A stretch of DNA of 64,000 nt from Haloarcula salina. Its GTDB lineage: Archaea; Halobacteriota; Halobacteria; Halobacteriales; Haloarculaceae. This document shows, piece after piece, positions 1 to 64,000 of the stretch. The stretch lies in NCBI RefSeq assembly GCF_010119195.1, contig NZ_WRXL01000001.1:186001-250000 (forward strand). Reading direction: 5' to 3'. The position numbers and the translations under genes are program-made. The notes under the pieces are model-generated. The model had not been told where the DNA came from. It searched no databases and was given only the letters and a program-made list of their open reading frames with translations. Every line of letters starts with the position of its first letter. The stretch's first letter is position 1.

Positions 1-1092
1 TGGTCGCTCCCGTTCTGGCTCGGCCCGGCGAGCGGCCGCGAAATCGCGGTGCTTCCCGACCGAACGTCGCTGCTGGAACTGCTCGCCATCCACGGCGTGT
101 TCGTCGCCCCGTTCTGGCTGTACCTCTACGCCCAGACCGGCCGCGCCGTCGGGCGGGAGTCGGCCCGCGTCGTCGGCCTGCTGGCGGTGGCCGCGGCGGC
201 CCTCACCGCGTCGCTCGACGCTGCCGCGGTCGGCCTCCTCCTGCCGCTCTTGCTCGGCGCCTGGGTGTTCGCGCGCTCGCCCGCGCTCGGGCGAACGGTC
301 GAGAGGGTCCCCGCGATCGCCGACGGCGGCGACCGCCCCGTCGGCTTCGAGGCGGTGCTCCTTCTCGCGGGCGCGGGGCTGGTCCTCCTCGTCGAGTTCG
401 TCTTCGTCAGGGAGAACATCGGCCGGATGAACACCGTCTTCAAGACGTACATGCAGGTCTGGGTGCTCTGGGGCGTCGCCGTCGGGCCGGTGCTGGCGTG
501 GCTGATGACTCGCTGGCGGCCGAGCGGCGAGCGCGCGCGAACGTTGACCCGAACGGGGGCGCGGGCGCTCGTCGTCCTATTGGTCTGCTCGTCGTCGCTG
601 TACGGCGCGTTCGCGCTCTCGAACCACGTCGAGTACGCGGACGACCCCACGCTGGACGGACTGGCCTACCTGGACGAGGAACACCCCGCCGAGGCGGAGG
701 CGATCAGGTGGCTCGACGCGACGGTCGAGGGGCGACCGAACATCGTCACGGCCGCACCCGCCGGATACCACTGGAATCCATCCGATGGCGAGGGCGCGAG
801 CGCGCCGGCGAGCCTGACCGGCCTCCCGACCGTGGCGGGCTGGCACCACGAGGCGCAGTACCGCAACGACACGGTGTACGACCGCCGGGTCGATGACGTG
901 GAGACGATATACACGGGCGAGCCGGCCGCTCAGCGGCGACTCCTCCGCGAGTACGACGTGCGCTACGTCTACGTCGGCCCGGCGGAACGGAAACGCTACG
1001 GTGAGATAACCACCGACCGGGCGGACGGCGTCACCATCGCGATGCAAACCGAGGGCGTAACCATCTATCGCGTGCACCCGGAACGGCTCTGA
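1..1092 (+). CDS. DUF2298 (Chlor_Arch_YYY-type) membrane protein, 3' part
   Basis: The reading frame is open from the first base, so the true start lies upstream and only about 363 C-terminal residues are visible. They contain several hydrophobic helices, including one around NTVFKTYMQVWVLWGVAVGP, then a soluble tail with EAEAIRWLDATVEG and GLPTVAGWHHEAQYR. That combination is typical of the large haloarchaeal DUF2298/YYY polytopic membrane proteins, which resemble membrane glycosyltransferases; the substrate is unknown. The family assignment is from remembered motifs. Confidence 0.75.
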   Translation, partial: WSLPFWLGPASGREIAVLPDRTSLLELLAIHGVFVAPFWLYLYAQTGRAVGRESARVVGLLAVAAAALTASLDAAAVGLLLPLLLGAWVFARSPALGRTVERVPAIADGGDRPVGFEAVLLLAGAGLVLLVEFVFVRENIGRMNTVFKTYMQVWVLWGVAVGPVLAWLMTRWRPSGERARTLTRTGARALVVLLVCSSSLYGAFALSNHVEYADDPTLDGLAYLDEEHPAEAEAIRWLDATVEGRPNIVTAAPAGYHWNPSDGEGASAPASLTGLPTVAGWHHEAQYRNDTVYDRRVDDVETIYTGEPAAQRRLLREYDVRYVYVGPAERKRYGEITTDRADGVTIAMQTEGVTIYRVHPERL

Positions 1093-1148
1093 GAAGAGGA
1101 CGGAGAGAAGCGTGCCGGTCGGCCGACAGTGTGCTGGCGCTCGCTGGC

Positions 1149-1421
1149 TTACGATTCGGCGTTCGCCGTCCCGCGCTCGCGGAGCACGGTGACGGCCTCG
1201 GCGTCGGCGTCGATGGTGTCGAGGTGCATCGGGATGTACTCCTGTGTCTTGAACGTCTCTTCCTCGTCCTCCGAGCCGACGGTACACCACAGCTGGGGCC
1301 GGTCGGGGCCGTGCCAGTCGCCCTGGCGGTTGACCGAGAACACCTCGTACTCCTCGCCGTCGTACTCGATGCGGCCGCCCTTGCGGAGCCCCGGGTCGCC
1401 GTGGATGATGAGCTTCTTCAT
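1149..1421 (-). CDS. Small conserved haloarchaeal protein (HAH_0734-like)
   Basis: A 90-residue acidic protein starting MKKLIIHGDPGLRKGG. It has no membrane segment or signal peptide and ends in an ERGTANAES tail. It contains one Cys and several Trp/His residues in a compact beta-rich pattern (IEYDGEEYEVFSV). It looks like the haloarchaeal small-protein family named HAH_0734, recognised from memory only; function is unknown. It is transcribed convergently to the upstream membrane protein, with a short gap. Confidence 0.7.
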   Translation of the reverse strand: MKKLIIHGDPGLRKGGRIEYDGEEYEVFSVNRQGDWHGPDRPQLWCTVGSEDEEETFKTQEYIPMHLDTIDADAEAVTVLRERGTANAES

Positions 1422-1580
1422 ACCCGCTCCTTTACCAACTGCGTACTTAGTGACTTCGAAGGCGACTGCGCTGTCGGTGGAATCGACGGCTGCGACTCCC
1501 GTGACGAGGTGCCAACGACCTAATGTGACCTTATATCATTCCGAACAGTGTTTAGATGCTTAACATCCTGATAGCCGACC

Positions 1581-1587
1581 TTTATGT
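1581..1587 (+). promoter_or_regulatory. TATA-like promoter element
   Basis: TTTATGT lies 24-30 nt before the ATG at 1611, the spacing expected for a leaderless haloarchaeal transcript. It therefore favours the ATG at 1611 over the later ones at 1665 and 1683. Confidence 0.5.
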
Positions 1588-1610
1588 ATCGAAATCGCTG
1601 ACAGTCATGT

Positions 1611-1877
1611 ATGTTGAAACAACAGCAGCGGTCGTGCGAGCGGGCCTCCGTCGTGACCTCTCCGATGGACGAGAGTGGCAAGATGGAACTCCGAGACGTC
1701 GAAACCAACGAGAGGTACGAGGTCGTGGACTACGTCGACGAAGAACTGGCGGCGAAACTGGGCGCGCTCTCGGCGGGCGAAGCGGTGAATCTCGAACTGT
1801 TCGCGGGGTCCGGCGAGTCCGACGTGTTCGGCGCGGTCCGAATCGAGTCGAGCGGGCCGTCGGCGCGGTTCAAGTAA
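1611..1877 (+). CDS. Small haloarchaeal hypothetical protein
   Basis: An 88-residue protein. Internal ATGs at 1665 and 1683 are possible, but the TATA-like element at 1581 favours 1611. The conserved-looking core is MELRDVETNERYEVVDYVDE followed by LGALSAGEAVNLELFAGSG, a beta-rich pattern in which the final strand reads VFGAVRIES. There is no TM or signal peptide. I do not recognise the family. It is the gene immediately before the ribosomal operon. Confidence 0.6.
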   Translation: MLKQQQRSCERASVVTSPMDESGKMELRDVETNERYEVVDYVDEELAAKLGALSAGEAVNLELFAGSGESDVFGAVRIESSGPSARFK

Positions 1878-2033
1878 GGTCACGGGAGAGAAACGGTATT
1901 CGGAGGGGCCGAGGTGCGGGCCAATGTCACGCGGTTCGGACGCACGGAGCGGTGAATCCGCCCGGCGGGCGGTCGGTGCGAACCAAACGGGTTTTAAGCG
2001 GTCACGTCAAATCGCTCGGTAAGGCCGATATCT

Positions 2034-2312
2034 ATGCAGATGCCACGACGCTTCAATACGTACTGTCCGCACTGCAACGAGCACAACGAACACGAGGTCG
2101 AGAAGGTTCGTTCCGGGCGCGAGACCGGAATGAAGTGGATCGACCGCCAGCGAGAGCGCAACTCCGGTATCGGGAACGACGGGAAGTTCTCGAAGGTCCC
2201 CGGTGGGGACAAGCCCACCAAGAAGACGGACCTCAAGTACCGCTGCTCGGAGTGTGGGAAGGCCCACCTCCGCGAGGGATGGCGCGCCGGCCGACTGGAG
2301 TTCCAGGAGTAA
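2034..2312 (+). CDS. rpl44e: 50S ribosomal protein L44e
   Basis: A 92-residue basic zinc-ribbon protein of the large ribosomal subunit near the E site. The first zinc knuckle is CPHC near residues 11-14 and the second is CSEC near residues 73-76. Between them lie the family motif [10 protein letters not shown] and the [20 protein letters not shown] loop. ATGs at 2034 and 2040 are both possible; MPRRFN at 2040 resembles the usual start. It heads the archaeal operon rpl44e-rps27e-aif2a-nop10-PAC2. Confidence 0.96.
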
Positions 2313-2316
2313 ACCG

Positions 2317-2490
2317 ATGGCAGGAAGCTTCCTCACCGTCGAGTGTCCGGACTGCGAGAACGAACAGACCCTCTTCGAGAAGGCCGCGAGCGAGGTCTCG
2401 TGTGCCGTCTGCGGCCACACGCTCGCCCGCCCGACGGGCGGCAAGGCCGACATCGAAGGCGAAGTGACCGCCGTCGTCGAGGCACGATAG
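2317..2490 (+). CDS. rps27e: 30S ribosomal protein S27e
   Basis: A 57-residue zinc-ribbon ribosomal protein beginning [18 protein letters not shown]. Zinc ligands are CPDC and CAVC, followed by the family motif [12 protein letters not shown]. The start is the ATG four bases after the L44e stop, and the length matches archaeal S27e. Too short to stand out by length alone, it is identified by motif and operon position between L44e and aIF2-alpha. Confidence 0.96.
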
Positions 2491-2491
2491 G

Positions 2492-3292
2492 ATGAAATAC
2501 AGCGGCTGGCCCGAACCGGGCGAACTCGTCGTCGGCAAGATCGACGAGATCGAGGACTTCGGCGTGTTCGTCGACCTCGAGGAGTACGAGGGCAAGCGCG
2601 GCCTCTGTCACATCTCCGAGGTCGCCAGCGGGTGGATCAAGAACGTCCGCGACCACGTCAACGAAGGGCAGACAGTCGTTGCCAAGGTGCTCGACGTCGA
2701 CGAGAGCGCCCAGCAGATCGACCTCTCGATCAAGGACGTCAACGACCACCAGCGCAAGGAGAAGATCCAGGAGTGGAAAAACGAGCAGAAGGCCGACAAC
2801 TGGATGGAACTGGCCTTCGGCGAGGACTTGGACGACGAGACCTACGCCGCCATCGCCAACGAGCTGCTCGCGGAGTTCGGCTCCATGTACGACGGCTTCG
2901 AATCGGCGGCGATCCACGGCGATGAAGCCCTCGACGACGTGGACCTCTCCGAGGACGAGATCGACGCCATCGTCGAGACGGCCCGAAACAACGTCTCCGT
3001 CCCTTACGTTCAGGTCACCGGCTACGTGGACCTGTCCTGCCCCGAGAGCTCCGGGGTCGACGTGATCAAGGAGGCGCTGCAGGCCGCCGAGGGCAACGGC
3101 GAGGTCCCCGACGAGATCGACCTGGAAGTGACCTACGTCGGCTCGCCGGAGTACCGCATCCAGGTGCAGGCCCCCGACTACAAGACCGCGGAGGACGCGC
3201 TCGAAGAGAGCGCGGACCGCGCGAAAGCCGTCGTCGAAGACCACGGCGGCGCGGGCGGCTTCCACCGCGAGCGCAGCGAAGACGACGAGTAA
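2492..3292 (+). CDS. Translation initiation factor aIF2 subunit alpha
   Basis: A 266-residue subunit of the archaeal initiator-tRNA-binding heterotrimer aIF2. An N-terminal S1/OB domain (about residues 9-83; [20 protein letters not shown] and [12 protein letters not shown]) leads into a helical domain and an alpha/beta domain that contacts gamma. The eukaryotic Ser51-type loop region lies around LCHISEVAS. It begins one base after the S27e stop, so translational coupling is likely. Length and domain order are normal for the family. Confidence 0.96.
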
Positions 3293-3308
3293 GCCACCGC
3301 GTGACGGC

Positions 3309-3491
3309 ATGAAATCGGATATCCGCGTGTGCGCCGACTGGGAGCGCGAACACGACCGACCGGTGTACACGCTCGCTTCGACCTGCCCGGACTGCGGGGG
3401 CGAAGCCGTCAACAGCGCTCCCGCGCCGTTTTCGCCGGAGGACTCCTACGGCGAGTATCGACGTTCTCTTAAGCGCCGCCGCCGCGAATAA
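3309..3491 (+). CDS. nop10: H/ACA RNP protein Nop10
   Basis: A 60-residue Nop10, the small subunit of the H/ACA guide-RNA pseudouridylation complex with Cbf5, Gar1 and L7Ae. Characteristic stretches are PVYTLASTCPDCGG and APFSPEDSYGEYRR, with a basic C-terminus. One zinc knuckle (CPDC) is clear; the N-terminal one is reduced to a single Cys, as often seen in haloarchaea. It sits in the canonical position after aIF2-alpha. Confidence 0.95.
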   Translation: MKSDIRVCADWEREHDRPVYTLASTCPDCGGEAVNSAPAPFSPEDSYGEYRRSLKRRRRE

Positions 3492-3496
3492 GCCGT

Positions 3497-4255
3497 ATGG
3501 ACGAATTCGACATCGAGACGGTCGCCGACCCGGAGCTTGACGACCCGGTGCTCGTCGAGGGCCTCCCGGGCGTCGGCCACGTCGGGAAGCTCGCCGCCGA
3601 GCACCTGCTCGAAGAGCTCGACAGCGAGCTTGTCCGCCGCGTCTACTCGACGCACTTCCCGCCCCAGGTCAGCATCGACGAGGGGCAGGCGTCGCTCGCC
3701 TGCGCCGAGTTCCACGCCGTCACGCCCGAGGAGGGACAGGACATGCTCGTCCTCTCGGGCGACCACCAGGCACAGGACAACCAGGGCCACTACGGGCTCA
3801 CCTCGACGTTCCTCGACGTCGCCGACGACTTCGGCGTCGAGCGGGTGTTCGCGCTCGGCGGCGTCCCGACGGGCGAACTCATCGAGGAGTACGACGTCCT
3901 CGGCGCGACCACGACCGAGGACTTCCGCGAGACGCTCGATGACGCCGGCGTCGAGTTCCGCGAGGACGAACCCGCCGGCGGCATCGTCGGCGTCTCGGGA
4001 CTCCTGCTCGGGCTGGGCAAGCGCCGCGACGTGCCCGCGTGCTGCCTGATGGGCGAGACCTCCGGCTACCTCGTCGACCCCAAGAGCGCCCAGGCCGTCC
4101 TCGAAATCCTGCAGGAGGTGGTCGGCTTCGACGTGGACTACGGAACGCTGGAGGAACGCGCCGACGAGATGGAGGAGGTCGTCCGGAAGATCCAGGAGAT
4201 GGAACAGCAGAACTCCCCCTCGCCGGCGGACGAGGACCTCCGATACATCGGGTGA
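3497..4255 (+). CDS. PAC2-family proteasome assembly chaperone
   Basis: A 252-residue protein of the PAC2/PbaB family, ATP-independent chaperones for 20S proteasome assembly. It shows the family start DDPVLVEGLPGVGHVGKLAA and the core DFGVERVFALGGVPTGE. A glycine-rich GGIVGVSGLLLGLGKRRDV segment and a C-terminal helix (MEEVVRKIQEMEQQ) of the HbYX-bearing class follow, ending in DEDLRYIG. It starts six bases after nop10, and the cluster is conserved across haloarchaea. Confidence 0.93.
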   Translation: MDEFDIETVADPELDDPVLVEGLPGVGHVGKLAAEHLLEELDSELVRRVYSTHFPPQVSIDEGQASLACAEFHAVTPEEGQDMLVLSGDHQAQDNQGHYGLTSTFLDVADDFGVERVFALGGVPTGELIEEYDVLGATTTEDFRETLDDAGVEFREDEPAGGIVGVSGLLLGLGKRRDVPACCLMGETSGYLVDPKSAQAVLEILQEVVGFDVDYGTLEERADEMEEVVRKIQEMEQQNSPSPADEDLRYIG

Positions 4256-4318
4256 GCGGGCGGCGAGCGCACCGACGCGAGCGAGAATTTCTTTAGCGAC
4301 CGGCCCCAACGGCTGAGC

Positions 4319-4942
4319 GTGCAGACCCAACCGGGCGTACTGCCGGAGTGGCTCGTCCTCGGCTTGCTCCTCGGCGTCGCCGGGAGCCTCGTCGTCGCCG
4401 GCCTGTTCGTCGTCGCCGGCCGGCTCTTTCCCGCGGAGCGGCCGAACCGGCAGGCGACGGACGGCGGAGAGATGCGCCGCCGCGACGAGCTCCGCGAGTA
4501 CCTGACCGCCATCGACGAGCAGTTCGCCGAGAACCACTTCGTCGAGGGCCAGCACGTGGCGTTCTATCTCCCGAAGCGCGACGTGGCGATCACCTTCGAC
4601 GCGCGGGCCTTCTATCGGATCGAACGCTCCCCGACGGTCCCGGTGCTGGTCGAACACGAGATGCCGGGGGCGGCGCTGGGCGCGCGCCTGCCCTTCGAGA
4701 CGCCGGAGGTCGACCTCGGCCCGGACCCCGAAGAACAGGTCCACCCGACGGTCCAGGCGTTCGGCGAACTGGGGCTCACCCGGAGCGCCTCGCTCGACGA
4801 CGTGAAATCGGCCTACCGCGAGCGCGTCAAGGAGGTCCACCCGGACCACGGCGGGACCGAGGCCGAGTTCAAGCGCGTCCGCGAGGCCTACACGACGGCC
4901 AAGCAACACGCCGCCGGCGCGGCGAAACAGCGCGCGTCGTGA
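4319..4942 (+). CDS. Membrane-anchored J-domain protein
   Basis: A 207-residue protein starting at GTG. One N-terminal membrane helix spans roughly residues 11-35. A cytosolic alpha/beta region follows (about 55-130), then a C-terminal J domain with the HPD signature at residues 174-176 inside KEVHPDHGG. HPD stimulates the ATPase of DnaK-type Hsp70, so this is probably a membrane-tethered co-chaperone. It lacks the G/F and zinc-finger regions of DnaJ. It follows the PAC2 gene by 63 bases. Confidence 0.87.
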   Translation: MQTQPGVLPEWLVLGLLLGVAGSLVVAGLFVVAGRLFPAERPNRQATDGGEMRRRDELREYLTAIDEQFAENHFVEGQHVAFYLPKRDVAITFDARAFYRIERSPTVPVLVEHEMPGAALGARLPFETPEVDLGPDPEEQVHPTVQAFGELGLTRSASLDDVKSAYRERVKEVHPDHGGTEAEFKRVREAYTTAKQHAAGAAKQRAS

Positions 4943-4982
4943 GGGGCTTCCGGTTTTCAGACTCGGCGTTCAGTCGAGGACG

Positions 4983-5369
4983 CTACGGGTCGATGTGATG
5001 GACCGCCTCGGGGGAGATCAGCCGGCCGGTCGGAACAGCGATCCAACCGTTCGGGAGAATGCGAACCGACCCCTGGTGCAGAATCTGCTCCTGTTCGAAA
5101 TCGCCGTACACGGTCGCATCCTCGTACTCGATGATCGTGTCGTCCGTGATCTCGTCCGCGATTTCGCCCCATACCGACGTGGTGGAGATAACCATATTCG
5201 ACAGATCACTCCCGGAGACCATTGTTTTTGCGTCGCCGGGATGCACGCGCACGACGCGTTCTATCGCGGGAGACACGCCAGTCGGGTCGTCGAAACGATA
5301 GTAGCCATTGAAAATCAGTGCACACCCGATCGCGCGATGGCAGTGCGATCGGTGTGTAAATCGTTTCAA
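4983..5369 (-). CDS. Hypothetical protein, TTG start overlapping the MDR gene
   Basis: A 128-residue frame with a distinct acidic character and no recognised domain; the core is EYEDATVYGDFEQEQILHQG followed by RILPNGWIAVPTGRL. The only upstream start that keeps the NGYYRFDDPTG segment is TTG at 5369, which overlaps the TGA of the dehydrogenase gene (TTGA). An internal ATG at 5222 would give a 79-residue protein. Composition is less GC-rich than the neighbours. I do not recognise it, and the start is uncertain. Confidence 0.5.
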   Translation of the reverse strand: MKRFTHRSHCHRAIGCALIFNGYYRFDDPTGVSPAIERVVRVHPGDAKTMVSGSDLSNMVISTTSVWGEIADEITDDTIIEYEDATVYGDFEQEQILHQGSVRILPNGWIAVPTGRLISPEAVHHIDP

Positions 5370-6391
5370 TTGTTACTATAGGGCGTCACGACGAGCTTCC
5401 CGACGCTCTCGCGATCCTGCATCGCCGCGAACGCCGCACCGGTCTCTTCGAGAGGGTACGTCTCGTCGATTTCAGGGGTGAAAGCGCCGTCAGCGACGAG
5501 CCCGACGAGTCGCTCTAAATCGCCCTGCGTCCCCATCGTGCTCCCGATGACGCGTTTGTGGCCGAGGAACAGGTCGGGAACGTCAATTTCGGACGTGCCA
5601 CCGGCCGTCCGACCACAGATCGCCATCCGGCCACCGCGTCTGAGGACATCGAGGCCGACCTGCGTGTACGCCCCGCCGAGGTGATTGAGCACGCCGTCGA
5701 CCGGCCCGAGATCGCTGACCACCGCTCGAATCTCGTCCGGGTCGGTGCTCTCGATTGCGTGGTCCAGACCGAGCGATTCGACGCGGCTCAGTTTCGCCCG
5801 CGAGGACGAGGTGCCGACGCTGTGAGCGCCGAGCACGTCCGCGAGTTGCACGGCCGCGACGCCGACGCCGCCGGTGACGCCCGGGACGAACACCAGGTCG
5901 CCCGGACCAGCCTCGATCCTGCGGAGCATGTGCAGGGCGGTCACGTAGGCCGTCGGCAGCGCGGCCGCGTCGACCGTATCCAGGCCGTCGGGGAGTCTGA
6001 CGAGACGATCGGCCTGGACGCGGGCCGCCTCTGCGAGGCCGCCGTGGTACAGCGAGAAGTTCTCACAGCGGTTCTCCGGCCCCTCTCGACAGTAGCGACA
6101 CGTCCCGCAGGTCTCGTTCGGGCAGAGGACCACGCGGTCCCCGGGTTCGACGGCGGTAACGCCCTCGCCGACGGCGTCGACGGTCCCGGTGACGTCGAGT
6201 CCGCTGACGAACGGCAGGTCATCAGCGTCGACCATCGCGGAGTCGCCCTCGAGGATCCAGAGGTCGTGGCGGTTGATCGCGCACGCCTCGACGGTGACGA
6301 CGGCCTCGCCGCGGCCGGGGTCGGGCCTGGGTTGGTTGGTGATCGAGACGCCGTCCGGGCCAGTGAGATCGCTGAACGCTGCGACGCGCAT
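5366..6391 (-). CDS. Zinc-type MDR alcohol dehydrogenase/quinone reductase family
   Basis: A 341-residue medium-chain dehydrogenase/reductase starting MRVAAFSDLTGPDG at 6391; a longer frame upstream is not needed. The structural zinc lobe is complete (CGTCRYCREGPENRC, with another Cys just before). The Rossmann motif is GVTGGVGVAAVQLA. The usual catalytic GHE is GLD here (PFVSGLDVTGTV), so the catalytic zinc is probably absent and a quinone- or enoyl-reductase-like activity is plausible. The substrate is unknown. The following small gene overlaps its stop. Confidence 0.85.
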   Translation of the reverse strand: MRVAAFSDLTGPDGVSITNQPRPDPGRGEAVVTVEACAINRHDLWILEGDSAMVDADDLPFVSGLDVTGTVDAVGEGVTAVEPGDRVVLCPNETCGTCRYCREGPENRCENFSLYHGGLAEAARVQADRLVRLPDGLDTVDAAALPTAYVTALHMLRRIEAGPGDLVFVPGVTGGVGVAAVQLADVLGAHSVGTSSSRAKLSRVESLGLDHAIESTDPDEIRAVVSDLGPVDGVLNHLGGAYTQVGLDVLRRGGRMAICGRTAGGTSEIDVPDLFLGHKRVIGSTMGTQGDLERLVGLVADGAFTPEIDETYPLEETGAAFAAMQDRESVGKLVVTPYSNN

Positions 6392-6560
6392 CGTTCCGGT
6401 TTCGCGCCACGATCGGATAAAATACAGCGACGCCTGTAGGAGCCGGAAGCGAGCGATCAGCCACCCGCCTGACGCGATGGCGAGCGCCGCCACGCGACCG
6501 ACAGCGATTGTCTGGGCGACGATTGCATCGGATCCCCAGTCCGACGCGACCGGCCCCCTC

Positions 6561-7733
6561 TCAGATGCCCTGGCTCATGAGGTGACTGCGCAGCAGGTCG
6601 GCCTCCTTGCTGCCGGCGACGGGGTTCACCAGCACGACGGTGTCGTCGGCCGCGAAGGCGTCGCGCTCGGCCAGCGCGCGAGCGCCGGCGACGGCCGTGC
6701 CGCCGGTCGCACCCGTCTCGGGCCCCATCTCGCAGCCGTCGACGGCCCCCTGGAGGATCTCCTTGTCTGGGACGGCGACGCCGTCGCCGCCGGTCCGGTC
6801 GAGCGCGGTGAGCGCTGCAGCCCCGGCCGCGGGCTCGGGGACTTCGAGCGGCCCGACGATGGTGTCCGGTCGCTCAACGGTCACCGGCTCGGTCTCGCCC
6901 TCGCGCGCCGCGTCCGCGACGGCCGCCGTCGTCTCGGGTTGGGCGGCGTAGAGGCGCGGCGCGGCGTCGGTCAGCCCGCTCGCCTCGGCGGCCGCGAAGC
7001 CTCGTTCGAGGCCGACGATCGTCTCGCCGTGTCCGGTCGGGTGGACGACGGCGTCCGGCACGGCCCAGTCGAGTTCGGCGGCGATCTCGAACGCGACGCC
7101 CGTCGCGCCCTCGATGCGGAAGGGGTGGCCGGGCGCGACCGACGCCCAGTCGTCGTCGGCCTCGTCGGTGGCGTCGTCGAACGCCGCCACCGCGTCGTCG
7201 TAGCGGCCCTCCACGACGCGCATGTCGCCGCCGTGGACGTTCACCATCGCCTTGTTGAGGAACGGACAGCGCGAGGGGACGAACCCCTTCGAGTCGACGC
7301 CGGCGCGGGCCGCGTACGCGGCGCTCGCCTGCGCGCCGTTGCCCGTCGAGGGCGTCAGGACGCGCTCGGTCCCGCGCTGGGTCGCGGCCGTGACGGCGAG
7401 CGAGAGCTTGCGGTCCGCGAGCGCGCCCGTCGGGTTCCGGCCCTCGTCTTTGACGTAGGCCGCCCCGACGCCGAGTTCGTCGGCCAGGTCGGGGACCGGG
7501 ACCAGCGGCGTCGCGCCCTCGCCGATGCTCACCGTCTCCGCCCGAGCGAACGGCCGCAACGGCTCGAACCGTCCGGGACCGGGCGCGTCCGGCAGGTCGG
7601 CGGGGGTCAGCGCCTGGGTGTCGTAGTCGCCGACGAGGACGCCCCCGCAGTCGGGACAGCGGTCGGCCGTGCCGTCGGTTTCCGCGCCACACGCCGTACA
7701 GCTGAGGCCGCGAAACGCCGCAGTCGTCTCCAT
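6561..7733 (-). CDS. Threonine-synthase-like PLP-fold protein lacking the Schiff-base lysine
   Basis: A 390-residue fold-type II protein starting METTAAFRG at 7733. It has an N-terminal zinc ribbon (CTAC and CPDC, residues 12-29), then GEGATPLVPVP and KDEGRNPTG. The family normally continues S-F-K-D-R with the PLP lysine; here residues 104-108 read ALADR, so Ala106 replaces it. The phosphate-binding TPSTGNGAQASAAYAARAG segment is retained. The closest functional name is threonine synthase, but catalysis as such is doubtful unless the neighbouring Lys109 substitutes. It stands alone. Confidence 0.8.
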   Translation of the reverse strand: METTAAFRGLSCTACGAETDGTADRCPDCGGVLVGDYDTQALTPADLPDAPGPGRFEPLRPFARAETVSIGEGATPLVPVPDLADELGVGAAYVKDEGRNPTGALADRKLSLAVTAATQRGTERVLTPSTGNGAQASAAYAARAGVDSKGFVPSRCPFLNKAMVNVHGGDMRVVEGRYDDAVAAFDDATDEADDDWASVAPGHPFRIEGATGVAFEIAAELDWAVPDAVVHPTGHGETIVGLERGFAAAEASGLTDAAPRLYAAQPETTAAVADAAREGETEPVTVERPDTIVGPLEVPEPAAGAAALTALDRTGGDGVAVPDKEILQGAVDGCEMGPETGATGGTAVAGARALAERDAFAADDTVVLVNPVAGSKEADLLRSHLMSQGI

Positions 7734-8036
7734 GCGTTCCCGTGCGAACGGCACGACCAAGTGTGGTCCGATCCTTCTCTGATCGCTTCGATAACATCTC
7801 GGAAATAGAACGTGATTATCGGAGAGTGGTGCGCTTCCGGAGAGCCGGCATCCGTCGCGTGGCGATTCGGAGGCGCGTGGGTGGTAGAGCCCGAACGACG
7901 GTCGTGTGGTGCGTGGGTCCTGATAGGGAAGCGACGGGTGGCCGTAAACGCTTTATCCCCATCCTATTCGGTAGATTATATTGTTTGATAGTTGCGCGCG
8001 AGCGCTTTTAGCCCTGAATAGCAAACCTCAGGGAAG
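7734..8036. other. Intergenic region between divergent genes
   Basis: No gene is visible in these 303 bases. The right half is AT-richer and holds the promoter of the chemotaxis transducer; the left half should hold the promoter of the threonine-synthase-like gene. I see no convincing RNA gene or repeat. Confidence 0.6.
8005..8011 (+). promoter_or_regulatory. TATA-like element of transducer gene
   Basis: CTTTTAG is centred 29 nt before the ATG at 8037, suggesting a leaderless or near-leaderless mRNA. Confidence 0.45.
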
Positions 8037-9944
8037 ATGGTCGAATCTGCAAGCGGTTCGAGGGGAGACCTGTCTCCGGTGAGCAGGCTGGAGGCGACGA
8101 TTCAGGAGTTTATCAGATACATTCCTGCCGGGGACACGATTCCGGACGAGACGTGGCGCGGACGGCATCGGAACATCCTCGTTCTGTTGCTCGCGCACGT
8201 CCCGTTCCTGTTCCTGCTGGGGACCTACGAGGGATCCGAGTCGCTGATCACGGGCGCGACGCTCCCGTCGATTCCGCTTTCGACCGTCCTGCTCGAACTC
8301 GGTGTCATCGTCGCGCTGGCTGGACTGGCGAGCTGGTCGCGGTTCGGCAGGCGGACCCGGACCGCTCTCGCCACGATGGGACTGGTAGCGTCTTCCGCGT
8401 TCCTCGTCCACTTCTCGGGCGGCTTCATCGAAGCCCACTTCCACTTCTTCGTCGTGATGACCGTGGTCGCGGTGTACGAGGACTGGGCGCCGTTCCTGCT
8501 CGGTATCGTCTTCGTGACGGTGCAACACGGCGTCTTCGGAATGATCGATCCCAGCCGGGTGTACAACCACTCGGCCGCGATCAACAACCCCTGGGCGTGG
8601 GGGGTCATCCACGGCGCGTTCGTGCTGGCGCTCGCGTCGGCGCTGATGGCTCACTGGTACTCGACCGAGCGGTCCCGCGAGGAGGCCCAGGAGCAGCTCC
8701 AGCAGGCCCGTGAGAAGACCGCCCAGATCGAGGACTTGGAGCAGAAGCAGGCCGAGATCGAACAGGCCAGGGCCGAGGCCGAGGAGATGAAGGCCGAGGC
8801 GGAGGCGAAGAAGCGAGAGGTCGAGCAGCTGAACCAGGACCTCGAAGCCACGGCCAACGCCTACAGCCAGACGATGGCACAGGCGGCGGCCGGCGACCTC
8901 GCCGTGCGGGTCGATCCCGAGACCGACAGCGACGCGATGGCCCAGATCGCCGAGGCGTTCAACGAGATGATGGACGAGACGGAGACGGCGATGCAGGAGA
9001 TTCAGACGTTCGCAAGCGAGGTGACGACCGCGAGCGAGGAGGCAAGCGAGGGTTCCAGAGAGGCGAAGCAGGCCAGCGAGACCGTGAGCGACGCGATCCA
9101 GCAGATCGCGGACGGGGCCACGGAGCAGCGCGAGACGCTCCAGACCGTCTCCGGCGAGATGACCGAGCTGTCGGCCACGGTCGAGGAAGTGGCCGCGTCC
9201 GCCGAGACGGTCGCCGAGACCTCTCACGAGACGGCGGCCATCGCGGAGGACGGCGAGACGACGGCCGAGGAGGCCATCGAGGGTGCGAAAGCCGTCCAGA
9301 AGACGATCGAATCGACCATCGAGAACGTCGAGACGCTGGACGAGCAGATGGGCGAGATCGGCGATATCATCGGTCTCATCGGCGATATCGCCGAACAGAC
9401 GAACATGCTCGCGCTCAACGCGAACATCGAGGCGGCGCGGGCCAGCGGCGACGGCACGGCCGGCGGCGACGGCTTCGCCGTGGTGGCGGACGAGGTCAAG
9501 CAACTGGCCGAGGAGACCCAGGAGTCGGCGTCCGAGATCGAACAGCTCATCGAGGAGACGCAGGACCAGACCGAGACGACCGTGGCGGAAGCGCGGGCGG
9601 CCGGGAAACAGGTCGACGAGAGCGTGACGGCGGTGCAGGACATCGTCGACGTGTTCTCGCAGGTGGCGGCGAACGCAGAGGAGACCGACAGGGGCATCCA
9701 GGAGATCAGCGACACGACCGACGATCAGGCCGCGAGCACCGAGGAGGCGGTGTCGATGGTCGACGAGGTAGCCGACATCAGCCGCGAGACGGCCGACGAG
9801 GCGGAGCGCGCGTCGGCGACCGCTCAGGAGCAGTCCGCGGCCATCGCGCAGGTGGACGCCAACGTGAAGTCGCTGAACGAGCGCACCGAGGAGCTTCAGA
9901 CGCTACTATCCGAGTTCTCTGTCGGCGACGCGCGGTCGGCGTAG
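8037..9944 (+). CDS. Methyl-accepting chemotaxis transducer with six-TM sensor module
   Basis: A 635-residue haloarchaeal transducer. About residues 38-205 form six predicted membrane helices in place of a periplasmic sensor. They contain histidine-rich motifs (HFSGGFIEAHFHFFVV and TVQHGVFG). A long Glu/Gln-rich coiled coil (about 210-280) and a HAMP-like segment (AAAGDLAVRVDPETDSDAM) follow, then the methyl-accepting signalling hairpin with the conserved tip IAEQTNMLALNANIEAARA. It should relay to CheA/CheW to control the archaellum. The ligand is unknown; light, redox or a membrane-soluble cue are possible. Confidence 0.93.
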   Translation: MVESASGSRGDLSPVSRLEATIQEFIRYIPAGDTIPDETWRGRHRNILVLLLAHVPFLFLLGTYEGSESLITGATLPSIPLSTVLLELGVIVALAGLASWSRFGRRTRTALATMGLVASSAFLVHFSGGFIEAHFHFFVVMTVVAVYEDWAPFLLGIVFVTVQHGVFGMIDPSRVYNHSAAINNPWAWGVIHGAFVLALASALMAHWYSTERSREEAQEQLQQAREKTAQIEDLEQKQAEIEQARAEAEEMKAEAEAKKREVEQLNQDLEATANAYSQTMAQAAAGDLAVRVDPETDSDAMAQIAEAFNEMMDETETAMQEIQTFASEVTTASEEASEGSREAKQASETVSDAIQQIADGATEQRETLQTVSGEMTELSATVEEVAASAETVAETSHETAAIAEDGETTAEEAIEGAKAVQKTIESTIENVETLDEQMGEIGDIIGLIGDIAEQTNMLALNANIEAARASGDGTAGGDGFAVVADEVKQLAEETQESASEIEQLIEETQDQTETTVAEARAAGKQVDESVTAVQDIVDVFSQVAANAEETDRGIQEISDTTDDQAASTEEAVSMVDEVADISRETADEAERASATAQEQSAAIAQVDANVKSLNERTEELQTLLSEFSVGDARSA

Positions 9945-9995
9945 GCACGCCCGCGGTCCAGCACGCTCTTGTCCGCAGCAGCCGAACGACGAGCC

Positions 9996-11246
9996 ATGAC
10001 AGTTGTCGTCGTCGGCGGCGGGCTCGCCGGACTGGTCGCCGCTCGTCACCTGGCCGAGTCCGGACGCGACGTGACCGTGTTCGAGGAGCGTGAGGAGGTC
10101 GGCGGGCGCGTCCGGACCGCCAAAGCGGACGGCTACACCTTCGACCGCGGCTTCCAGGTCATGTTCAGCGCCTACCCCGCAGCGAAGCGGGAACTGGACA
10201 TCGAGGCGCTGGCCCCGCGGGCCTTCACGCCGGGGGCGACCATCGCCGCGCCGAACCACCGCTCGGTGCTCTCGGACCCGCTCCGGAACCCGACGGCCGC
10301 TCCCCAGACGCTGTTCAACACGGACGTGCGGACGGCGGACAAGCTCCGGCTGTTTCGCCTCCAGCGCGAACTGGCGGATGTCGAGCCGGCCGAACTGCTC
10401 GCCCGCGGTGGCTCGACTATCGCCGAGTATCTCGCCGACTACGGCTTCTCCCGGCGGTTCGTCGAGCGCTTCGCCGCGCCGTTCTACGGCGGCATCACGC
10501 TCGACCGCTCGCTCGAGACGGACAGCGCCGTCTTCGAGTACACCTACAAGATGCTCAGCGAGGGCGAGATCTTCGTCCCGGCCGGCGGGATGCAGGCGAT
10601 CCCGAGACAGCTCGCCGACCGAGCGCGGGCGGCCGGCGCGACCATCGAGACGGACGCGGCGGTCACCGACCTGCAGGCCGACGACGGCGAGGTAACCGTC
10701 GAGACGGGGAGCGAAACCGTCACCGCCGAGAGCGCCGTCGTCGCCACGGACCCGCGAACCGCGGCGGACCTGACCGGCGTGGAGACGATTCCGACCGAGG
10801 CCCTGGGCTGTGTCACGCAGTACTTCTCGCTGCCGAGCAGCCGCGCCCCGGACACGGGCAAGCGAATCGCCCTCAACGCGGCCGACGACCGGCCCAACAC
10901 CGTCGCACCGCTGTCGGCCGTCGCGAGCGAGTACGCGCCCGAGGACATGGCGCTGTACGGCGCGACGTTCCTCGGGACGCCCGAGGAGAGCGACGCGGAA
11001 CTGGCCGAGGAGGTCAGGGCGGCCCTGCGGTCGTGGTATCCGAAGGCGAGCTTCGACGCGCTCGAACTGCGTCGAACCGACCGCGTCCCGTTCGCGCAGT
11101 TCGCCCAGCCGCCGGGCTTTCGCCGGTCGCTCCCCGACCCGACCGCGCCCGAGGGGAACGTCGTCCTGGCCGGCGACTACACCCGCTGGTCCTCGATTCA
11201 GGGGGCGCTGGAGAGCGGCAACGTGGCCGCCGACCTGGTACGCTGA
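9996..11246 (+). CDS. NAD(P)/FAD-dependent oxidoreductase (amine oxidase/phytoene desaturase fold)
   Basis: A 416-residue flavoprotein. The FAD-binding motif VVVVGGGLAGLVAARHLAES opens the protein, followed by EEREEVGGRVRT, the second dinucleotide signature of the amine-oxidase/carotene-desaturase superfamily. The C-terminal FAD contact is NVVLAGDYTRWSSIQGALES. The ATG at 9996 is chosen because the Rossmann strand begins directly after it. The substrate is unknown; haloarchaeal relatives are often linked to carotenoid or quinone chemistry, which is inference. Confidence 0.88.
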   Translation: MTVVVVGGGLAGLVAARHLAESGRDVTVFEEREEVGGRVRTAKADGYTFDRGFQVMFSAYPAAKRELDIEALAPRAFTPGATIAAPNHRSVLSDPLRNPTAAPQTLFNTDVRTADKLRLFRLQRELADVEPAELLARGGSTIAEYLADYGFSRRFVERFAAPFYGGITLDRSLETDSAVFEYTYKMLSEGEIFVPAGGMQAIPRQLADRARAAGATIETDAAVTDLQADDGEVTVETGSETVTAESAVVATDPRTAADLTGVETIPTEALGCVTQYFSLPSSRAPDTGKRIALNAADDRPNTVAPLSAVASEYAPEDMALYGATFLGTPEESDAELAEEVRAALRSWYPKASFDALELRRTDRVPFAQFAQPPGFRRSLPDPTAPEGNVVLAGDYTRWSSIQGALESGNVAADLVR

Positions 11247-11283
11247 CGACGAGTGGAGAGAAAGGTCCGGTCGATGCGACGGC

Positions 11284-11439
11284 CTACGCTGCCCGGCCGC
11301 CGCTACTCGTGTTTCCCTCGTCGTGGCCCTCGTCCTCGTAGAGCACTTCAGAGACGTACTTGATGGTCGCGAAGTAAATCAGCGTCAGCGCGAGCAGCGT
11401 AACCGCGATGAGGCCGAGCGCGATCTGTGTCTGAACCAT
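11284..11439 (-). CDS. Small single-TM membrane protein
   Basis: A 51-residue protein starting MVQTQIALGLIAVTLLALTL at 11439. One membrane helix is followed by an acidic cytosolic or external tail (YEDEGHDEGNTSSGG). The family is unrecognised. A start at 11466 is possible but would add a charged segment before the helix. It lies between the FAD oxidoreductase and the phosphoesterase. Confidence 0.65.
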   Translation of the reverse strand: MVQTQIALGLIAVTLLALTLIYFATIKYVSEVLYEDEGHDEGNTSSGGRAA

Positions 11440-11476
11440 GTTCCAGCGTCCACCGTCGCGGCTCAAATACCTACCG

Positions 11477-12157
11477 CTATAGCATGCGCCGAAATTCCCC
11501 CAGCGGCGGGAACGACAGGGTCTCGCGCCCGCTCTCGTCCCAGACGCTCGGTTCCAGTCGGTCGGCGTCGGTGAGCAGCGGCGACTGGAAGTCGTCGGCG
11601 CGCATGTCGTTGACCTCGACGCCCGCGTTCAGCCTGTTGAACGACGGGAGCATCACGACCTCTGCGCCGCGGTACTGGTCGGTCCCCACGAGGTAACAGG
11701 GCCGGCGCTGGCCCTCGATGCGGATGGTCGGGTGGTCGTGGCCGACGACGTAGCGGTCGGCGTCGGTCTCGGGGACCTCGTGGCCGTGACAGACCACCGT
11801 GTCGCCGACGCGGTACTCGCGCTCGGTCGGGCCGTCCCAGACCGAATCGAGCATCGTGTCGTGGTTTCCCGGCGTCACCAGCAGGCGTGCGCCCGCCTCG
11901 CGACACGCGCTCCTGAGGCCCGCGACGGTGGTCTCGACGGTCCGGGGTACGGTCTGGAACGAGTGCAGGAGGTCGCCGGCGACGACGGCTTCGTCGGGGT
12001 CGTGGCGCTCGACGAGCGACCGGAACCGCTCGACCACGTCCGAACTGGAGCCGACCGGGAGTTCGAGCGAGCCGCCCGTCCCGCGTCCGACGTGGAGGTC
12101 GGCGACGACGAGCGTGTCGCCGAGGACGAGCGCCCGGTCGTCGTACGCGTCTGTCAT
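11477..12157 (-). CDS. Calcineurin-like metallophosphoesterase
   Basis: A 226-residue protein with the ordered metal-binding motifs of the family: VVADLHVGRG (D-x-H), VVAGDLLHS (GD), TPGNHDTML (GNHD), VVCHGHEVP (GH) and VVGHDHPTI (GHxH-like). The chosen start MTDAYDDRALVLGD at 12157 leaves a short divergent promoter region with the neighbouring regulator. It resembles the archaeal phosphoesterases often encoded beside DNA-repair helicases, but no such gene is adjacent here. Substrate unknown. Confidence 0.87.
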   Translation of the reverse strand: MTDAYDDRALVLGDTLVVADLHVGRGTGGSLELPVGSSSDVVERFRSLVERHDPDEAVVAGDLLHSFQTVPRTVETTVAGLRSACREAGARLLVTPGNHDTMLDSVWDGPTEREYRVGDTVVCHGHEVPETDADRYVVGHDHPTIRIEGQRRPCYLVGTDQYRGAEVVMLPSFNRLNAGVEVNDMRADDFQSPLLTDADRLEPSVWDESGRETLSFPPLGEFRRML

Positions 12158-12232
12158 CGCCGTCCAGTCGGTGCCGACGACGGATATATCGCCCGCCACG
12201 GTCGCGGCGGCCGTCCTGACGCTGTCGGTGGT

Positions 12233-12240
12233 ATTTTTAC
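12233..12240 (+). promoter_or_regulatory. TATA-like element of MarR-like regulator gene
   Basis: ATTTTTAC is centred 27 nt before the ATG at 12263, consistent with leaderless transcription. Confidence 0.5.
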
Positions 12241-12262
12241 CGGGGACCCCCGTGGGTCCTGT

Positions 12263-13030
12263 ATGGTCGACGTCCTGGAGAACAAGCGGGCCGCGACGCG
12301 GTTCCGGGTCCTCGTGGAGATCGCAGAGCGCCAGCCCGCGGTGAGTCAGGGCGAGATCGCCGACGCCGTCGGCGTCACCAGCCAGGCCGTCAGCGAGTAC
12401 ATCCGCGAACTCGTCGACGAGGGGCTTGTCGAGAAGGAGGGCCGGTCGCGCTACCGCGTCACCAAGGAGGGCGTCGACTGGGTGTTCCAGTCCGCGACCG
12501 ACGTGCGCCGGTTCGTCGACCACGTCACCGACGACGTGCTCGGTAGCGTGCAGGAGGACGCCGCCATCGCGACGGCCGACGTCGGAGAGGGGGAGACGGT
12601 CACGCTCTCGCTGACCGACGGCCTGCTGCACGCCGACCCCGGCGGCGGCGACGCCACGGGCGTGACCACGACGAGCGCGGCGGCGGGCGAGGTCGTCGGC
12701 GTCACCGGGTTCGAGGGCGTCATCGACCTCGATCCCGGCCACGTCAGCGTCATCCAGGTCCCGCCGGTCCGCTCCGGCCCGGTCGAGGACCTCGATGCGA
12801 TCGCGGAGGCCTGCGCGGACGTGCCGATCGTCACCGCCGCGGGCGTCGAGGCCGTCGTCGCGCTCCGCGACGCCGGCGTCGAACCGACGACCCACTTCGC
12901 CGCCGGCGAGGTGGCCGCGGACGCCGCCTCTCGTGGGCTGGACGCCGTCGTCGTCGCCACGCAGGACACCGTCGGGCGCGTGACCGACGCGCTCCGGGAC
13001 GCCAGCGTCTCCTACGACGTGACGCAGTAG
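12263..13030 (+). CDS. MarR-like winged-helix regulator with C-terminal sensor domain
   Basis: A 255-residue protein. Residues 1-75 form a winged helix (RFRVLVEIAERQPAVSQGEI, DAVGVTSQAVSEYIREL, LVEKEGRSRYRVTKEG). The C-terminal domain carries a beta-rich segment (about 95-165) and an alpha/beta part ending VVATQDTVGRVTDALRDA, possibly a ligand- or redox-sensing domain. There is no membrane helix. It is divergent from the phosphoesterase gene and conserved-looking for haloarchaea; the regulon is unknown. Confidence 0.85.
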   Translation: MVDVLENKRAATRFRVLVEIAERQPAVSQGEIADAVGVTSQAVSEYIRELVDEGLVEKEGRSRYRVTKEGVDWVFQSATDVRRFVDHVTDDVLGSVQEDAAIATADVGEGETVTLSLTDGLLHADPGGGDATGVTTTSAAAGEVVGVTGFEGVIDLDPGHVSVIQVPPVRSGPVEDLDAIAEACADVPIVTAAGVEAVVALRDAGVEPTTHFAAGEVAADAASRGLDAVVVATQDTVGRVTDALRDASVSYDVTQ

Positions 13031-13092
13031 GGGGAGGGACGCAGTCGCACCGAGTGGAGAGACTTTTCCCGACGGCAGCCGTCGCCCGAGCC

Positions 13093-13248
13093 ATGAGCGA
13101 CGACGACATCGAGACCGCCGTCGAGGCGTTCCTCAACGAGGCCGACAGCGCCTACAGCGAGTACGAGCAGGGGTACAGCGACGCCGACGCGACGCTTCGG
13201 CGACTCGAAGCGGCCATCGAGGAACTGCGGACCGCCGCCGACGAATAG
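13093..13248 (+). CDS. Small acidic helical protein
   Basis: A 51-residue, strongly acidic, helical protein starting MSDDDIETAVEAFLNEADSA. Heptad-like spacing and Tyr/Asp-rich repeats (YSEYEQGYSDADATL) suggest a coiled coil. A T-rich element (ACTTTT, near 13063-13068) lies about 27 nt upstream and supports this ATG. The family is unrecognised. It has its own short transcription unit between the MarR-like gene and the thiolase. Confidence 0.6.
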   Translation: MSDDDIETAVEAFLNEADSAYSEYEQGYSDADATLRRLEAAIEELRTAADE

Positions 13249-13301
13249 CGCCGGACGCCACCGGCCGAACAGTATTGTAGGGCGAGCGTCATGTATGCGC
13301 C

Positions 13302-14465
13302 ATGACCGACGTGGTCCTGGTCGACGGCGCACGCACCGCACACGGCGAACTGCTCGGAGCGCTCTCGGAGCGGACCGCCGTCGATCTGGGGCGTGCCGCG
13401 GTCGAGGGACTGCTGGACCGCACCGGACTCGACCACGACGCGCTGGACTGGGTCGGCCTCGGCAACGCCGTCCAGGCCGGCGTCGGCCAGGTCCCGGCGC
13501 GGCAGGTCGTCGTCGAGTCGCCGCTCCCCGGCGGCGTGGCCGCGACGACATTGAACGAGGCCTCGGGATCGGGTCTACGAGCCATCACGACCGCCGTCGA
13601 CCGGATCGAGGCGGGCCGCGCCGCGACCTGCATCGCCGGCGGCATGGAGTCGATGTCGAACGCGCCGTACCTCGTCCCGGACATGCGTAGCGGCCGCCGC
13701 CACGGCAACGGCGAACTCGTGGACGCGATGGTCTGGGACTCGCTGTGGGACAAGCACTACGACGCCCACATGGGGACGCTGACCGAGGAACTCGCCGCCG
13801 AGCACGACATCGACCGGACGGCTCAGGACGAGTACGCTCGCCGGAGCAACCACCGCGCGGCCGAGGCCATCGAGTCGGGGACGTTCGGCGAGGAACTGGT
13901 CCCCGTCGAGACCACCGACGACCTGGTCACCGAAGACGAGGGGCCACGAGCCGACACGACGGTCGAGCAACTGGCGAAACTGTCCCCGGCGTTCGTCGAG
14001 GGCGGCACGATCACCGCCGGCAACGCGTCGAAGCTCTCCGACGGCGCGGGCGCGGTGTTGCTCGCCGACGCCGAGACCGTCGAGCGCGAGGGGATGGGCC
14101 CGATGGCCCACGTCGAGGACTACGCCGTGTCCTACCGCGACCCCGCCGAGTTCTCACAGGCCGTGGCCGACGCCGTCGGGGAACTGCTGGAGCGCAACGA
14201 CCTCGCGGTCGCCGATGTGGACCACTTCGAACTCAACGAGGCCTTCGCCGCCCAGATGGTCTACGTCGCCGACGAACTCGGGATTCCGACCGAGAAGCAC
14301 AACCCCCTCGGCGGCGCGGTGGCGCTCGGCCACCCCATCGGTGCGAGCGGCGGCATCCTCACGACCACGATGTTGTACGCGATGGAGCGAGAAGATCATC
14401 ACCGCGGCGTGGTGGGGATGAGCGTCGGCGGTGGCGGCGCGATCGCGATGTCTGTCGTCCGGTAG
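13302..14465 (+). CDS. Thiolase-fold protein with serine at both catalytic cysteine positions
   Basis: A 387-residue bacterial-type thiolase by architecture: GGMESMSNAPY, ELNEAFAAQ, and GHPIGASGG with catalytic His344. The nucleophile site, normally N-x-x-C-G-S-G, reads NEASGSG with Ser88 (codon TCG at 13563). The acid/base site, normally C-x-G-G-G, reads MSVGGGG with Ser374 (AGC at 14421). Usual thiolysis chemistry would need the nucleophilic Cys. Either this is a Ser-type thiolase or it has another acyl-CoA role. The 3' end lies in a tandem duplication. Confidence 0.88.
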   Translation: MTDVVLVDGARTAHGELLGALSERTAVDLGRAAVEGLLDRTGLDHDALDWVGLGNAVQAGVGQVPARQVVVESPLPGGVAATTLNEASGSGLRAITTAVDRIEAGRAATCIAGGMESMSNAPYLVPDMRSGRRHGNGELVDAMVWDSLWDKHYDAHMGTLTEELAAEHDIDRTAQDEYARRSNHRAAEAIESGTFGEELVPVETTDDLVTEDEGPRADTTVEQLAKLSPAFVEGGTITAGNASKLSDGAGAVLLADAETVEREGMGPMAHVEDYAVSYRDPAEFSQAVADAVGELLERNDLAVADVDHFELNEAFAAQMVYVADELGIPTEKHNPLGGAVALGHPIGASGGILTTTMLYAMEREDHHRGVVGMSVGGGGAIAMSVVR

Positions 14466-14544
14466 TACCCGTCAGCGCCGAGGCGAGTGAGCGTCGGCGG
14501 TGGCGGCGCGATCGCGATGTCTGTCGTCCGAGTACCCGTCAGCG
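14419..14544 (+). repeat. Tandem duplication at thiolase 3' end
   Basis: Bases 14419-14477 recur at 14488-14544 with one two-base gap (GGTAGTACCC versus GAGTACCC); the offset is 69 then 67 bases. The repeated unit covers the last 15 or so codons of the thiolase, including the Ser374 codon and the stop, plus the next 13 bases. The second copy is non-coding in its present context, as the first copy's TAG precedes it. Confidence 0.85.
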
Positions 14545-14595
14545 GGGACGAGAGCGAGCGGCGAGTCCCCCGTTGCAGTCGCTGTCGGTCGGCGT

Positions 14596-15390
14596 TCACT
14601 CGGTGTCGTTCGGCGTGATCCGTACCCTGACGACGTCCTCGGTCGCCGGGTAGTCGTACCCGTTGACCTCGGCGATGGGCGCGACGGTCCCGCGCTCGAC
14701 GAGACCGACGTTCGCGCCGCGCTGGCGCGGTGCCTGGTCGGCCCCGACGCCGGGTTCCTCGTTGACCTCGGTGCCGGCGTCCCAGAGGCCGACCCGGTCG
14801 GTCACGTCGCCCGCGACTGGGGCGTTCCCGTCGCCGGAGAACAGCGCCAGCCCGGACGCGCCGCCGAGCGAGTAGAACAGGTCGTTGGACTGGATGAACA
14901 TCGTCACCAGCGAGAGGTACCGCGTCGGGCGGCCGCGCTCGGCCGCGACGGTGAACTCGTAGGCGTCGCCGGGACCGATGGGTGCGGGGCCGTCGGCACC
15001 GTCCGGCGTGGTGAACGCACCGCTCTCGAGTACGGTATTACGGGCGTGCAGCGATTCGACGAGCCGGCCGGGCATCCCGTCCTCGGCGATCTCTTCGAGG
15101 CCGTTGTCGCGCTCGGGGTGCCCCGAGGAGAATATCGGCTCGTCGCGGGTGTGGACCGCGTACGCGCCGGGCGAGAGCGGGATCGCCGTCGTCCCGTCCG
15201 TGGTGTCGAGCGTCGACCCGTCCGAGACGTTCTCGATGCGGACCGTGAACGTCCTGCTCGTCGACTGTGCGTCGTTCTGTGCCGCCGTCGCGCCGATGCC
15301 GATGGCACCGAGACCGACCGCGGTCCCCGCGGCCAGGAACCCTCGGCGGCTCCAGCGGGCGTCGGCGTCTGTGGATTCGTCGGATGACAT
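14596..15390 (-). CDS. Tat-exported spondin-domain protein
   Basis: A 264-residue secreted protein. The N-terminus carries a twin-arginine signal (WSRRGFLAAGTAVGLGAIG) with probable cleavage near ATAAQ. The mature part resembles the Spondin_N fold: RTFTVRIENVSDGSTLDT, the LSPGAYAVHT strand, GLEEIAEDGMPGRL and YLSLVTMFIQSNDLFYS. Haloarchaeal and bacterial spondin-domain proteins are extracellular with unknown ligands. It faces the end of the thiolase and is divergent from the aminotransferase. Confidence 0.82.
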   Translation of the reverse strand: MSSDESTDADARWSRRGFLAAGTAVGLGAIGIGATAAQNDAQSTSRTFTVRIENVSDGSTLDTTDGTTAIPLSPGAYAVHTRDEPIFSSGHPERDNGLEEIAEDGMPGRLVESLHARNTVLESGAFTTPDGADGPAPIGPGDAYEFTVAAERGRPTRYLSLVTMFIQSNDLFYSLGGASGLALFSGDGNAPVAGDVTDRVGLWDAGTEVNEEPGVGADQAPRQRGANVGLVERGTVAPIAEVNGYDYPATEDVVRVRITPNDTE

Positions 15391-15637
15391 GTCGTCTCTG
15401 TCCCGGGTGGGACGACGAGGAAATCGCCGGAGACCAACATATCAATATTTCCAACTGTCGGTCGAAACACTCCCAACTCTGTGACCAGTTCGGCCTGACT
15501 CGGCCGGTCCGGGTGCCCCTGCGGCGGCGGAGTGAGGCGGCCGACACTGACGGCGAGACGACAGCGCCGGTCCCGAGCGCCGACCGCGGCTCGCGGAATC
15601 GGGAAGATTAATCGGGCCGGCCCCCCGCAGGGAGAGT

Positions 15638-16759
15638 ATGACAGGGTTCTCTCGACGAGTCGAGCAGGTATCGATCTCCGGCATCCGCGAGGTGTTCGAG
15701 GCCGCGGGCGAGGACGCCATCAACCTCGGCCTGGGCCAGCCGGACTTCCCGACGCCGGATCACGCCCGCGAGGCGGCGGTCGAGGCCATCCGGAGCGGGA
15801 AGGTCGACGCGTACACGTCGAACAAGGGGACCGAGGAGCTACGCGAGGCCATCGCCGCGAAGCACGCGCGGGACAACGACCTCGACGTGGACCCGGAGGA
15901 CATCATCGCCACGTCGGGCGGGAGCGAGGCGCTCCACATCGCGCTGGAGGCCCACGTCGACGAGGGCGAGGAAGTCGTCTTCCCCGACCCCGGATTCGTC
16001 TCCTACGACGCGCTCACGCACCTCGCCGGCGGGACGCCGCGGCCGGTCCCGCTGCGCGACGACCTGACGATGGCCCCAGAGACCGTCGAGGAGGCCATCA
16101 CGGAGGACACGGCGGCGTTCGTCGTGAACTCACCCGCTAATCCCACCGGTGCGGTGCAGTCGCCCGAGGACATGCGGAAGTTCGCCCGCATCGCCGACGA
16201 GCACGACGTGCTCTGCGTCTCCGACGAGGTCTACGAACACCAGGTGTTCGAGGGCGAGCACCGTTCGCCGGCGGCGTTCAGCGAGTCGGGGAACGTCGTC
16301 GTGGTCAACGCCTGCTCGAAGGCGTACTCGATGACGGGCTGGCGACTCGGCTGGGTCACCGGCGCGAACGACCGCATCGAGCGGATGCTGCGCGTCCACC
16401 AGTACGCCCAGGCCTGCGCGTCGGCCCCGGCGCAGTACGCCGCCGAAGCGGCGCTGACCGGGCCCCAAGACCCCGTCGCGGAGATGCGCGAGGCGTTCGA
16501 GGAGCGCCGCGACGTGCTGCTCGACGGCCTCGAATCGATGGGGCTGGACTGTCCCACGCCGAAGGGCGCGTTCTACGCGATGCCGAAGGTCCCCGAGGGG
16601 TGGGTCGACGAGGTCATCGACCGCGGCGTCGTGGTCGTCCCCGGCGAGGCCTTCGGGGAGCACGGCGCGGGCTACGCTCGCATCTCCTACGCGACGGACC
16701 TGGAGACGCTGAAAGAGGCCATCGGAATCATGGCCGATGCGACCGAGGCGCTCCGCTGA
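15638..16759 (+). CDS. Class I/II PLP-dependent aminotransferase (aspartate aminotransferase-like)
   Basis: A 373-residue fold-type I aminotransferase. The N-terminal motif AINLGLGQPDFPTPDH, the NPANPTG substrate-carboxylate loop, SDEVYEHQVF and the PLP lysine in NACSKAYSMTGWRLGW (Lys228) are all in place, followed by GEHGAGYARISYA. The length matches the archaeal AspC subfamily. The preferred donor (aspartate, aromatic or branched-chain) cannot be told from sequence. It stands alone with its own upstream region. Confidence 0.93.
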   Translation: MTGFSRRVEQVSISGIREVFEAAGEDAINLGLGQPDFPTPDHAREAAVEAIRSGKVDAYTSNKGTEELREAIAAKHARDNDLDVDPEDIIATSGGSEALHIALEAHVDEGEEVVFPDPGFVSYDALTHLAGGTPRPVPLRDDLTMAPETVEEAITEDTAAFVVNSPANPTGAVQSPEDMRKFARIADEHDVLCVSDEVYEHQVFEGEHRSPAAFSESGNVVVVNACSKAYSMTGWRLGWVTGANDRIERMLRVHQYAQACASAPAQYAAEAALTGPQDPVAEMREAFEERRDVLLDGLESMGLDCPTPKGAFYAMPKVPEGWVDEVIDRGVVVVPGEAFGEHGAGYARISYATDLETLKEAIGIMADATEALR

Positions 16760-16934
16760 GCGCTGAGCGGGCCGCTTGACACACTGTCAGTCCGACCACT
16801 GGGCCCGAATTTGGTACGGTCTCGGAAGGGAGTGCGAAGAACGGTTATGTCGGTCGCTGTCCTGTCTCCGACAATCCACCGTGTCACATGCGAACGAAAC
16901 CGGAGCCGGGCCGTTCGGCGGGGAGAGACAGGAC

Positions 16935-16941
16935 TATAAAA
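16935..16941 (+). promoter_or_regulatory. TATA box
   Basis: TATAAAA lies 33 bases before the ATG at 16974, leaving a leader of roughly ten bases that contains a purine-rich GGAGGACAGAGGG stretch able to act as a ribosome binding site. Confidence 0.65.
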
Positions 16942-16973
16942 CGGGCCGACGCAGTTCTCGGGAGGACAGAGGG

Positions 16974-17252
16974 ATGGAGAAAGCGCTCTGGTATCTGCTG
17001 ACGGCGACGCGCGGCGGAGCCAATCGAGCGCGCATCATCGACGCCCTCTCGGACCGACCGATGAACGCGAACGAACTCGCCGACGAACTCGACGTGGGCT
17101 ACAAGACGATCCGCCACCACATGGACCAGCTAGAAGAGCACGGCGTGGTCGAGTCCGGCGACGAGGACTACGCCAAACTGTACTTCCTGACCGACCGCTT
17201 CGACAAATACCGCGACACGTTCGAGGAGATCGTGGAGAAGATGGACGAATGA
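16974..17252 (+). CDS. ArsR-like winged-helix regulator
   Basis: A 92-residue DNA-binding protein starting MEKALWYLLTATRGG at 16974. The winged helix reads ANRARIIDALSDRPMNANEL, ELDVGYKTIRHHMDQL and EHGVVESG, with a C-terminal dimerisation helix (FDKYRDTFEEIVEKMDE). It belongs to the haloarchaeal ArsR-type group paired with a short membrane protein. Its stop overlaps the ATG of a 28-codon frame (ATGA at 17249). Confidence 0.88.
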   Translation: MEKALWYLLTATRGGANRARIIDALSDRPMNANELADELDVGYKTIRHHMDQLEEHGVVESGDEDYAKLYFLTDRFDKYRDTFEEIVEKMDE

Positions 17253-17335
17253 CCGAGCGAACGCGACACACTGCACCGTCGACGGCCGATATCGCCCCTT
17301 ACGACGGGGATTCCGACGGGGAGGTGCACCGCTGA
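17249..17335 (+). CDS. Candidate 28-residue micro-ORF coupling two genes
   Basis: An ATG overlaps the TGA of the regulator (ATGA). The frame runs 28 codons (start MTERTRHTAPSTADIAP, end GEVHR), and its TGA overlaps the ATG of the membrane protein (TGATG). The peptide is polar, with no membrane helix. Overlaps at both ends suggest it is translated, at least to couple the two flanking genes. There is no homology evidence, and it may simply be a linker frame. Confidence 0.4.
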   Translation: MTERTRHTAPSTADIAPYDGDSDGEVHR

Positions 17336-17631
17336 TGGCGATGGGACCGCTCATCACCGCCGCGGCCGCCCTGGCCGCCGTCAACGTCCTCCTGTTGCTC
17401 CCGCTGGTGGGCGTCTGGGTGCGCAACTACGCGACGTTCCGGACCGGGCTGGTCGCCGGCCTGCTCGCGTTCGCCGTCGCCATGCTCGCCGAGAACGCCG
17501 TCGCCGTCTACTTCTTCTTCTCGATGCAGAGCTTCTACGCCGGCGACCCGCACGTCCAGCAGGCCGTCCTCGTCCTCCGGGCGCTGCAGTTCGTCGCCAT
17601 CGCCGTCCTGAGCTACGCGACGCTGCGGTGA
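17335..17631 (+). CDS. Three-TM membrane protein paired with HTH regulator
   Basis: A 98-residue membrane protein with helices near residues 5-28, 36-62 and 75-97. Conserved-looking polar residues lie in NYATFRTGL and AMLAENAVAVYFFFSM. The start ATG is preceded by GGGGAGGTG, a good ribosome binding site. It matches the short haloarchaeal membrane family (DUF7521-like, from memory) that accompanies ArsR-type HTH proteins; the pair probably forms a membrane-linked regulatory unit. Function unknown. Confidence 0.8.
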   Translation: MAMGPLITAAAALAAVNVLLLLPLVGVWVRNYATFRTGLVAGLLAFAVAMLAENAVAVYFFFSMQSFYAGDPHVQQAVLVLRALQFVAIAVLSYATLR

Positions 17632-17640
17632 GCCGGCGTT

Positions 17641-17674
17641 GCAAGGCACTTCGATCCAACGCAAGGCATATATG
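17641..17674 (+). promoter_or_regulatory. Promoter with duplicated 8-bp element
   Basis: GCAAGGCA occurs at 17641-17648 and again at 17661-17668, 20 bases apart (about two helical turns). It directly abuts a TATA-like CATATAT at 17668-17674, about 33 bases before the lipoprotein ATG. This arrangement suits a dimeric regulator. Confidence 0.4.
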
Positions 17675-17703
17675 TCATCTGTCGTATTTTTACACCGCCT
17701 CTG

Positions 17704-18222
17704 ATGACTACCCGCAGGCAATTCTTCGCGCATCTCTTGGCCGCTGTCAGTGTCGGTATCGCCGGCTGTACTGCACAATCCGACGAGGTCAATCCGAGCG
17801 AAGAAGTGGAAGACTGGCATGAAGCTCCAGAGCAGGGGAGAGCTGACCCTGTACGAAGGGAGGTATCGATAGAAGAGACTTCAGACATCGAACGCACGTG
17901 TTACACCGAAGCCAGAGATGCCCTCTTGACCAGTATTAGAGAGGGGCATCCCTCTAGTGGAATTCTGGCTGGCAGGAACCCTCATTCTGCTAACGCGACA
18001 GAGTCCTTCCCACCAGAACATCAAAACCGACCGGTCCTATACGTCCATCGGAACCACCTCTTCGCTCCGAATGGAAGGCTACTAGAAACCCCGGACGGGG
18101 ATTTTGATTCGCTCCGCAATAGGACACCGGCGAGAATCACGATGCAGATATCGACACCAGATACAGAACACAGTTGTGAGTTCCCGGTATACGTGGTTGA
18201 CGTAGTGCAACAACAGACCTAA
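17704..18222 (+). CDS. Tat-exported lipoprotein of unknown function
   Basis: A 172-residue protein with a Tat lipobox signal: MTTRRQFFAHLLAAVSVGIA followed by GC, so the mature protein probably begins at a lipidated Cys22. The mature part is hydrophilic, with Cys at ERTCYTEARD and EHSCEFPVYVVDV that might pair. Codon use is visibly less GC-rich than in the flanking genes, suggesting recent acquisition or weak constraint. The family is unrecognised. Confidence 0.7.
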   Translation: MTTRRQFFAHLLAAVSVGIAGCTAQSDEVNPSEEVEDWHEAPEQGRADPVRREVSIEETSDIERTCYTEARDALLTSIREGHPSSGILAGRNPHSANATESFPPEHQNRPVLYVHRNHLFAPNGRLLETPDGDFDSLRNRTPARITMQISTPDTEHSCEFPVYVVDVVQQQT

Positions 18223-18357
18223 CAGCACGTTCGTCCACACGGAGGGCCCGTCACCACTTGTTCTGTCTCCGCAATGCCGTCTGCAATCTCGTGCCGATGC
18301 GACCCGGCGGTGAGACTGCCGAAAGGTAATGCCGCTCCGGCCCGTATTTGGGGGTGG

Positions 18358-18729
18358 ATGAAGCACCTCGCTCCGTCGAACGTCCCGGTGTACGCGACGC
18401 GCGAGCAACAGCGCGCCATCTGGGAGCGCTGTCGGGACCGGGGCCAGCCGGTGCTGGCGGTCCGCGAGGCCCGGCGCGGCTACATCGTCAGGTACGACCT
18501 CCAGCACCTGGAGTACGAACTGTCGGACGCGACGGTCCAGGAACTGCGCGACAGGGTCCGGTCGCGTCGCCCGTATCCCACCACGACGGACCCAATCTCC
18601 GAGACCGAGGGCGTCGGCGGCGAGGCCGGCCCGGTCTCCGGCGAACTCCACGCCCACACCGAGGACGCCGCCCGCGAACTGGCCTCGCACATCTCGGGGT
18701 TCGTGCTGGACCGCTCGAACTGGCGGTGA
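18358..18729 (+). CDS. Hypothetical haloarchaeal protein
   Basis: A 123-residue soluble protein starting MKHLAPSNVPVYATREQ at 18358, 92 bases before the next ATG. It contains REARRGYIVRYDLQHLEYEL, a Pro/Thr/Glu-rich linker (YPTTTDPISETEGVGG) and a C-terminal helix EDAARELASHISGFVLDR. No domain is recognised. An earlier in-frame ATG at 18274 is less likely because the extra residues have no haloarchaeal composition. Confidence 0.65.
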   Translation: MKHLAPSNVPVYATREQQRAIWERCRDRGQPVLAVREARRGYIVRYDLQHLEYELSDATVQELRDRVRSRRPYPTTTDPISETEGVGGEAGPVSGELHAHTEDAARELASHISGFVLDRSNWR

Positions 18730-18820
18730 TGCGAGCCAGGACCGACATTGAGCCCCCACACCCGACAGTACCCCAACAACGCGGACGAGTCTTTTTGCCA
18801 CGCGCGTCCGTTCGTCCTGC

Positions 18821-19675
18821 ATGGCAGTCAGCCGACACGACACGGGCGCGCTCGCGACCGGCCGGGCGCTGGCCTCACAGGTCCACCCGGTGTTCATGCT
18901 GCCGCCGCTGGCCACGTCGCTGTTCGGCGGCCTCCTCTCCGGCGGGTTCTGGCCACCGGTAGCCGCGCTCCACGCGGGGGCCATGTTCTTCGCCGTCTAC
19001 ACCGCCCACGTCAAGGACGGCTACGTCGACTTCCACGTCCGCGGCGAGGACGACGACCACCCGCTGACCGGCGGCGGCTGTCGCCTCGCGCTTGTCGGCG
19101 CGGGCGTCGGCTTCGCGGCCTGTACGGTCGGTATCTGGCTGCTCGTCGGCCCCGGAGCGGCGCTGCTGACCCTCCCGACGTGGGTCATCGGCTACACGCA
19201 CGCGCCGCAGTTGGACACGAACCCCGTCGGCGCGACGATGGGCTATCCGACGGGCATCGCGCTGTCGCTGCTCGGCGGCTACTACGCGCAGGCGACGACG
19301 CTGACACCCCGAGCGGTCGGGTTGGCGGCCGTGTTCCTCGTCCTGCTGACCGGGGTCAAGATCATCGATGACGAGCAGGACTACGACTACGACCGCTCCA
19401 TCCAGAAGCGGACGGTCGCCGTCGTGCTGGGGCGGCGGCGCGCGCGCCAGTTCGCGCTCGGGCTGTTCGCGGTCGGGCTCCTCGGCGTCGTCGCGCTGGC
19501 CGTCGCGCTCCCGGGAGTTCCGTCCAGCGCCGCGGGGGCCGCCCTTGCGTTCGGTGCCGTCGCAGTGCTCGCCCGGCGGGCGGACCCCGAGACGGCGACG
19601 ATGCTGCTGATCCGCGGCTCGTACCTCCTGCTGGCCGTCCTCGTCGCGGCCGTCTGGTTCCGGCCGCTGGCGTAG
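18821..19675 (+). CDS. UbiA-family prenyltransferase
   Basis: A 284-residue integral membrane prenyltransferase with about eight helices. The two Asp-rich Mg-diphosphate motifs appear as DGYVDFHVRGEDDDHPL and KIIDDEQDYDYDRSIQKRT. Members attach isoprenoid chains to acceptors in quinone, archaeal ether-lipid or carotenoid pathways; the acceptor cannot be assigned here. The start follows a T-rich stretch (CTTTTT), consistent with its own promoter. Confidence 0.85.
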   Translation: MAVSRHDTGALATGRALASQVHPVFMLPPLATSLFGGLLSGGFWPPVAALHAGAMFFAVYTAHVKDGYVDFHVRGEDDDHPLTGGGCRLALVGAGVGFAACTVGIWLLVGPGAALLTLPTWVIGYTHAPQLDTNPVGATMGYPTGIALSLLGGYYAQATTLTPRAVGLAAVFLVLLTGVKIIDDEQDYDYDRSIQKRTVAVVLGRRRARQFALGLFAVGLLGVVALAVALPGVPSSAAGAALAFGAVAVLARRADPETATMLLIRGSYLLLAVLVAAVWFRPLA

Positions 19676-19746
19676 GCCCCGGCACCGCACCGCCACCGCG
19701 ACGACGCCTCGCCACTGTTTTCCGCGAACCGACCCTTGGCCCGACA

Positions 19747-20673
19747 ATGACCTCCGTCGCCGACCACCGCCGCCTCTCGACCGCACCGCCGGCCGCGACC
19801 AGCGACTACTTCGCGCCCGAACTGCGGTCGATCGAGGGCTATCTGGAGACGGTCCCCGACGCCGTCGACGCGGCGGCCGGCGACGCCGCCTTCGGACCCA
19901 TCCATTCGCTCCCCTGGCTCTACGTCGCGGACCTGACGGGGTGGCGCGGCGGGACGCTCGCCCGCCTGCTGGCCGACGAGCGCGACTGCCCCTGTTACGA
20001 ACTCTCCGCGATGGCCGGCGACGCGCTTCCGGCGCTGTGGGAGATCGTCGACGAGAGCGGCGAGGGCCCCGTCGTCCTCCACTTCGAACTCCAGAGCGAG
20101 GGCGGCCCGGTCTCGCGGACGCTCCGGGAGGCCGCCCGCCGCGGGTACGCACACTCCCCCGACGGCTGGGACCGCCCGGTCCGGGGCGAATCGGCGAACC
20201 TCCACGTCGTGTTCACGGACACGGCACCGTCGAAGCGCCTGTCTGTGCCCTTGCCCGCCGCGACGACGCCGCTGACCGGTGCGGTCCTCTCGTACGCCCC
20301 GCGGTCCGGAATGGTCCCGGAACTCCCGGACGCGACGACGGTGCTGGACGATCCCCCCGCGTTGCAAGCTCGCGAATCGGAACTCGAAGCGTTCTTGCGA
20401 TCGGCGCTGGGTGGGGACGGCGACGGCGAGCGGAGTGACGAGTACGTCGACGGCGCCGTCGAAATCCTCTCGATCACCCACTCGGCCATCGGCAGGCGGG
20501 ACCTGCTGTTCGACGTGTCGCCGCGCGTCGCGCTGAAGTACGGCGGCCTGCTCGACCGGCTCTCGGTCGAGGAGGCGCTGGACCGACTCGGGCGGGACGT
20601 GCTGGCCCAGGTCCCACAGAGCCCCGGCAGCGAGGAGCTCCGGCGGACGTTGCGAGATCTGTTGTCAAAATAG
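19747..20673 (+). CDS. Hypothetical protein, alpha/beta
   Basis: A 308-residue soluble acidic protein of unrecognised family, with no signal peptide or TM. Features include ADLTGWRGGTLARLLADERD, a beta strand block GEGPVVLHFELQSEGGPVS, a linker rich in Gly/Asp/Glu (LGGDGDGERSDE) and a C-terminal helical segment (RDLLFDVSPRVALKYGGLLD). It follows the UbiA gene by 71 bases and could share its transcript. Confidence 0.7.
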   Translation: MTSVADHRRLSTAPPAATSDYFAPELRSIEGYLETVPDAVDAAAGDAAFGPIHSLPWLYVADLTGWRGGTLARLLADERDCPCYELSAMAGDALPALWEIVDESGEGPVVLHFELQSEGGPVSRTLREAARRGYAHSPDGWDRPVRGESANLHVVFTDTAPSKRLSVPLPAATTPLTGAVLSYAPRSGMVPELPDATTVLDDPPALQARESELEAFLRSALGGDGDGERSDEYVDGAVEILSITHSAIGRRDLLFDVSPRVALKYGGLLDRLSVEEALDRLGRDVLAQVPQSPGSEELRRTLRDLLSK

Positions 20674-20693
20674 AGCCGAGACAGGCCCGACTC

Positions 20694-21146
20694 TCAGACG
20701 CACTGCGCGTTCAGTGTCCGGTCGAGTGCGACGCCGGTTTCGGCTCCCGTCACCGTCACAGTGACAGTGACGACCGTCTCGGTGGTCGAGTTCGCGCAGG
20801 CGACCGCGCCGGAGACGGGCGCTCGCTCGCCGCTTCCGAGCGAGTCCGGCGCGCTGACCGATGTAAGGTTCAGACGGCGGTCGCCGGCGGATTCCGCCGC
20901 CGTCACATTGAGTTCGACCGCACCGTCGAGTCGATTCGCGACGAGAGCGAGCGTCACGTTCGCCGACGAATTGCGTTCGACAGCGACCGGTCGCGCCTGG
21001 ACGCCGACGAGCGCCTCCTCGTCGTCGACGACGGCGACGCGGACCTCCCGCTCGGCCGAGACTGCAGAGTACGCGCCAGTCTGCGAGACGAGTGCGGTCG
21101 ACGCGGTGATCGCCGCCAGCGCCAGCGTCACCTGCCAGAGGTTCAC
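20694..21146 (-). CDS. Camelysin/TasA-like exported protein (DUF1102-like), GTG start
   Basis: A 150-residue exported protein starting at GTG 21146, whose GTGA overlaps the stop of the HTH-TM gene. One N-terminal hydrophobic segment (TLALAAITASTALVSQTG) is followed at once by AYSAVSAEREVRVAV. This matches the signature that ends the hydrophobic segment of the DUF1102-like protein at 22056. The mature part is beta-rich with N-glycosylation sequons (NSSANVT, NVT, NLT, NST) and two Cys (VACANS, AQCV). Probably a cell-surface or fibre component. Confidence 0.65.
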   Translation of the reverse strand: MNLWQVTLALAAITASTALVSQTGAYSAVSAEREVRVAVVDDEEALVGVQARPVAVERNSSANVTLALVANRLDGAVELNVTAAESAGDRRLNLTSVSAPDSLGSGERAPVSGAVACANSTTETVVTVTVTVTGAETGVALDRTLNAQCV

Positions 21147-21730
21147 CGCCGGTTCACCTCCGGCGGTTCCTCGGTACTGCCGAGTCGGAGACGAGAGTAG
21201 TTCAGGAAGGTGTGGACGCCGGCAGAGAGCAAGAGCGCAACCGACACGGCCATCGCCAGCGACACGCCGGAAACCGGCCACAGGTTCCCCCAGGAGATCA
21301 GCGAGAGCGCGACAGCGATGCCGCCGAGCCCCATGTAGTAGAGACTCCACGGGATGTCGGCCCCGGGAACCACGTCCAGATACACCTGCAGGCCGGCGAC
21401 GCGGTCATCGAGTTCGACCGTCTCACGAGTCGAATCGTAGCGCACGAATCCCGCGTCGTCCATTTTCGGCAAATGATGCTGATGCAACGCCGTCTTCACT
21501 CGCTTGGTCTCCGCTGAGGTGAGCTCCGGAACCGGTTTCTCGTTCTCCCAGGCGGCCACCCGCTCGGCGAGCTCCCTGAGATACACCTCGCGTTGCTGTT
21601 GCTTCAGGTAGTGAAAGACGTACCGCCGCCGCGTGTTGCTCAGCACCTCGAATACCTGTTCCTCCGTCAGCCCTCGATTTCCGTCCTGTCCACCACGTGC
21701 CCGAGACGAGTCTATCAGTGCCTCACTCAT
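21143..21730 (-). CDS. Membrane-anchored HTH regulator (DUF7344-like)
   Basis: A 195-residue protein with an N-terminal winged helix (EEQVFEVLSNTRRRYVFHYL, ELAERVAAWENE, KRVKTALHQHHLPKMDDAGF) and two C-terminal membrane helices (about residues 131-150 and 153-172). The layout is that of the haloarchaeal DUF7344 group, which pairs with surface-protein genes. It is cotranscribed with the camelysin-like gene (4-base overlap) and divergent from the DUF1102-like gene, so it probably regulates this locus. Confidence 0.82.
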   Translation of the reverse strand: MSEALIDSSRARGGQDGNRGLTEEQVFEVLSNTRRRYVFHYLKQQQREVYLRELAERVAAWENEKPVPELTSAETKRVKTALHQHHLPKMDDAGFVRYDSTRETVELDDRVAGLQVYLDVVPGADIPWSLYYMGLGGIAVALSLISWGNLWPVSGVSLAMAVSVALLLSAGVHTFLNYSRLRLGSTEEPPEVNRR

Positions 21731-22055
21731 GCGATGATGCCACCACTCCGCGACCGCACTGTCACCCTCGGAACCCGGCGATATAGTTAGTGAATCTACA
21801 TCTAAAAATAATCCAATACTATCGATAGTGCAGGACCCGCTATTCTATGGGCATGGAGAGTAAGGCCTGATTATTCCGGCCCAGAGTCTCTTTGCGCACC
21901 GAAATGACCCATTCCAGCGACGCAATCCGCCTTTGCACTGTGGCCCCTGTGTATACCAAAGACGTGACACGACGAGGGCCCTCACGAGCGCGCCCCTGCC
22001 GTGGTGTCGGTCTCGCGACTCTGTCGTCCGGGCGTGCACGGAGAAATATACGACC
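21731..22055. promoter_or_regulatory. Divergent control region of the TasA-like locus
   Basis: These 325 bases separate the HTH-TM gene from the DUF1102-like gene and hold no convincing gene. An AT-rich stretch (21780-21830) contains CTAAAAATAATCC and the perfect 12-bp palindrome ACTATCGATAGT at 21818-21829. A second AT-rich element (GAAATATAC, 22042-22050) lies too close to the ATG at 22056 to be its TATA box with normal spacing, and a GTGTATAC (21951-21958) would fit a leadered transcript. Confidence 0.55.
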
Positions 22056-22685
22056 ATGCAACGACGCAAATTCCTCGTCGGAATGGGATCGCTCGCCGCC
22101 GGATCGGCGGCCGCAATGGGTACAGGTGCGTTTTCGATTGTAAGCGCTGGCCGGGACATGAACGTGAATGTTACCGGAGACCAACAGGCGTACCTTCGAC
22201 TCGATCCCTCGATAAGTCAGTACGGATCCATAAACAGTGACGGCCAGATGGTCTTGCAGTTTAACGGTTCTAACGGCCAAAACGGTGCTGGAATAAATGA
22301 CGAGGCCAATACGCTGATACAGAACGTCTTCCGAATCGAAAATCAAGGGACGAATAGTATTAACGTCGTTCTCACCGGCCTAGATACCGATGCAGGCGGT
22401 GATGGTAACGGCGTCGATCCGATCACAGTCTACTGGACTGATGATGAAGTCGACGAGAATTCACCAGGATATGGCGAGATGTCTGTAATGAGTGGATCAC
22501 CGAATCCACTTGGTGACGAGAGTTACGGAACAAGCACGGCTCTCCCAGTGTTAGCACCGGGTGACGATATATACGTGCACATCGAGTTCTATCTGAGTGA
22601 CTCCGATACGCTCAACGATGTGAAAACGAATCCCGGCGATATTCCAGAGGAACTCAGTATCTACGCGCAAGGATACAACAACTGA
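22056..22685 (+). CDS. TasA/camelysin-like exported protein (DUF1102-like)
   Basis: A 209-residue exported protein starting MQRRKFLVGMGSLAAGSAAA. The signal-like segment ends GTGAFSIVSAGRDMNVNV, typical of haloarchaeal DUF1102 proteins related to Bacillus camelysin/TasA, whose mature subunits form beta-rich matrix fibres. The mature part has repeated beta-strand patterns (NVFRIENQGTNSINVVLTGL; VLAPGDDIYVHIEFYLSD) and no Cys. GC content is clearly lower than in its neighbours. The downstream SipW-like peptidase is the likely processing enzyme. Confidence 0.8.
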   Translation: MQRRKFLVGMGSLAAGSAAAMGTGAFSIVSAGRDMNVNVTGDQQAYLRLDPSISQYGSINSDGQMVLQFNGSNGQNGAGINDEANTLIQNVFRIENQGTNSINVVLTGLDTDAGGDGNGVDPITVYWTDDEVDENSPGYGEMSVMSGSPNPLGDESYGTSTALPVLAPGDDIYVHIEFYLSDSDTLNDVKTNPGDIPEELSIYAQGYNN

Positions 22686-22800
22686 GAAGATCCTGCATTT
22701 TATTACTGGCCTGAATCAACACATAACCCACATTTTTCTCAGATCAAAATACAGAATGTGTTCCAGTTACCAAAATCGGCGGTCGTAAGCAGATCATAGT

Positions 22801-22808
22801 GAATAAAT
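22801..22808 (+). promoter_or_regulatory. TATA-like element of SipW-like gene
   Basis: GAATAAAT is centred about 29 bases before the ATG at 22834, so the peptidase gene probably has its own leaderless promoter in the AT-rich spacer after the DUF1102-like gene. Confidence 0.5.
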
Positions 22809-22833
22809 TGAATTCCGTACGTTACGCGAATAG

Positions 22834-23973
22834 ATGGCACTCACATCGCGCTTGGGGGCATTACTCTACGCTCTCGCCGTTTTGGCTGTGATATTTCTCG
22901 TCGTTGGCCAACTCCTCGGCCAGCCGATTCTCCTCGGGTTCGTTACCTCCGGCAGCATGGAGCCCACCCTCGACGAGGGAGACGGATTCGTCGCGATTCC
23001 GGCCGCCGTCGCTGACCCGGTCGAAGAAGGCGACGTGGTAGTGTTTCGCGCCGAGGAGATACAGGGCGGTGGTCTGACAACCCATCGAGTCGTAGAAGAG
23101 ACGGATCGGGGATACATCACGAAAGGCGACGCCAATCCGTTCACCGATCAGGACTCGGACGAACCGCCGGTGAAAGACGAACAGGTCGTGGCCGTCGTCT
23201 GGCGACCGAACGGGGAGGTACTCGCGATTCCCGGTGTCGGGGCGGTCGTCACTGGAACTCAAGACGCGCTCCAAACGGTCCAGGTCCACATCGCCGCGGC
23301 ACTCGGAACCCGCTCCCTACTAGGCGCACAGGGACTCGCCTACCTCTTGTTCGCGCTCTCGATAGCGCTCTACGCCGTGGATGCCTGGCGCGATAGGGGC
23401 CGAAACCGGACTACACGTGACCGCACGCGACAGTCCGGAACCAGCGCTCGCCTGCTCGTCGGCGTCTTCGCAGTGCTGCTTGTCCTCGGCGCGACGGCGG
23501 CGATGGTCGTCCCGGCCGGGCCGACAGAGTTCGGTATTGTGAGCGCCGAACGCGACTCGCCCGGCCAGCGCGTCATCGAGCAGGGGACCACGGAGTCGAC
23601 GACCTACCCGGTCGGCAACGGCGGCGCCCTCCCGGTGGTGGTCTTTCTCGACCCCGGCGACGAGAACGTGGACGTCCAGCCACGGGAACTCAGGGTCGGA
23701 CCGCGGTCCGTCGAGAACGCCACACTCACGCTCTCCGCGCCACCGGAGACGGGCTACTACCGCTACTTCGTCACGCAGCATCGCTACCTCGCGCTGTTAC
23801 CACAGGACCACATACGCGCGCTCTATCACCTCCACCCCTGGGCACCGATCGTCGTCATCGACGCGATGGTGGGCGTGCCGTTCTACCTCGTCGGCGTATC
23901 GCTGGTCGGCAGCGGTCGGGTCCGCGACCGCTCACGGAGCGCGGGCCCCTCGCTGTGGGCACGCTTTCGGTGA
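22834..23973 (+). CDS. SipW-like signal peptidase I with C-terminal exported domain
   Basis: A 379-residue membrane protease. The N-terminal half is an ER/SipW-type signal peptidase: TM helix (about 10-33), catalytic Ser41 in TSGSMEPTL, His84 in GLTTHRVVEE replacing the bacterial Lys, and Asp99 in KGDANPFTDQD. Two further membrane helices follow (about 163-182 and 205-225). The second ends GPTEFGIVSAERDSPGQ, echoing the signature of the presumed substrates. A beta-rich domain (about 235-320) and a final TM close the protein. Its neighbours predict a dedicated peptidase. Confidence 0.85.
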   Translation: MALTSRLGALLYALAVLAVIFLVVGQLLGQPILLGFVTSGSMEPTLDEGDGFVAIPAAVADPVEEGDVVVFRAEEIQGGGLTTHRVVEETDRGYITKGDANPFTDQDSDEPPVKDEQVVAVVWRPNGEVLAIPGVGAVVTGTQDALQTVQVHIAAALGTRSLLGAQGLAYLLFALSIALYAVDAWRDRGRNRTTRDRTRQSGTSARLLVGVFAVLLVLGATAAMVVPAGPTEFGIVSAERDSPGQRVIEQGTTESTTYPVGNGGALPVVVFLDPGDENVDVQPRELRVGPRSVENATLTLSAPPETGYYRYFVTQHRYLALLPQDHIRALYHLHPWAPIVVIDAMVGVPFYLVGVSLVGSGRVRDRSRSAGPSLWARFR

Positions 23974-24019
23974 CCGGCCGGTTGCAGACGTGCGTTACTC
24001 TCTCGGACGCGATATATTC

Positions 24020-24031
24020 CGAGTATAACAA
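24020..24031 (+). promoter_or_regulatory. AT-rich promoter element
   Basis: GAGTATAACAAA lies about 27-38 bases before the ATG at 24058 and contains a TATAAC core. A separate transcript for the DUF5305-like gene is likely. Confidence 0.45.
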
Positions 24032-24057
24032 AACGGGACGCTGTCACCTTACCTCTC

Positions 24058-25236
24058 ATGGGACACATGTGGCTCAGGGTGCGGGCAGTGCTGGACGACT
24101 GGTTCGCGGTCGCAGTCCTGGCACTCCTCATCGTGTCGGTCGCCGGTGGGTGGCTGACGTATACCGGACACGTCGATCCCGGGATGACGACGGAGCGCGA
24201 GACGGTCTCGGCGTGGGAGACGAACGGGACGTTCACCCACGCGGCAGTCGTCTCGGCGGAGAACCCGGTGTACGACGTGGGGACGGAACTGCGAGGCGAG
24301 TCGCTCTACCTCGACTCCATCGCGCCGGTCGTCGACGGGAGCTTCGTCTTCCGGTACGCGGCGACGGAGAGCGGGACGATCGACGTAAGCGTCGATCAGC
24401 ACCTCAGGAAGCGGAAGGTCGTCGAACGAGGGACCGGGACGGTAACGGTCTGGGAGACGATGGAGCCGCTCGGGAATCGGTCGGTCGGCGGCGTCGAACC
24501 GGACTCTCCGGTCCGAGTGCCGTTCACGGTGAACGTGACGGAGGAGCGCAACGAGTCGGGGCAAATCGACGACCGACTCGACAATCCGCCAGGCGAACTG
24601 CGTGTGGCCGTGGTCGCCACGGCGACGCTCTCGGGCACGGTAAACGGGCGCTCGGTCGAACAGACTGTCACGTACGAGATGCCCGTCGAATTCGACGGCG
24701 GGACCTACAGCCTCAACGGGACTGCGGCGACGGATCGACACGAGCGCACGCGGGTCGTCGAATCGCCGCGAGACCCCAGTCCGGTCCAGCGGGCAGGTGG
24801 CCCGGCGGTGCTCGGTCTCGCACTTCTGGGACTCGGGGGACTACTCGCCTCGCGGACGCGAAACGAACTCTCTCTGACGGAGACCGAACGGGCTCGGCTC
24901 GCGTTCGAGAGCGACCGGGAGTCCTTCGGGGAGTGGATCCACACGTTCGATCTGCCGGCGGTGGCTGAGGAACGACCTCGCGTCGAGGCGGCGACGCTCG
25001 GCGACCTCGTCGACTTCGCTATCGACACGGACAACAGCGTCCTCGCCGACCCCGACGGGGAGCGATACGTGGTACTCCACGACGGACACTGTTACGTGTA
25101 CGAACCGCCGACGACCGGAGGCGCGCCCGGAGAGCGGGCGACCAGCGGCGGCGACGGAATCGCCGGCCGACTCCGGTCGCTCGCTGGCCGGTCTGAATCC
25201 TCCGCTCGCGAACCGATCGAGGAAGACGGCGAATGA
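24058..25236 (+). CDS. DUF5305-like membrane protein of the TasA-like locus
   Basis: A 392-residue protein. An N-terminal membrane helix (about 17-35; FAVAVLALLIVSVAGGWLTY) is followed by a large extracellular beta-rich domain (about 40-240) with NGTF and NVTEERNES sequons. A second TM lies around 245-262, and a cytosolic tail includes VVLHDGHCYVYEPP. The HAAVVSAENPVYDVGTEL stretch fits the archaeal DUF5305 family as I remember it. An alternative ATG lies at 24067. Its position after the SipW-like gene suggests an accessory assembly or anchor role comparable to TapA; this is inference. Confidence 0.75.
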   Translation: MGHMWLRVRAVLDDWFAVAVLALLIVSVAGGWLTYTGHVDPGMTTERETVSAWETNGTFTHAAVVSAENPVYDVGTELRGESLYLDSIAPVVDGSFVFRYAATESGTIDVSVDQHLRKRKVVERGTGTVTVWETMEPLGNRSVGGVEPDSPVRVPFTVNVTEERNESGQIDDRLDNPPGELRVAVVATATLSGTVNGRSVEQTVTYEMPVEFDGGTYSLNGTAATDRHERTRVVESPRDPSPVQRAGGPAVLGLALLGLGGLLASRTRNELSLTETERARLAFESDRESFGEWIHTFDLPAVAEERPRVEAATLGDLVDFAIDTDNSVLADPDGERYVVLHDGHCYVYEPPTTGGAPGERATSGGDGIAGRLRSLAGRSESSAREPIEEDGE

Positions 25237-25299
25237 GCGAGCGACTTCGTTCGTCGGCGCACCGCGATGCTCTGGCACGAATGCCGCTCGATGAGCGGG

Positions 25300-26481
25300 T
25301 CAGTTCGCGTCGCTGACGATCTTCACGACAGCGCCTTCTTCCAGTTCCGTCTCGTCGCTGATCCGCATCCCCTCGCGGGCGTCGACGGCGTGGATGTAGC
25401 CGTCGCCGATGTCGGAGTGGACGGCGTACGCGAGGTCTTTCGGCGTCGATCCCCGGCGGAGTAAGACGGCGTCGGGGAGCACGTTCCCCTGGCCGTCGGT
25501 CCACTTCGACTCGTTCTGGACCGGATAGGCGGTGATGCGGTCGAGCAGGTCGTAGACGGCGGTGTCCATCGCCCCCTGGACGCCCGTGCCGCCCCACTCG
25601 GCCATGGCCTCGCGGATGCGGTCCAGCCCCTCCCGTTGCTGGTCGCTCACGTCGCCGACGACCTCGAAGTCGGGGTCGCCGGGGTCGTAGTCGACGACGC
25701 CCGCCTTCGCCGCGTTCCGTAGCGCGAGTTCGCCGTCGGCCGTGGCAGGGACGACGTGGTCGGCGGCCTCACGGAGGCGTTCGACGTTGCCCTCGGGCGC
25801 GATGTCGACCTTGTTCGCGACGACGACGAACGGTTTGGTGCGTCGGCGGATCTCGCTCGCGAGCGCCTCGCGGTGGTCGTCCTCCCAGGCGATGGGGTCC
25901 TCCGGGTACTCGAGGTCCCGGAGGGTGCGGGCCACGTCGAGTTCGGTCGCGCCGACGCCGGCCAGCAGGTCGACCAGCGCCTCGTCGAGGTCGAAGTCGG
26001 GCGAGCGCGACTGACGCTCGATGGACTCCCAGTTGCGGTCGACGATGCTGGCGAGCCAGAGGTCCATCTCCTCCTCGACGAAGTGCACGTCCTCGACGGG
26101 GTCGTGCGTGCCGACCTCGACTGGTTCGCCCTCGGCGTCGGTGCCGCCGGAGGCGTCGACGACGTTCAGGATCACGTCGGCGTTCGTGAGTTCGTCGAGG
26201 AACTGGTTTCCGAGGCCGCGGCCCTCGTGGGCTCCGGGGACGAGGCCGGCCACGTCGATGAGCTCGACCGGGACGTACCGCTTGCCGTCGCGGCAGTCGT
26301 CGTCGCCGCAGCGCACCTCCAGGTCGAGACAGGGGCAGTCGGTGCGGACGTGGCTGACGCCGCGGTTGGCGTCGATGGTGGTGAACGGGTAGTTCCCCAC
26401 GTCCACGTCGGCCATCGTCGCCGCCTTGTAGAAGGTGGACTTGCCGGCGTTGGGCTTGCCGGCCAGCGCGATAGAGAGCAT
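25300..26481 (-). CDS. YchF/OLA1-family GTPase/ATPase
   Basis: A 393-residue Obg-related P-loop NTPase. Motifs: G1 GKPNAGKST (residues 8-16), switch VGNYPFTTIDANRGV, G3 DVAGLVPGAHEGRGLGNQFL and VVANKVD (NKxD). The C-terminal domain ends with a TGS-like fold (RISDETELEEGAVVKIVSD). The archaeal version carries the Cys-rich insert CPCLDLEVRCGDDDC typical of the group. Members bind ribosomes and ATP/GTP; the cellular role is not settled. Confidence 0.95.
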   Translation of the reverse strand: MLSIALAGKPNAGKSTFYKAATMADVDVGNYPFTTIDANRGVSHVRTDCPCLDLEVRCGDDDCRDGKRYVPVELIDVAGLVPGAHEGRGLGNQFLDELTNADVILNVVDASGGTDAEGEPVEVGTHDPVEDVHFVEEEMDLWLASIVDRNWESIERQSRSPDFDLDEALVDLLAGVGATELDVARTLRDLEYPEDPIAWEDDHREALASEIRRRTKPFVVVANKVDIAPEGNVERLREAADHVVPATADGELALRNAAKAGVVDYDPGDPDFEVVGDVSDQQREGLDRIREAMAEWGGTGVQGAMDTAVYDLLDRITAYPVQNESKWTDGQGNVLPDAVLLRRGSTPKDLAYAVHSDIGDGYIHAVDAREGMRISDETELEEGAVVKIVSDAN

Positions 26482-26553
26482 GCCACCACGTACCAGTGAC
26501 CGCGGAAAGGGGGTTTCGGTTCGCGGGTCGTCGAGTCGCTTCCGACCGGGACC

Positions 26554-26826
26554 TCAGAACGAGCCCCGGTCCAGCGTTTCGAGGTGAGCGACCGTCCCGC
26601 GGTGGGCGTCGTCGTCGAACGACTCCACGCGGGCGAGGACGCGACAGCCGACGAGGTCCCGCGACCCGTCGACGAACGAGAGGCGCGTCTCGCCGACGAG
26701 GGCGTACAGGTCGCCGTCGGCCTCGTCGTAATCCGTGACGTACACCTCGATCTCCTCGCCCGCCTCGAAGGAGGGCGTCGTCGTCCGGAACGTCGCTCCG
26801 GCGAGGAACTGGTCGAGAATGCTCAT
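26554..26826 (-). CDS. Small OB/TRAM-like protein
   Basis: A 90-residue acidic beta-rich protein starting MSILDQFLAGATFRTTTPSF. The strand pattern EEIEVYVTDYDEADGDLYAL, GETRLSFVD and VGCRVLARVESFD resembles an OB/TRAM barrel (DUF7513-like in haloarchaea, from memory). Its ATG at 26826 overlaps the stop of the NhaC gene (ATGA), so the two are translationally coupled. Function unknown; RNA binding is possible. Confidence 0.75.
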   Translation of the reverse strand: MSILDQFLAGATFRTTTPSFEAGEEIEVYVTDYDEADGDLYALVGETRLSFVDGSRDLVGCRVLARVESFDDDAHRGTVAHLETLDRGSF

Positions 26827-28376
26827 ACGCGACTCACCTCGTCGGAGCGGCGGTCAGTGGTGTACTCCAGCCCGAAGCCGGTCAGCGCCGACAGCAGGAA
26901 CACGAAGAACAGCAGCCAGCCGTGGAAGACGAACGGCCAGACCTGAATGGGGTTGACTATCATCGCCTCGGTGAACCACTCGTACTGGTCGGGCAGGCCC
27001 TGCATGGTCGCGAAGCCGACGAGGACGCCGCCGGCCCACGGGAAGATGTAGCCGAGCGCCGAGGTGTTCGCGTCGAGGATGTTCGCCCGCCGGTAGCCGT
27101 TGATGTTGTACTTCTGGCCGATGCGGGCGATGTACGGCGCGATGGCGATCTCGGCGGCGGTGTTGATGGTGATCATGGAGTTGACGAAGGCGGTGCCGAC
27201 CACCATCGTGGTCTCGGCGCTGCGGACGCCCGTGGCGACGTTCTCGAGCAGCCAGTCCTGGATGGCCGCGAAGCCGCCGCCGCGGATCATGATCTCCGAG
27301 CCGGCGATGATGAGGAGGACGAGCACGATGAGCGGGAAGAACCCGGCCGCGCCGCTGTACAGCGACCCAGTCACGCCGGCGTTGCCCGGGTCGACGATCT
27401 CGACGACGGGCAGGCCGGCGACGGCACCGGCGGCGACCGAGGTGTCGGGGACGCGAAACAGGAGCACCGCGCTGAGCGGCGCGAGGCCGAAAACGAGGTT
27501 GAACGCGACGGCCACGACCAGTCCCCAGGAGACCGCTTCGACGATGTGTCGCCCCATGACGGCGGTCACGATGACGACGAGCATCGAGAGGAGGTGGACC
27601 AGACCGGCCGGTTCGCTGTTCTCGATGAACAGGTCCTGGGCCTGCTGGGAGATGTCGAGGCCGGGCATCGCGCCGCCGGCGACGACGTACGCCGCGAACG
27701 CGAAGACGGCGGCGACGATGGCGTACTTGAACCGCGAGGCGACGACGCCGCCGATGTCGGCGTCCTGTGTCACCGCGCTCACGATGGTGGTGTCGCTCAC
27801 CGGCGCGAGGTTGTCGCCGAAGACGGCTCCAGAGAGGATGGACCCGAACAGGAGGACCGGGTTCGCGCCGAGCAGGATCCCGGCCGGGAAGAACAGCGCC
27901 GTGAACGCCACCGTCGTCCCGTAGCCCGTGCCGATGCCGGTAGCGAGCAGCGCGGCGAGAACGAACGTGACCGCCGGGAACAGCGCCGGACCGACCGCGG
28001 CGGCGTCGGCCGCCCAGACGAGGCCGCCGACGAATCCGCCGGCCTGGAGCGTGTTCGCGAACATCCCCGCCCAGAGCCAGGCGACGACGGCCGTCGCGGC
28101 GACGCGCTTGGTCATCCCGTCGAAGATGGTGTTGGCGTAGTCCGTCCAGTCGCCCTTCACGAAGAACATCCCGACGATGAGCGAGACGAGCATGCCGGCG
28201 ACGAGCCCGGTCGTGTCGCCGATCCTGAACAGGCCGCTCTGGACGATGGCCCACAGGACGAACAGCGCGATGGGCAGGACGCTCGTCCAGCGCCCGCCGT
28301 AGAACTCGATGCGATCCACGTCCGGCCCCGAGATCGCGTCGACCTCGGGCGACTCGTCGGAGGGTGTGTCTGCCAT
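26823..28376 (-). CDS. NhaC-family Na+/H+ antiporter
   Basis: A 517-residue polytopic transporter with about 12-13 membrane helices. Family hallmarks include GIGTGYGTTVAFTALFFPAG, GSILSGAVFGDNLAPVSDTT and the buried Asp/Asn-rich ILDANTSALGYIFPWAGG. It would exchange Na+ for H+ across the cytoplasmic membrane, which suits a salt-loving cell. The soluble N-terminus is acidic (about 25 residues). It is coupled to the downstream OB-like gene. Confidence 0.9.
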   Translation of the reverse strand: MADTPSDESPEVDAISGPDVDRIEFYGGRWTSVLPIALFVLWAIVQSGLFRIGDTTGLVAGMLVSLIVGMFFVKGDWTDYANTIFDGMTKRVAATAVVAWLWAGMFANTLQAGGFVGGLVWAADAAAVGPALFPAVTFVLAALLATGIGTGYGTTVAFTALFFPAGILLGANPVLLFGSILSGAVFGDNLAPVSDTTIVSAVTQDADIGGVVASRFKYAIVAAVFAFAAYVVAGGAMPGLDISQQAQDLFIENSEPAGLVHLLSMLVVIVTAVMGRHIVEAVSWGLVVAVAFNLVFGLAPLSAVLLFRVPDTSVAAGAVAGLPVVEIVDPGNAGVTGSLYSGAAGFFPLIVLVLLIIAGSEIMIRGGGFAAIQDWLLENVATGVRSAETTMVVGTAFVNSMITINTAAEIAIAPYIARIGQKYNINGYRRANILDANTSALGYIFPWAGGVLVGFATMQGLPDQYEWFTEAMIVNPIQVWPFVFHGWLLFFVFLLSALTGFGLEYTTDRRSDEVSRV

Positions 28377-28533
28377 GTGTTATGACACCTGACAAAGACC
28401 ACGACAGAGAGTGGCACAATAACCATTTCCCCGCTGCGAGGCGACGATCGGAAATTCGACCGCGAGACGGACGCGTTCAGGAGAGAACCGTCGCTACCGA
28501 GACGCTGGTCTCAGGTTCCGTTCCAGACCGTCG

Positions 28534-29637
28534 CTACTCGGTCGCCTCGGCGGTGTCCTCGGCCGCCGCGGACTCCCCAGAATCCCCGGTGGCGTCGGTC
28601 TCCGCAGAGTCAGTGGCGTCGTCCGCCGACTCGGACGGTTCGGTGTCGGCCGACGAATCCGCGGTCGCGTCCTCGTCGGTCTCGTCGTCCGCCGTGGCGT
28701 CGTCGGTGTCGGGCTCCGTAGTGTCACTGTCGCCTTCGAGCGCCTCGGCCATCTCGGCCATCGCGGCGGCGGACTCGTCCGGGCGGTCGAGCACCTCGTC
28801 CGTGTGCATCCGCATCTCGTCGCTGGCTCGGATCGTCCCGTCGACCGTCGCGTTCTCGTGCAGTTCGACGGTCGCGCCGGAGATGTCGCCCCAGATCTTC
28901 GCGCCGGGGCCGACGCGGACGGTCCCGCTCCGGGTCGTCACGTCCCCTTTGATCTCCGTGCCCCGGCCGACCACGAGGTCTCCCCTGGCGCGGAGGCTCC
29001 CGAAGACGACGGTGTCGCGGCCGACTTCGAGGGACTTCGCGCGGATGTTGCCGTGGAGTCGGCAGTCGTCGCCGACCGTCGCCGGCGTCGAGACGCGCCA
29101 GGCGTCGTCGGAGACGCGCGCGCCGCGCGGGACGAGTACCGGATCGTGGTCGTCGGCGTCGTCGCCGAGCATCTCCTCCATGACCTCCTCGGCCGCGTCC
29201 TCCTCGCCGATTCGGAGGAGCTGGGAGAGGTAGACGAACAGGAAGACGATGGTCGGCATCGGGTTCCGGATGACGATCCAGCCGTTGGCCTCGAAGCCGT
29301 TCTCGATGTCCACGTCGTCGCCGATGTCGAGGTCGCCCGCGACGCGGAGTTCCCCGCCGATGTGGACCCGCTCGCCGATGTATGCGTCCTCGCCGACGAG
29401 CACGTTGTCCTCGACGTCGCACCACATGTCGAGGCGGCAGTCGCCCTCGGCCTCGATGTGGCCGCCGAAGCGCACGCGCTCGTCCGCGATGACGGTCCGT
29501 CCGCGGACGCCGAACTCCACGGTCGACTGGCCGCCGACGATCACGTCGCCGTCGGTCACCAGGTCGTGTTCCTCGACGGTCGTCCCGTCTGGAATGGAGA
29601 GTTCGGAGAGCGGGTCGGAGCCGAGAGGCACACTCAC
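28534..29637 (-). CDS. Bactofilin-like polymer-forming protein with hydrophobic insert and acidic tail
   Basis: A 367-residue protein. Two beta-helix blocks (about 10-118 and 170-265), built of short repeats such as VEFGVRGRTVIADERVRFGG and TVRVGPGAKIWGDISG, match polymer-forming cytoskeletal/bactofilin proteins. Between them lies an unusual insert: a hydrophobic stretch IVFLFVYLSQLL, then an acidic helix EEDAAEEVMEEMLGDDADDH. The C-terminal 90 residues are low-complexity Asp/Thr/Ser/Ala/Glu. The insert may act as a membrane foot for a scaffold. Confidence 0.82.
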   Translation of the reverse strand: MSVPLGSDPLSELSIPDGTTVEEHDLVTDGDVIVGGQSTVEFGVRGRTVIADERVRFGGHIEAEGDCRLDMWCDVEDNVLVGEDAYIGERVHIGGELRVAGDLDIGDDVDIENGFEANGWIVIRNPMPTIVFLFVYLSQLLRIGEEDAAEEVMEEMLGDDADDHDPVLVPRGARVSDDAWRVSTPATVGDDCRLHGNIRAKSLEVGRDTVVFGSLRARGDLVVGRGTEIKGDVTTRSGTVRVGPGAKIWGDISGATVELHENATVDGTIRASDEMRMHTDEVLDRPDESAAAMAEMAEALEGDSDTTEPDTDDATADDETDEDATADSSADTEPSESADDATDSAETDATGDSGESAAAEDTAEATE

Positions 29638-29722
29638 ATACGCGTGTTCGGTCGTCTTAAAGCCTCAGGGCGCGCATGACGGACGTCTGACGCTGGTCAG
29701 ACGCGGCCCGTCGAAAGCTACG

Positions 29723-29728
29723 TTTTTA
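29723..29728 (+). promoter_or_regulatory. T-rich promoter element
   Basis: TTTTTA lies 25-30 bases before the ATG at 29753, fitting a leaderless transcript. Confidence 0.45.
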
Positions 29729-29752
29729 CTCCTGCCGCACCTACCGAACGAC

Positions 29753-29950
29753 ATGACCGTGTTGTCGTTCGACGAGCAGGGCGTCGACGTCGTCTACGAG
29801 GGGACGGAGTTCCGCCTGGAGAAGGCCCTCATCGAGGACGCCACCCAGAAGTCCTACCCCGACGTGACCGACCACGAGGTCCTCCAGATCGTCGAACCGG
29901 ACCCCGCGCTATCGGGCGAGCCCCGTCGGATCGCCGAAATCGTGAAGTGA
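29753..29950 (+). CDS. DUF5800-like small protein
   Basis: A 65-residue acidic protein starting MTVLSFDEQGVDVVYEGTEF. Its body (KALIEDATQKSYPDVTDHEV, IVEPDPALSGEPRRIAEIV) matches the widespread haloarchaeal DUF5800 family as remembered; function unknown. The ATG choice is supported by the T-rich element 27 bases upstream. It is divergent from the bactofilin-like gene. Confidence 0.8.
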   Translation: MTVLSFDEQGVDVVYEGTEFRLEKALIEDATQKSYPDVTDHEVLQIVEPDPALSGEPRRIAEIVK

Positions 29951-30046
29951 GCGCGAGAGCTGGATATTTGTACCCACGAGGGATTTAAAACCCACGTGTG
30001 AACCATAGCCGTCGAAAGATCGAAACCCACCTCTGAGCACCTGAAA

Positions 30047-30092
30047 AGTGCGATTTTGCACTAATTAAGCGCGCGAGCAGTAGGCATTTAAG
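30047..30092 (+). promoter_or_regulatory. Promoter with upstream inverted repeat for thiolase/DUF35 operon
   Basis: CATTTAAG at 30085-30092 is centred 27 bases before the thiolase ATG. Upstream, AGTGC (30047-30051) and GCACT (30058-30062) form a 5-bp inverted repeat with a six-base AT-rich centre, followed by CTAATTAAG. This could be an operator for a fatty-acid or CoA-ester sensing regulator. Confidence 0.45.
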
Positions 30093-30115
30093 CCGCCAGC
30101 GCCCACTGGCAGATA

Positions 30116-31282
30116 ATGTCAGACCCACGTATCGCTGGGGCGGGCGTGACGAACTTCGGGAAACACCCCGAGCGGACCGGCCGCGACCTGTTCGCCGAGG
30201 CGGGGCTGGAGGCGCTGGACGCCGCCGGCGTCGACCCGGAAGACGTCGAGAGCCTGTACTACGGCAACTTCATGGGCGAACTCGCCGAACACCAGGGCCA
30301 CCAGGGCCCGCTCATGGCGGAAGCGATCGGCCTGGACGTGCCGGCCACGCGCGTCGAGGCCGCCTGCGCGTCCGCCGGCGCGGCCATCCGCGAGGCCGTC
30401 AAGACGCTTCGAAACGGCGAGTCCGAGGTCGTCGTCGTCGGCGGCGCGGAGCGGATGACCAACATCGGGACCGCGGCCGCGACGGACGCGCTCGCCATCG
30501 CCGCCGACGACCTCTACGAGGTCCGCGCCGGGATGACTTTCCCCGGAGCGTACGCGCTGATGGCCCGGTCGTACTTCGACCAGTACGGCGGGTCACACGA
30601 AGACCTGGCACACATCGCCGTCAAGAACCACGAGCACGCGCTGGTGAACGAACACGCCCAGATCCGCAAGGAGATCACAGTGGAGGACGCGCTGGAAGCG
30701 CCGACCATCGCCGACCCGCTGGGCCTCTACGACTCCTGTCCGATCACGGACGGGGCCGCCGCGGCCGTACTCACGACCGAGGAGTACGCCGCGGAACACG
30801 ACCTCGACGCGCCGGTCGCCGTCACCGGCACCGGCCAGGGCGGCGACAACCTCGCGCTGCAGGACCGCCCGCACCTCGCGCAGACGCCCGCCGCCGACAA
30901 GGCCGCCGAGGAGGCCTACGCAGACGCCGGCATCGGGCCCGACGACGTAGACGTCGCCGAAGTCCACGACTGTTTCACCATCGCCGAAGTGCTGGCCATC
31001 GAGTCGCTCGGCCTCTACGAGCGCGGCGAGGGAATCTCCGCCGCGCGCGACGGGAAGACCACCCGCCACGGCGACCGGCCGGTCAATCTCTCCGGCGGGC
31101 TGAAGGCAAAGGGCCACCCGGTCGGCGCGACCGGCGTCGCCCAGCTCGCAACCATCGCGTGGGTGCTCGACGGGTCGCACCCGCGGGCCGACGCCGTCCC
31201 GGACGGGACGGTCGGCGTGGCCCACAACGCCGGCGGCACGGTGGCGTCTACGACCGTCCACGTCATGGAGGTGAAAGAATGA
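30116..31282 (+). CDS. Archaeal thiolase (SCP2-like), partner of DUF35 protein
   Basis: A 388-residue thiolase of the archaeal acetyl-CoA C-acetyltransferase group. Nucleophile Cys84 lies in EAACASAGAA, His in GHPVGATG, and the C-terminal HNAGG motif provides a second His, giving Cys-His-His. Such thiolases need a zinc-ribbon/OB partner for channelling or assembly; that partner (DUF35) follows with an ATGA overlap. Likely role: acyl-CoA condensation or thiolysis (isoprenoid precursor or beta-oxidation). Contrast with the Ser-type thiolase at 13302. Confidence 0.93.
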   Translation: MSDPRIAGAGVTNFGKHPERTGRDLFAEAGLEALDAAGVDPEDVESLYYGNFMGELAEHQGHQGPLMAEAIGLDVPATRVEAACASAGAAIREAVKTLRNGESEVVVVGGAERMTNIGTAAATDALAIAADDLYEVRAGMTFPGAYALMARSYFDQYGGSHEDLAHIAVKNHEHALVNEHAQIRKEITVEDALEAPTIADPLGLYDSCPITDGAAAAVLTTEEYAAEHDLDAPVAVTGTGQGGDNLALQDRPHLAQTPAADKAAEEAYADAGIGPDDVDVAEVHDCFTIAEVLAIESLGLYERGEGISAARDGKTTRHGDRPVNLSGGLKAKGHPVGATGVAQLATIAWVLDGSHPRADAVPDGTVGVAHNAGGTVASTTVHVMEVKE

Positions 31283-31665
31283 CCGACCAAGCGCCAGACG
31301 GCGAGTACGACGCGTGGCTCGACAGCATCGAGGCCGGCGAGGGATACTACCTCGAATGCGGGAACGGCCACGGCTGGCTCCCGCCCCGCCGGGTGTGTCC
31401 ACAGTGTCACGACCGGGACCTCTCGCGGGAAGGCCTCCCGGACTCGGGCGAGATCGCGAGCCACACCACGATCACCGTCCCGACGCCGCAGTTCGAGGAC
31501 GACGCGCCCTACGTGACCGCCGTCGCGGACTTCGGCCCGGTGTCGGTCACCGGCGTCGTTCGCGGCGCGGACCCCGCGGACGTGGCTCTCGGCGACGTTG
31601 TCGGACTGGAGGTCGGCGAGCGCGCGACGACCGGCGACCGACTGGTCGTGTTCCGGCCGCGCTGA
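31279..31665 (+). CDS. Zn-ribbon/OB-fold (DUF35) thiolase partner
   Basis: A 128-residue protein starting MTDQAPDGEYDAWLDSIEAG and overlapping the thiolase stop by four bases. An N-terminal helix is followed by a zinc ribbon (CGNGHGWLPPRRVCPQCHD) and an OB fold (SHTTITVPTPQFEDDAPYVT; GPVSVTGVVRG). The gene pair and order are conserved in archaea, where the DUF35 protein sits between thiolase and HMG-CoA synthase or pairs with a thiolase. Expected to form a complex with its neighbour. Confidence 0.93.
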   Translation: MTDQAPDGEYDAWLDSIEAGEGYYLECGNGHGWLPPRRVCPQCHDRDLSREGLPDSGEIASHTTITVPTPQFEDDAPYVTAVADFGPVSVTGVVRGADPADVALGDVVGLEVGERATTGDRLVVFRPR

Positions 31666-31701
31666 CAGGGAGAAACGGAGCCGCGCGACCGAGAGGACCG
31701 C

Positions 31702-32643
31702 TCAGCCCTCGACGGTCACCGACGTGACATCTCCCCGGACCACTGAGACGAACTCGCCGGGGTGTTCGACGTGGGGGAGCAACAGCGAGTCGCCGAAGAC
31801 GACGAGGCGCGCGTCCGCCGCCTCTGCGAGTTCGCGCCCCGCCGACAGCGGCGTGATGTCGGCGTCTTCGCCCCAGACCAGCGTCACGGGCACGTCGAGG
31901 CCCGCGAGCACCTCGGCGAGGTCCTCGTCCGGATCGAGGAAGCCGGAGACGAACGACGCCGGCGCGAACCGCGCGCCGGGCTGGTGGCCGCTCTTCCACT
32001 CGTAGTCGACGATCTCCTCTGTGAGGTTGTCCATGTCGTAGTAGCCGTGGTCGGCGTGGAAGTGCCGGATCGAGGGCTTCGAGACGATGAGGTTGTGGAT
32101 GGCCTCGCCCAGGAGCGGCGAGCGGATCAGCGAGCGCCGCCAGACGTTCCGGTCGCCCATCGAGCTATCGGTCGGACAGATCAGGATCAGTTCGCGTACG
32201 TCGACCTCGCTGGCCGCGCTCGCGGCGTACGCGCCGGTCAGCGACGACGCGACGACCGTCGCGTCGGTGCTGTTGTCCTCGATGAAGTCGCGGACGAACG
32301 CGGTGAGCAGGGACGCGGAGTAAAGCAGCGGCGGTCGGTCGGTCTGCCCGAACCCGGGCAGGTCCGGCGCGAGGACGTGATACTCCTCGGCCAGCGTCTC
32401 GAACACCGGGTGGAACTCGTGGCTGCTCGCCGCGGCGTTGACGCCGTGGAGGAGCACGAGGTCCGGGTCGTCGGGGTCGCCGGCCTCAGTGTAGGCGACG
32501 TCGAACCCGCGCCAGCGGTACGTGCGCTGTTCGCCGGGCAACAGCGGGTCGAAGTCGTCGGCTCGCGAGCGGAGCAGGCTGTTGGCGGCGGCCGTCGCCC
32601 CGACCGCGCCCACGGCTGCACCGAGGGCCTTGCGGAGGTTCAT
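31702..32643 (-). CDS. Alpha/beta hydrolase
   Basis: A 313-residue alpha/beta-hydrolase with a hydrophobic N-terminus (AAVGAVGATAAANSLLRSR) that could be a weak membrane anchor. Motifs: LVLLHGVNAAASSHE (oxyanion HG), nucleophile elbow VVASSLTGAYAA (S-x-S-x-T rather than G-x-S-x-G), acid in LVWGEDADITPL and catalytic His in LLPHVEHPGEF. The substrate is unknown; esterase, lipase-like or dehalogenase activities are all possible. Confidence 0.85.
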   Translation of the reverse strand: MNLRKALGAAVGAVGATAAANSLLRSRADDFDPLLPGEQRTYRWRGFDVAYTEAGDPDDPDLVLLHGVNAAASSHEFHPVFETLAEEYHVLAPDLPGFGQTDRPPLLYSASLLTAFVRDFIEDNSTDATVVASSLTGAYAASAASEVDVRELILICPTDSSMGDRNVWRRSLIRSPLLGEAIHNLIVSKPSIRHFHADHGYYDMDNLTEEIVDYEWKSGHQPGARFAPASFVSGFLDPDEDLAEVLAGLDVPVTLVWGEDADITPLSAGRELAEAADARLVVFGDSLLLPHVEHPGEFVSVVRGDVTSVTVEG

Positions 32644-32745
32644 ATCCTGACGTACCGGCCCGGACGGGCTTATACGTGGGGGACGGTCACCGTCCGAGGG
32701 CGGCGAGAAACCGGGAGCGACAGTCGCCGCTGGCCCGAGCGGGCG

Positions 32746-33789
32746 TCAGCCGTCGCGACGCTCGGCGACGCACTCCCGGAGCGGTTCGAGCACCTCGTCG
32801 ACGACGGTGTAGGGGTCGGTGTGGCGCTCCACCACGTCGTCGACGTAGCGCTCGATACCGCCCCGTCGCGCGAGCTCGTCTGCCAGCAGTTCGTTCGCGT
32901 CCTCCCGGAGCAGGGTCCTGATCTCCGAGGCGTACCGCTCGCGGGTCTGGCGCACTCGCCGGCCGGTTCGGTCGAGATAGTCCCCGTGATTCGCGAGCGC
33001 GTCGATGAACGCGCCGACGCCCTCGCTCCGGTTCGCGACGGTCTCGACGATGGGCGGATCCCACGTCTCCGGTTCGTCGTCGCCGTTGGCCTCCAGGGCA
33101 GTCGCGTCGCCGCCGAGTTCGGTCGCGCCGTGGTGGCCCGTCTCCGGCCGGCCGTCGCGGCCCTGCAGCATCTCGCGCAGTTGCTGGACGGTCCGGTCGG
33201 CCCCGTCGAGGTCGGCCTTGTTGACGACGAACACGTCGCCGATTTCGAGGATGCCCGCCTTCAGCATCTGCACGTCGTCGCCGCTTCCCGGCGGGACGAG
33301 GACGGCGACGGTGTCGGCCGTGCGGACGATGTCGACCTCGTTCTGGCCCGCGCCGACCGTCTCGACGATGATCTTGTCCTTTCCGAAGGCGTCGAGCGCT
33401 GTCACGGCGTCGGTCGTCGCCGTCGACAGGCCGCCCAGCGAGCCACGGGCGGACATCGAGCGGAAGAACACGTCCATGTCGCCGGCGTTCGAGGCCATGC
33501 GGATGCGGTCGCCCAGCACCGCGCCGCCGGAGAACGGCGACGACGGGTCGATGGCGATGACGCCCACGGTCAGGCCCCGGTCGCGGTACGTCGCGGCGAC
33601 CTTGTCGACCAGCGTGGACTTGCCCGCACCGGGGCTGCCGGTGACGCCGATCACGTCGGCCGACCCGGTGTGCTCGTGGAGGTCGGAGACGATCTCTCTG
33701 TAGCCCGGCGAGCGGTTCTCGATCTTCGTGATGACCCGGGCGAGCGCGCTGTGTTTGCCCGCGAGCAGGTCGTCGACGAGGTCGCTCAT
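32746..33789 (-). CDS. meaB: Methylmalonyl-CoA mutase-associated GTPase MeaB
   Basis: A 347-residue G3E-family GTPase that loads and protects adenosylcobalamin in methylmalonyl-CoA mutase. Motifs: P-loop GSPGAGKST, the conserved IDPSSPFSGGAVLGDRIRM, DVFFRSMSARGSLGG, KIIVETVGAGQNEVDI and NKAD. An insert (about residues 205-237, HHGATELGGDATALEANGDD) is longer than in bacterial MeaB. The start at 33789 overlaps the stop of the B12-binding subunit by four bases (ATGA), so both are made together. Confidence 0.95.
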   Translation of the reverse strand: MSDLVDDLLAGKHSALARVITKIENRSPGYREIVSDLHEHTGSADVIGVTGSPGAGKSTLVDKVAATYRDRGLTVGVIAIDPSSPFSGGAVLGDRIRMASNAGDMDVFFRSMSARGSLGGLSTATTDAVTALDAFGKDKIIVETVGAGQNEVDIVRTADTVAVLVPPGSGDDVQMLKAGILEIGDVFVVNKADLDGADRTVQQLREMLQGRDGRPETGHHGATELGGDATALEANGDDEPETWDPPIVETVANRSEGVGAFIDALANHGDYLDRTGRRVRQTRERYASEIRTLLREDANELLADELARRGGIERYVDDVVERHTDPYTVVDEVLEPLRECVAERRDG

Positions 33790-34208
33790 CGCTCGGGCGC
33801 GTTGTCGTGGATGAAGTCGATCATCTCCTCCATCGACGCGCCCGGCCCGAATATCTCGTCGACGCCGAGGTTCCGCAGCTCGTCCTTGTCGTCGTCCGGG
33901 ACGATGCCGCCGACGAGGATCAGCCGGTCGTCGAAGGCGTCGTACTCCTTCAGCCCATCGAGGATCTTCGGGACGAGCGTGTTGTGCGCCCCCGAGAGAA
34001 TGGAGATGCCCACCACGTCCACGTCCTCCTGGACGGCGGCCTGCACGACTTCCTCCGGCGCTCGATGGAGCCCGGAGTAGATCACCTCGAAGCCGGCGTC
34101 GCGTAACGCCCGCGCGATGACGTGCGCGCCGCGGTCGTGTCCGTCGAGCCCGACTTTCGCCACCAGGCACCTGATGGTCCGTTCCGCCTGCTCCTGCTCG
34201 ACACTCAT
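33786..34208 (-). CDS. Methylmalonyl-CoA mutase B12-binding subunit
   Basis: A 140-residue cobalamin-binding domain protein starting MSVEQEQAERTIRCLVAKVG. The base-off/His-on motif D-x-H-x-x-G appears in GLDGHDRGAHV, followed by the ISILSGAH (S-x-L) and LVGGIVPDDD (GG) elements. It is the separate small subunit of archaeal methylmalonyl-CoA mutase; the catalytic large subunit is not in this window. It converts methylmalonyl-CoA to succinyl-CoA in propionyl-CoA assimilation. Confidence 0.94.
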   Translation of the reverse strand: MSVEQEQAERTIRCLVAKVGLDGHDRGAHVIARALRDAGFEVIYSGLHRAPEEVVQAAVQEDVDVVGISILSGAHNTLVPKILDGLKEYDAFDDRLILVGGIVPDDDKDELRNLGVDEIFGPGASMEEMIDFIHDNAPER

Positions 34209-34314
34209 GGCAACACCTACCACGTCGGGTGTTTTCATTCTTGCCCTATCGTTCGTGGGAAATCGGCGGCGGCGCGATCACCGGGCAGGCCAGTCACAGA
34301 CCGTTCGATGTACG

Positions 34315-34449
34315 CTATGCCGGGAACAGCAGGTACGGGAGGACGAACAGCAGGAGAAACAGGAACAGGAGGACGAGTCCGTACCCCGCGAGGGTCCCCG
34401 CCGCGGTCAGCCAGGCCGGATGGTCGAACCGCTCGGTGACGGATGCCAT
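34315..34449 (-). CDS. 44-residue single-TM protein
   Basis: A short frame starting MASVTERFDHPAWLTAAGTL with a strongly hydrophobic Leu/Phe-rich helix (GLVLLFLFLLLFVLPYLLF) and ending FPA before TAG. It lies alone in the gap between the B12 subunit and the next gene. The charged start plus one clean membrane span and good codon use suggest a real protein of the kind common in haloarchaea. Not recognised. Confidence 0.6.
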   Translation of the reverse strand: MASVTERFDHPAWLTAAGTLAGYGLVLLFLFLLLFVLPYLLFPA

Positions 34450-34489
34450 ACCGAGCTGTTCGGCGGGAACGGCAAAGTGGTTCGGGTCG

Positions 34490-34912
34490 TCAGGCCAGTC
34501 CCTTCTCTCTCGCGCCCTCGCGGATGCCCTCGGCGCGCTTTCGCACCCGCGAGACGTAGCGCGTGACTTTCTCGCGCTTCACGCCGTAGAACGACGCGAG
34601 CCAGTAGTGGTCGATACCCGGCTGCGTGAGGAGGTACGCGACGAGCGTGTCGCGGCCGGCCTGGATGATGGTCGGCGGGACGCCGCGCTCGCCCGTGCCG
34701 GCCTCCTGGAAGCCGTTCACGTCGAAGTACACGTCAGCGTACAGCGTGGCCATTTCGGCGTCCTCGAAGGCGATGCCCTCGTGGTCGGGGGCCTCGAAGC
34801 GGTAGCGCGTTTCGCCGTCGGCGGTCGTCCGCTCGACCACGCGCACGCCGAGGATGTACTCGCGGTAGGTCGAACTGTCCGTCGCTGGGTCGGCGGTGTC
34901 TGATCGTGGCAT
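34490..34912 (-). CDS. Conserved haloarchaeal protein of unknown function
   Basis: A 140-residue protein starting MPRSDTADPATDSSTYREYI. The body reads YILGVRVVERTTADGETRYR, TLYADVYFDVNGFQEAGTGE, and a basic C-terminal helix YGVKREKVTRYVSRVRKRAEG that may bind nucleic acid (a helix-turn-helix-like YLLTQPGIDHYWLASFYGV segment precedes it). No signal peptide or TM. I do not recognise the family. Confidence 0.72.
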   Translation of the reverse strand: MPRSDTADPATDSSTYREYILGVRVVERTTADGETRYRFEAPDHEGIAFEDAEMATLYADVYFDVNGFQEAGTGERGVPPTIIQAGRDTLVAYLLTQPGIDHYWLASFYGVKREKVTRYVSRVRKRAEGIREGAREKGLA

Positions 34913-34930
34913 GGGTCTGTGGATGAATCG

Positions 34931-35680
34931 CTACGGTCGTCGGGCGGTGCTGGCGGCGAACGCCGCCGCGGCGGCGAGCGCGGCGAGGACCAGCGCCATC
35001 GGGAGCGGTCCCTCGGCCGCGGTGGTGGACTGTGCGCCGGCGGCGTTCGCGGAACCGCCGTCTCCGTCACCCGCGGCGCTCCCCGACTCGGACGTAGACG
35101 CGTCGGCCGGCGAGGACGCCTCGTTCGCGGCGGCCGCCTCCGTCCCCGCGTCCCCGGTCACGGTGAGCGTCGTGGCCGTCGTCGCGGGCTCGACCGCCCC
35201 GCCGCCGTCCGCGTCGACCTGGCTCGATGCGACGGTCAGCCGCGTCTCGCCGCCGTCGACGCCGGCGAGTTCGACCGTCGCGAGCGTCACGTCGCTGGCA
35301 CCGGGTTCGACCTGGCCGTCGAGGTCGGCCGCCTCCAGCGTGATCGCCCCGCCGTCCGAACTGACGACGGGGTCCGTCGTGAGTCCGAAGCTGTCGGGGT
35401 AGCTCGCGTTCTCGAACCGGGCGACAGCGGGGTCGTCGAGCGCGAGTTCGAGCTGGTAGCCGGCCAGGCCGTTCGGCGCGGTAGTGAGGACGACCGGCAC
35501 GGCGGTGGTCTCGCCGGCGGCGATATCGTCGGTGGCGACGCTGATGGCCGGGTCGCTCTGCCCCGCAGCGAGCGCGGGGACCGTCCCCGCGAGGAGGACG
35601 AGCGCGACGAGCGCGAGGGAGGGGCCGGCTGTTCGGACGTGGCCGCGTATCGAAATCGGTCGGGATGTATCGTCGGTCAT
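34931..35680 (-). CDS. Secreted cohesin-like protein with C-terminal membrane anchor
   Basis: A 249-residue protein: Sec-type signal (ALVALVLLAGTVPALAAG), then a cohesin-like beta domain (about residues 42-175). Its hallmark strands are IAAGETTAVPVVLTTAPNGL and AGYQLELALDDPAVARFENA. A Ser/Ala/Thr/Gly-rich linker and a final TM (PLPMALVLAALAAAAAFAAS) with a basic end follow. It should display a cohesin at the cell surface. The next gene upstream carries a dockerin, so the two may bind. Confidence 0.82.
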   Translation of the reverse strand: MTDDTSRPISIRGHVRTAGPSLALVALVLLAGTVPALAAGQSDPAISVATDDIAAGETTAVPVVLTTAPNGLAGYQLELALDDPAVARFENASYPDSFGLTTDPVVSSDGGAITLEAADLDGQVEPGASDVTLATVELAGVDGGETRLTVASSQVDADGGGAVEPATTATTLTVTGDAGTEAAAANEASSPADASTSESGSAAGDGDGGSANAAGAQSTTAAEGPLPMALVLAALAAAAAFAASTARRP

Positions 35681-35722
35681 GGGTCGCTGTATCGAAAGAT
35701 GAGGGGGGTTCGGCCGCGGCCG

Positions 35723-38389
35723 TCAGTTGACCTCTTCGTAGAGGGCCGTCACGTCCGCGAAGTCGAGCTTGCCGTTCTCGTTGAAGTCGTACGCGCCGAT
35801 GTTCAGGCGGACGCTGTCGGCGTCCATGTTCGAGAACAGGACCTGGACGTCCTCGTAGTCGAGGCGGCCGTTGCCGTTGAGGTCCTCGAAGCGGCCGTCG
35901 CCGTCCGGGTCGGTCGGCGCGGCGTCACCGACGACCGTCTTCGGGCCGCCGACGACGAGTCCGTCGCGCGTCTCCGCCTCGATGGCGGTGCCGCTCTCGT
36001 CGTCCATCGCGTTCACCTCGACGGTGAGGTCGGTCGTGCCGCCGCCGTCGGCGCGCACGTCGAGCGTCGCGAGTTCCACGTCCATCGCGCCGGACTGGAC
36101 GTTCGTGTCCACGTCAGCCACGCGGATCGTGGCGGACGAGCCGTCGTCGCTAATACTGCTCTCGGTGAGCCCCAGCGCGTCGGGGAAGGAGACGCCCGTG
36201 ATCGACGCGATGTCGGGGTTCGAGACGCTGACGGTGAGGCGCGCGCCGGAGAAGCCGGCGGGGAGCGAGGACGCCGTCAGCGGGACGCTCCCGGTGGAGC
36301 CGCCGCCGACCGCGGCCGAGCCGAGGCCGACGATGACGTTCGGCTGGTAGACGTAGAGCCCGTCGTTCGGGTAGGACCGAGCGGGGCCGCCGAAGCCGTC
36401 CTCACAGCAGAGCACGCGGCCGTCTCGCATCGTGTAGACGTTGTCGATGTTCCGGAGGGCGTCGTTGGCGTCCTCCGGCGGGTCGGTGAAGTCGGGGCCG
36501 GTGATGACGGGTTCGAGCGTCGAGACGTTGTAGTCCGGTTCGAGCACGCCGCGGTAGACGACGCCGCCGTCGACCCGATCCATCTGAATGTCGCCCTCCT
36601 CGTCGGCGAGGGCATCGTTGAACTCGGAGATGCCGAAGTAGACGAAGTCGCCGGGCTGGGAGTCGTCCATGCTGTCGACGCCCTCGGCCTTGTTGAACTC
36701 GATGGACGCGCCGATCTCCTTTGCGGCCGCGCGGGTCTCCAGGAACGGGACGTGGCGGAGGTCCTCGTCGACGCCGTCGGGACCGTTGGACTCGTACTGG
36801 TCGGCCCACTCGACGATCTCCTCGTTTGCGACGTAGTTCTGGTTGCCGTTCTCGATGACCGTCAGGTCGGCCTGCTTGATCGTCTCCGCGGTCACCTCGT
36901 CGCCCTCCTCCCAGTCGGCGTGGGCGCTGAGGTAGTCGGCCTGCGTGACGTCGTCGTACTCGGCGATCCAGGACTCGACCTCGCCGTTGGTGGCGTGGCC
37001 GAGTTCGAGCCACTCGACGTCGAGCGGGGTCTGTGCGGGGGAGTTCCGACTGTCGGACTCGGCGGCGCTCGCCGCGTCGTTGGTGATCTTCGGGGCGTAC
37101 AGCGTCCCGGCGACGTCCATCGGGTCGTCGTACTCCGGAATCGGCTCGTCGGCGACGAACTTGTAGATTCCCTTGCTGTCGCCGTCCGAACAGCCGTAGA
37201 CGGTCCGCTGGTCGCCTTCGATGTCGGGGGCCTCCCAGGAGGCGCGCCCCATCACGTAGTACTTGACCGCTTCGGGTTCGTCAGCGGTCGGCTCCCGGAA
37301 GTCGACGAAGTACCCGTACCGATACGGGTTCGGGTACACGTCGTCGATTGGCGTCGTGGCGAGGTTCTCGCCGTCGCCCTGGTCGTCGCGCTCGGCACCG
37401 AGATAGTACGCGAGGAACTCGACGCCGGTCAGTGCCCAGTAACCCTGCGGGCCGAAGTTCGATTCGAGGTCGCCGTTCTCCGCGTAGGTCTCGATAGCGC
37501 CCGAGATTTCGCTGGGATTCGGTCGGTTCCAGAACTGACACCCGCCGATGAGTCCCTCACCCGAGCCCGCCTCAACGATGTCGCTGACAGTTGCCTTCAG
37601 ACTGACGCGGGGATGTGCGTAGTTCTCCTCGGCGGAAATCATCGTCCCCCACGGACTGAGGTCCCCGTAACAGTTGATCCGCGTCCCGCCGTGTTCGCGG
37701 AGCGACTCGGTGTTGGTCAGGTTCATCGCGTTCTCGGTGTCTGCGCTCCACTCACCGTTCTCGGTCTGGCTGAGCGGGACCCGCGAGACGCATCCGGGGC
37801 TGTTCTCCCAGTTCGTGAACAGGTAGCCTTCTGTCCCCTCGTCGTTCGTTGGGACGAACTGATTGCAGTCGGGGTTCGTCGCCGCGCCACCGTACTGGGT
37901 GCCGGCGAAGTTCTCCTGGGTGATGTCCGTTCCGTCAGGCGTCTGGACCACGCCGAGGCGCTCCTCGCCGCCGTTGATCGGCTCGCGGCCCTGCACGAGG
38001 ATCTCGTAGTTGCCGGCACCGGACCGGACCCGGCGCTGTTTCTCCTCGGTGTCGGGGATGCCGACCTCCGGGAAGTCGTCGTTGCTGCCGTCGAACTCGA
38101 ACTGGAAGCCGCTGAAGTAGCCCACCGCGGCCCGTCCGAACGGCTCGGGGTTCTTCCCCTCGGGGTGCTGGAGGCTGTAGAGGAGCGACCCGTCCTCGAA
38201 GACGAACGGACCGGTCACCTCCGCGCCGAACGCCGTCGTCGAGAAGCGCTTGAGACTCCCCTTGACGCTCGGTGCCCCGGGCGTGTCCGATTCCTCGATT
38301 TCTTCCCCACTCGCCACACCGAAGACACTCGCTCCCAGCGCGGCCGCCGCCGACGTCGAGAGCAATTGCCGTCGTGTAAGATCGACCAT
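35723..38389 (-). CDS. Tat-exported PhoX-like phosphatase with cohesin-like and dockerin domains
   Basis: An 888-residue secreted protein. Tat signal: VDLTRRQLLSTSAAAALGAS. Residues about 40-660 resemble PhoX (DUF839) calcium/iron alkaline phosphatases: GYLFTNWENSPGCVSRVPL, LREHGGTRINCYGDLSPWGT and ISAEENYAHP. A cohesin-like beta domain (about 685-812) and a type-I dockerin at the C-terminus (about 827-888) follow. The dockerin's two calcium loops read DLNGNGRLDYED and DFNENGKLDFAD. Phosphate scavenging at the cell surface is likely. Confidence 0.88.
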   Translation of the reverse strand: MVDLTRRQLLSTSAAAALGASVFGVASGEEIEESDTPGAPSVKGSLKRFSTTAFGAEVTGPFVFEDGSLLYSLQHPEGKNPEPFGRAAVGYFSGFQFEFDGSNDDFPEVGIPDTEEKQRRVRSGAGNYEILVQGREPINGGEERLGVVQTPDGTDITQENFAGTQYGGAATNPDCNQFVPTNDEGTEGYLFTNWENSPGCVSRVPLSQTENGEWSADTENAMNLTNTESLREHGGTRINCYGDLSPWGTMISAEENYAHPRVSLKATVSDIVEAGSGEGLIGGCQFWNRPNPSEISGAIETYAENGDLESNFGPQGYWALTGVEFLAYYLGAERDDQGDGENLATTPIDDVYPNPYRYGYFVDFREPTADEPEAVKYYVMGRASWEAPDIEGDQRTVYGCSDGDSKGIYKFVADEPIPEYDDPMDVAGTLYAPKITNDAASAAESDSRNSPAQTPLDVEWLELGHATNGEVESWIAEYDDVTQADYLSAHADWEEGDEVTAETIKQADLTVIENGNQNYVANEEIVEWADQYESNGPDGVDEDLRHVPFLETRAAAKEIGASIEFNKAEGVDSMDDSQPGDFVYFGISEFNDALADEEGDIQMDRVDGGVVYRGVLEPDYNVSTLEPVITGPDFTDPPEDANDALRNIDNVYTMRDGRVLCCEDGFGGPARSYPNDGLYVYQPNVIVGLGSAAVGGGSTGSVPLTASSLPAGFSGARLTVSVSNPDIASITGVSFPDALGLTESSISDDGSSATIRVADVDTNVQSGAMDVELATLDVRADGGGTTDLTVEVNAMDDESGTAIEAETRDGLVVGGPKTVVGDAAPTDPDGDGRFEDLNGNGRLDYEDVQVLFSNMDADSVRLNIGAYDFNENGKLDFADVTALYEEVN

Positions 38390-38423
38390 GCAGGTGAGGG
38401 GGAGGAGTGTTCGTAAAAAGCAG

Positions 38424-38430
38424 TTTATAA
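38424..38430 (-). promoter_or_regulatory. TATA box of PhoX-like gene
   Basis: On the minus strand this reads TTATAAA, 35-41 bases before the start at 38389, leaving a leader of roughly ten bases. Confidence 0.6.
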
Positions 38431-38606
38431 TACTGGTATGACAGGTCCGGGAGGCTACCCGAGACGACGTGCTCGCCTGTACCAATCGGCTAACGGACGT
38501 GTCACACAGGAGATCTATTTTGACGGGATGCGTACCACGTGCGGCCGGTGACAGACGGGCGCATACCACGTTGTTACGAGTCGGCTTCAGTTGGACTCGC
38601 GGCGCA

Positions 38607-38624
38607 CCGGACCTGACGGTCCGG
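38607..38624. terminator. Perfect GC hairpin
   Basis: A seven-base stem and four-base loop (CCGGACC-TGAC-GGTCCGG) lying 69 bases beyond the stop of the minus-strand gene that ends at 38693. No clear T-run follows, so an operator is also possible. Confidence 0.35.
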
Positions 38625-38692
38625 CAGTCGCCCCTCGGAGTCGACAGCGCGGGAGAACGGCGAACCGGCCTGCGTCGCGGCCGGTCGCGCGC

Positions 38693-38980
38693 TTACATCC
38701 CCATGTCGGCCGCCGCGCCGGGGACGGGGAGCGCGTTCGGCGACACGCCCAGCAGTTCCGCGGCGTGGTTGAGCGCCATGTCGAAGCCGTAGTAGCGTTC
38801 GAGTTCGTCGCCGTCGGCGGTCGGTCGGACCTTCAGCATCGCGTAGCCCTCGATGTTCTGGGCGATAGCGGCCGTTCCGGCGGCGCTCTCGAAGGTGAGG
38901 AGTCGCTCGCCGTCGGTCTCGCGATAGCGGGCCGTGATTCCGTCGGCGGAGGCCTCCGCGGCGGAGTCGGTGTCGGTCAT
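38693..38980 (-). CDS. Small conserved haloarchaeal protein (DUF7111-like)
   Basis: A 95-residue acidic protein starting MTDTDSAAEASADGITARYR. It contains GERLLTFESAAGTAAIAQNI, the EGYAMLKVRPTADGDELERY segment and a C-terminal GFDMALNHAAELLGVSPNAL ending in AAADMGM. It looks like a conserved haloarchaeal family (DUF number uncertain). Function unknown. It is divergent from the PadR-like gene. Confidence 0.7.
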   Translation of the reverse strand: MTDTDSAAEASADGITARYRETDGERLLTFESAAGTAAIAQNIEGYAMLKVRPTADGDELERYYGFDMALNHAAELLGVSPNALPVPGAAADMGM

Positions 38981-39066
38981 CGACGGGCCTAGGGAGCGGG
39001 GGTATGCCAAGTTGACGGTCCCGCCGAAACCGAAACCGCGAAGCGAACGGGCCCACACGGGTGGGT

Positions 39067-39357
39067 ATGGCGAAGTGGCTCCAGAGCGGCCGCCGGCGGG
39101 ACATGTGCGTCCTCCTGGCCGCCGCCGAGGACGGCGAACTGGCCGGCCAGCGGCTCAAGACGCGACTGGAGAGCCGCTACGAGACGCGCATCGAGCCCAA
39201 GAGCTTCTACGGCGCGCTCGACGCGCTGGAGTCGGCCGGGTTCGTCGAGCACCGCGAGGACGGTATCGCCGACAAGTACTCGCTGACCGAGGCCGGCGAG
39301 CGGCGACTGCGCGAGCAGTTCGAGTGGATGCGCGGGGCGCTCGAAGACGGGGCCTGA
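39067..39357 (+). CDS. PadR-family transcriptional regulator
   Basis: A 96-residue winged helix starting MAKWLQSGRRRDMCVLLAAA. PadR-type features: QRLKTRLESRYETRIEPKSF, YGALDALESAGFVEHRED and DKYSLTEAGERRLREQFEWM. A GTG six bases earlier is less likely. The ligand and targets are unknown; the neighbouring small membrane protein or the divergent gene may be targets. Confidence 0.85.
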   Translation: MAKWLQSGRRRDMCVLLAAAEDGELAGQRLKTRLESRYETRIEPKSFYGALDALESAGFVEHREDGIADKYSLTEAGERRLREQFEWMRGALEDGA

Positions 39358-39395
39358 AACGGGACGCGGTCTTCTCCCCTCGGGCGGGAGAGGAC

Positions 39396-39403
39396 GATTT
39401 ATG
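39396..39403 (+). promoter_or_regulatory. TATA-like element deciding the next start
   Basis: GATTTATG is centred about 28 bases before the ATG at 39428. The ATG at 39401 lies inside the element, so 39428 is preferred as the leaderless start. Confidence 0.45.
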
Positions 39404-39427
39404 TTCGAACCGCGAGATGGGACCGGC

Positions 39428-39682
39428 ATGTCCCTGTCCCGCACTGCCCTCGTGGCGGGGCTGGACGCCCTCCCGTTCGCGGCGCTCGCCAGCCTCGCAA
39501 CAGTCGTGTTCGCCCGCGCCGGTGACCAGCCACCCGAATTCGTCGCGCCACTCGCTGGCGTCGTCGGCACGGCCGCGCTCCTCGGTCTCGGAACGATCAG
39601 CGCGAACCGGTACCGACAGACCGACACGCGGTTTTACTTCACGCGTGCCGTGGTCGTCGAGGGGCTCCTGTCGCTCCCCTAG
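39428..39682 (+). CDS. Small membrane protein
   Basis: An 84-residue protein starting MSLSRTALVAGLDALPFAAL with two hydrophobic segments (about 5-26 and 38-56) and a basic middle (SANRYRQTDTRFYFTRAVVV). Start chosen from the promoter position. Its stop overlaps, convergently, the end of the acyl-CoA dehydrogenase gene by four bases. Family unrecognised. Confidence 0.6.
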   Translation: MSLSRTALVAGLDALPFAALASLATVVFARAGDQPPEFVAPLAGVVGTAALLGLGTISANRYRQTDTRFYFTRAVVVEGLLSLP

Positions 39683-40827
39683 TCGAACAGCTGGTCCGCG
39701 ATGGTGTTCCGGAGGACCTCGCTGGTCCCCTCGTAGATCTCGTTGAGCTTGGCGTCGCGGTAGAACCGCTCCACCGGGAAGTCCTTGGTGTAGCCGTAGC
39801 CGCCGTGGATCTGGATGCCCTCGTTGGCGACCTCCCGGGAGACCTCGGAGGCGTACAGCTTGGCCTGTGCGGCCTCCTTGACGAAGGTCTCGCCGCGCAT
39901 CTTCTTGTCCGCCGCCCGGTGCATCAGCAGGCGGGCGGCCTCGGTCTTGGTGTCCATGTCGGCGAGCTTGTGCTGGATGGCCTGGAAGTCGCTGATGGGG
40001 CGGTCGAACTGCTCGCGGTCCTGGGCGTAGCGCAGCGCCTCGTCCAGCGCGGCCTGCGCGATGCCGACGCCGCGGGCCGCGATGGTGATGCGGCCGCCGT
40101 TGAGCGTCTTGAGCGCGTGGACGAACCCGCGGCCCTCCTCGCCGAGAAGCCGGTCGGCCGGCAGTCGCATGTCGTCGAAGCGGAGTTCGGCCGTCGGACA
40201 GCCCTTGTCGCCGAGCTTGTGCTCCGTTCCCTCGACGTGGAAGCCCTCGTCCTCCTCGGGACGCACGACGAACGAGGAGATGCCCTTGTTGCCGGCCTCG
40301 GGATCGGTCTTGGCGAAGAGGACGACCGTGTCGGCGACGGAGCCGTTCGAGATCCAGAGCTTGCCGCCGTTGACGAGGTACGCGTCGCCGCCGTCGATCG
40401 GTTCGGCGGTGGTGTCCATCGCCGGCACGTCGCTGCCCGCACCGGCCTCCGAGAGGGCGAACGCGCCGATCTCGCTCCCCTCGGCGAGCGGGGTGAGATA
40501 GGTCTCCTTCTGGCCCTCGTCACCGAACTCGTAGACCATGTTACAGGCCAGCGAGATGTGCGCGGCGACGATGGTTCCGAGGCCGCCGCTCCCCCGAGAA
40601 ATCTCTTCGAGCGCCATCGCGTAGCTGTGGTAGTCCAGCCCGGCCCCGCCGTAGGTCTCGGGAATCGGCATGCCCATCAGCCCCAGATCGGCCATCTCGT
40701 CGACGAGATCCCACGGGAACTCGTCGGTCTCGTCGATGTCGGCGGCGCGGGGGACGACCTCCTCGTCGACGAACTCCGCGACCATCTCCCGGATCTGGCG
40801 TTGCTCCTGCGTGGGACTGAAGTCCAT
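39679..40827 (-). CDS. Acyl-CoA dehydrogenase
   Basis: A 382-residue FAD flavoprotein starting MDFSPTQEQRQIREMVAEFV at 40827. Signatures: FALSEAGAGSDVPAMDTTAE, KLWISNGSVADTVVLFAKTD, NGGRITIAARGVGIAQAAL and the C-terminal QIHGGYGYTKDFPVERFYRD. The catalytic Glu is in IYEGTSEVLRN. It catalyses the first step of fatty-acid or branched-chain acyl-CoA oxidation, passing electrons to ETF. The hydroxyacyl-CoA dehydrogenase gene lies directly upstream on the same strand, so they may form one unit. Confidence 0.94.
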   Translation of the reverse strand: MDFSPTQEQRQIREMVAEFVDEEVVPRAADIDETDEFPWDLVDEMADLGLMGMPIPETYGGAGLDYHSYAMALEEISRGSGGLGTIVAAHISLACNMVYEFGDEGQKETYLTPLAEGSEIGAFALSEAGAGSDVPAMDTTAEPIDGGDAYLVNGGKLWISNGSVADTVVLFAKTDPEAGNKGISSFVVRPEEDEGFHVEGTEHKLGDKGCPTAELRFDDMRLPADRLLGEEGRGFVHALKTLNGGRITIAARGVGIAQAALDEALRYAQDREQFDRPISDFQAIQHKLADMDTKTEAARLLMHRAADKKMRGETFVKEAAQAKLYASEVSREVANEGIQIHGGYGYTKDFPVERFYRDAKLNEIYEGTSEVLRNTIADQLFD

Positions 40828-40929
40828 GCCAGAACGTACCGAGGGCCGGTCCTTTACTGTTCGCCAACGGGTCACCCGTTGGCGGCACTCGTACTCACGT
40901 CGGGCGACCCGTGCGAAGCGCGTTCGCGC

Positions 40930-41787
40930 TCAGTTGTACTCGTAGAATCCCTTGCCCGACTTCTTCCCGAGGTCGCCCGCCGCGACCTTCCGCTTGAGGA
41001 GGTACGCCGGCTTGTAGCGCTCGCCGAGTTCCTCGTACAGCGTCTCGGAGGCGTCGAGCACCACGTCGAGTCCGATGTGGTCGGCGAGTTCGAGCGGCCC
41101 CATCGGGACGTTCGTCCCGAGCGTCAGGCCGCGGTCGATGTCGGCCTTGTCCGCGACGCCCTCGTCGTACGCGCGGACGCCCTCGTTGATCCACGGCATG
41201 AGGACGCGGTTGACGACGAAGCCCGGCTTGTCGTCGGCCTCCCAGGTCTCCTTGCCGATGTCGCGGGCGAACTCGTGGCCGAGCCTTACCGTCGACTGGT
41301 TCGTCTTCTCGCCGACGACGATCTCGACGCCCTTCATCACCGGGACCGGGTTCATGAAGTGCAGCCCCAGCACCTGGGCGGGGCGGTCGGTAGCGCTGGC
41401 GATGGTGGTGATCGACAGGGTGCTGGTGTTGCTCGCGAGCACCGCCTCGGGGCCACAGACCTCGTCGAGTTCCTCGAACACCGACCGCTTGATGTCCATG
41501 TCCTCGGTCACCGCCTCGACGACGAGGTCGGCGTCGGCGAGGTCCGCCATGGCCGTCGTCCCCGCGATTCGCTCCTGTGCCGCTTCGGCTTCCGACGCGG
41601 AGACCGTCCCGCGAGCGACGAGGTTGTCGAGGCTCGCCCCGATGTCCTCGAACCCCGCGGACACCAGGTCTTCTGACACGTCGCGCATGACCACGTCGTA
41701 GCCGGCGGTCGCCGAGACCTGCGCGATGCCGTTGCCCATCGTGCCGGCCCCGACGACGCCGACGGTGTCGACTGCTTCGAGGTGCAT
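40930..41787 (-). CDS. 3-hydroxyacyl-CoA dehydrogenase
   Basis: A 285-residue NAD-dependent dehydrogenase. The Rossmann motif TVGVVGAGTMGNGIAQVSA is followed by VVEAVTEDMDIKRSVFEELD, the catalytic region ASNTSTLSITTIA and GLHFMNPVPVMKGVEIV (His-Asn), and the C-terminal dimer domain with LGLDVVLDASETLYEELG and KKSGKGFYEYN. It fits the single-domain Hbd/PaaH type. It catalyses the third beta-oxidation step, in line with the acyl-CoA dehydrogenase gene next to it. Confidence 0.95.
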   Translation of the reverse strand: MHLEAVDTVGVVGAGTMGNGIAQVSATAGYDVVMRDVSEDLVSAGFEDIGASLDNLVARGTVSASEAEAAQERIAGTTAMADLADADLVVEAVTEDMDIKRSVFEELDEVCGPEAVLASNTSTLSITTIASATDRPAQVLGLHFMNPVPVMKGVEIVVGEKTNQSTVRLGHEFARDIGKETWEADDKPGFVVNRVLMPWINEGVRAYDEGVADKADIDRGLTLGTNVPMGPLELADHIGLDVVLDASETLYEELGERYKPAYLLKRKVAAGDLGKKSGKGFYEYN

Positions 41788-42074
41788 GAGCGGTAGTTCG
41801 ACTCGTACTCGTGTAAGTCTGCCGACGGGACCGGCGACGGCCCGCGGACCGCCAGTGGAGCGACACCCGTGACATCAGATAGCGTACGTAGCGGCAATTG
41901 AGGAACGTAACGCTAGGATTCACTCGCTATGTAGTAAATGTCAGCAAAAAGATACTTATGGTGTGCCGGAGAAGCACGTCGTACTGGAACGAATCGCGGG
42001 TACCCCGCTCGCACCATGACTCGACCGGACTCCGGATCTCTCGGGTCCGACGGGTCGATTCCCGTATCTGACAA

Positions 42075-42950
42075 ATGAGCAAGTCACTCAACACCTCGGC
42101 ATCCGAGTCCGAGCAGACGGTCGCACAGGTCATCGACACCATCGCCGCGACGACGCCCGACGTTCGCCACGCGATCGCCGAGTACCGCGGCCAGAGCAAC
42201 TCCGTCAACCCCAGCGGCGACGATCAGTTGGCCGCCGACCTCCGCGCCGACGAACTGTTCGAACAGCGCGTCCTCGACATCGACGGCGTCGCCACGTACG
42301 CGAGCGAGGAGCGCGCCGAAGTCGAGACCACGGACGGCCGCCTACACGTCGCCATGGACCCGCTCGACGGGTCGAGCAACCTCGAACCCAACAGCGGGAT
42401 GGGGACGATCTTCGGCGTGTACAGCGAGCGCCCCCCGACGGCCGGGACCAATCTGCTGGCGTCCGGGTTCGTCATCTACGGGCCGATCACCTCGATGGTC
42501 GTCGCCCGGGGCGGTCAGGTCCGCGAGTACATCCTCGAAGACGGCGACAAGCGACTCGTCGACGACGACGTGACGCTCCCCGAGGAGCCGACCGTCTTCG
42601 GCTTCGGCGGCGGCGTCGACTCCTGGACCGAGGACTTCGAGTCCGTCGCCGAGGAGATCCGCTACGAACTGAAGCTTCGCTACGGCGGCGCGATGGTCGC
42701 CGACATCAATCAGGTGCTCACCTACGGCGGCGTGTTCTCCTACCCGAAGCTGCAGTCTCGGCCCGAAGGAAAGCTCCGACACCAGTTCGAGGGGCACCCG
42801 ATGGCGTACATCGTCGAGTCCGCCGGCGGGCGCTCCTCCGACGGCGAGCGGTCGCTACTGGAGACCGCGCCGGACGAACTGCACTCGCGGACGCCGCTGT
42901 ACCTCGGCAACGCCGACCTCATCGAACGGGTCGAATCGAACGTCAACTGA
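42075..42950 (+). CDS. fbp: Class I fructose-1,6-bisphosphatase
   Basis: A 291-residue gluconeogenic phosphatase. Metal and substrate motifs: ASEERAEVETT, VAMDPLDGSSNLEPNSGMGT (DPLDGSSN), KLRYGGAMVADINQVLTYGG and PMAYIVESAGGRSSDGER. The class I fold is the enzyme type known in haloarchaea, unlike the class V bifunctional enzyme of many archaea. The start ATG at 42075 follows an AT-rich region (41925-41965) that probably carries the promoter. Confidence 0.94.
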   Translation: MSKSLNTSASESEQTVAQVIDTIAATTPDVRHAIAEYRGQSNSVNPSGDDQLAADLRADELFEQRVLDIDGVATYASEERAEVETTDGRLHVAMDPLDGSSNLEPNSGMGTIFGVYSERPPTAGTNLLASGFVIYGPITSMVVARGGQVREYILEDGDKRLVDDDVTLPEEPTVFGFGGGVDSWTEDFESVAEEIRYELKLRYGGAMVADINQVLTYGGVFSYPKLQSRPEGKLRHQFEGHPMAYIVESAGGRSSDGERSLLETAPDELHSRTPLYLGNADLIERVESNVN

Positions 42951-43356
42951 CCGGCGCACGGTCAGCGGTCGCGAAGTGATCGGAGAGAACTGTTCGCTGC
43001 TCGGTCCGCGCTCGCTGTCGTTACGCGATAGTGGTCGCCGCCGCGATGAACGACCATCGGGTTCCGGACGCTGTCTCGCGCTGCTTGTTCGCCGCTTTCG
43101 TCTCGTTTCGTGGGTGATTCCAGTTCATCGCCCGATCGTACGCACCGGACGCCAAAAAGTGTTCGTATAGTGATTATTATTGATGAGAGTCAATCACGCC
43201 CCTCGGTACTGTGTGACGTTCCGAGAGCCACAGTGAGTATCGTTCCCATTCAGAAACGTCACTATTCTAACTACACTACTGGAGCGATCAGTGCCGCGGT
43301 GTCCCCGGGTCCGAAGTCGCGGGCAGCCGAACGGCAGGACGATCGTCGGACCGACC
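42951..43356. other. Gene-free region between fbp and surface glycoprotein gene
   Basis: About 400 bases with no convincing gene. The right part (43140-43290) is AT-richer, with CCAAAAAGTGTTCGTATAG and an ATTATTATTG stretch. A short open frame at 43110-43406 runs into the opposite-strand gene and has non-haloarchaeal composition. No tRNA or structured RNA was recognised. Confidence 0.5.
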
Positions 43357-45354
43357 TCAGTACCCGAGATAGATCGCGAGCGCCTTCAGCACGCCGTAGA
43401 CCGTGAGGACCAGTCCGACGAGCGCACCGAGGACCGTCCCGACGAGGCCGTCGGGCCACAGCGAGAGCGGGTTCGGGAGCGACGGCAGGGACGGAATCGG
43501 GAGGCCGCCGCCGCTGTCGCCGGTCACCGTGGCGACCGGTCGCCCGTCGACGGTCAGCTCGCCCGTCGCGTTCCCGGACACGTCGGGAACGAACGCCGTC
43601 GTCCGCGTCTCGCTCGGGGGGACTGTTACCGTCCGGCTCGTCACGATGGAGCCGTTCACCGCGACGAGGACGCGGTGGTCGCCGGTCGCCGTTCCTCGGT
43701 TCCGCAGTGCCACGGTGAGCACGACCCGCTCGCCGGGCGCGACCGTCGTCGGGTCGGCCGAGGCGTTCGTCACGGCGATCTCCGGTTCGCCCGTCTCGCG
43801 TGGCTGTGACGACTCGTCGGCGGTCGGCGCGTCGGCCGCGGCTTCCGGGGTCGACTCGGGCGGCTGCGCCTCGTCGGTCGCCGTGTCGTTCGCGACGCCG
43901 ACGACGAACGTCGACAGTCCCGGTGACCGGGCGCGATAGACGACCTGCGACGGACCGCGGCTGGCGACGGTCGTCTCCAGTTCGGTCCAGTCGCCCTGCC
44001 GCCGGAAGAGCGCGACGCTGGCCGGCGTTCCGCCGGCCGCGTCGATAGCGGTCCGGTCGACGGCGAACGTGAACGTCACGTCCTCGGCGATGGCGTCGTG
44101 GTCCACGTCGAACCGCCCCACGCCGCGGCTGTCGGTCGACGCGCCGAACGACGCAGGGGCCGGCCCGGCGCGGACGGCCACTCGCACCGACTCGTTGGCC
44201 GGGAACGATCCCACGAGGCGCTCCAGCGTGACGTTCTCGTCATCGACGAGCGGTCCGTCGGCCGCTTCGACGCGCTGTGGTCGTCCGGTGGCGTTGATCC
44301 GCGCCGTCGCGGCGGTCGCGTTCGGTCGGGTGACGGTGACGTTGCCACCCCCGCCGCCCGTCACCGTGACGACCCGGGTCACCGAGGCCGTGTTCCCCAT
44401 CGGGTCGGACACGCGCGCTTCGACCTCGTGGGTCCCCGGCGTGGCGAAGGCGACGGCGATTCGCTCGCCGGTGAGAATCGTCCCGCTGCCCAGATACCAC
44501 CGGACGGAGTCGATCCCGTTGTCGTCGGTCGAGTTCGCCGCCGAGAAGTTCACCGACTCGCCGACCGTCGCGTTCGTCGGGCCCTCGACGGTGACGGTCG
44601 GCGCGGTCCCGTCGTAGCGGAACGTCCGCTGGCGTCCGAACCTGTTCTCGTTGCCGTTTCGATCGACGGCGCTCATCAGGAGCAGCGAGTACTGGCCCTC
44701 GACCGGGAACGTGTACCGGCGGGTGTAGGTCGCCGTCGTTCCGACCCGCTCGGAGAACCCCGAGACGTTGAGCGTGTCGAGCTCCGCGCCGCCGACGGAG
44801 ATCGTCAGCGCGCTGATCGGTTCGTGCATCTCGACGACGATCTCGGCCGTCGAATTACTGACCCGCCGCACCTCGAAGGACTTGTACTTCGGAACGACCG
44901 AGTCCATCCCCGTCACGGTCACGTCCTCGTCCGGGAGTTCGTTGCCCGCCTCGTCGGTGATGCTGGCCGTGTCACTCAGGCTTACAGTGACGTTGTCCAC
45001 GTCCACCTTCCGTTCGAGCAGCAGCGAGACGCGCGCTCCGGTCCTGTTCGCGCCGGACGCGTTGACCGACGCGACGCTCACGTTGGCAACTCGTCCGGCG
45101 GTCAGAGAGAAATCCCCCGCGTCGATGGTCCCCGTATCGAGCGTGCCGCTGTCGTACAGGTAGACGTCGATGGTGGTCGCGTTCCCCCGGGTGGCGTTGC
45201 CCCACTCGGGCGGGTCCTCGTCGGCGGCGGCCGCGGGCCCCGCGACCATCCCGGCGAGCACCGGGAGCGCGAGGAGCGCGACGAGTACCGGGAGCCACCG
45301 GGCGCGCCCGCCCGACGGCGGCGCGGTCCGGGGACGGGGACCCAGAGAATACAT
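43357..45354 (-). CDS. Secreted surface glycoprotein with PKD-like and CARDB-like domains
   Basis: A 665-residue exported protein: signal peptide (LPVLVALLALPVLAGMVAG), many N-glycosylation sequons (NATRGNAT, NVS, NAS), a bacterial Ig/invasin-like N-terminal region and a PKD-type domain (PTVTVEGPTNATVGESVNFS, around residues 275-360). A PGF-pre-PGF-like region (about 370-500), a CARDB-like domain (EIAVTNASADPTTVAPGERV, about 545-625) and a C-terminal TM (GTVLGALVGLVLTVYGVLKA) follow. Probably a cell-wall-associated adhesin or S-layer-linked protein. Ligand unknown. Confidence 0.83.
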   Translation of the reverse strand: MYSLGPRPRTAPPSGGRARWLPVLVALLALPVLAGMVAGPAAAADEDPPEWGNATRGNATTIDVYLYDSGTLDTGTIDAGDFSLTAGRVANVSVASVNASGANRTGARVSLLLERKVDVDNVTVSLSDTASITDEAGNELPDEDVTVTGMDSVVPKYKSFEVRRVSNSTAEIVVEMHEPISALTISVGGAELDTLNVSGFSERVGTTATYTRRYTFPVEGQYSLLLMSAVDRNGNENRFGRQRTFRYDGTAPTVTVEGPTNATVGESVNFSAANSTDDNGIDSVRWYLGSGTILTGERIAVAFATPGTHEVEARVSDPMGNTASVTRVVTVTGGGGGNVTVTRPNATAATARINATGRPQRVEAADGPLVDDENVTLERLVGSFPANESVRVAVRAGPAPASFGASTDSRGVGRFDVDHDAIAEDVTFTFAVDRTAIDAAGGTPASVALFRRQGDWTELETTVASRGPSQVVYRARSPGLSTFVVGVANDTATDEAQPPESTPEAAADAPTADESSQPRETGEPEIAVTNASADPTTVAPGERVVLTVALRNRGTATGDHRVLVAVNGSIVTSRTVTVPPSETRTTAFVPDVSGNATGELTVDGRPVATVTGDSGGGLPIPSLPSLPNPLSLWPDGLVGTVLGALVGLVLTVYGVLKALAIYLGY

Positions 45355-45459
45355 CGGCCAACCCTACCCCGGCCTCCGACATGAATGGTCCCCCGTCATT
45401 ACGAGACGTGATAATCGGTCGGGGCAACAACTGTGGTCCTCGGGGACGTTGGCCACGGT

Positions 45460-47232
45460 ATGAAGGTCCACATCGCGGCCGAGGCGAGCCACGACGAGGC
45501 GTCGGCCATCGCGGCCGCCGTCGCCGAGCACACGGGTCGAACCGTGGAAGTGTTCGTCGGCGACGCGGAGACGCCGACGATCGTCCGCGAGGTGACGGCT
45601 GACAGGGACGGCGGGGGCGCGAACAGGGACGCGGGCGTCGATACAGACGGCCGCGGACCGACCGAGCGCGAGGAGGGCCTCCGCGAGGAGATCGCCGACA
45701 TCGAGTGCGGCGGCCCGCAGAAGTACCGCGAGCGCCTCGCCGACCAGGGCAAGCTGTTCGTCCGCGACCGACTCAAGCTGTGGTTCGGCGAGGAGGGCCT
45801 GGACTTCGAGGACGGCCGCTTCGCCAACTTCGACCATTGGCACCCGAGCGCTCCAGAAGGGTCCGACGACGACGGCGACAGACTGCCTGCGGACGGCCTC
45901 GTCACCGGCGCGGGGACGTTCGAGGGGCGGAAGGTCCACGTCGCCGCCAACGACTTCACCGTCAAGGCCGGATCGATCGCCAGCCGCGGCGTCGAGAAGT
46001 TCCTCCGCCTCCAGCAGCGCGCGCTGAAGAGCGGGCGGCCGCTGCTCTACCTCGTCGACTCCTCCGGCGGGCGGATCGACGAGCAACGCGGCTTCTTCGC
46101 CAACCGCGAGGGCATCGGGAAGTTCTACTACAACCACTCGCTGCTCTCGGGCGCGGTCCCGCAGATCTGCGTGCTCTACGGCCCCTGCATCGCCGGCGCA
46201 GCCTACACGCCGGTGTTCGCCGACTTCACCGTCATGGTCCGGGGAATGAGCGCGCTCGCCATCGCGTCGCCGCGGATGGTCGAGATGGTCACCGGCGAGG
46301 ACATCGACCTCGAAACGCTCGGCGGACCCGACCTGCACGCCCGGCACTCCGGGAGCGCCGACCTCGTCGCCGACGACGAGGAGCACGCCCGGGACCTCGT
46401 CGCGCAACTCATCACGTATCTGCCCGACAGCGCCGACGAGAAGCCCCCGCGGACCGAGGGGGTCGCGCCCGCCGCCGACCCCGCGGGCCTCGACGCCGTC
46501 ATCCCCTCGGAGCCGAACAAGGGCTACGACATGCACCGGGTCATCGAGCGCCTGGTGGACGCCGGCTCGTTCTTCGAACTCCAGGCGCAGTACGGTCCAG
46601 AGATCTTGACCGGGTTCGCCCGCGTCGACGGCCGCCCGGTCGGCGTCGTCGCGAACCAGCCGAGCCAGCGCGCCGGGGCCATTTTCCCGGACTCGGCCCG
46701 CAAGGCCGCCGGCTTCGTCTGGACCTGTGACGCCTACGACATCCCGCTGCTGTACCTCTGTGACACGCCGGGGTTCATGGCCGGTTCTTCCGTCGAGAAG
46801 GAGGGAATCCTCGAAGCCGGCAAGCGCATGATCTACGCCACCTCGCAGGCCACCGTCCCGAAGCAGTGCGTCGTCGTCCGCAAGGCCTACGGCGCGGGCA
46901 TCTACGCCATGTCGGGCCCGGCCTACGACCCCGAGGCGACCCTGGCGCTCCCGGGCAGTGAAATCGCCATCATGGGACCGGAGGCCGCGATCAACGCGGT
47001 GTACGCGAACAAACTCGACGCGATAGAGGACCCCGAGGAACGCGCCGAGCGCGAGCGGGAACTCCGGGAGGCCTACCGGGAGGATATCGACGTCCACCGG
47101 ATGGCCAGCGAGGTCGTCGTCGACGAGATTCTCCCGCCGAGCGACCTGCGCGCCGAACTCGCCGCGCGCTTCGATCTCTACGAGGACGTGGAGAAGGACC
47201 GTCCCGACAAGAAACACGGCACGATCCTCTGA
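45460..47232 (+). CDS. Acyl-CoA carboxylase carboxyltransferase subunit with N-terminal extension
   Basis: A 590-residue carboxyltransferase (AccD/PccB type). From about residue 75, motifs such as KYRERLADQGKLFVRDRL, VDSSGGRIDEQRGFFANREG, GPCIAGAAYTPVFADF and VVANQPSQRAGAIFP define the two crotonase-fold halves. The N-terminal 75 residues form an extra small domain (KVHIAAEASHDEASAIAAAV, HTGRTVEVFVGDAE), unlike typical 515-residue subunits. It likely serves propionyl-CoA carboxylation with a biotin subunit elsewhere, feeding the methylmalonyl-CoA mutase genes at 32.7-34.2 kb. Confidence 0.92.
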   Translation: MKVHIAAEASHDEASAIAAAVAEHTGRTVEVFVGDAETPTIVREVTADRDGGGANRDAGVDTDGRGPTEREEGLREEIADIECGGPQKYRERLADQGKLFVRDRLKLWFGEEGLDFEDGRFANFDHWHPSAPEGSDDDGDRLPADGLVTGAGTFEGRKVHVAANDFTVKAGSIASRGVEKFLRLQQRALKSGRPLLYLVDSSGGRIDEQRGFFANREGIGKFYYNHSLLSGAVPQICVLYGPCIAGAAYTPVFADFTVMVRGMSALAIASPRMVEMVTGEDIDLETLGGPDLHARHSGSADLVADDEEHARDLVAQLITYLPDSADEKPPRTEGVAPAADPAGLDAVIPSEPNKGYDMHRVIERLVDAGSFFELQAQYGPEILTGFARVDGRPVGVVANQPSQRAGAIFPDSARKAAGFVWTCDAYDIPLLYLCDTPGFMAGSSVEKEGILEAGKRMIYATSQATVPKQCVVVRKAYGAGIYAMSGPAYDPEATLALPGSEIAIMGPEAAINAVYANKLDAIEDPEERAERERELREAYREDIDVHRMASEVVVDEILPPSDLRAELAARFDLYEDVEKDRPDKKHGTIL

Positions 47233-47366
47233 GTGCCGAACCGGCGCGCGACGAGCGGAGTAGACGGGGACTACCACGAGAGTTTCGCCGCGTAGTCGCC
47301 GAGTAGTTAACATCGCGTCCGAGGATTTCTGGCGTAGACCACGTGGGGGCGTGGTCAGGGTGAACT

Positions 47367-47732
47367 GTGTTCGAAACCGACCGGACGGCTCCGACAGGAG
47401 CCATCGAGCGGTGGTGTAGCGTCCTGCTCGACGAGCTCGCCGCCGTCGAGCGAGAACTGTGGCTGGTGCTCGCGGTGACGCTGGCCATCGACGTGTGGCT
47501 GACGCACGTCGGCCTCCAGCACGGCTTCCACGAGGCCAACCCGGTGATGCGCGTCGCGATCGAGACGTTCGGCATCGCCGTCCTCGCGCTGACGAAGGTC
47601 GCCGTGCTGTGCGTGGGCGGGCTGGTCCGGCGGGCGCTGAGCGACCCGGGGGGCGTCGTCGTCCCGCTGGGGCTCACGCTCCCGTCCATCGGGGCCGTGC
47701 TGGTCAACGCGACCCTGTTAGCGGCGGGCTAA
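47367..47732 (+). CDS. DUF5658-like membrane protein
   Basis: A 121-residue protein with a GTG start at 47367 and three or four hydrophobic segments. The core DVWLTHVGLQHGFHEANPVM places an Asp, a Thr/His and an E-x-NP motif at helix ends, typical of the DUF5658 family (recalled). Function unknown. A GTG is preferred because the next ATG (MRVAIE) would delete the first helix. Confidence 0.72.
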   Translation: MFETDRTAPTGAIERWCSVLLDELAAVERELWLVLAVTLAIDVWLTHVGLQHGFHEANPVMRVAIETFGIAVLALTKVAVLCVGGLVRRALSDPGGVVVPLGLTLPSIGAVLVNATLLAAG

Positions 47733-47745
47733 CCGGGAACGGGGG

Positions 47746-48201
47746 TCAGTCCTCCGTCGGGGCCCGCTCGACGAGCGCGGTCCGCTCGAACGTACAGACG
47801 AGCGTGTCGTCCTGTTTGTACGCGTCGACCTGCATCGTGACGACGCCGCGCTCCTCGTCGCTGGTCAGGTGCTTTTCGAGGACTGTCGTCTCGGCGCGGA
47901 TCGTGTCGCCGTGGACGACCGGCGCGGGGTGTTCGACCGCGTCGTAGGAGAGGTTCGCGACGATGGTCCCGTCCGTGGTGTCCGGGATGGTGAGTCCCAC
48001 CGCGAGCGACATCGTGTAGAGCCCGTTGACCAGGCGCTCGCCGAACTGCGTCTCGGCGGCGAACTCGGCGTCGAGGTGGAGCGGCTGTTGGTTCATCGTC
48101 AGGTCACAGAAGCGCTGATTGTCGCTCTCGCTGACGGTCCGGCGCTTCTCGTGGGCGATGCTCTCGCCCGGGGTGAACGCCTCGTAGTACTTGCCGGCCA
48201 T
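47746..48201 (-). CDS. MaoC-like hydratase
   Basis: A 151-residue hot-dog fold protein starting MAGKYYEAFTPGESIAHEKR. The hydratase region reads MNQQPLHLDAEFAAETQFGE and RLVNGLYTMSLAVGL. The usual D-x-N-P-x-H becomes N-Q-Q-P-L-H and A-H-G becomes V-N-G, as I recall for the mesaconyl/methylmalyl-CoA-type MaoC group. It is divergent from a CitE-like lyase gene, supporting a mesaconyl-CoA/beta-methylmalyl-CoA step. That role is inference. Confidence 0.82.
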   Translation of the reverse strand: MAGKYYEAFTPGESIAHEKRRTVSESDNQRFCDLTMNQQPLHLDAEFAAETQFGERLVNGLYTMSLAVGLTIPDTTDGTIVANLSYDAVEHPAPVVHGDTIRAETTVLEKHLTSDEERGVVTMQVDAYKQDDTLVCTFERTALVERAPTED

Positions 48202-48288
48202 ACGCAAACTCTGGGAGCGGGTACGGTTTAGCCGTGGGGGACTGCCCACCACGCCATCATTTACCACGGGGGCGGGCGTAGCGGGGGT

Positions 48289-49122
48289 ATGCCCCGGAGA
48301 AGTGTGTTGTTCTCCCCCGGCGACGACGCGGCGAAGTTGCGGAAGGCGCTCGATAGCGACGCCGACGTGGTCGTCTACGACCTCGAGGACGCCGTGGCAC
48401 CCGGTGCGAAGCCGGCCGCCCGGCGAACCGTCCGAGAAGTGCTCGACGACGTGCTGCCGGCCGACCGCGAGGTGTGCGTCCGCGTCAATCCGGTCGGCTC
48501 GGGGGCCGGCGCGGACCTCGACGTCGTCCTCGACGGCCCGTCGCCCGACAGCGTGATGCTCCCCAAGACCAGCGCGGCGGCGGACGTGCGGAAACTGCGG
48601 TCGATGCTCCGGGCGCGCGGCGCGGACCGCCCCGTCCTGGCGCTCGTCGAGTCCGCGGCCGGCGTCCTCCGCGCGGAGGAGATCGCGGCGGTCGACGCGA
48701 CAGACGCGCTCGTGTTCGGCGCGGAGGATCTCGCGGGCGACATCGGCGCGACCCGGACGCCCACCGGGTCGGAGGTGTCCCACGCCCGCCAGCACGTGGT
48801 CCTCGCGGCGCGCGCGGCCGGCGTCTCACCCATCGACACGCCGTACCTCGACTTCTCCGACGCGGACGGGCTCCGCGACGAGACGCGGACGGCGATCGGT
48901 CTGGGATACGACGGCAAACTGGCGATCCACCCAGCGCAGGTCCCGGTCATCAACGGGGCGTTCGCGCCGGACGCGGACGAGGTCGCGTGGGCCGAGCGGG
49001 TCCTGGACGCGCGGGACGAGGCGGACGGCGGCGTGTTCGTCGTCGACGGCGAGATGGTCGACGCGCCGCTGGTGACGCAGGCCGAGCGGATCCTGGCGCG
49101 GGCGGGTGTCGACCGTGAGTGA
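48289..49122 (+). CDS. HpcH/HpaI aldolase, CitE-like (methylmalyl-CoA lyase family)
   Basis: A 277-residue CoA-ester lyase. Motifs: RRSVLFSPGDDAAKLRKALD, VVVYDLEDAVAPGAKPAAR (LEDAV), RVNPVGSG, VLALVESAAGVLRAEEIAAV, VFGAEDLAGDIGATR and GYDGKLAIHPAQVPVIN (metal- and CoA-binding). It belongs to the citrate lyase beta-like family that includes L-malyl-CoA/beta-methylmalyl-CoA lyase. The adjacent MaoC hydratase and glutamate dehydrogenase genes would suit the haloarchaeal methylaspartate cycle, but the cycle's defining genes are not in the window. Confidence 0.88.
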   Translation: MPRRSVLFSPGDDAAKLRKALDSDADVVVYDLEDAVAPGAKPAARRTVREVLDDVLPADREVCVRVNPVGSGAGADLDVVLDGPSPDSVMLPKTSAAADVRKLRSMLRARGADRPVLALVESAAGVLRAEEIAAVDATDALVFGAEDLAGDIGATRTPTGSEVSHARQHVVLAARAAGVSPIDTPYLDFSDADGLRDETRTAIGLGYDGKLAIHPAQVPVINGAFAPDADEVAWAERVLDARDEADGGVFVVDGEMVDAPLVTQAERILARAGVDRE

Positions 49123-49210
49123 GCAGTAGGTGCCGTCGAAGGAACCGCGAACGCGGCGCGTTTCCATGGACGGCGGTACGTTTTTCCCACTCGTCGCAGT
49201 CACGTACGGT

Positions 49211-50467
49211 ATGTCATCCGAGGTAAACCCGTTCGAGAGCCTCCAGGAGCAGATCGACGACGCGGCGGACTACCTCGAATACTCGACTGACGTGCTGGAG
49301 CGACTGAAACACCCCGAACGGGTGCTCGAAACGAACCTCTCGGTGAAGATGGACGACGGCTCGCTCGAAGTGTTCCGGGCCTACCGCTCGCAGTTCAACG
49401 GCGACCGCGGTCCCTACAAGGGCGGTATCCGCTACCACCCGCAGGTCTCTCGCGACGAGGTCAAGGCCCTCTCCGGCTGGATGGTGTACAAGTGCGCCGC
49501 CGTGAACATCCCCTACGGCGGCGGCAAGGGCGGCATCGAGATCGACCCGCGGGAGTACTCCGCCGACGAGATGGAGCGCATCACACGGTCGTTCGCGAAG
49601 GAGCTCCGCCCGATCATCGGCGAGGACCGCGACATCCCCGCGCCCGACGTGAACACCGGCCAGCGGGAGATGAACTGGATCAAGGACACCTTCGAGACGC
49701 TGGAGAACACGACCGAACCGGGCGTCATCACCGGGAAAGCGCCGGAGTCCGGCGGCAGCGCGGGCCGCGTCGAGGCGACGGGTCGCTCGGTGATGCTCAC
49801 CGCGCGCGAGGCGTTCGACTACCTCGGAAAGGACATCGAGGACGCGACCGTGGCCGTCCAGGGCTACGGCAACGCCGGGTCCGTCGCGGCGAAGCTCATC
49901 GAGGACCTCGGCGCGAACATCGTCGCCGCCTCCGACTCCTCAGGCGCGGTGTACAACCCCGACGGGTTCGACGCCCGCGAGGCGAAGGACCACAAGCGCG
50001 AGACGGGATCGCTGTCGGGCTACGACGGCGCGACCGAGGAACTGTCGAACGAAGACCTGCTGACGATGGACGTGGACCTGCTCGTGCCGGCGGCGCTCGA
50101 AAACGCCATCGACGGCGACCTCGCGGCCGACGTGCAGGCGGACATGATCGTCGAGGCGGCGAACGGGCCGCTGACGCCGAACGCCGACGACGTGCTGAAA
50201 GATCGCGACGTGGCGGTGTTCCCGGACATCCTCGCCAACGCCGGCGGCGTCACGGTGTCGTACTTCGAGTGGGTCCAGAACCGCCAGCGGTTCTACTGGT
50301 CCGAGGAGCGCGTCAACGACGAACTGGAGACGATCATCACGAACGCCTTCGAGGACCTGGTCGAGTCCTACGAGAACACCGGCGCGCCGAACTTCCGGAC
50401 GGCGATGTACGTCGTCGCCATCCGTCGGGTCGTCTCGGCCGCCGAGGAAGGCGGAATCTGGCCCTGA
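49211..50467 (+). CDS. gdhA: Glutamate dehydrogenase (Glu/Leu/Phe/Val family)
   Basis: A 418-residue hexameric dehydrogenase. Motifs: [20 protein letters not shown] (substrate Lys), [15 protein letters not shown] (catalytic Lys region), [30 protein letters not shown] (NAD(P) Rossmann), PAALENAI and [16 protein letters not shown] at 49211 is chosen over an upstream frame because [15 protein letters not shown] matches the family start. A T-rich TTTTTCCC element lies about 25 bases upstream. It interconverts glutamate and 2-oxoglutarate; coenzyme not decided. Confidence 0.94.
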
Positions 50468-50552
50468 CCCAGCGGTCTCTCGACGCGCTCAGCGTGCGAG
50501 ACGAGACCGCCGCGACCGCGGGTGTTTTGCCGGCGCTGTCCCTAACGAGCGC

Positions 50553-51035
50553 ATGGACACCTACGAGCGACAGGTCCGCGTCGCCGCGCCCCTCTCTGAG
50601 GTCTGGGACTTCCACGCGACGGGCGACGGACTCGTCGCGCTGACCCCCGACTGGATGAACATCCGCATCGAGGAGCAGCGCGGCCCGGACGGCGAGTCCG
50701 ACCCGGACGAACTGACCGCCGGGTCTGTCGTCGTCTCCTCCATCAGGCCGTTCGGCGTCGGACCCCGACAGCGCTGGGTCTCTGACATCGTCGAGCGCCG
50801 GGAGGGAGACGGCGAGGCGATGTTCCGCGACGAGATGCGGGAGGGGCCGTTCCCCCACTGGGTCCACACCCACACCTTCCGCGCGGACGGCGACGACGGA
50901 ACCATCGTCCACGACCGCGTCGAGTACGAACTCCCCGGCGGGCCGCTGGGCCGGGCCGTCGGCCCGTTCGGGCTGATAGGGTTCGAACCGATGTTCCGCT
51001 ACCGGCACCGAAAGACGAAGGAACTGCTGGAATAA
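50553..51035 (+). CDS. SRPBCC-family protein
   Basis: A 160-residue START/Bet v1-like fold protein beginning MDTYERQVRVAAPLSEVWDF. Strands and the long C-terminal helix fit the SRPBCC superfamily (GVGPRQRWVSDIVERREGDG, EYELPGGPLGRAVGPFGLIG). Haloarchaeal members are often called cell-division inhibitor-like/coenzyme-binding proteins; the ligand is unknown. It follows glutamate dehydrogenase by 85 bases. Confidence 0.82.
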   Translation: MDTYERQVRVAAPLSEVWDFHATGDGLVALTPDWMNIRIEEQRGPDGESDPDELTAGSVVVSSIRPFGVGPRQRWVSDIVERREGDGEAMFRDEMREGPFPHWVHTHTFRADGDDGTIVHDRVEYELPGGPLGRAVGPFGLIGFEPMFRYRHRKTKELLE

Positions 51036-51263
51036 GCGTTCGGGACCGCCGACGCGACGGAGCGGTCCGGCGCGACCGTCGCCCCGTCAGAGCGGTCCGG
51101 GCCCGTTGTGGCCACCGCCCCGACTATGGTCTCCGGTGGCTCTTTAGCCCCGTGTCGGATACTGCCCCTCAATGACTGAGGGACGGGCGGCCGACGAACG
51201 GTCAATCTGGTCGAGCTGGCCACGCGGCCACTGCGGAGACCGCGGGCGGGACGACGGAGCGCG

Positions 51264-52172
51264 ATGGGCGTGAGCGAACCGCGCGTCGACCCGCGACTCG
51301 CGCTCGCCGTCGCCGTGCTGGCGGTCAGCACCAGCGCCATCCTCGTGCGCTGGAGCGACGCGGCGGCCTCCGTCGCCGCGTTCTACCGGGTGCTGCTGAC
51401 GACCGCGATGCTGGCTCCGCTGGCGCTCGGTCGCCACCGCTCGGCGTTCGCCGGCCTCTCCCGGCGGGACGTGCTGGCCGCCGGGGCGACGGGCGTCGCG
51501 CTCGCGGTCCACTTCGCGGCGTGGTTCGAGAGCCTCGCGTGGACGAGCGTCGCGGCGTCGGTGACGCTGGTCCAGTGCCAGCCGCTGTTCGTCGCCGTCG
51601 GCGCGTGGGCCCTCCTCGACGAGCGCGTGACGCGGGGGACGACGGCGGGCATCCTCGTCGCCGTCGGCGGCATCGCGGTGATGTCCGTCGGCGAACTCCT
51701 CGGCGGCGGCGCGGTCGGCCCGCGCCCGCTGTACGGGAACGCGCTGGCGCTCGTGGGCGGCGTGATGGCCGCCGGCTACGTGCTGGCCGGACGCTCGCTC
51801 CGCCAGCGCTTTCCGCTCATTCCGTACGTCACCGTCGTCTACGCCGTCTCCGCGGCGTGTCTGCTCGCGTTCGTCGTCGCGTCGGGCCACCCCGTGACCG
51901 GCTACCCGCCCCGCGAGTGGGCGCTCTTTCTCGCGATGGCCGTCGGGCCCGGCGTGCTCGGCCACACCATCCTCAACTGGGCGCTGGCCCACGTCGAGTC
52001 GAGTATGGTCAGCGTCTCGCTGCTGGGCGAGCCGGTCGGGAGCGCGCTGCTGGCACTGGTGTTGCTCGCTGAGATCCCCGGCTGGTCGACGCTTACCGGC
52101 GGAGTGGTCGTCCTCGCCGGCATCGGCGTCGTCGCCCGGAGCCGGTCGGTCGCGGAGGCGACGCCGGACTGA
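51264..52172 (+). CDS. EamA-family DMT transporter
   Basis: A 302-residue integral membrane protein with ten helices in two homologous EamA halves (around 12-140 and 160-292). Family motifs: STSAILVRWSDAAASVAAFY and VGPGVLGHTILNWALAHVES. Substrates of the drug/metabolite transporter superfamily vary and cannot be assigned. The ATG at 51264 follows a GC-rich leader; a purine-rich stretch just upstream may serve as an RBS. Confidence 0.88.
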   Translation: MGVSEPRVDPRLALAVAVLAVSTSAILVRWSDAAASVAAFYRVLLTTAMLAPLALGRHRSAFAGLSRRDVLAAGATGVALAVHFAAWFESLAWTSVAASVTLVQCQPLFVAVGAWALLDERVTRGTTAGILVAVGGIAVMSVGELLGGGAVGPRPLYGNALALVGGVMAAGYVLAGRSLRQRFPLIPYVTVVYAVSAACLLAFVVASGHPVTGYPPREWALFLAMAVGPGVLGHTILNWALAHVESSMVSVSLLGEPVGSALLALVLLAEIPGWSTLTGGVVVLAGIGVVARSRSVAEATPD

Positions 52173-52193
52173 GCGAGTCGTCGTCCCGAGCGG

Positions 52194-52991
52194 CTACCGG
52201 GCGCGCTTCTCGACCGCGCCGCGGATGGAAGCCGCGTCGAAGTCGTGATCCGGCCGGAGGTTCACGAAGTCCAGGAACTCCTCGGCGGCCAGCAGTTCCG
52301 CGGGATCGTAGTGGCGCGCGGCGGCCGCGACGGCCACCGGCGCGCCGACGAGCGGTTCCAGCGCACCGAGCGCGCAGGCCAGGTCGTACGCCCGCGCGTC
52401 GGCGATCGCGCCCTCGCGGACGCTGGTCGCGTCGATGAAGTACAGGTCGCCGTCCGCGACGAGGACGTTCTCACAGCGGAAGTCGCCGTGGGCGAGCCCG
52501 TCCTCGTGCATCCGATGGAGGAAGTCGAACACCGCCGGGGCGTGGCTCTCGATAGCCGCGGGCGGCAGGTCGTCCAGCGTCTCGAACGCCCGCAGGTAGC
52601 CCAGCACGAGCACACCCAGCCCCTCGTACTCGAAGGCCTCGACGGGCTCCGGGGCGTTGACGCCGATCTCGCGCATCCGCCGGGTGGCCGCCAGTTCGTG
52701 CGTCGCCATCTCCTGAGGCGTCTCGAAGTGCTCGAAGAAGCCCTCCGTCCCGGAGGAGAACGCGCCGATGTTCCGGCCGGCGGTCAGCAGCGAGTGGACC
52801 AGCGAGTTCTGCTGGGTGATCACCTTCACGAACCACCGGTCGTTGACGACCATCGGCGTCGACAGCCAGTTGTTGGCCTCCAGAAACGTGACGCGGGCGG
52901 CGGGCTCGTCGTACCGGTCGACGACTGCCAGCGCTACGCCCTCGAGCTGGTCCCACGGGACCGTCCCGCGTAGCAGTCGCCGGAACGCCAT
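52194..52991 (-). CDS. RIO/ABC1-like protein kinase
   Basis: A 265-residue kinase-like protein. ATP-lobe elements: NNWLSTPMVVNDRWFVKVIT with Lys in VKV. Catalytic loop: GLAHGDFRCENVLVADGD (HGD-x4-N). Metal-binding Asp: DLYFIDATSVREG. The fold is shorter than eukaryotic kinases and resembles RIO/Bud32-type archaeal kinases, perhaps acting in ribosome maturation or signalling. It is divergent from the downstream acyl-CoA dehydrogenase gene; the target is unknown. Confidence 0.8.
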   Translation of the reverse strand: MAFRRLLRGTVPWDQLEGVALAVVDRYDEPAARVTFLEANNWLSTPMVVNDRWFVKVITQQNSLVHSLLTAGRNIGAFSSGTEGFFEHFETPQEMATHELAATRRMREIGVNAPEPVEAFEYEGLGVLVLGYLRAFETLDDLPPAAIESHAPAVFDFLHRMHEDGLAHGDFRCENVLVADGDLYFIDATSVREGAIADARAYDLACALGALEPLVGAPVAVAAAARHYDPAELLAAEEFLDFVNLRPDHDFDAASIRGAVEKRAR

Positions 52992-53071
52992 TCACCTGAG
53001 GGACGGCGCGGACGGGCAAATGGCTTGCGCCCGCCCCCATGGTATTAGTTCGCACAGCCCCAACGCGGGGC

Positions 53072-54211
53072 ATGGAGTTCGCCATCCCGGACGAGCACCG
53101 GATGATCCGCGATTCGGTCCGCGAGTTCTGCGAGAACGAGATCCAGCCCGTCGCCCAGGAGATCGAGGACGAGCACCGCTTCCCCGCGGAGCTGTTCGAC
53201 GAACTGGGCGAGCTCGACGTGATGGGCGTCCCGATCAGCGAGGCGTGGGGCGGGCTCGGCGGCGACACGCTGATGTACGCCCTCGTCGCCGAGGAGCTCG
53301 GTCGGGTCTCGGGGAGCGTCGGCCTCTCGTACGTCGCCCACACCTCGCTCGGGAGCAAGCCGATCGAGCTCTTCGGGACGGACGCCCAGAAGGAGCGCTG
53401 GCTCCGACCGCTGGCCACCGGCGAGCACCTCGGCGGCTGGGCGCTCACCGAGCCCGGAAGCGGGAGCGACGCCAGCGACATGGAGACGACGGCAGAGCGC
53501 GACGGCGACACGTACGTGCTGAACGGGACCAAGCAGTTCATCACGAACGCCTCCGTCGCCGGCTCCGTGCTCGTCAAGGCCGTCACCGACCCCGAGGCCG
53601 GCTACGACGGCATCTCGACGTTCATCGTCTCGCCCGAGGACGACGGCTGGGCGGTGACGACCGAGTGGGAGAAGATGGGGCTGAACGCCTCACCGACCTG
53701 CGAACTGCAGTTCGACGACTGCCGGCTCCCCGCGGACCGCCTGCTGGGCGAGGAGGGCGACGGCTGGGACCAGACGCTGAAGACGCTCGACGGCGGCCGC
53801 ATCTCCATCGCCGCGCTCTCGACCGGCCTCGCACAGGGCGCGTTCGAGGCCGCGAAGTCCTACGCCACGGAGCGCGAGCAGTTCGACCGCCCCATCTCGA
53901 AGTTCGACGCGATCCGCGACAAGCTCGTCGAGATGGACCGCAAGATCGAGCGCGCCCGGCTGTTGACCCACAAGGCCGCGACGCTGTACGACGAGGGCGA
54001 GGACGTGACGCGCATGTCGTCGCTGGCGAAACTGGACGCCAGCGAGATCTGCCGAGAGGTCGCCGAGGACGCGGTCCAGGTGCTCGGCGGCTACGGCTAC
54101 ACGACGGACTTCGCTCCCCAGCGGTTCTACCGGGACGCCAAGCTCATGGAGATCGGCGAGGGGACCAGCGAGATACAGCGGATGGTGCTCGGGCGCGAGC
54201 TCGGGCTGTGA
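53072..54211 (+). CDS. Acyl-CoA dehydrogenase
   Basis: A 379-residue flavoenzyme starting MEFAIPDEHRMIRDSVREF. Signatures: WALTEPGSGSDASDMETTAE, TKQFITNASVAGSVLVKAV, LDGGRISIAALSTGLAQGAF and VQVLGGYGYTTDFAPQRFYR; the catalytic Glu lies in IGEGTSEIQRM. A second paralogue of the enzyme at 39679 (different acyl range likely). An upstream frame from 53039 is not needed. Confidence 0.94.
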   Translation: MEFAIPDEHRMIRDSVREFCENEIQPVAQEIEDEHRFPAELFDELGELDVMGVPISEAWGGLGGDTLMYALVAEELGRVSGSVGLSYVAHTSLGSKPIELFGTDAQKERWLRPLATGEHLGGWALTEPGSGSDASDMETTAERDGDTYVLNGTKQFITNASVAGSVLVKAVTDPEAGYDGISTFIVSPEDDGWAVTTEWEKMGLNASPTCELQFDDCRLPADRLLGEEGDGWDQTLKTLDGGRISIAALSTGLAQGAFEAAKSYATEREQFDRPISKFDAIRDKLVEMDRKIERARLLTHKAATLYDEGEDVTRMSSLAKLDASEICREVAEDAVQVLGGYGYTTDFAPQRFYRDAKLMEIGEGTSEIQRMVLGRELGL

Positions 54212-54266
54212 GCGGCGGCGAGCGGTCGGTAGCCGATCAGATCGTCGGCCGCGGCCCGACGGCGGG

Positions 54267-54698
54267 TCACACCGAGTCGTCGACGGCGGCCTCGCTCCCG
54301 TTCGGCACGATGGTGACTGGCACGTCGGCGTCGGCGACGACGGCGAACGCCGTGTCGCCCTCGCGGAGTCGCGCGAGCCAGCCCTTCGACGCGTGGCCCA
54401 TGACGATGTGGGAGATGTCGACGTCCGCCGCCAGGTCCACGAGCTCCTGTCCGATCCGGCTTCCCGGCCGCGCACCGCTGTGGCTGACGTGTTCGAGCGC
54501 GACGGTCGCGACGACGTTCGCGTCGGCGACCCGCTCTCTGGTGGCGTCGCGGACGCGCTTGGCCTCGGCGTCCGCCGTCTCGGCGTCGACGAGGTGGACG
54601 ACGTAGAGGTCCTGTTCGAGTCCCTTCGCCAGGGCCACCGCAACGTCGAGGACCGCGTCCTGGACGGTGTCTTCCGCGACGGCCACGAGGATCGTCAT
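54267..54698 (-). CDS. UspA-type universal stress protein, atypical
   Basis: A 143-residue Usp fold starting MTILVAVAEDTVQDAVLDVA. The ATP-binding G-2x-G-9x-G(S/T) motif of canonical UspA is weak here (MGHASKGWLARLREGDTAF), so nucleotide binding is uncertain. It contrasts with the second UspA at 59254, which keeps the motif. Stress-responsive function is inferred from the fold only. Confidence 0.8.
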   Translation of the reverse strand: MTILVAVAEDTVQDAVLDVAVALAKGLEQDLYVVHLVDAETADAEAKRVRDATRERVADANVVATVALEHVSHSGARPGSRIGQELVDLAADVDISHIVMGHASKGWLARLREGDTAFAVVADADVPVTIVPNGSEAAVDDSV

Positions 54699-54758
54699 AC
54701 GTCCGCACACGACACGGGCCGACAAAGAGATTACCCCACCACCGGCGAGGGTCGATGG

Positions 54759-56213
54759 CTACTGGGTCGCCTTCAGATTGTGGACTGGCCGAAGATGTTC
54801 AGCGATCTCGACAGTTTCCGTGATGTTATCGAGTATTTTCGAGGCGTTTTTGTATGCCGCTGGGGCCTCGTCAATCGGGATGTGTTCAGTGTACACGTTT
54901 TCCATGCTCTCTTCCACCTCTCTTTCGGTTAAAGTCTCGTGAGCATCGCGCCGTCCCATCCGGCGACCAGCGCCGTGGGGAGCGGTCTGATGCCATTCCG
55001 CGTTACCCTGCCCGCGGGCGATTACCGATCCCTCCGCCATGTTGAACGGAATGAGTAGACGCTGACCCTCGCGGGCGGGCGTCGCGCCTTTGCGAATCGT
55101 GAGATCAGTGAAGTCGACCAGATTGTGAACGCTCTGGAAGCGCTCGACGGGGTCGATTCCCAGCGCGTCGCAGACGGCGTCGCTCATCAGCTCGCGGTTC
55201 CAGCGGGCGTACTGCTGGGCGAACAGCATGTCGACCAGATAGCCGTGGGCCTCCCGCCCCTCAAGCCAGTCAAGGTCGGTGTTCCGGTCTTCGTCGTCGT
55301 CGCTGTGGATCGCGTCCTGTACCTGCCCGAGCGCGTCGAAGGCGTTCTCGATCTCCGAGCCGTCGAGGTCGCTCCGCAGGCGCTCTTTTCGAATGAAGGA
55401 CTCGCCCATGCCACCGGTGACCCAGGCGTAGAGGTCGCGGGACTCGACGGTGTCGGGGTCGAACTTCAGGTACTCGACGTATTCTTCGGGGAGTTGCTCG
55501 CGGATGTCGCCGATGGTCCGGCGGTCCGTGGCCGTCGACTGCCAGTACTCGGCGACGGACTTCCCGAGGTACCGAGAGCCGCTGTGAATCACGAGCCAGT
55601 AGTCCCCCGACTCGCGCCCGCAGCCGAACTCAACGAAGTGGTTCCCGCCGCCGAGCGTCCCCGCGCTCCTGATCACGTACCCCATCCCCTGTCGCTGGTC
55701 GGCCAGCACGCGGTCACAGAGGGCCTCGAAGTAGTCCCCGTCGTAGCCGTCGAAGTCGAACTCCAGGGGGTCGACGCGCTGGCCGAATCGCTCGGCGTAG
55801 GCGTCGTCGAACCGCTCGAAGACGCGGTTCGCGCGCTCGAAGGGGAACTCCTCGACGAGGTGGACGGCGTCGTCGTAGTCGTGGACCGACCGCCCCATCG
55901 GCACGGCCTCGCGGACGCGGCGCTCGCGCTCCGCGTCTCCGAGCGGCAGTTCGGGGCCGAGGTTCGTCGCCGCCATCCCACAGCCCACGTCGACGCCGAC
56001 GATGTTCGGGACGACGCGGTCGCCGAGCGGCATCGTGAAGCCGATGGGCGCGCCCGCACCCCAGTGCGTGTCCGGCATGATGCGGACCGGCTCGGTGAAC
56101 GCCGGGTGGTCGATGAGCGTCTCGATCTGCTCCAGACACCCCGCTTCGACCAGCGACTCGTCGTCGACCATCACTCGCGCCGTCGTGTGTTCACCCGTCA
56201 GTTCGAGTACCAT
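54759..56213 (-). CDS. rtcB: Divergent RtcB-family RNA ligase
   Basis: A 484-residue RtcB-like ligase. Metal-site motifs IMPDTHWGAGAPIGFTMP, VGVDVGCGM (Cys), GTLGGGNHFVEFG (His), VIHSGSR (His) and HNLVDF are all present. The GMP-accepting His lies in APHGAGRRMGRRDA. RtcB joins 2',3'-cyclic phosphate or 3'-phosphate RNA ends to 5'-OH ends, as in tRNA splicing. The sequence resembles bacterial-type RtcB paralogues more than the canonical archaeal enzyme, and it lacks an Archease gene nearby. Confidence 0.88.
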   Translation of the reverse strand: MVLELTGEHTTARVMVDDESLVEAGCLEQIETLIDHPAFTEPVRIMPDTHWGAGAPIGFTMPLGDRVVPNIVGVDVGCGMAATNLGPELPLGDAERERRVREAVPMGRSVHDYDDAVHLVEEFPFERANRVFERFDDAYAERFGQRVDPLEFDFDGYDGDYFEALCDRVLADQRQGMGYVIRSAGTLGGGNHFVEFGCGRESGDYWLVIHSGSRYLGKSVAEYWQSTATDRRTIGDIREQLPEEYVEYLKFDPDTVESRDLYAWVTGGMGESFIRKERLRSDLDGSEIENAFDALGQVQDAIHSDDDEDRNTDLDWLEGREAHGYLVDMLFAQQYARWNRELMSDAVCDALGIDPVERFQSVHNLVDFTDLTIRKGATPAREGQRLLIPFNMAEGSVIARGQGNAEWHQTAPHGAGRRMGRRDAHETLTEREVEESMENVYTEHIPIDEAPAAYKNASKILDNITETVEIAEHLRPVHNLKATQ

Positions 56214-56424
56214 CCTTGTCGTAGGATAGTCGCATCCGCGGCTTGTACTTCACGGTGGCCCGTCACCGGCTGTCATCCTCGCTCCGGGTTCCGGTAGGGG
56301 GCTCGGTCGTCGGCCCGTTGACGGCGTAAAAAACCCCAGCCGAACAGGGTCGTCACGCCCGGTTCGAAAATTCACACTTCTCAGGGCCTGAGACCCGTTT
56401 TCATCCGCTGGGAACGCGCTCCCG

Positions 56425-56432
56425 TTTATATG
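56425..56432 (+). promoter_or_regulatory. TATA box of DoxX gene
   Basis: TTTATATG lies 39-46 bases before the ATG at 56471. A GAGGT stretch (56459-56463) sits eight bases before the start and looks like a ribosome binding site in a short leader. Confidence 0.6.
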
Positions 56433-56470
56433 CTCCCTGCCCGCTCAGGTACACATGTGAGGTAACACAG

Positions 56471-56995
56471 ATGTCCTATCAAGCGGCGAACCCCCTGGCA
56501 GACGAGTTCGAGCTAGAGCTCGGCGGGGCGTGGACCGCGTACTGGCTGGCGTTCCTGCGTGTCGTGACCGGCTGGTGGTTCTTCCACGCGGGTGTGACGA
56601 AACTGATCGAGAACGGCCTGGCCTACGGGTACGGGCCGGCCTATCTCCAGCAGATGACCGGGACGGCGCTCGGTCCGCTCCCCGTCTGGATGGGCGCGAA
56701 CCTCGGCTGGCTCATCGAGGCGATGGTCCCGCTCGGGGAGACGCTCATCGGCCTGGGACTGATGGTCGGCGCGCTGGTCAGGCTGGCCTCCGTGTTCGGG
56801 GCCTTCTTCATGGCCCTGTTCTGGGTCGGCAACGCGGGCTTCGGCCACGGCGTGGTCAACGGGGACTTCATGGGTCTCCTGCTGTTCGTGACGATGATCG
56901 TGCTGGCGACCGGTCGCTACTACGGCCTCGACGCCATCATCGAGAAGACCCGGTTCGTCCAGCGCCACCCGCGCCTGAAATACCTGCTCGGCTAA
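56471..56995 (+). CDS. DoxX-family membrane protein
   Basis: A 174-residue membrane protein with four helices, starting MSYQAANPLADEFELELGGA. Core motifs VVTGWWFFHAGVTKLIENGL and WLIEAMVPLGETLIGLGLMV fit the DoxX/SURF4-like family (related to thiosulfate:quinone oxidoreductase subunits). The redox partner is unknown. It is followed after 14 bases by another small membrane protein, probably cotranscribed. Confidence 0.87.
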   Translation: MSYQAANPLADEFELELGGAWTAYWLAFLRVVTGWWFFHAGVTKLIENGLAYGYGPAYLQQMTGTALGPLPVWMGANLGWLIEAMVPLGETLIGLGLMVGALVRLASVFGAFFMALFWVGNAGFGHGVVNGDFMGLLLFVTMIVLATGRYYGLDAIIEKTRFVQRHPRLKYLLG

Positions 56996-57009
56996 CGAGG
57001 TGAGAGACA

Positions 57010-57306
57010 ATGCAACAACACACCGACATCATCGACAAGGCGGCGATGGCACTCAGCGGCGGGCTGATGCTGCTGGGCATCGTCGGCCTCGGCATCGTGG
57101 AAGTACTCGCGGGACAGCCGTACGGCGCGGCCCCCCTGACCAACGACGCGGGCGAGATCATCGCAACCCCGATGGTCGACCCCACCATCCGAACGGGGCT
57201 CGTCCTCGCCGGACTGGTCGTGCTGCTGGTCTACGGCCTCTACCGGCTCGCGACGCCGGTCGAGGAGGCCGACGCCGCGACCGGTCACGAGACGATGGCC
57301 GACTGA
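57010..57306 (+). CDS. Small two-TM membrane protein downstream of DoxX
   Basis: A 98-residue protein with helices at about 13-33 and 59-80. Between them is the loop GQPYGAAPLTNDAGEIIATP. The RBS-like GAGGTGAGAG precedes the ATG. It is likely a partner of the DoxX protein, given the tight spacing; the family is unrecognised. Confidence 0.7.
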   Translation: MQQHTDIIDKAAMALSGGLMLLGIVGLGIVEVLAGQPYGAAPLTNDAGEIIATPMVDPTIRTGLVLAGLVVLLVYGLYRLATPVEEADAATGHETMAD

Positions 57307-57417
57307 CCCGTGACGGCGACGACCGGCTCCTGACTTCCCCCGCTCTGTTGTGACCGCGTAGCGACGGCACTGGTATCGACGGTCAGGTTCTTCTCTCCGC
57401 GCGTCGTCTGCCGTGGT

Positions 57418-57873
57418 ATGCTCGACGCAGGTGACCCCGCACCGGATTTCGACCTGGAGGGGACTGCCGGTGGACAGTCGGGGGCCTACCGGCTCTCGGT
57501 CGCCGCCAGCCAGGCCCCCGTCGTCGTGGCGTTTTACACGGGGGACTTCGAGCCGCGCTGTCGGCGGTACCTGACCGCGCTCCGGGACACCGACTGGGGA
57601 TCGCTGGCCGACGCCGTCGCCGTGCTCGGCGTCGCGCCGGGCGACCTCGAAACACACCGTGAGTTCGCGGCCGACCTGGGACTCCCGTTTCCGCTGCTGG
57701 TCGACCACGCCGGTATCGACGCGCAGTTCGGCGTCCAGCGGCCCGACGGGAGCACACGCCGGACCGCGTTCCTCGTGGACGAGCGCTGTCGCGTGCGGTT
57801 CGCGTGGGCCGACGACGGGTCGGGGGACGCGCCGGACCTCGGCCCGGTGCTCGACGCCGTCAGCGCGCTGTGA
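57418..57873 (+). CDS. AhpC/TSA-like redoxin with altered active site
   Basis: A 151-residue thioredoxin-fold protein starting MLDAGDPAPDFDLEGTAGGQ. The peroxidatic region reads VVAFYTGDFEPRCRRYLTAL: the Cys is retained, but the usual P-x-x-x-T-x-x-C has Thr for Pro and Glu for Thr. The second half matches the fold (GVAPGDLETHREFAADLGLP, TAFLVDERCRVRFAW). It may be a peroxiredoxin with unusual chemistry or a sensor. Confidence 0.8.
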   Translation: MLDAGDPAPDFDLEGTAGGQSGAYRLSVAASQAPVVVAFYTGDFEPRCRRYLTALRDTDWGSLADAVAVLGVAPGDLETHREFAADLGLPFPLLVDHAGIDAQFGVQRPDGSTRRTAFLVDERCRVRFAWADDGSGDAPDLGPVLDAVSAL

Positions 57874-58407
57874 TTAGCGCTCCCACTCGGCGGCGAGCAG
57901 GCCGTAGACGACTACGTCCTCGTATCGCCCGTCCCGGTACCAGTGGTCGCGGAGGACCCCCTCCTGCTCGAACCCCGCCGTATCGAGGACGCACCGGGAC
58001 CTCTCGTTCCCCGCGACGGCCTTCGCGTGGACCCGGTTGAGGTTCCGCTCGGAAAAGGCGTACCCGAGAAGCGCCTCGACGGCGTCGGTGGCGTAGCCGT
58101 TGCCCCACGCGTCCGGCGCGAAGAAGTACCCGACTTCGGCGTGGCGCGACTGCGCGGCGAGGCTTCCGAGCCCGACCGTCCCGACGGGACCCTCCTCGAT
58201 ACAGACGAGGAGGTGGACGCCGTCGGCGTCGGTGCCGGTGGCGGACTCGACCCACTCGCGCTGGGCCTGCTCCGTCGTCGGTTTCGACACGGCCAGTCCG
58301 CGGCGGACCTGCGGATCGTTTCGGAGTCGCTGGAGGAACGTGACGTCGTGGTCTTCGACGGTGTGGAGCGTGACCTGTTCGCCACGGAGGAAGACGGGAC
58401 CAGGCAT
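57874..58407 (-). CDS. GNAT-family N-acetyltransferase
   Basis: A 177-residue acetyltransferase starting MPGPVFLRGEQVTLHTVEDH. GNAT/RimJ-like motifs: HLLVCIEEGPVGTVGLGSLA, EVGYFFAPDAWGNGYATDAV (acetyl-CoA loop) and NRVHAKAVAGNERSRCVLDT, GFEQEGVLRDHWYRDG. Likely acetylates amino termini or small-molecule amines. The gene is antiparallel to, and divergent from, the nth gene. Confidence 0.88.
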   Translation of the reverse strand: MPGPVFLRGEQVTLHTVEDHDVTFLQRLRNDPQVRRGLAVSKPTTEQAQREWVESATGTDADGVHLLVCIEEGPVGTVGLGSLAAQSRHAEVGYFFAPDAWGNGYATDAVEALLGYAFSERNLNRVHAKAVAGNERSRCVLDTAGFEQEGVLRDHWYRDGRYEDVVVYGLLAAEWER

Positions 58408-58524
58408 GCCGAACACTCCGCATGGGTGACAGAAGAGCGTTCCCGTACCCAGAGACGTGTTAGCACCCGTCAATATAGGGATCGAGAACGACACGCCAAA
58501 GTCGGCCCGGCCCCGTCGAGGGGT

Positions 58525-59208
58525 ATGGGCACCCCGCTGGACTCCCGCGAGGAACAGGCGGCCGAAGTCGTCGACAGACTGCACGAGGAGTACCCCGACT
58601 CGACCATCTCGCTGACCTACGGCGACCGGCTGGAACTGCTCGTCGCCGTCGTCCTCTCGGCCCAATGCACCGACGAGCGCGTCAACGAGGTCACCGCGGA
58701 CCTCTTCGAGACGTACCAGTCCGCCGCGGACTACGCGGCGGCGAGCGAGGAGCAACTGGCCGAGGACATCTACGGCATCACGTTCCACAACAACAAGGGC
58801 GGCTACCTGAAGGGCATCGGTGAGATCCTCGTGGAGGAACACGACGGCGAGGTTCCCGACACGATGTCGGAACTGACCGACCTCCCCGGCGTCGGCCGCA
58901 AGACGGCCAACGTCGTCCTCCAGCACGGTCACGACATCGTCGAGGGCATCGTCGTCGACACCCACGTCCAGCGGCTGTCGCGGCGACTCGGCCTGACCGA
59001 GGAAGAGCGCCCCGAGGCTATCGAGGACGACCTCCTCGACGTGGTTCCCGAGGACGAGTGGCAGCAGTTCACGCACCTGCTCATCGACCACGGGCGAGCG
59101 ATCTGTGGCGCGCGCTCGGCCGATTGCGGAGCCTGCGTCCTCGCGGACATCTGCCCCTCGGAGCAGGGTGACGGCGCCGTCGACCTCGCCAGCGGCGAGG
59201 CGTGGTAG
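58525..59208 (+). CDS. nth: Endonuclease III
   Basis: A 227-residue base-excision repair glycosylase/AP lyase. Features: ELLVAVVLSAQCTDERVNEV, helix-hairpin-helix LPGVGRKTANVVLQHG with the catalytic Lys, VDTHVQRLSRRLGLT with the catalytic Asp, and the iron-sulfur cluster Cys set in CGARSADCGACVLADIC. ATG at 58525 gives the usual length. Confidence 0.95.
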   Translation: MGTPLDSREEQAAEVVDRLHEEYPDSTISLTYGDRLELLVAVVLSAQCTDERVNEVTADLFETYQSAADYAAASEEQLAEDIYGITFHNNKGGYLKGIGEILVEEHDGEVPDTMSELTDLPGVGRKTANVVLQHGHDIVEGIVVDTHVQRLSRRLGLTEEERPEAIEDDLLDVVPEDEWQQFTHLLIDHGRAICGARSADCGACVLADICPSEQGDGAVDLASGEAW

Positions 59209-59253
59209 CCCGGCTACTGGTAGGCCCCATCGGCCCGCCGACACGCGACGCGC

Positions 59254-59757
59254 TCAGTCCTCGTCGTCGGCCCGAGCGGTGAGTACCGGCACGTCCGACG
59301 TTCTGACGACTTTCTCCGCGATGCTCCCGAGCAGGTAGCGCTCGACGCCCGTCCGCCCATGGGTCCCCATGACGATGAGGTCGATGTCGTGTTCCGCGAC
59401 GTAGTCGAGGATGGCGGAGTGCGGGTCGCCGCCAGCGACCGCGGTGACGGTCTCGACGTCGCCGGCGGCGCTCGCCGCCTCGTCGACGAGTCCGGTCGCG
59501 CGCTCCGCGATAGCGTCCGCGATGTCGTGCTCCTCGCCGACCATCCCCGGTTCGATGGCGTCGTGCTCCGTCGCGATCATGCCGGTCGTCCCCTCGTCGT
59601 GGCCCTCGGCGGTCATCCCGATGTGGGGCGAGGACGTGTCCACGACCGTCAGAACGTGGAGCGTCGCGCCGTAGGTGTCGGCGAGGTCCCGCGCGTGTTC
59701 GAGCGCCGCCGAAGCGCCGTCGCTGCCGTCGGTCGGAAAGAGGATGTCGTCGTACAT
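59254..59757 (-). CDS. UspA-type universal stress protein with His/Met-rich insert
   Basis: A 167-residue Usp fold starting MYDDILFPTDGSDGASAALE. The ATP-binding motif is complete (GTHGRTGVERYLLGSIAEKV). An insert of about 35 residues (TAEGHDEGTTGMIATEHDAI and the following GMVGEEHD) is rich in His, Met, Asp and Glu, unlike usual UspA loops; it could bind a metal. It stands between nth and the respiratory-locus membrane protein. Confidence 0.88.
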   Translation of the reverse strand: MYDDILFPTDGSDGASAALEHARDLADTYGATLHVLTVVDTSSPHIGMTAEGHDEGTTGMIATEHDAIEPGMVGEEHDIADAIAERATGLVDEAASAAGDVETVTAVAGGDPHSAILDYVAEHDIDLIVMGTHGRTGVERYLLGSIAEKVVRTSDVPVLTARADDED

Positions 59758-59823
59758 CTGAACCACGGCCAAACAGTCGTCCCATTGATACTTAAAGCGT
59801 CACACTGCCCGAGCACCGTCCGA

Positions 59824-60306
59824 TCAGGCCACGTATCGGAGTCCGTACCTGACCACGCCGACGAGGTACGCGAGGATCCAGAAGACGACGTAGCCGAACA
59901 CGCCGATTCGGAGCCGCGACCGCCAGTGGCCCATCGTTTCGCCGCCGATCTCGTCGAGCAGCACGTCCTCGTCGTAGTCGTTGTACAGGTCGTGCTGGCG
60001 CTTCGCTCGGAAGATGCGAACGATGCCCGTTCCGCCGAACGCGAGCAGAGCGTACGCCTGCAGACCGAGATACGCGTGGACGGCCGAGAGGCCGCCGAGC
60101 TGGTCGGGCAGGCGTGGCAGCATCCACAGCAGCATCGGGACGGTCGTCAGGACCAGCCCGGTCGTGACGAACTTCAGGTGGTGAACGAGCACGTCCCACG
60201 TCACGGGCTCGGTCTCGATGATGTAGTAGGCCCCGTAGAGAAAGCAGGGCAGGCTGAGCGTCACCGACACCAACACGACCGTGGCCACGAGGCCGTCCGA
60301 CACCAT
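59824..60306 (-). CDS. Four-TM membrane protein beside respiratory genes
   Basis: A 160-residue integral membrane protein starting MVSDGLVATVVLVSVTLSLP. Helices: about 7-30, 42-64, 77-98 and 135-157. Histidines at helix ends (His42, His43, His77, His105) could ligate heme, as in cytochrome b561/DUF420-like proteins. It is divergent from the DUF7319-like gene at the start of the bc locus. The family is probably a haloarchaeal DUF (7321-like, from memory). Confidence 0.72.
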   Translation of the reverse strand: MVSDGLVATVVLVSVTLSLPCFLYGAYYIIETEPVTWDVLVHHLKFVTTGLVLTTVPMLLWMLPRLPDQLGGLSAVHAYLGLQAYALLAFGGTGIVRIFRAKRQHDLYNDYDEDVLLDEIGGETMGHWRSRLRIGVFGYVVFWILAYLVGVVRYGLRYVA

Positions 60307-60385
60307 ACCCGACCTAGGGACAGTGCTCGCTAAAGCGTGCCGAATGTCAGAAGCTGTAAGGCGACGGGGCCCGTACACGTCGGCA

Positions 60386-61258
60386 ATGGCCGACCCGGAC
60401 TCGACGGCGTCGTCGGACGACGAGCGCGGGACCGCTCCCGAGGAGGCGATCTCCGCCGAAACGGCACCCGGCGAGGGCGCGACCGAGGACGCCGACCTCG
60501 ACACCGAGGAACTCCGGAAGCAGGTCGAAGAGAAGTACGACTTCGACGACTTCGGGCCGGCGGACATGGCCGAGATGACCGCCGAGGAGTGGGACGTGGC
60601 CTTCGACGAGGAGACCTGGATCACCGGCGACGACCTGCTGGACCGAGTGGCCCAGGACCTGCGGTCGCGCGTCGCGAATCGCGACGTGTTCGCTCGCATC
60701 GAGCGCCACCGGGACCCCCCGCGAGTGCTCGCGTACTCCGACGAGGGATACGCCATCGTGTACCCCGACGGCAGCCTCGAAGGCGAGGGGACCGTCATGC
60801 GGGACGTGAAGCCGACAGTGGCGCTGTGCTCGATGGACTCCTACGACGTGCCCGAGAACGTCCCCGACCGGCCGCTCCCCGAGCCAGAGGCGGTCCCGGA
60901 GGGCGGCGGCGAACTCGGTAACCGGATGCTCCAGGCCGTCGCGGGCGTGCAGTTGCTCGCCGGACTCGCGCTGCTCGGGAGCGGCGTCCTCGCGGCGACC
61001 GGGATCATCGGAAACGCCGGGACCAGTATCGCGTTGCTCATCGTGGCCGGACTGGCGTTCGTCGGCGTCTCGCTCGTCCTCTTTTTCACGGTCGCGAACG
61101 CGCGGCTCTCGGACACGTTCAGAGCCGAGGAGTACCGCGACAGACTCCGAGCGATCGGGCTCGAAGACGGGGAGCGCCCCGACTTCGTTCCGGAGCTAGA
61201 CCCTCAGAATACGGGGGAACAGACCGACCGCGAAGACGCCGACGAAGCCGGTGGATGA
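60386..61258 (+). CDS. Acidic membrane protein of the bc locus (DUF7319-like)
   Basis: A 290-residue protein starting MADPDSTASSDDERGTAPEE (an ATG at 60344 is possible). A long acidic N-terminal region (about 1-185) includes YDFDDFGPADMAEMTAEEWD and DGSLEGEGTVMRDVKPTVAL, then two TM helices (about 185-208 and 215-238) and a basic to acidic tail. It sits just before the halocyanin gene and probably belongs to the haloarchaeal cytochrome bc locus; its role is unknown. Confidence 0.72.
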   Translation: MADPDSTASSDDERGTAPEEAISAETAPGEGATEDADLDTEELRKQVEEKYDFDDFGPADMAEMTAEEWDVAFDEETWITGDDLLDRVAQDLRSRVANRDVFARIERHRDPPRVLAYSDEGYAIVYPDGSLEGEGTVMRDVKPTVALCSMDSYDVPENVPDRPLPEPEAVPEGGGELGNRMLQAVAGVQLLAGLALLGSGVLAATGIIGNAGTSIALLIVAGLAFVGVSLVLFFTVANARLSDTFRAEEYRDRLRAIGLEDGERPDFVPELDPQNTGEQTDREDADEAGG

Positions 61259-61285
61259 CGGTCCCTGCGGGCGGTATTCGGTGGG

Positions 61286-61292
61286 TTTATAC
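61286..61292 (+). promoter_or_regulatory. TATA-like element before halocyanin
   Basis: TTTATAC is centred about 31 bases before the halocyanin ATG at 61320 and probably drives the halocyanin-DUF7318-Rieske-cytochrome b unit. Confidence 0.55.
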
Positions 61293-61319
61293 AAACTCAG
61301 GCCTGACGGCCAAACGTAT

Positions 61320-61976
61320 ATGAACAGACGGGAGTTCGTCCGGACTGCGGGGGGTACCGCCGGCGCTGCGGCGGCCCTCAGCGCCACCGGCTCCGCTGCC
61401 GCACAGGAAGGCGGCGGCGAGGGTGGCGAGACCGTCCCGGACTACGGCGGTTTCCTCGACCCGGTCGGAAACTTCAACGGCACGACTGTCGACGCGACGG
61501 GACAGGACACGGCGACGGTCGAGGTCGGCGTCCAGGCCAACGGCGGCGCGTTCGGGTTCGGCCCGCCCGCCATCCACGTCGACAACGGCGCGACCGTCCA
61601 GTTCGAGTGGACCGGCAACGGCGGCGGCCACAACGTCGTCTCCGCCCCGGACGGTCCGCTGGATTCGGGCAGCGCGGTCTCCAGTGCCGGCGTCAACTAC
61701 GAACACACGTTCGAAGAGGACGGCATCTACACGTACGTCTGTGTCCCCCACGAGGGACTGGGCATGAAGGGTGCCGTCGTCGTCGGCGAGGAGTACCCGA
61801 CACAGACCATCGGCGGCGGCGGACCGGTCGAGGTCGACCCCCACTACGCCGGGGTCCCGATCCAGCCCCACTTCGTCGGCTTCGGCGCCGGCCTGGCGGT
61901 CATCATCCCGCTCATCTTCACGTTCTTCCAGCTGAAGTACGGTGAGTCGCCCCACACCAGCGGAGGGAACAACTGA
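61320..61976 (+). CDS. Membrane-anchored halocyanin (blue copper protein)
   Basis: A 218-residue Tat-exported cupredoxin. Signal: NRREFVRTAGGTAGAAAALS. Copper ligands: His104 (GGGHNVV), Cys141, His144 and Met149 (CVPHEGLGMKG), the plastocyanin-type set. A C-terminal helix (VGFGAGLAVIIPLIFTFFQL) anchors it. It is the likely mobile or tethered electron acceptor of the bc complex. Its stop overlaps the ATG of the next gene (TGATG), indicating a coupled operon. Confidence 0.93.
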   Translation: MNRREFVRTAGGTAGAAAALSATGSAAAQEGGGEGGETVPDYGGFLDPVGNFNGTTVDATGQDTATVEVGVQANGGAFGFGPPAIHVDNGATVQFEWTGNGGGHNVVSAPDGPLDSGSAVSSAGVNYEHTFEEDGIYTYVCVPHEGLGMKGAVVVGEEYPTQTIGGGGPVEVDPHYAGVPIQPHFVGFGAGLAVIIPLIFTFFQLKYGESPHTSGGNN

Positions 61977-62395
61977 TGGCCTCAGAAGGCTCCACCTACG
62001 GCGACATTCACCGCTACGAGCCGCCGCGCGAGAGCACGGCGGCCGCCGTCGGCATCGTCCTGCTGACCGTCATCCAGGTCGTCCTCGTCGGCCTCTTCAC
62101 CTACGGCATGATCGCCGGCTGGGCCTCCGGGGTCGGGACGACGCTGACGGTGCGACTCATCGAGGCCAACATGTTCCTCGGGGGCGTGCTGACCGCAATC
62201 TTCATCGACCTCGCGTTCATCATGTTACTGTACCGCAAGGAGTTCCTCCCCGACGTGATGATCGTCAAGAAGCGCCGGCGCAAGTGGGAGGACCTCTACG
62301 TCCGACAGGAGGACGTCGACGGGGAGACGATGACCGACGGAGAACAGTTTGTCGAGACGTTCAAACGCGCCGTGTATCCATACTACAAGAAATAA
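61976..62395 (+). CDS. Small membrane protein of the bc locus (DUF7318-like)
   Basis: A 139-residue protein starting MASEGSTYGDIHRYEPPRES with two TM helices (about 23-48 and 70-88) and a basic cytosolic segment (LLYRKEFLPDVMIVKKRRRKWE). It overlaps the halocyanin stop and precedes the Rieske gene by three bases. It looks like the haloarchaeal DUF7318 component of the bc locus; function unknown. Confidence 0.75.
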   Translation: MASEGSTYGDIHRYEPPRESTAAAVGIVLLTVIQVVLVGLFTYGMIAGWASGVGTTLTVRLIEANMFLGGVLTAIFIDLAFIMLLYRKEFLPDVMIVKKRRRKWEDLYVRQEDVDGETMTDGEQFVETFKRAVYPYYKK

Positions 62396-62398
62396 CAT

Positions 62399-63262
62399 AT
62401 GCCACTTGATGAAGACAAGTATCCGGCCGAGACAGGTCGGCGACGGTTCGTAAAGGGCGTCGTCGGGAGCGCCGCGCTCTCGAGCGTCGGCGTCGGTGGC
62501 GCTGCAGCCGTCGACGCGACGACGGACGCAGCCGGCGAAGGCGGCGGGACGACGCAGTTCGTCGCCGTCGAGAACACCGACGGCCCCGCACCGCGCGGAA
62601 TGCCGATCATCCCCATCGAAATCAACGGCGGCGAACTCCAGGGCGTCTGGCCCGAGTACGACCCCGATGCCGGGGTCGCGATCGCCCGCGACTTCGGCGG
62701 GAGCGGCATCGACTACTCCTCGGCCTGGTTCCAGTACTGCGGGATGCAGACCGCACAGGGTATCTACCCGCAGGCCGAACAGGACAACCTCTTCCGGAGC
62801 AGCAGCGGCTCCTACGCCTGGCAGGGCGAGGTCGAAGACGGCACGCCGCTGACCGTCGACATGTTCGACGATTACAAGGAGTGGGGCAACGGTATCGGGA
62901 ACGCCGGGATCGGGAAGCCCGCGAGCGCGAACTGGCGCTCCGACGGCGACGTCAAGACCATCCCAGTCCAGCTCATCCGCTCCGTCGAGGTCGAGAAGAT
63001 GGCAAACGGCGAGGGCAAGTACAGCAGCCTGCCCAGCAGTATCCAGAGCTTCATCTCCGAGGCGACGGCAGACGGGTTCATCGCCTGGCTGAACAAGTGC
63101 ACGCACTTCTGCTGTGTGCCCGGGTTCAAGACCCAGGAAGGGAGCGCCAACTTCGGCGCGGCCAACGACATCTACTGCCAGTGCCACCAGTCCGTGTACG
63201 ACCCGTTCAGCCCGATCCAGAAACAGTTCGTGGCACTGCCACGCCCACCACAGACGGAGTAA
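62399..63262 (+). CDS. Rieske iron-sulfur protein
   Basis: A 287-residue Tat-dependent protein with an N-terminal anchor/signal (TGRRRFVKGVVGSAALSSVG). The Rieske cluster box is CTHFCCVPGF (Cys234, His236) with YCQCHQSVYDP (Cys260, His263); Cys239 and Cys262 can form the usual disulfide. The usual CHGS is CHQS here. It delivers electrons from quinol oxidation, at the cytochrome b site, to halocyanin or another acceptor. It starts three bases after the DUF7318-like gene. Confidence 0.94.
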   Translation: MPLDEDKYPAETGRRRFVKGVVGSAALSSVGVGGAAAVDATTDAAGEGGGTTQFVAVENTDGPAPRGMPIIPIEINGGELQGVWPEYDPDAGVAIARDFGGSGIDYSSAWFQYCGMQTAQGIYPQAEQDNLFRSSSGSYAWQGEVEDGTPLTVDMFDDYKEWGNGIGNAGIGKPASANWRSDGDVKTIPVQLIRSVEVEKMANGEGKYSSLPSSIQSFISEATADGFIAWLNKCTHFCCVPGFKTQEGSANFGAANDIYCQCHQSVYDPFSPIQKQFVALPRPPQTE

Positions 63263-63265
63263 CAC

Positions 63266-64000
63266 ATGAGTCTCGAACGCAAAGACGAACACGACCACAA
63301 AGGCTGGATGGAATCGCGCGATCTGACGCCGATCGAATCGGTGTACCTGACCGTGCTCGTCTGGCTCGACAAGCGCCTGCGTGTGGTTGACTACCTGGAG
63401 ATCCTCGAGGACCTCTACTACAAGGTCAACATGCAGATGCCAAAGAGCCACACGGAACAGTACAACCTCGACAACAAGTTCTGGTACTGGTACCCGCTGT
63501 ACGCACTCGGGTCGTTCTCGACAGTCGCGTACGTCGTCGCGGCGATTTCGGGCGCGCTGCTCGGGTTCTACTACGCCCCCGCGGCGGCCGCGGCCGACGG
63601 CACACCGACCATCGCGTACGATTCGGTGCTGATCATCATGGGCCAGCTCAACCTCGGGTACTTCCTCCGGTCGGTCCACCGCTGGGCCGCACAGATCATG
63701 GTCGCGGCCGTGTTCCTGCACATGCTCCGCGTGTACTTCACCGGCGCGTACAAGGAACCCCGCGAGCTGAACTGGATCATCGGCATCGTCCTCATCTCGC
63801 TGACGCTGGTGTTCGGGTACACGGGTTACCTGCTCCCGTGGAGCCAGCTGTCCTACTGGGCGGGCCAGATCGGCGTCGAGATGTCGCTGTCCATCCCGCT
63901 CATCGGGGAGTGGGTCGCACAGCTACTGTTCGGCGGGTTCTCCCTGTCGCAGTCGACGCTGCAACGGATGTACATCCTGCACGTGTTCTTCTTGCCGTTC
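63266..64000 (+). CDS. petB: Cytochrome b (b6-type) of bc complex, 5' part
   Basis: The first 245 codons of cytochrome b; the frame continues past the window end. The N-terminus starts MSLERKDEHDHKGWMESRDL, longer than bacterial b6. Heme ligands: His138 and His152 (RSVHRWAAQIMVAAVFLHML), spaced 14 apart as expected for one b-heme axis. His239 (ILHVFFLP) begins the second pair. Also recognisable: GYTGYLLPWSQLSYWA. It forms the quinol-oxidising core with the Rieske protein. Confidence 0.93.
   Translation, partial: MSLERKDEHDHKGWMESRDLTPIESVYLTVLVWLDKRLRVVDYLEILEDLYYKVNMQMPKSHTEQYNLDNKFWYWYPLYALGSFSTVAYVVAAISGALLGFYYAPAAAAADGTPTIAYDSVLIIMGQLNLGYFLRSVHRWAAQIMVAAVFLHMLRVYFTGAYKEPRELNWIIGIVLISLTLVFGYTGYLLPWSQLSYWAGQIGVEMSLSIPLIGEWVAQLLFGGFSLSQSTLQRMYILHVFFLPF

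Follow-up and report, generated by a model that had tools for sequence, protein, structure and literature searches.

A probable compact Taf/Tafi-type pilus locus with a dedicated signal peptidase in Haloarcula salina

The tapA-sipW-tasA genes of Bacillus encode an exported fibre subunit, a dedicated ER-type signal peptidase and an accessory subunit (PMC9674648). For TasA, assembly by donor-strand exchange is established, some fibres of archaea are likewise donor-strand-complemented and related to TasA in structure, and a derivation of TasA from camelysin has been noted as a suggestion (PMC9674648). Closest to the locus described here are the Tafi pilus (PDB 9p0a, titled 'Structure of Natrinema sp. 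J7-2 Tafi pilus') and the Taf fimbriae represented by NCBIfam models, so that for this kind of system a structure has been solved and family names have been curated; a literature search, outside of which the publication behind 9p0a lay, found no paper on Taf/Tafi pili. The statement in an earlier note on this DNA that no function is proven for the arrangement is partly outdated, given that the 9p0a subunit comes from a homologous locus and that Taf models exist. Such loci touch on the question of how fibres of the TasA kind come together outside the cell when neither an ATP-driven machine nor an outer-membrane usher is available.

The window, i.e. the whole 64,000-nucleotide stretch of H. salina DNA analysed, was found to contain five intact reading frames at the coordinates first noted, with the starts refined to an ATG at 22056 for the pilin-like protein and a GTG at 21146 for the second exported protein (Table 1). 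We are confident that these genes form a compact Taf/Tafi-type archaeal pilus locus, which would make and export a hair-like fibre of a lately described type akin to the fibres of bacterial biofilms, because homologous regulator, peptidase and DUF5305 genes adjoin pilins in the Tafi and curated Taf genomes. The locus is a functional-looking, conserved and minimal variant of this kind, and the earlier description of a self-contained fibre or pilus locus with its own signal peptidase is borne out by the homology of its pilin to 9p0a and by the linkage of its genes in related genomes (see below). The proposed membrane-bound HTH regulator and DUF5305-like protein were both recovered above the Pfam cut-offs, the former as DUF7344 (PF24035, 106.8 bits, cut-off 27.8) and the latter as PF17231 (171.1 bits, cut-off 29). 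The pilin gene forms an island of AT-rich sequence, with a GC content of about 0.47-0.53 compared with about 0.68 in the flanking DNA. The divergent intergenic region shares with three same-genus relatives the blocks TAGTTAGTAA...TTACA and GTGTATACAAAAG as well as a conserved leader, and a bacterial promoter and terminator scan and an Rfam search gave no match above chance.

Table 1. Features of the candidate pilus locus of H. salina (positions within the window)
Feature	Coordinates	Strand	Remarks
TafC-like exported protein, minor pilin- or adapter-like	20694..21146	-	150 aa; without twin arginine; GTG start
Membrane-bound HTH regulator (DUF7344 and two C-terminal TM helices)	21143..21730	-	195 aa
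Divergent intergenic region	21731..22055	.	Blocks kept in three same-genus relatives
Pilin-like subunit	22056..22685	+	209 aa; Tat-like MQRRKFL signal; GTGAFS-VSA-R motif; beta-rich
Pilin signal peptide and mature N-terminus, residues 1-45	22056..22190	+	Conservation in 54 homologues
Dedicated, C-terminally extended signal peptidase of the archaeal/ER (Ser/His) type	22834..23973	+	379 aa
Predicted Ig-like extra domain in the C-terminal half of the peptidase (residues 227-322)	23512..23799	+	AF2 model, fold matches
DUF5305 membrane protein	24058..25236	+	392 aa; predicted N-terminal TM, beta ectodomain, C-terminal TM and cytoplasmic tail

The pilin-like protein is homologous to the solved Tafi subunit, with a phmmer E-value of 3.8e-13 and a profile E-value of 2.9e-31 over 174 profile positions of 9p0a. 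Among the NCBIfam models it matched TafE (E 2.1e-15, 56.9 bits, cut-off 155) and TafA (E 5.8e-10, 39.5 bits, cut-off 190), and the second exported protein matched TafC (E 3.4e-14, 52.7 bits, cut-off 410), all below the equivalog cut-offs. The solved Tafi pilin likewise falls under the Taf cut-offs (77.3 and 53.1 bits), and these cut-offs therefore delimit a narrower subfamily. The N-terminal half of the TafC-like protein is related to the pilins (profile comparison, 98.7%), and its profile found 9p0a with an E-value of 1.3e-9; its gene and the HTH gene share 4 nt, as they do in four other loci. No second pilin of the same family was found in the H. salina genome. All 54 pilin homologues start with a twin arginine, suggesting that export probably proceeds via Tat. 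The mean fraction of the commonest residue among the 54 was 0.69 for residues 1-24, 0.61 for residues 25-45 and 0.29 for residues 46-209; conservation of the signal region far above that of the mature part fits a dedicated export and processing route. The structural model of the pilin is beta-rich and of low confidence (pLDDT 58), and its top three fold matches are all archaeal filaments: AbpA (7ueg), Tafi (9p0a) and the Sulfolobus thread (7pnb). For 7ueg and 9p0a the probability was 0.99 and the TM score 0.33-0.42 on this pLDDT 58 model, and no match reached E <= 0.001, the best being 7ueg at 1.2e-3. With AbpA and Tafi as the best matches of this model, the kinship to archaeal bundling pili that had been suggested from the gene layout appears to be supported. 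That the exported proteins are instead non-polymerising surface or S-layer-associated proteins, which the peptidase merely processes so that no fibre arises, would be in line with the single pilin, the lack of a TafF anchor in this genome, the very variable mature part and the low confidence of the fold model; we consider this unlikely in view of the homology to the subunit of a solved pilus over 174 profile positions and of the exclusively filamentous top fold matches.

The pilus reading is strengthened by comparison with two loci, the first in a genome encoding a protein that matches the 9p0a pilin at 100% over the 182 residues searched (the 9p0a sequence had no match among plasmids). Within about 9 kb, this genome carries the pilin gene together with genes for a DUF7344 regulator, a TafF-like protein, a signal peptidase whose C-terminal region is the same as in the window enzyme and a DUF5305 protein, and identities to the window proteins were 45% for the HTH protein, 40% for the pilin (109 aa), 45% for the peptidase (313 aa) and 34% for the DUF5305 protein (137 aa). 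The second, a Taf locus from the same genus as H. salina, exceeded all curated cut-offs (TafC 542, TafA 245, TafE 222 and TafF 567 bits), and its HTH protein, peptidase and DUF5305 protein showed 43%, 40% and 31.5% (over 352 aa) identity to those of the window.

Gene content is strongly conserved across Halobacteria, with Halovenus carboxidivorans, Halovenus rubra, Salinigranum salinum and Halospeciosus flavus as named examples; in Halocatena salina, genes for a DUF1102 protein, a hypothetical protein, signal peptidase I and DUF5305 adjoin one another. Lack of conserved gene order in related genomes, together with a lack of structural similarity of the exported proteins to the TasA/camelysin fold, had been named as evidence against such a fibre locus; this refutation did not come about, as the order across relatives proved to be conserved and the pilin model had AbpA and Tafi as its best fold matches. 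Among 60 genomes, pilin homologues were present in 33 (H. salina included), and the signal peptidase and DUF5305 in 43 each. The linkage of these genes is more than chance, because HTH, signal peptidase and DUF5305 genes all lay beside the pilin in 15 of 20 loci picked by pilin match alone and because, counting full-length-like peptidase loci in the 59 relatives, the peptidase was present in 31 of the 32 pilin-positive genomes (Fisher p = 1e-7, kinship ignored). DUF5305 was present in 38 of the 40 genomes with the peptidase, a pairing for which the Fisher p likewise ignores shared descent. Some signal peptidase loci had no pilin found nearby, and nine genomes had the peptidase and no pilin match, five of which have TafA-type pilins instead.

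The peptidase tree was split into two main clades (support 100/97), one containing the Taf and Tafi loci and the other the window. Within the latter, the window peptidase grouped with those of three same-genus loci (99/95; also 98/91), all of which lack TafF and rhomboid genes. A TafF-like gene was found in 19 of 39 signal peptidase loci, and a rhomboid protease gene (GFSG motif) in 13 of the 39, always together with a TafF-like gene and usually directly after it. Many TafF-like proteins of the rhomboid loci end with a Gly-Gly motif, a TM stretch and Arg, an end that those of rhomboid-less loci mostly lack, and one rhomboid matched rhombosortase weakly (E 1.4e-3, below the cut-off). This suggests that a sorting pair resembling rhombosortase/GlyGly-CTERM may anchor the pilus in some subtypes; the H. 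salina genome, in which no convincing rhomboid homologue was found, would lack it. No TafF-like protein is present in the window, and none that is convincing was detected elsewhere in the genome (best E 0.63). Given its single pilin and the lack of TafF, this may be a reduced or non-functional locus, although its frames are intact. Decay of a Taf locus, with loss of TafF, the rhomboid, additional pilins and the ability to make a pilus, would account for the absence of genes present in sister loci, such as the TafF-like gene; we regard this as slightly less probable still than export without a fibre, since every reading frame is intact and since the window peptidase falls into a supported clade with those of the three relatives lacking TafF and rhomboid, which argues that the minimal form was inherited and kept.

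The idea that the locus exports an enzyme, with the pilin-like protein acting as a metalloprotease of the camelysin type, can practically be dismissed, as it derives only from the earlier mention of a camelysin/TasA family and the suggestion in PMC9674648, and the protein has neither a Peptidase_M73 match (none in Pfam at E <= 1) nor an HExxH motif. The camelysin-like nature once proposed for the exported proteins is accordingly unsupported. Direct TasA membership is likewise unsupported, no TasA chain being among the PDB profile matches or the 50 fold matches listed. As to their description as DUF1102-like, Pfam detected DUF1102 in none of the window proteins, neither exported protein matched any Pfam family above the cut-off, and DUF1102 was matched only by close homologues. 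A DUF1102 search of the H. salina genome gave no match because the window pilin falls below the Pfam model.

As had been proposed, the enzyme belongs to the Ser/His signal peptidases and carries an additional domain in its C-terminal half. It exceeded the cut-off of the archaeal signal peptidase model TIGR02228 (63.7 bits, cut-off 51.85), is homologous to Sec11 (E 2.8e-5), and its catalytic Ser41 (22954-22956) and His84 (23083-23085) are invariant in ten homologues. The label SipW-like applies in the sense of an archaeal/ER-type enzyme and not strictly, as the SipW model NF046067 gave 41.8 bits (cut-off 190) and the C-terminal half lies outside this 189-residue model. That half, conserved throughout the ten-sequence alignment and also at the Natrinema Tafi locus, comprises a predicted TM helix (205-224), a beta-sandwich (about 227-322, AF2 pLDDT about 75-86 across most residues) and a further predicted TM helix (337-358), and is predicted to be a membrane-flanked Ig fold of the PapD/MSP type. 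The best fold matches of the domain were MSP/ASH/PapD-like Ig domains (best E 4e-4), behind which came the chaperones CupB2, YadV, Caf1M and PapD (E 3e-3 to 1e-2). The resemblance to PapD is common to MSP/ASH domains and is no evidence of descent; a profile of the domain found no chaperone in the PDB, and profile comparison and search found no sequence relationship to pilins or solved chaperones. Matches to repetitive armadillo designs and one weak PDB profile match were taken as spurious, and homology of the domain to the pilin was rejected (2% probability in profile comparison). The segment EFGIVSAERD of the domain resembles FSIVSAGRD of the pilin, a short motif likeness that may be due to chance.

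From these data we propose that the pilin is exported, probably by Tat, that the dedicated membrane signal peptidase cuts its strongly conserved signal at the GTGAFS region, and that the cleaved subunits would then polymerise by donor-strand complementation, with the TafC-like protein as a putative minor, tip or adapter subunit. The Ig-like domain of the peptidase and the DUF5305 protein may together act as a membrane-side chaperone, anchor or assembly platform, and the DUF7344 protein, encoded by a gene overlapping the one for the minor subunit, may control the divergent promoters. The fibre may have a role in adhesion or biofilm formation. For the Ig domain, tethered pilin chaperone or assembly platform is our working hypothesis, and a role in structure or anchoring would fit just as well. 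A bolder version, which we put forward as speculative and rather improbable, is that processing and assembly are united in the single chain of the peptidase, which would cut the pilin, cap the cleaved subunit with its Ig domain and pass it on through strand exchange to the growing fibre, and would thereby take the place of both the chaperone (TapA, PapD) and the usher of bacterial systems. Few components recur with the pilins (extended signal peptidase, DUF5305 protein and membrane HTH regulator), and the form in the window, with one pilin, one minor subunit and no TafF, is about the smallest seen and therefore suits reconstitution and deletion tests in genetically tractable archaea.

Of the known systems, the Natrinema sp. 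J7-2 Tafi pilus shares with the window a homologous pilin with a like signal and N-terminal motif and the clustering of DUF7344, extended peptidase and DUF5305 genes; its locus additionally encodes a TafF-like protein of several domains (CARDB/Ig), the exported protein next to its regulator is larger, and the two peptidases belong to different main clades. The same-genus NCBIfam Taf fimbriae have the same TafC-HTH pair with a 4-nt overlap, pilins, signal peptidase and DUF5305, but also TafF and both TafA and TafE, whereas the window has one pilin, no TafF and other gene directions. Archaeal bundling pili of Pyrobaculum provide the best fold match of the low-confidence pilin model (AbpA, 7ueg, E 1.2e-3, probability 0.99), at 10% sequence identity. 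The Ser/His catalytic pair is the same as that of ER and archaeal signal peptidases. The C-terminal domain of the peptidase resembles chaperone-usher chaperones (PapD, Caf1M, CupB2) in its predicted Ig-like fold; unlike them it is membrane-tethered and fused to a protease, and no sequence similarity was found alongside the resemblance. Bacillus tapA-sipW-tasA works alike in outline, but the window proteins have no TasA/M73 sequence match, and the window locus has a Tat-like signal, an extra peptidase domain and DUF7344 and DUF5305 partners.

The pilin gene and the gap 3' of it (window 22056-22830) displayed a GC content of approximately 0.47-0.53 versus approximately 0.68 in the surroundings, and because of this AT-rich island we suggest that the pilin cassette has been diversified or recently exchanged. 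The conserved block and leader in the intergenic region (see table) possibly serve the DUF7344 regulator, the membrane HTH protein of the locus, as operator or TATA region.

Conserved elements 5' of the pilin gene, and the TafF-like protein of locus L036
Feature	Position	Observation
Conserved block GTGTATACAAAAG	within window 21731-22055, 5' of pilin	kept in four same-genus genomes
Conserved leader, ~90 nt	within window 21731-22055, 5' of pilin	kept in four same-genus genomes
TafF-like protein	L036:10688-12600	rhomboid (GFSG) protease gene as partner

Relatives of the extended signal peptidase were found on plasmids pHsi55 (L109, Haloarcula sinaiiensis), where the gene adjoins those for DUF5305 and a PKD-domain protein, and pHME505 (L110, Haloferax mediterranei), with no DUF5305 within the stretch shown; they may be mobile copies, or members of the same peptidase family serving different substrates. 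A complete haloarchaeal-type locus was also present in PULR01000059.1 (L061), a record titled 'Mollicutes bacterium'; in all likelihood this contig is archaeal and was binned or labelled wrongly.

A rhomboid (GFSG) protease gene accompanied the TafF-like protein in all 13 cases (L036 and 12 further loci), and among these rhomboid-paired proteins a C-terminal tail with Gly-Gly motif, TM segment and Arg was frequent. In Taf-type loci, the two proteins may form an archaeal sorting pair resembling rhombosortase/GlyGly-CTERM.
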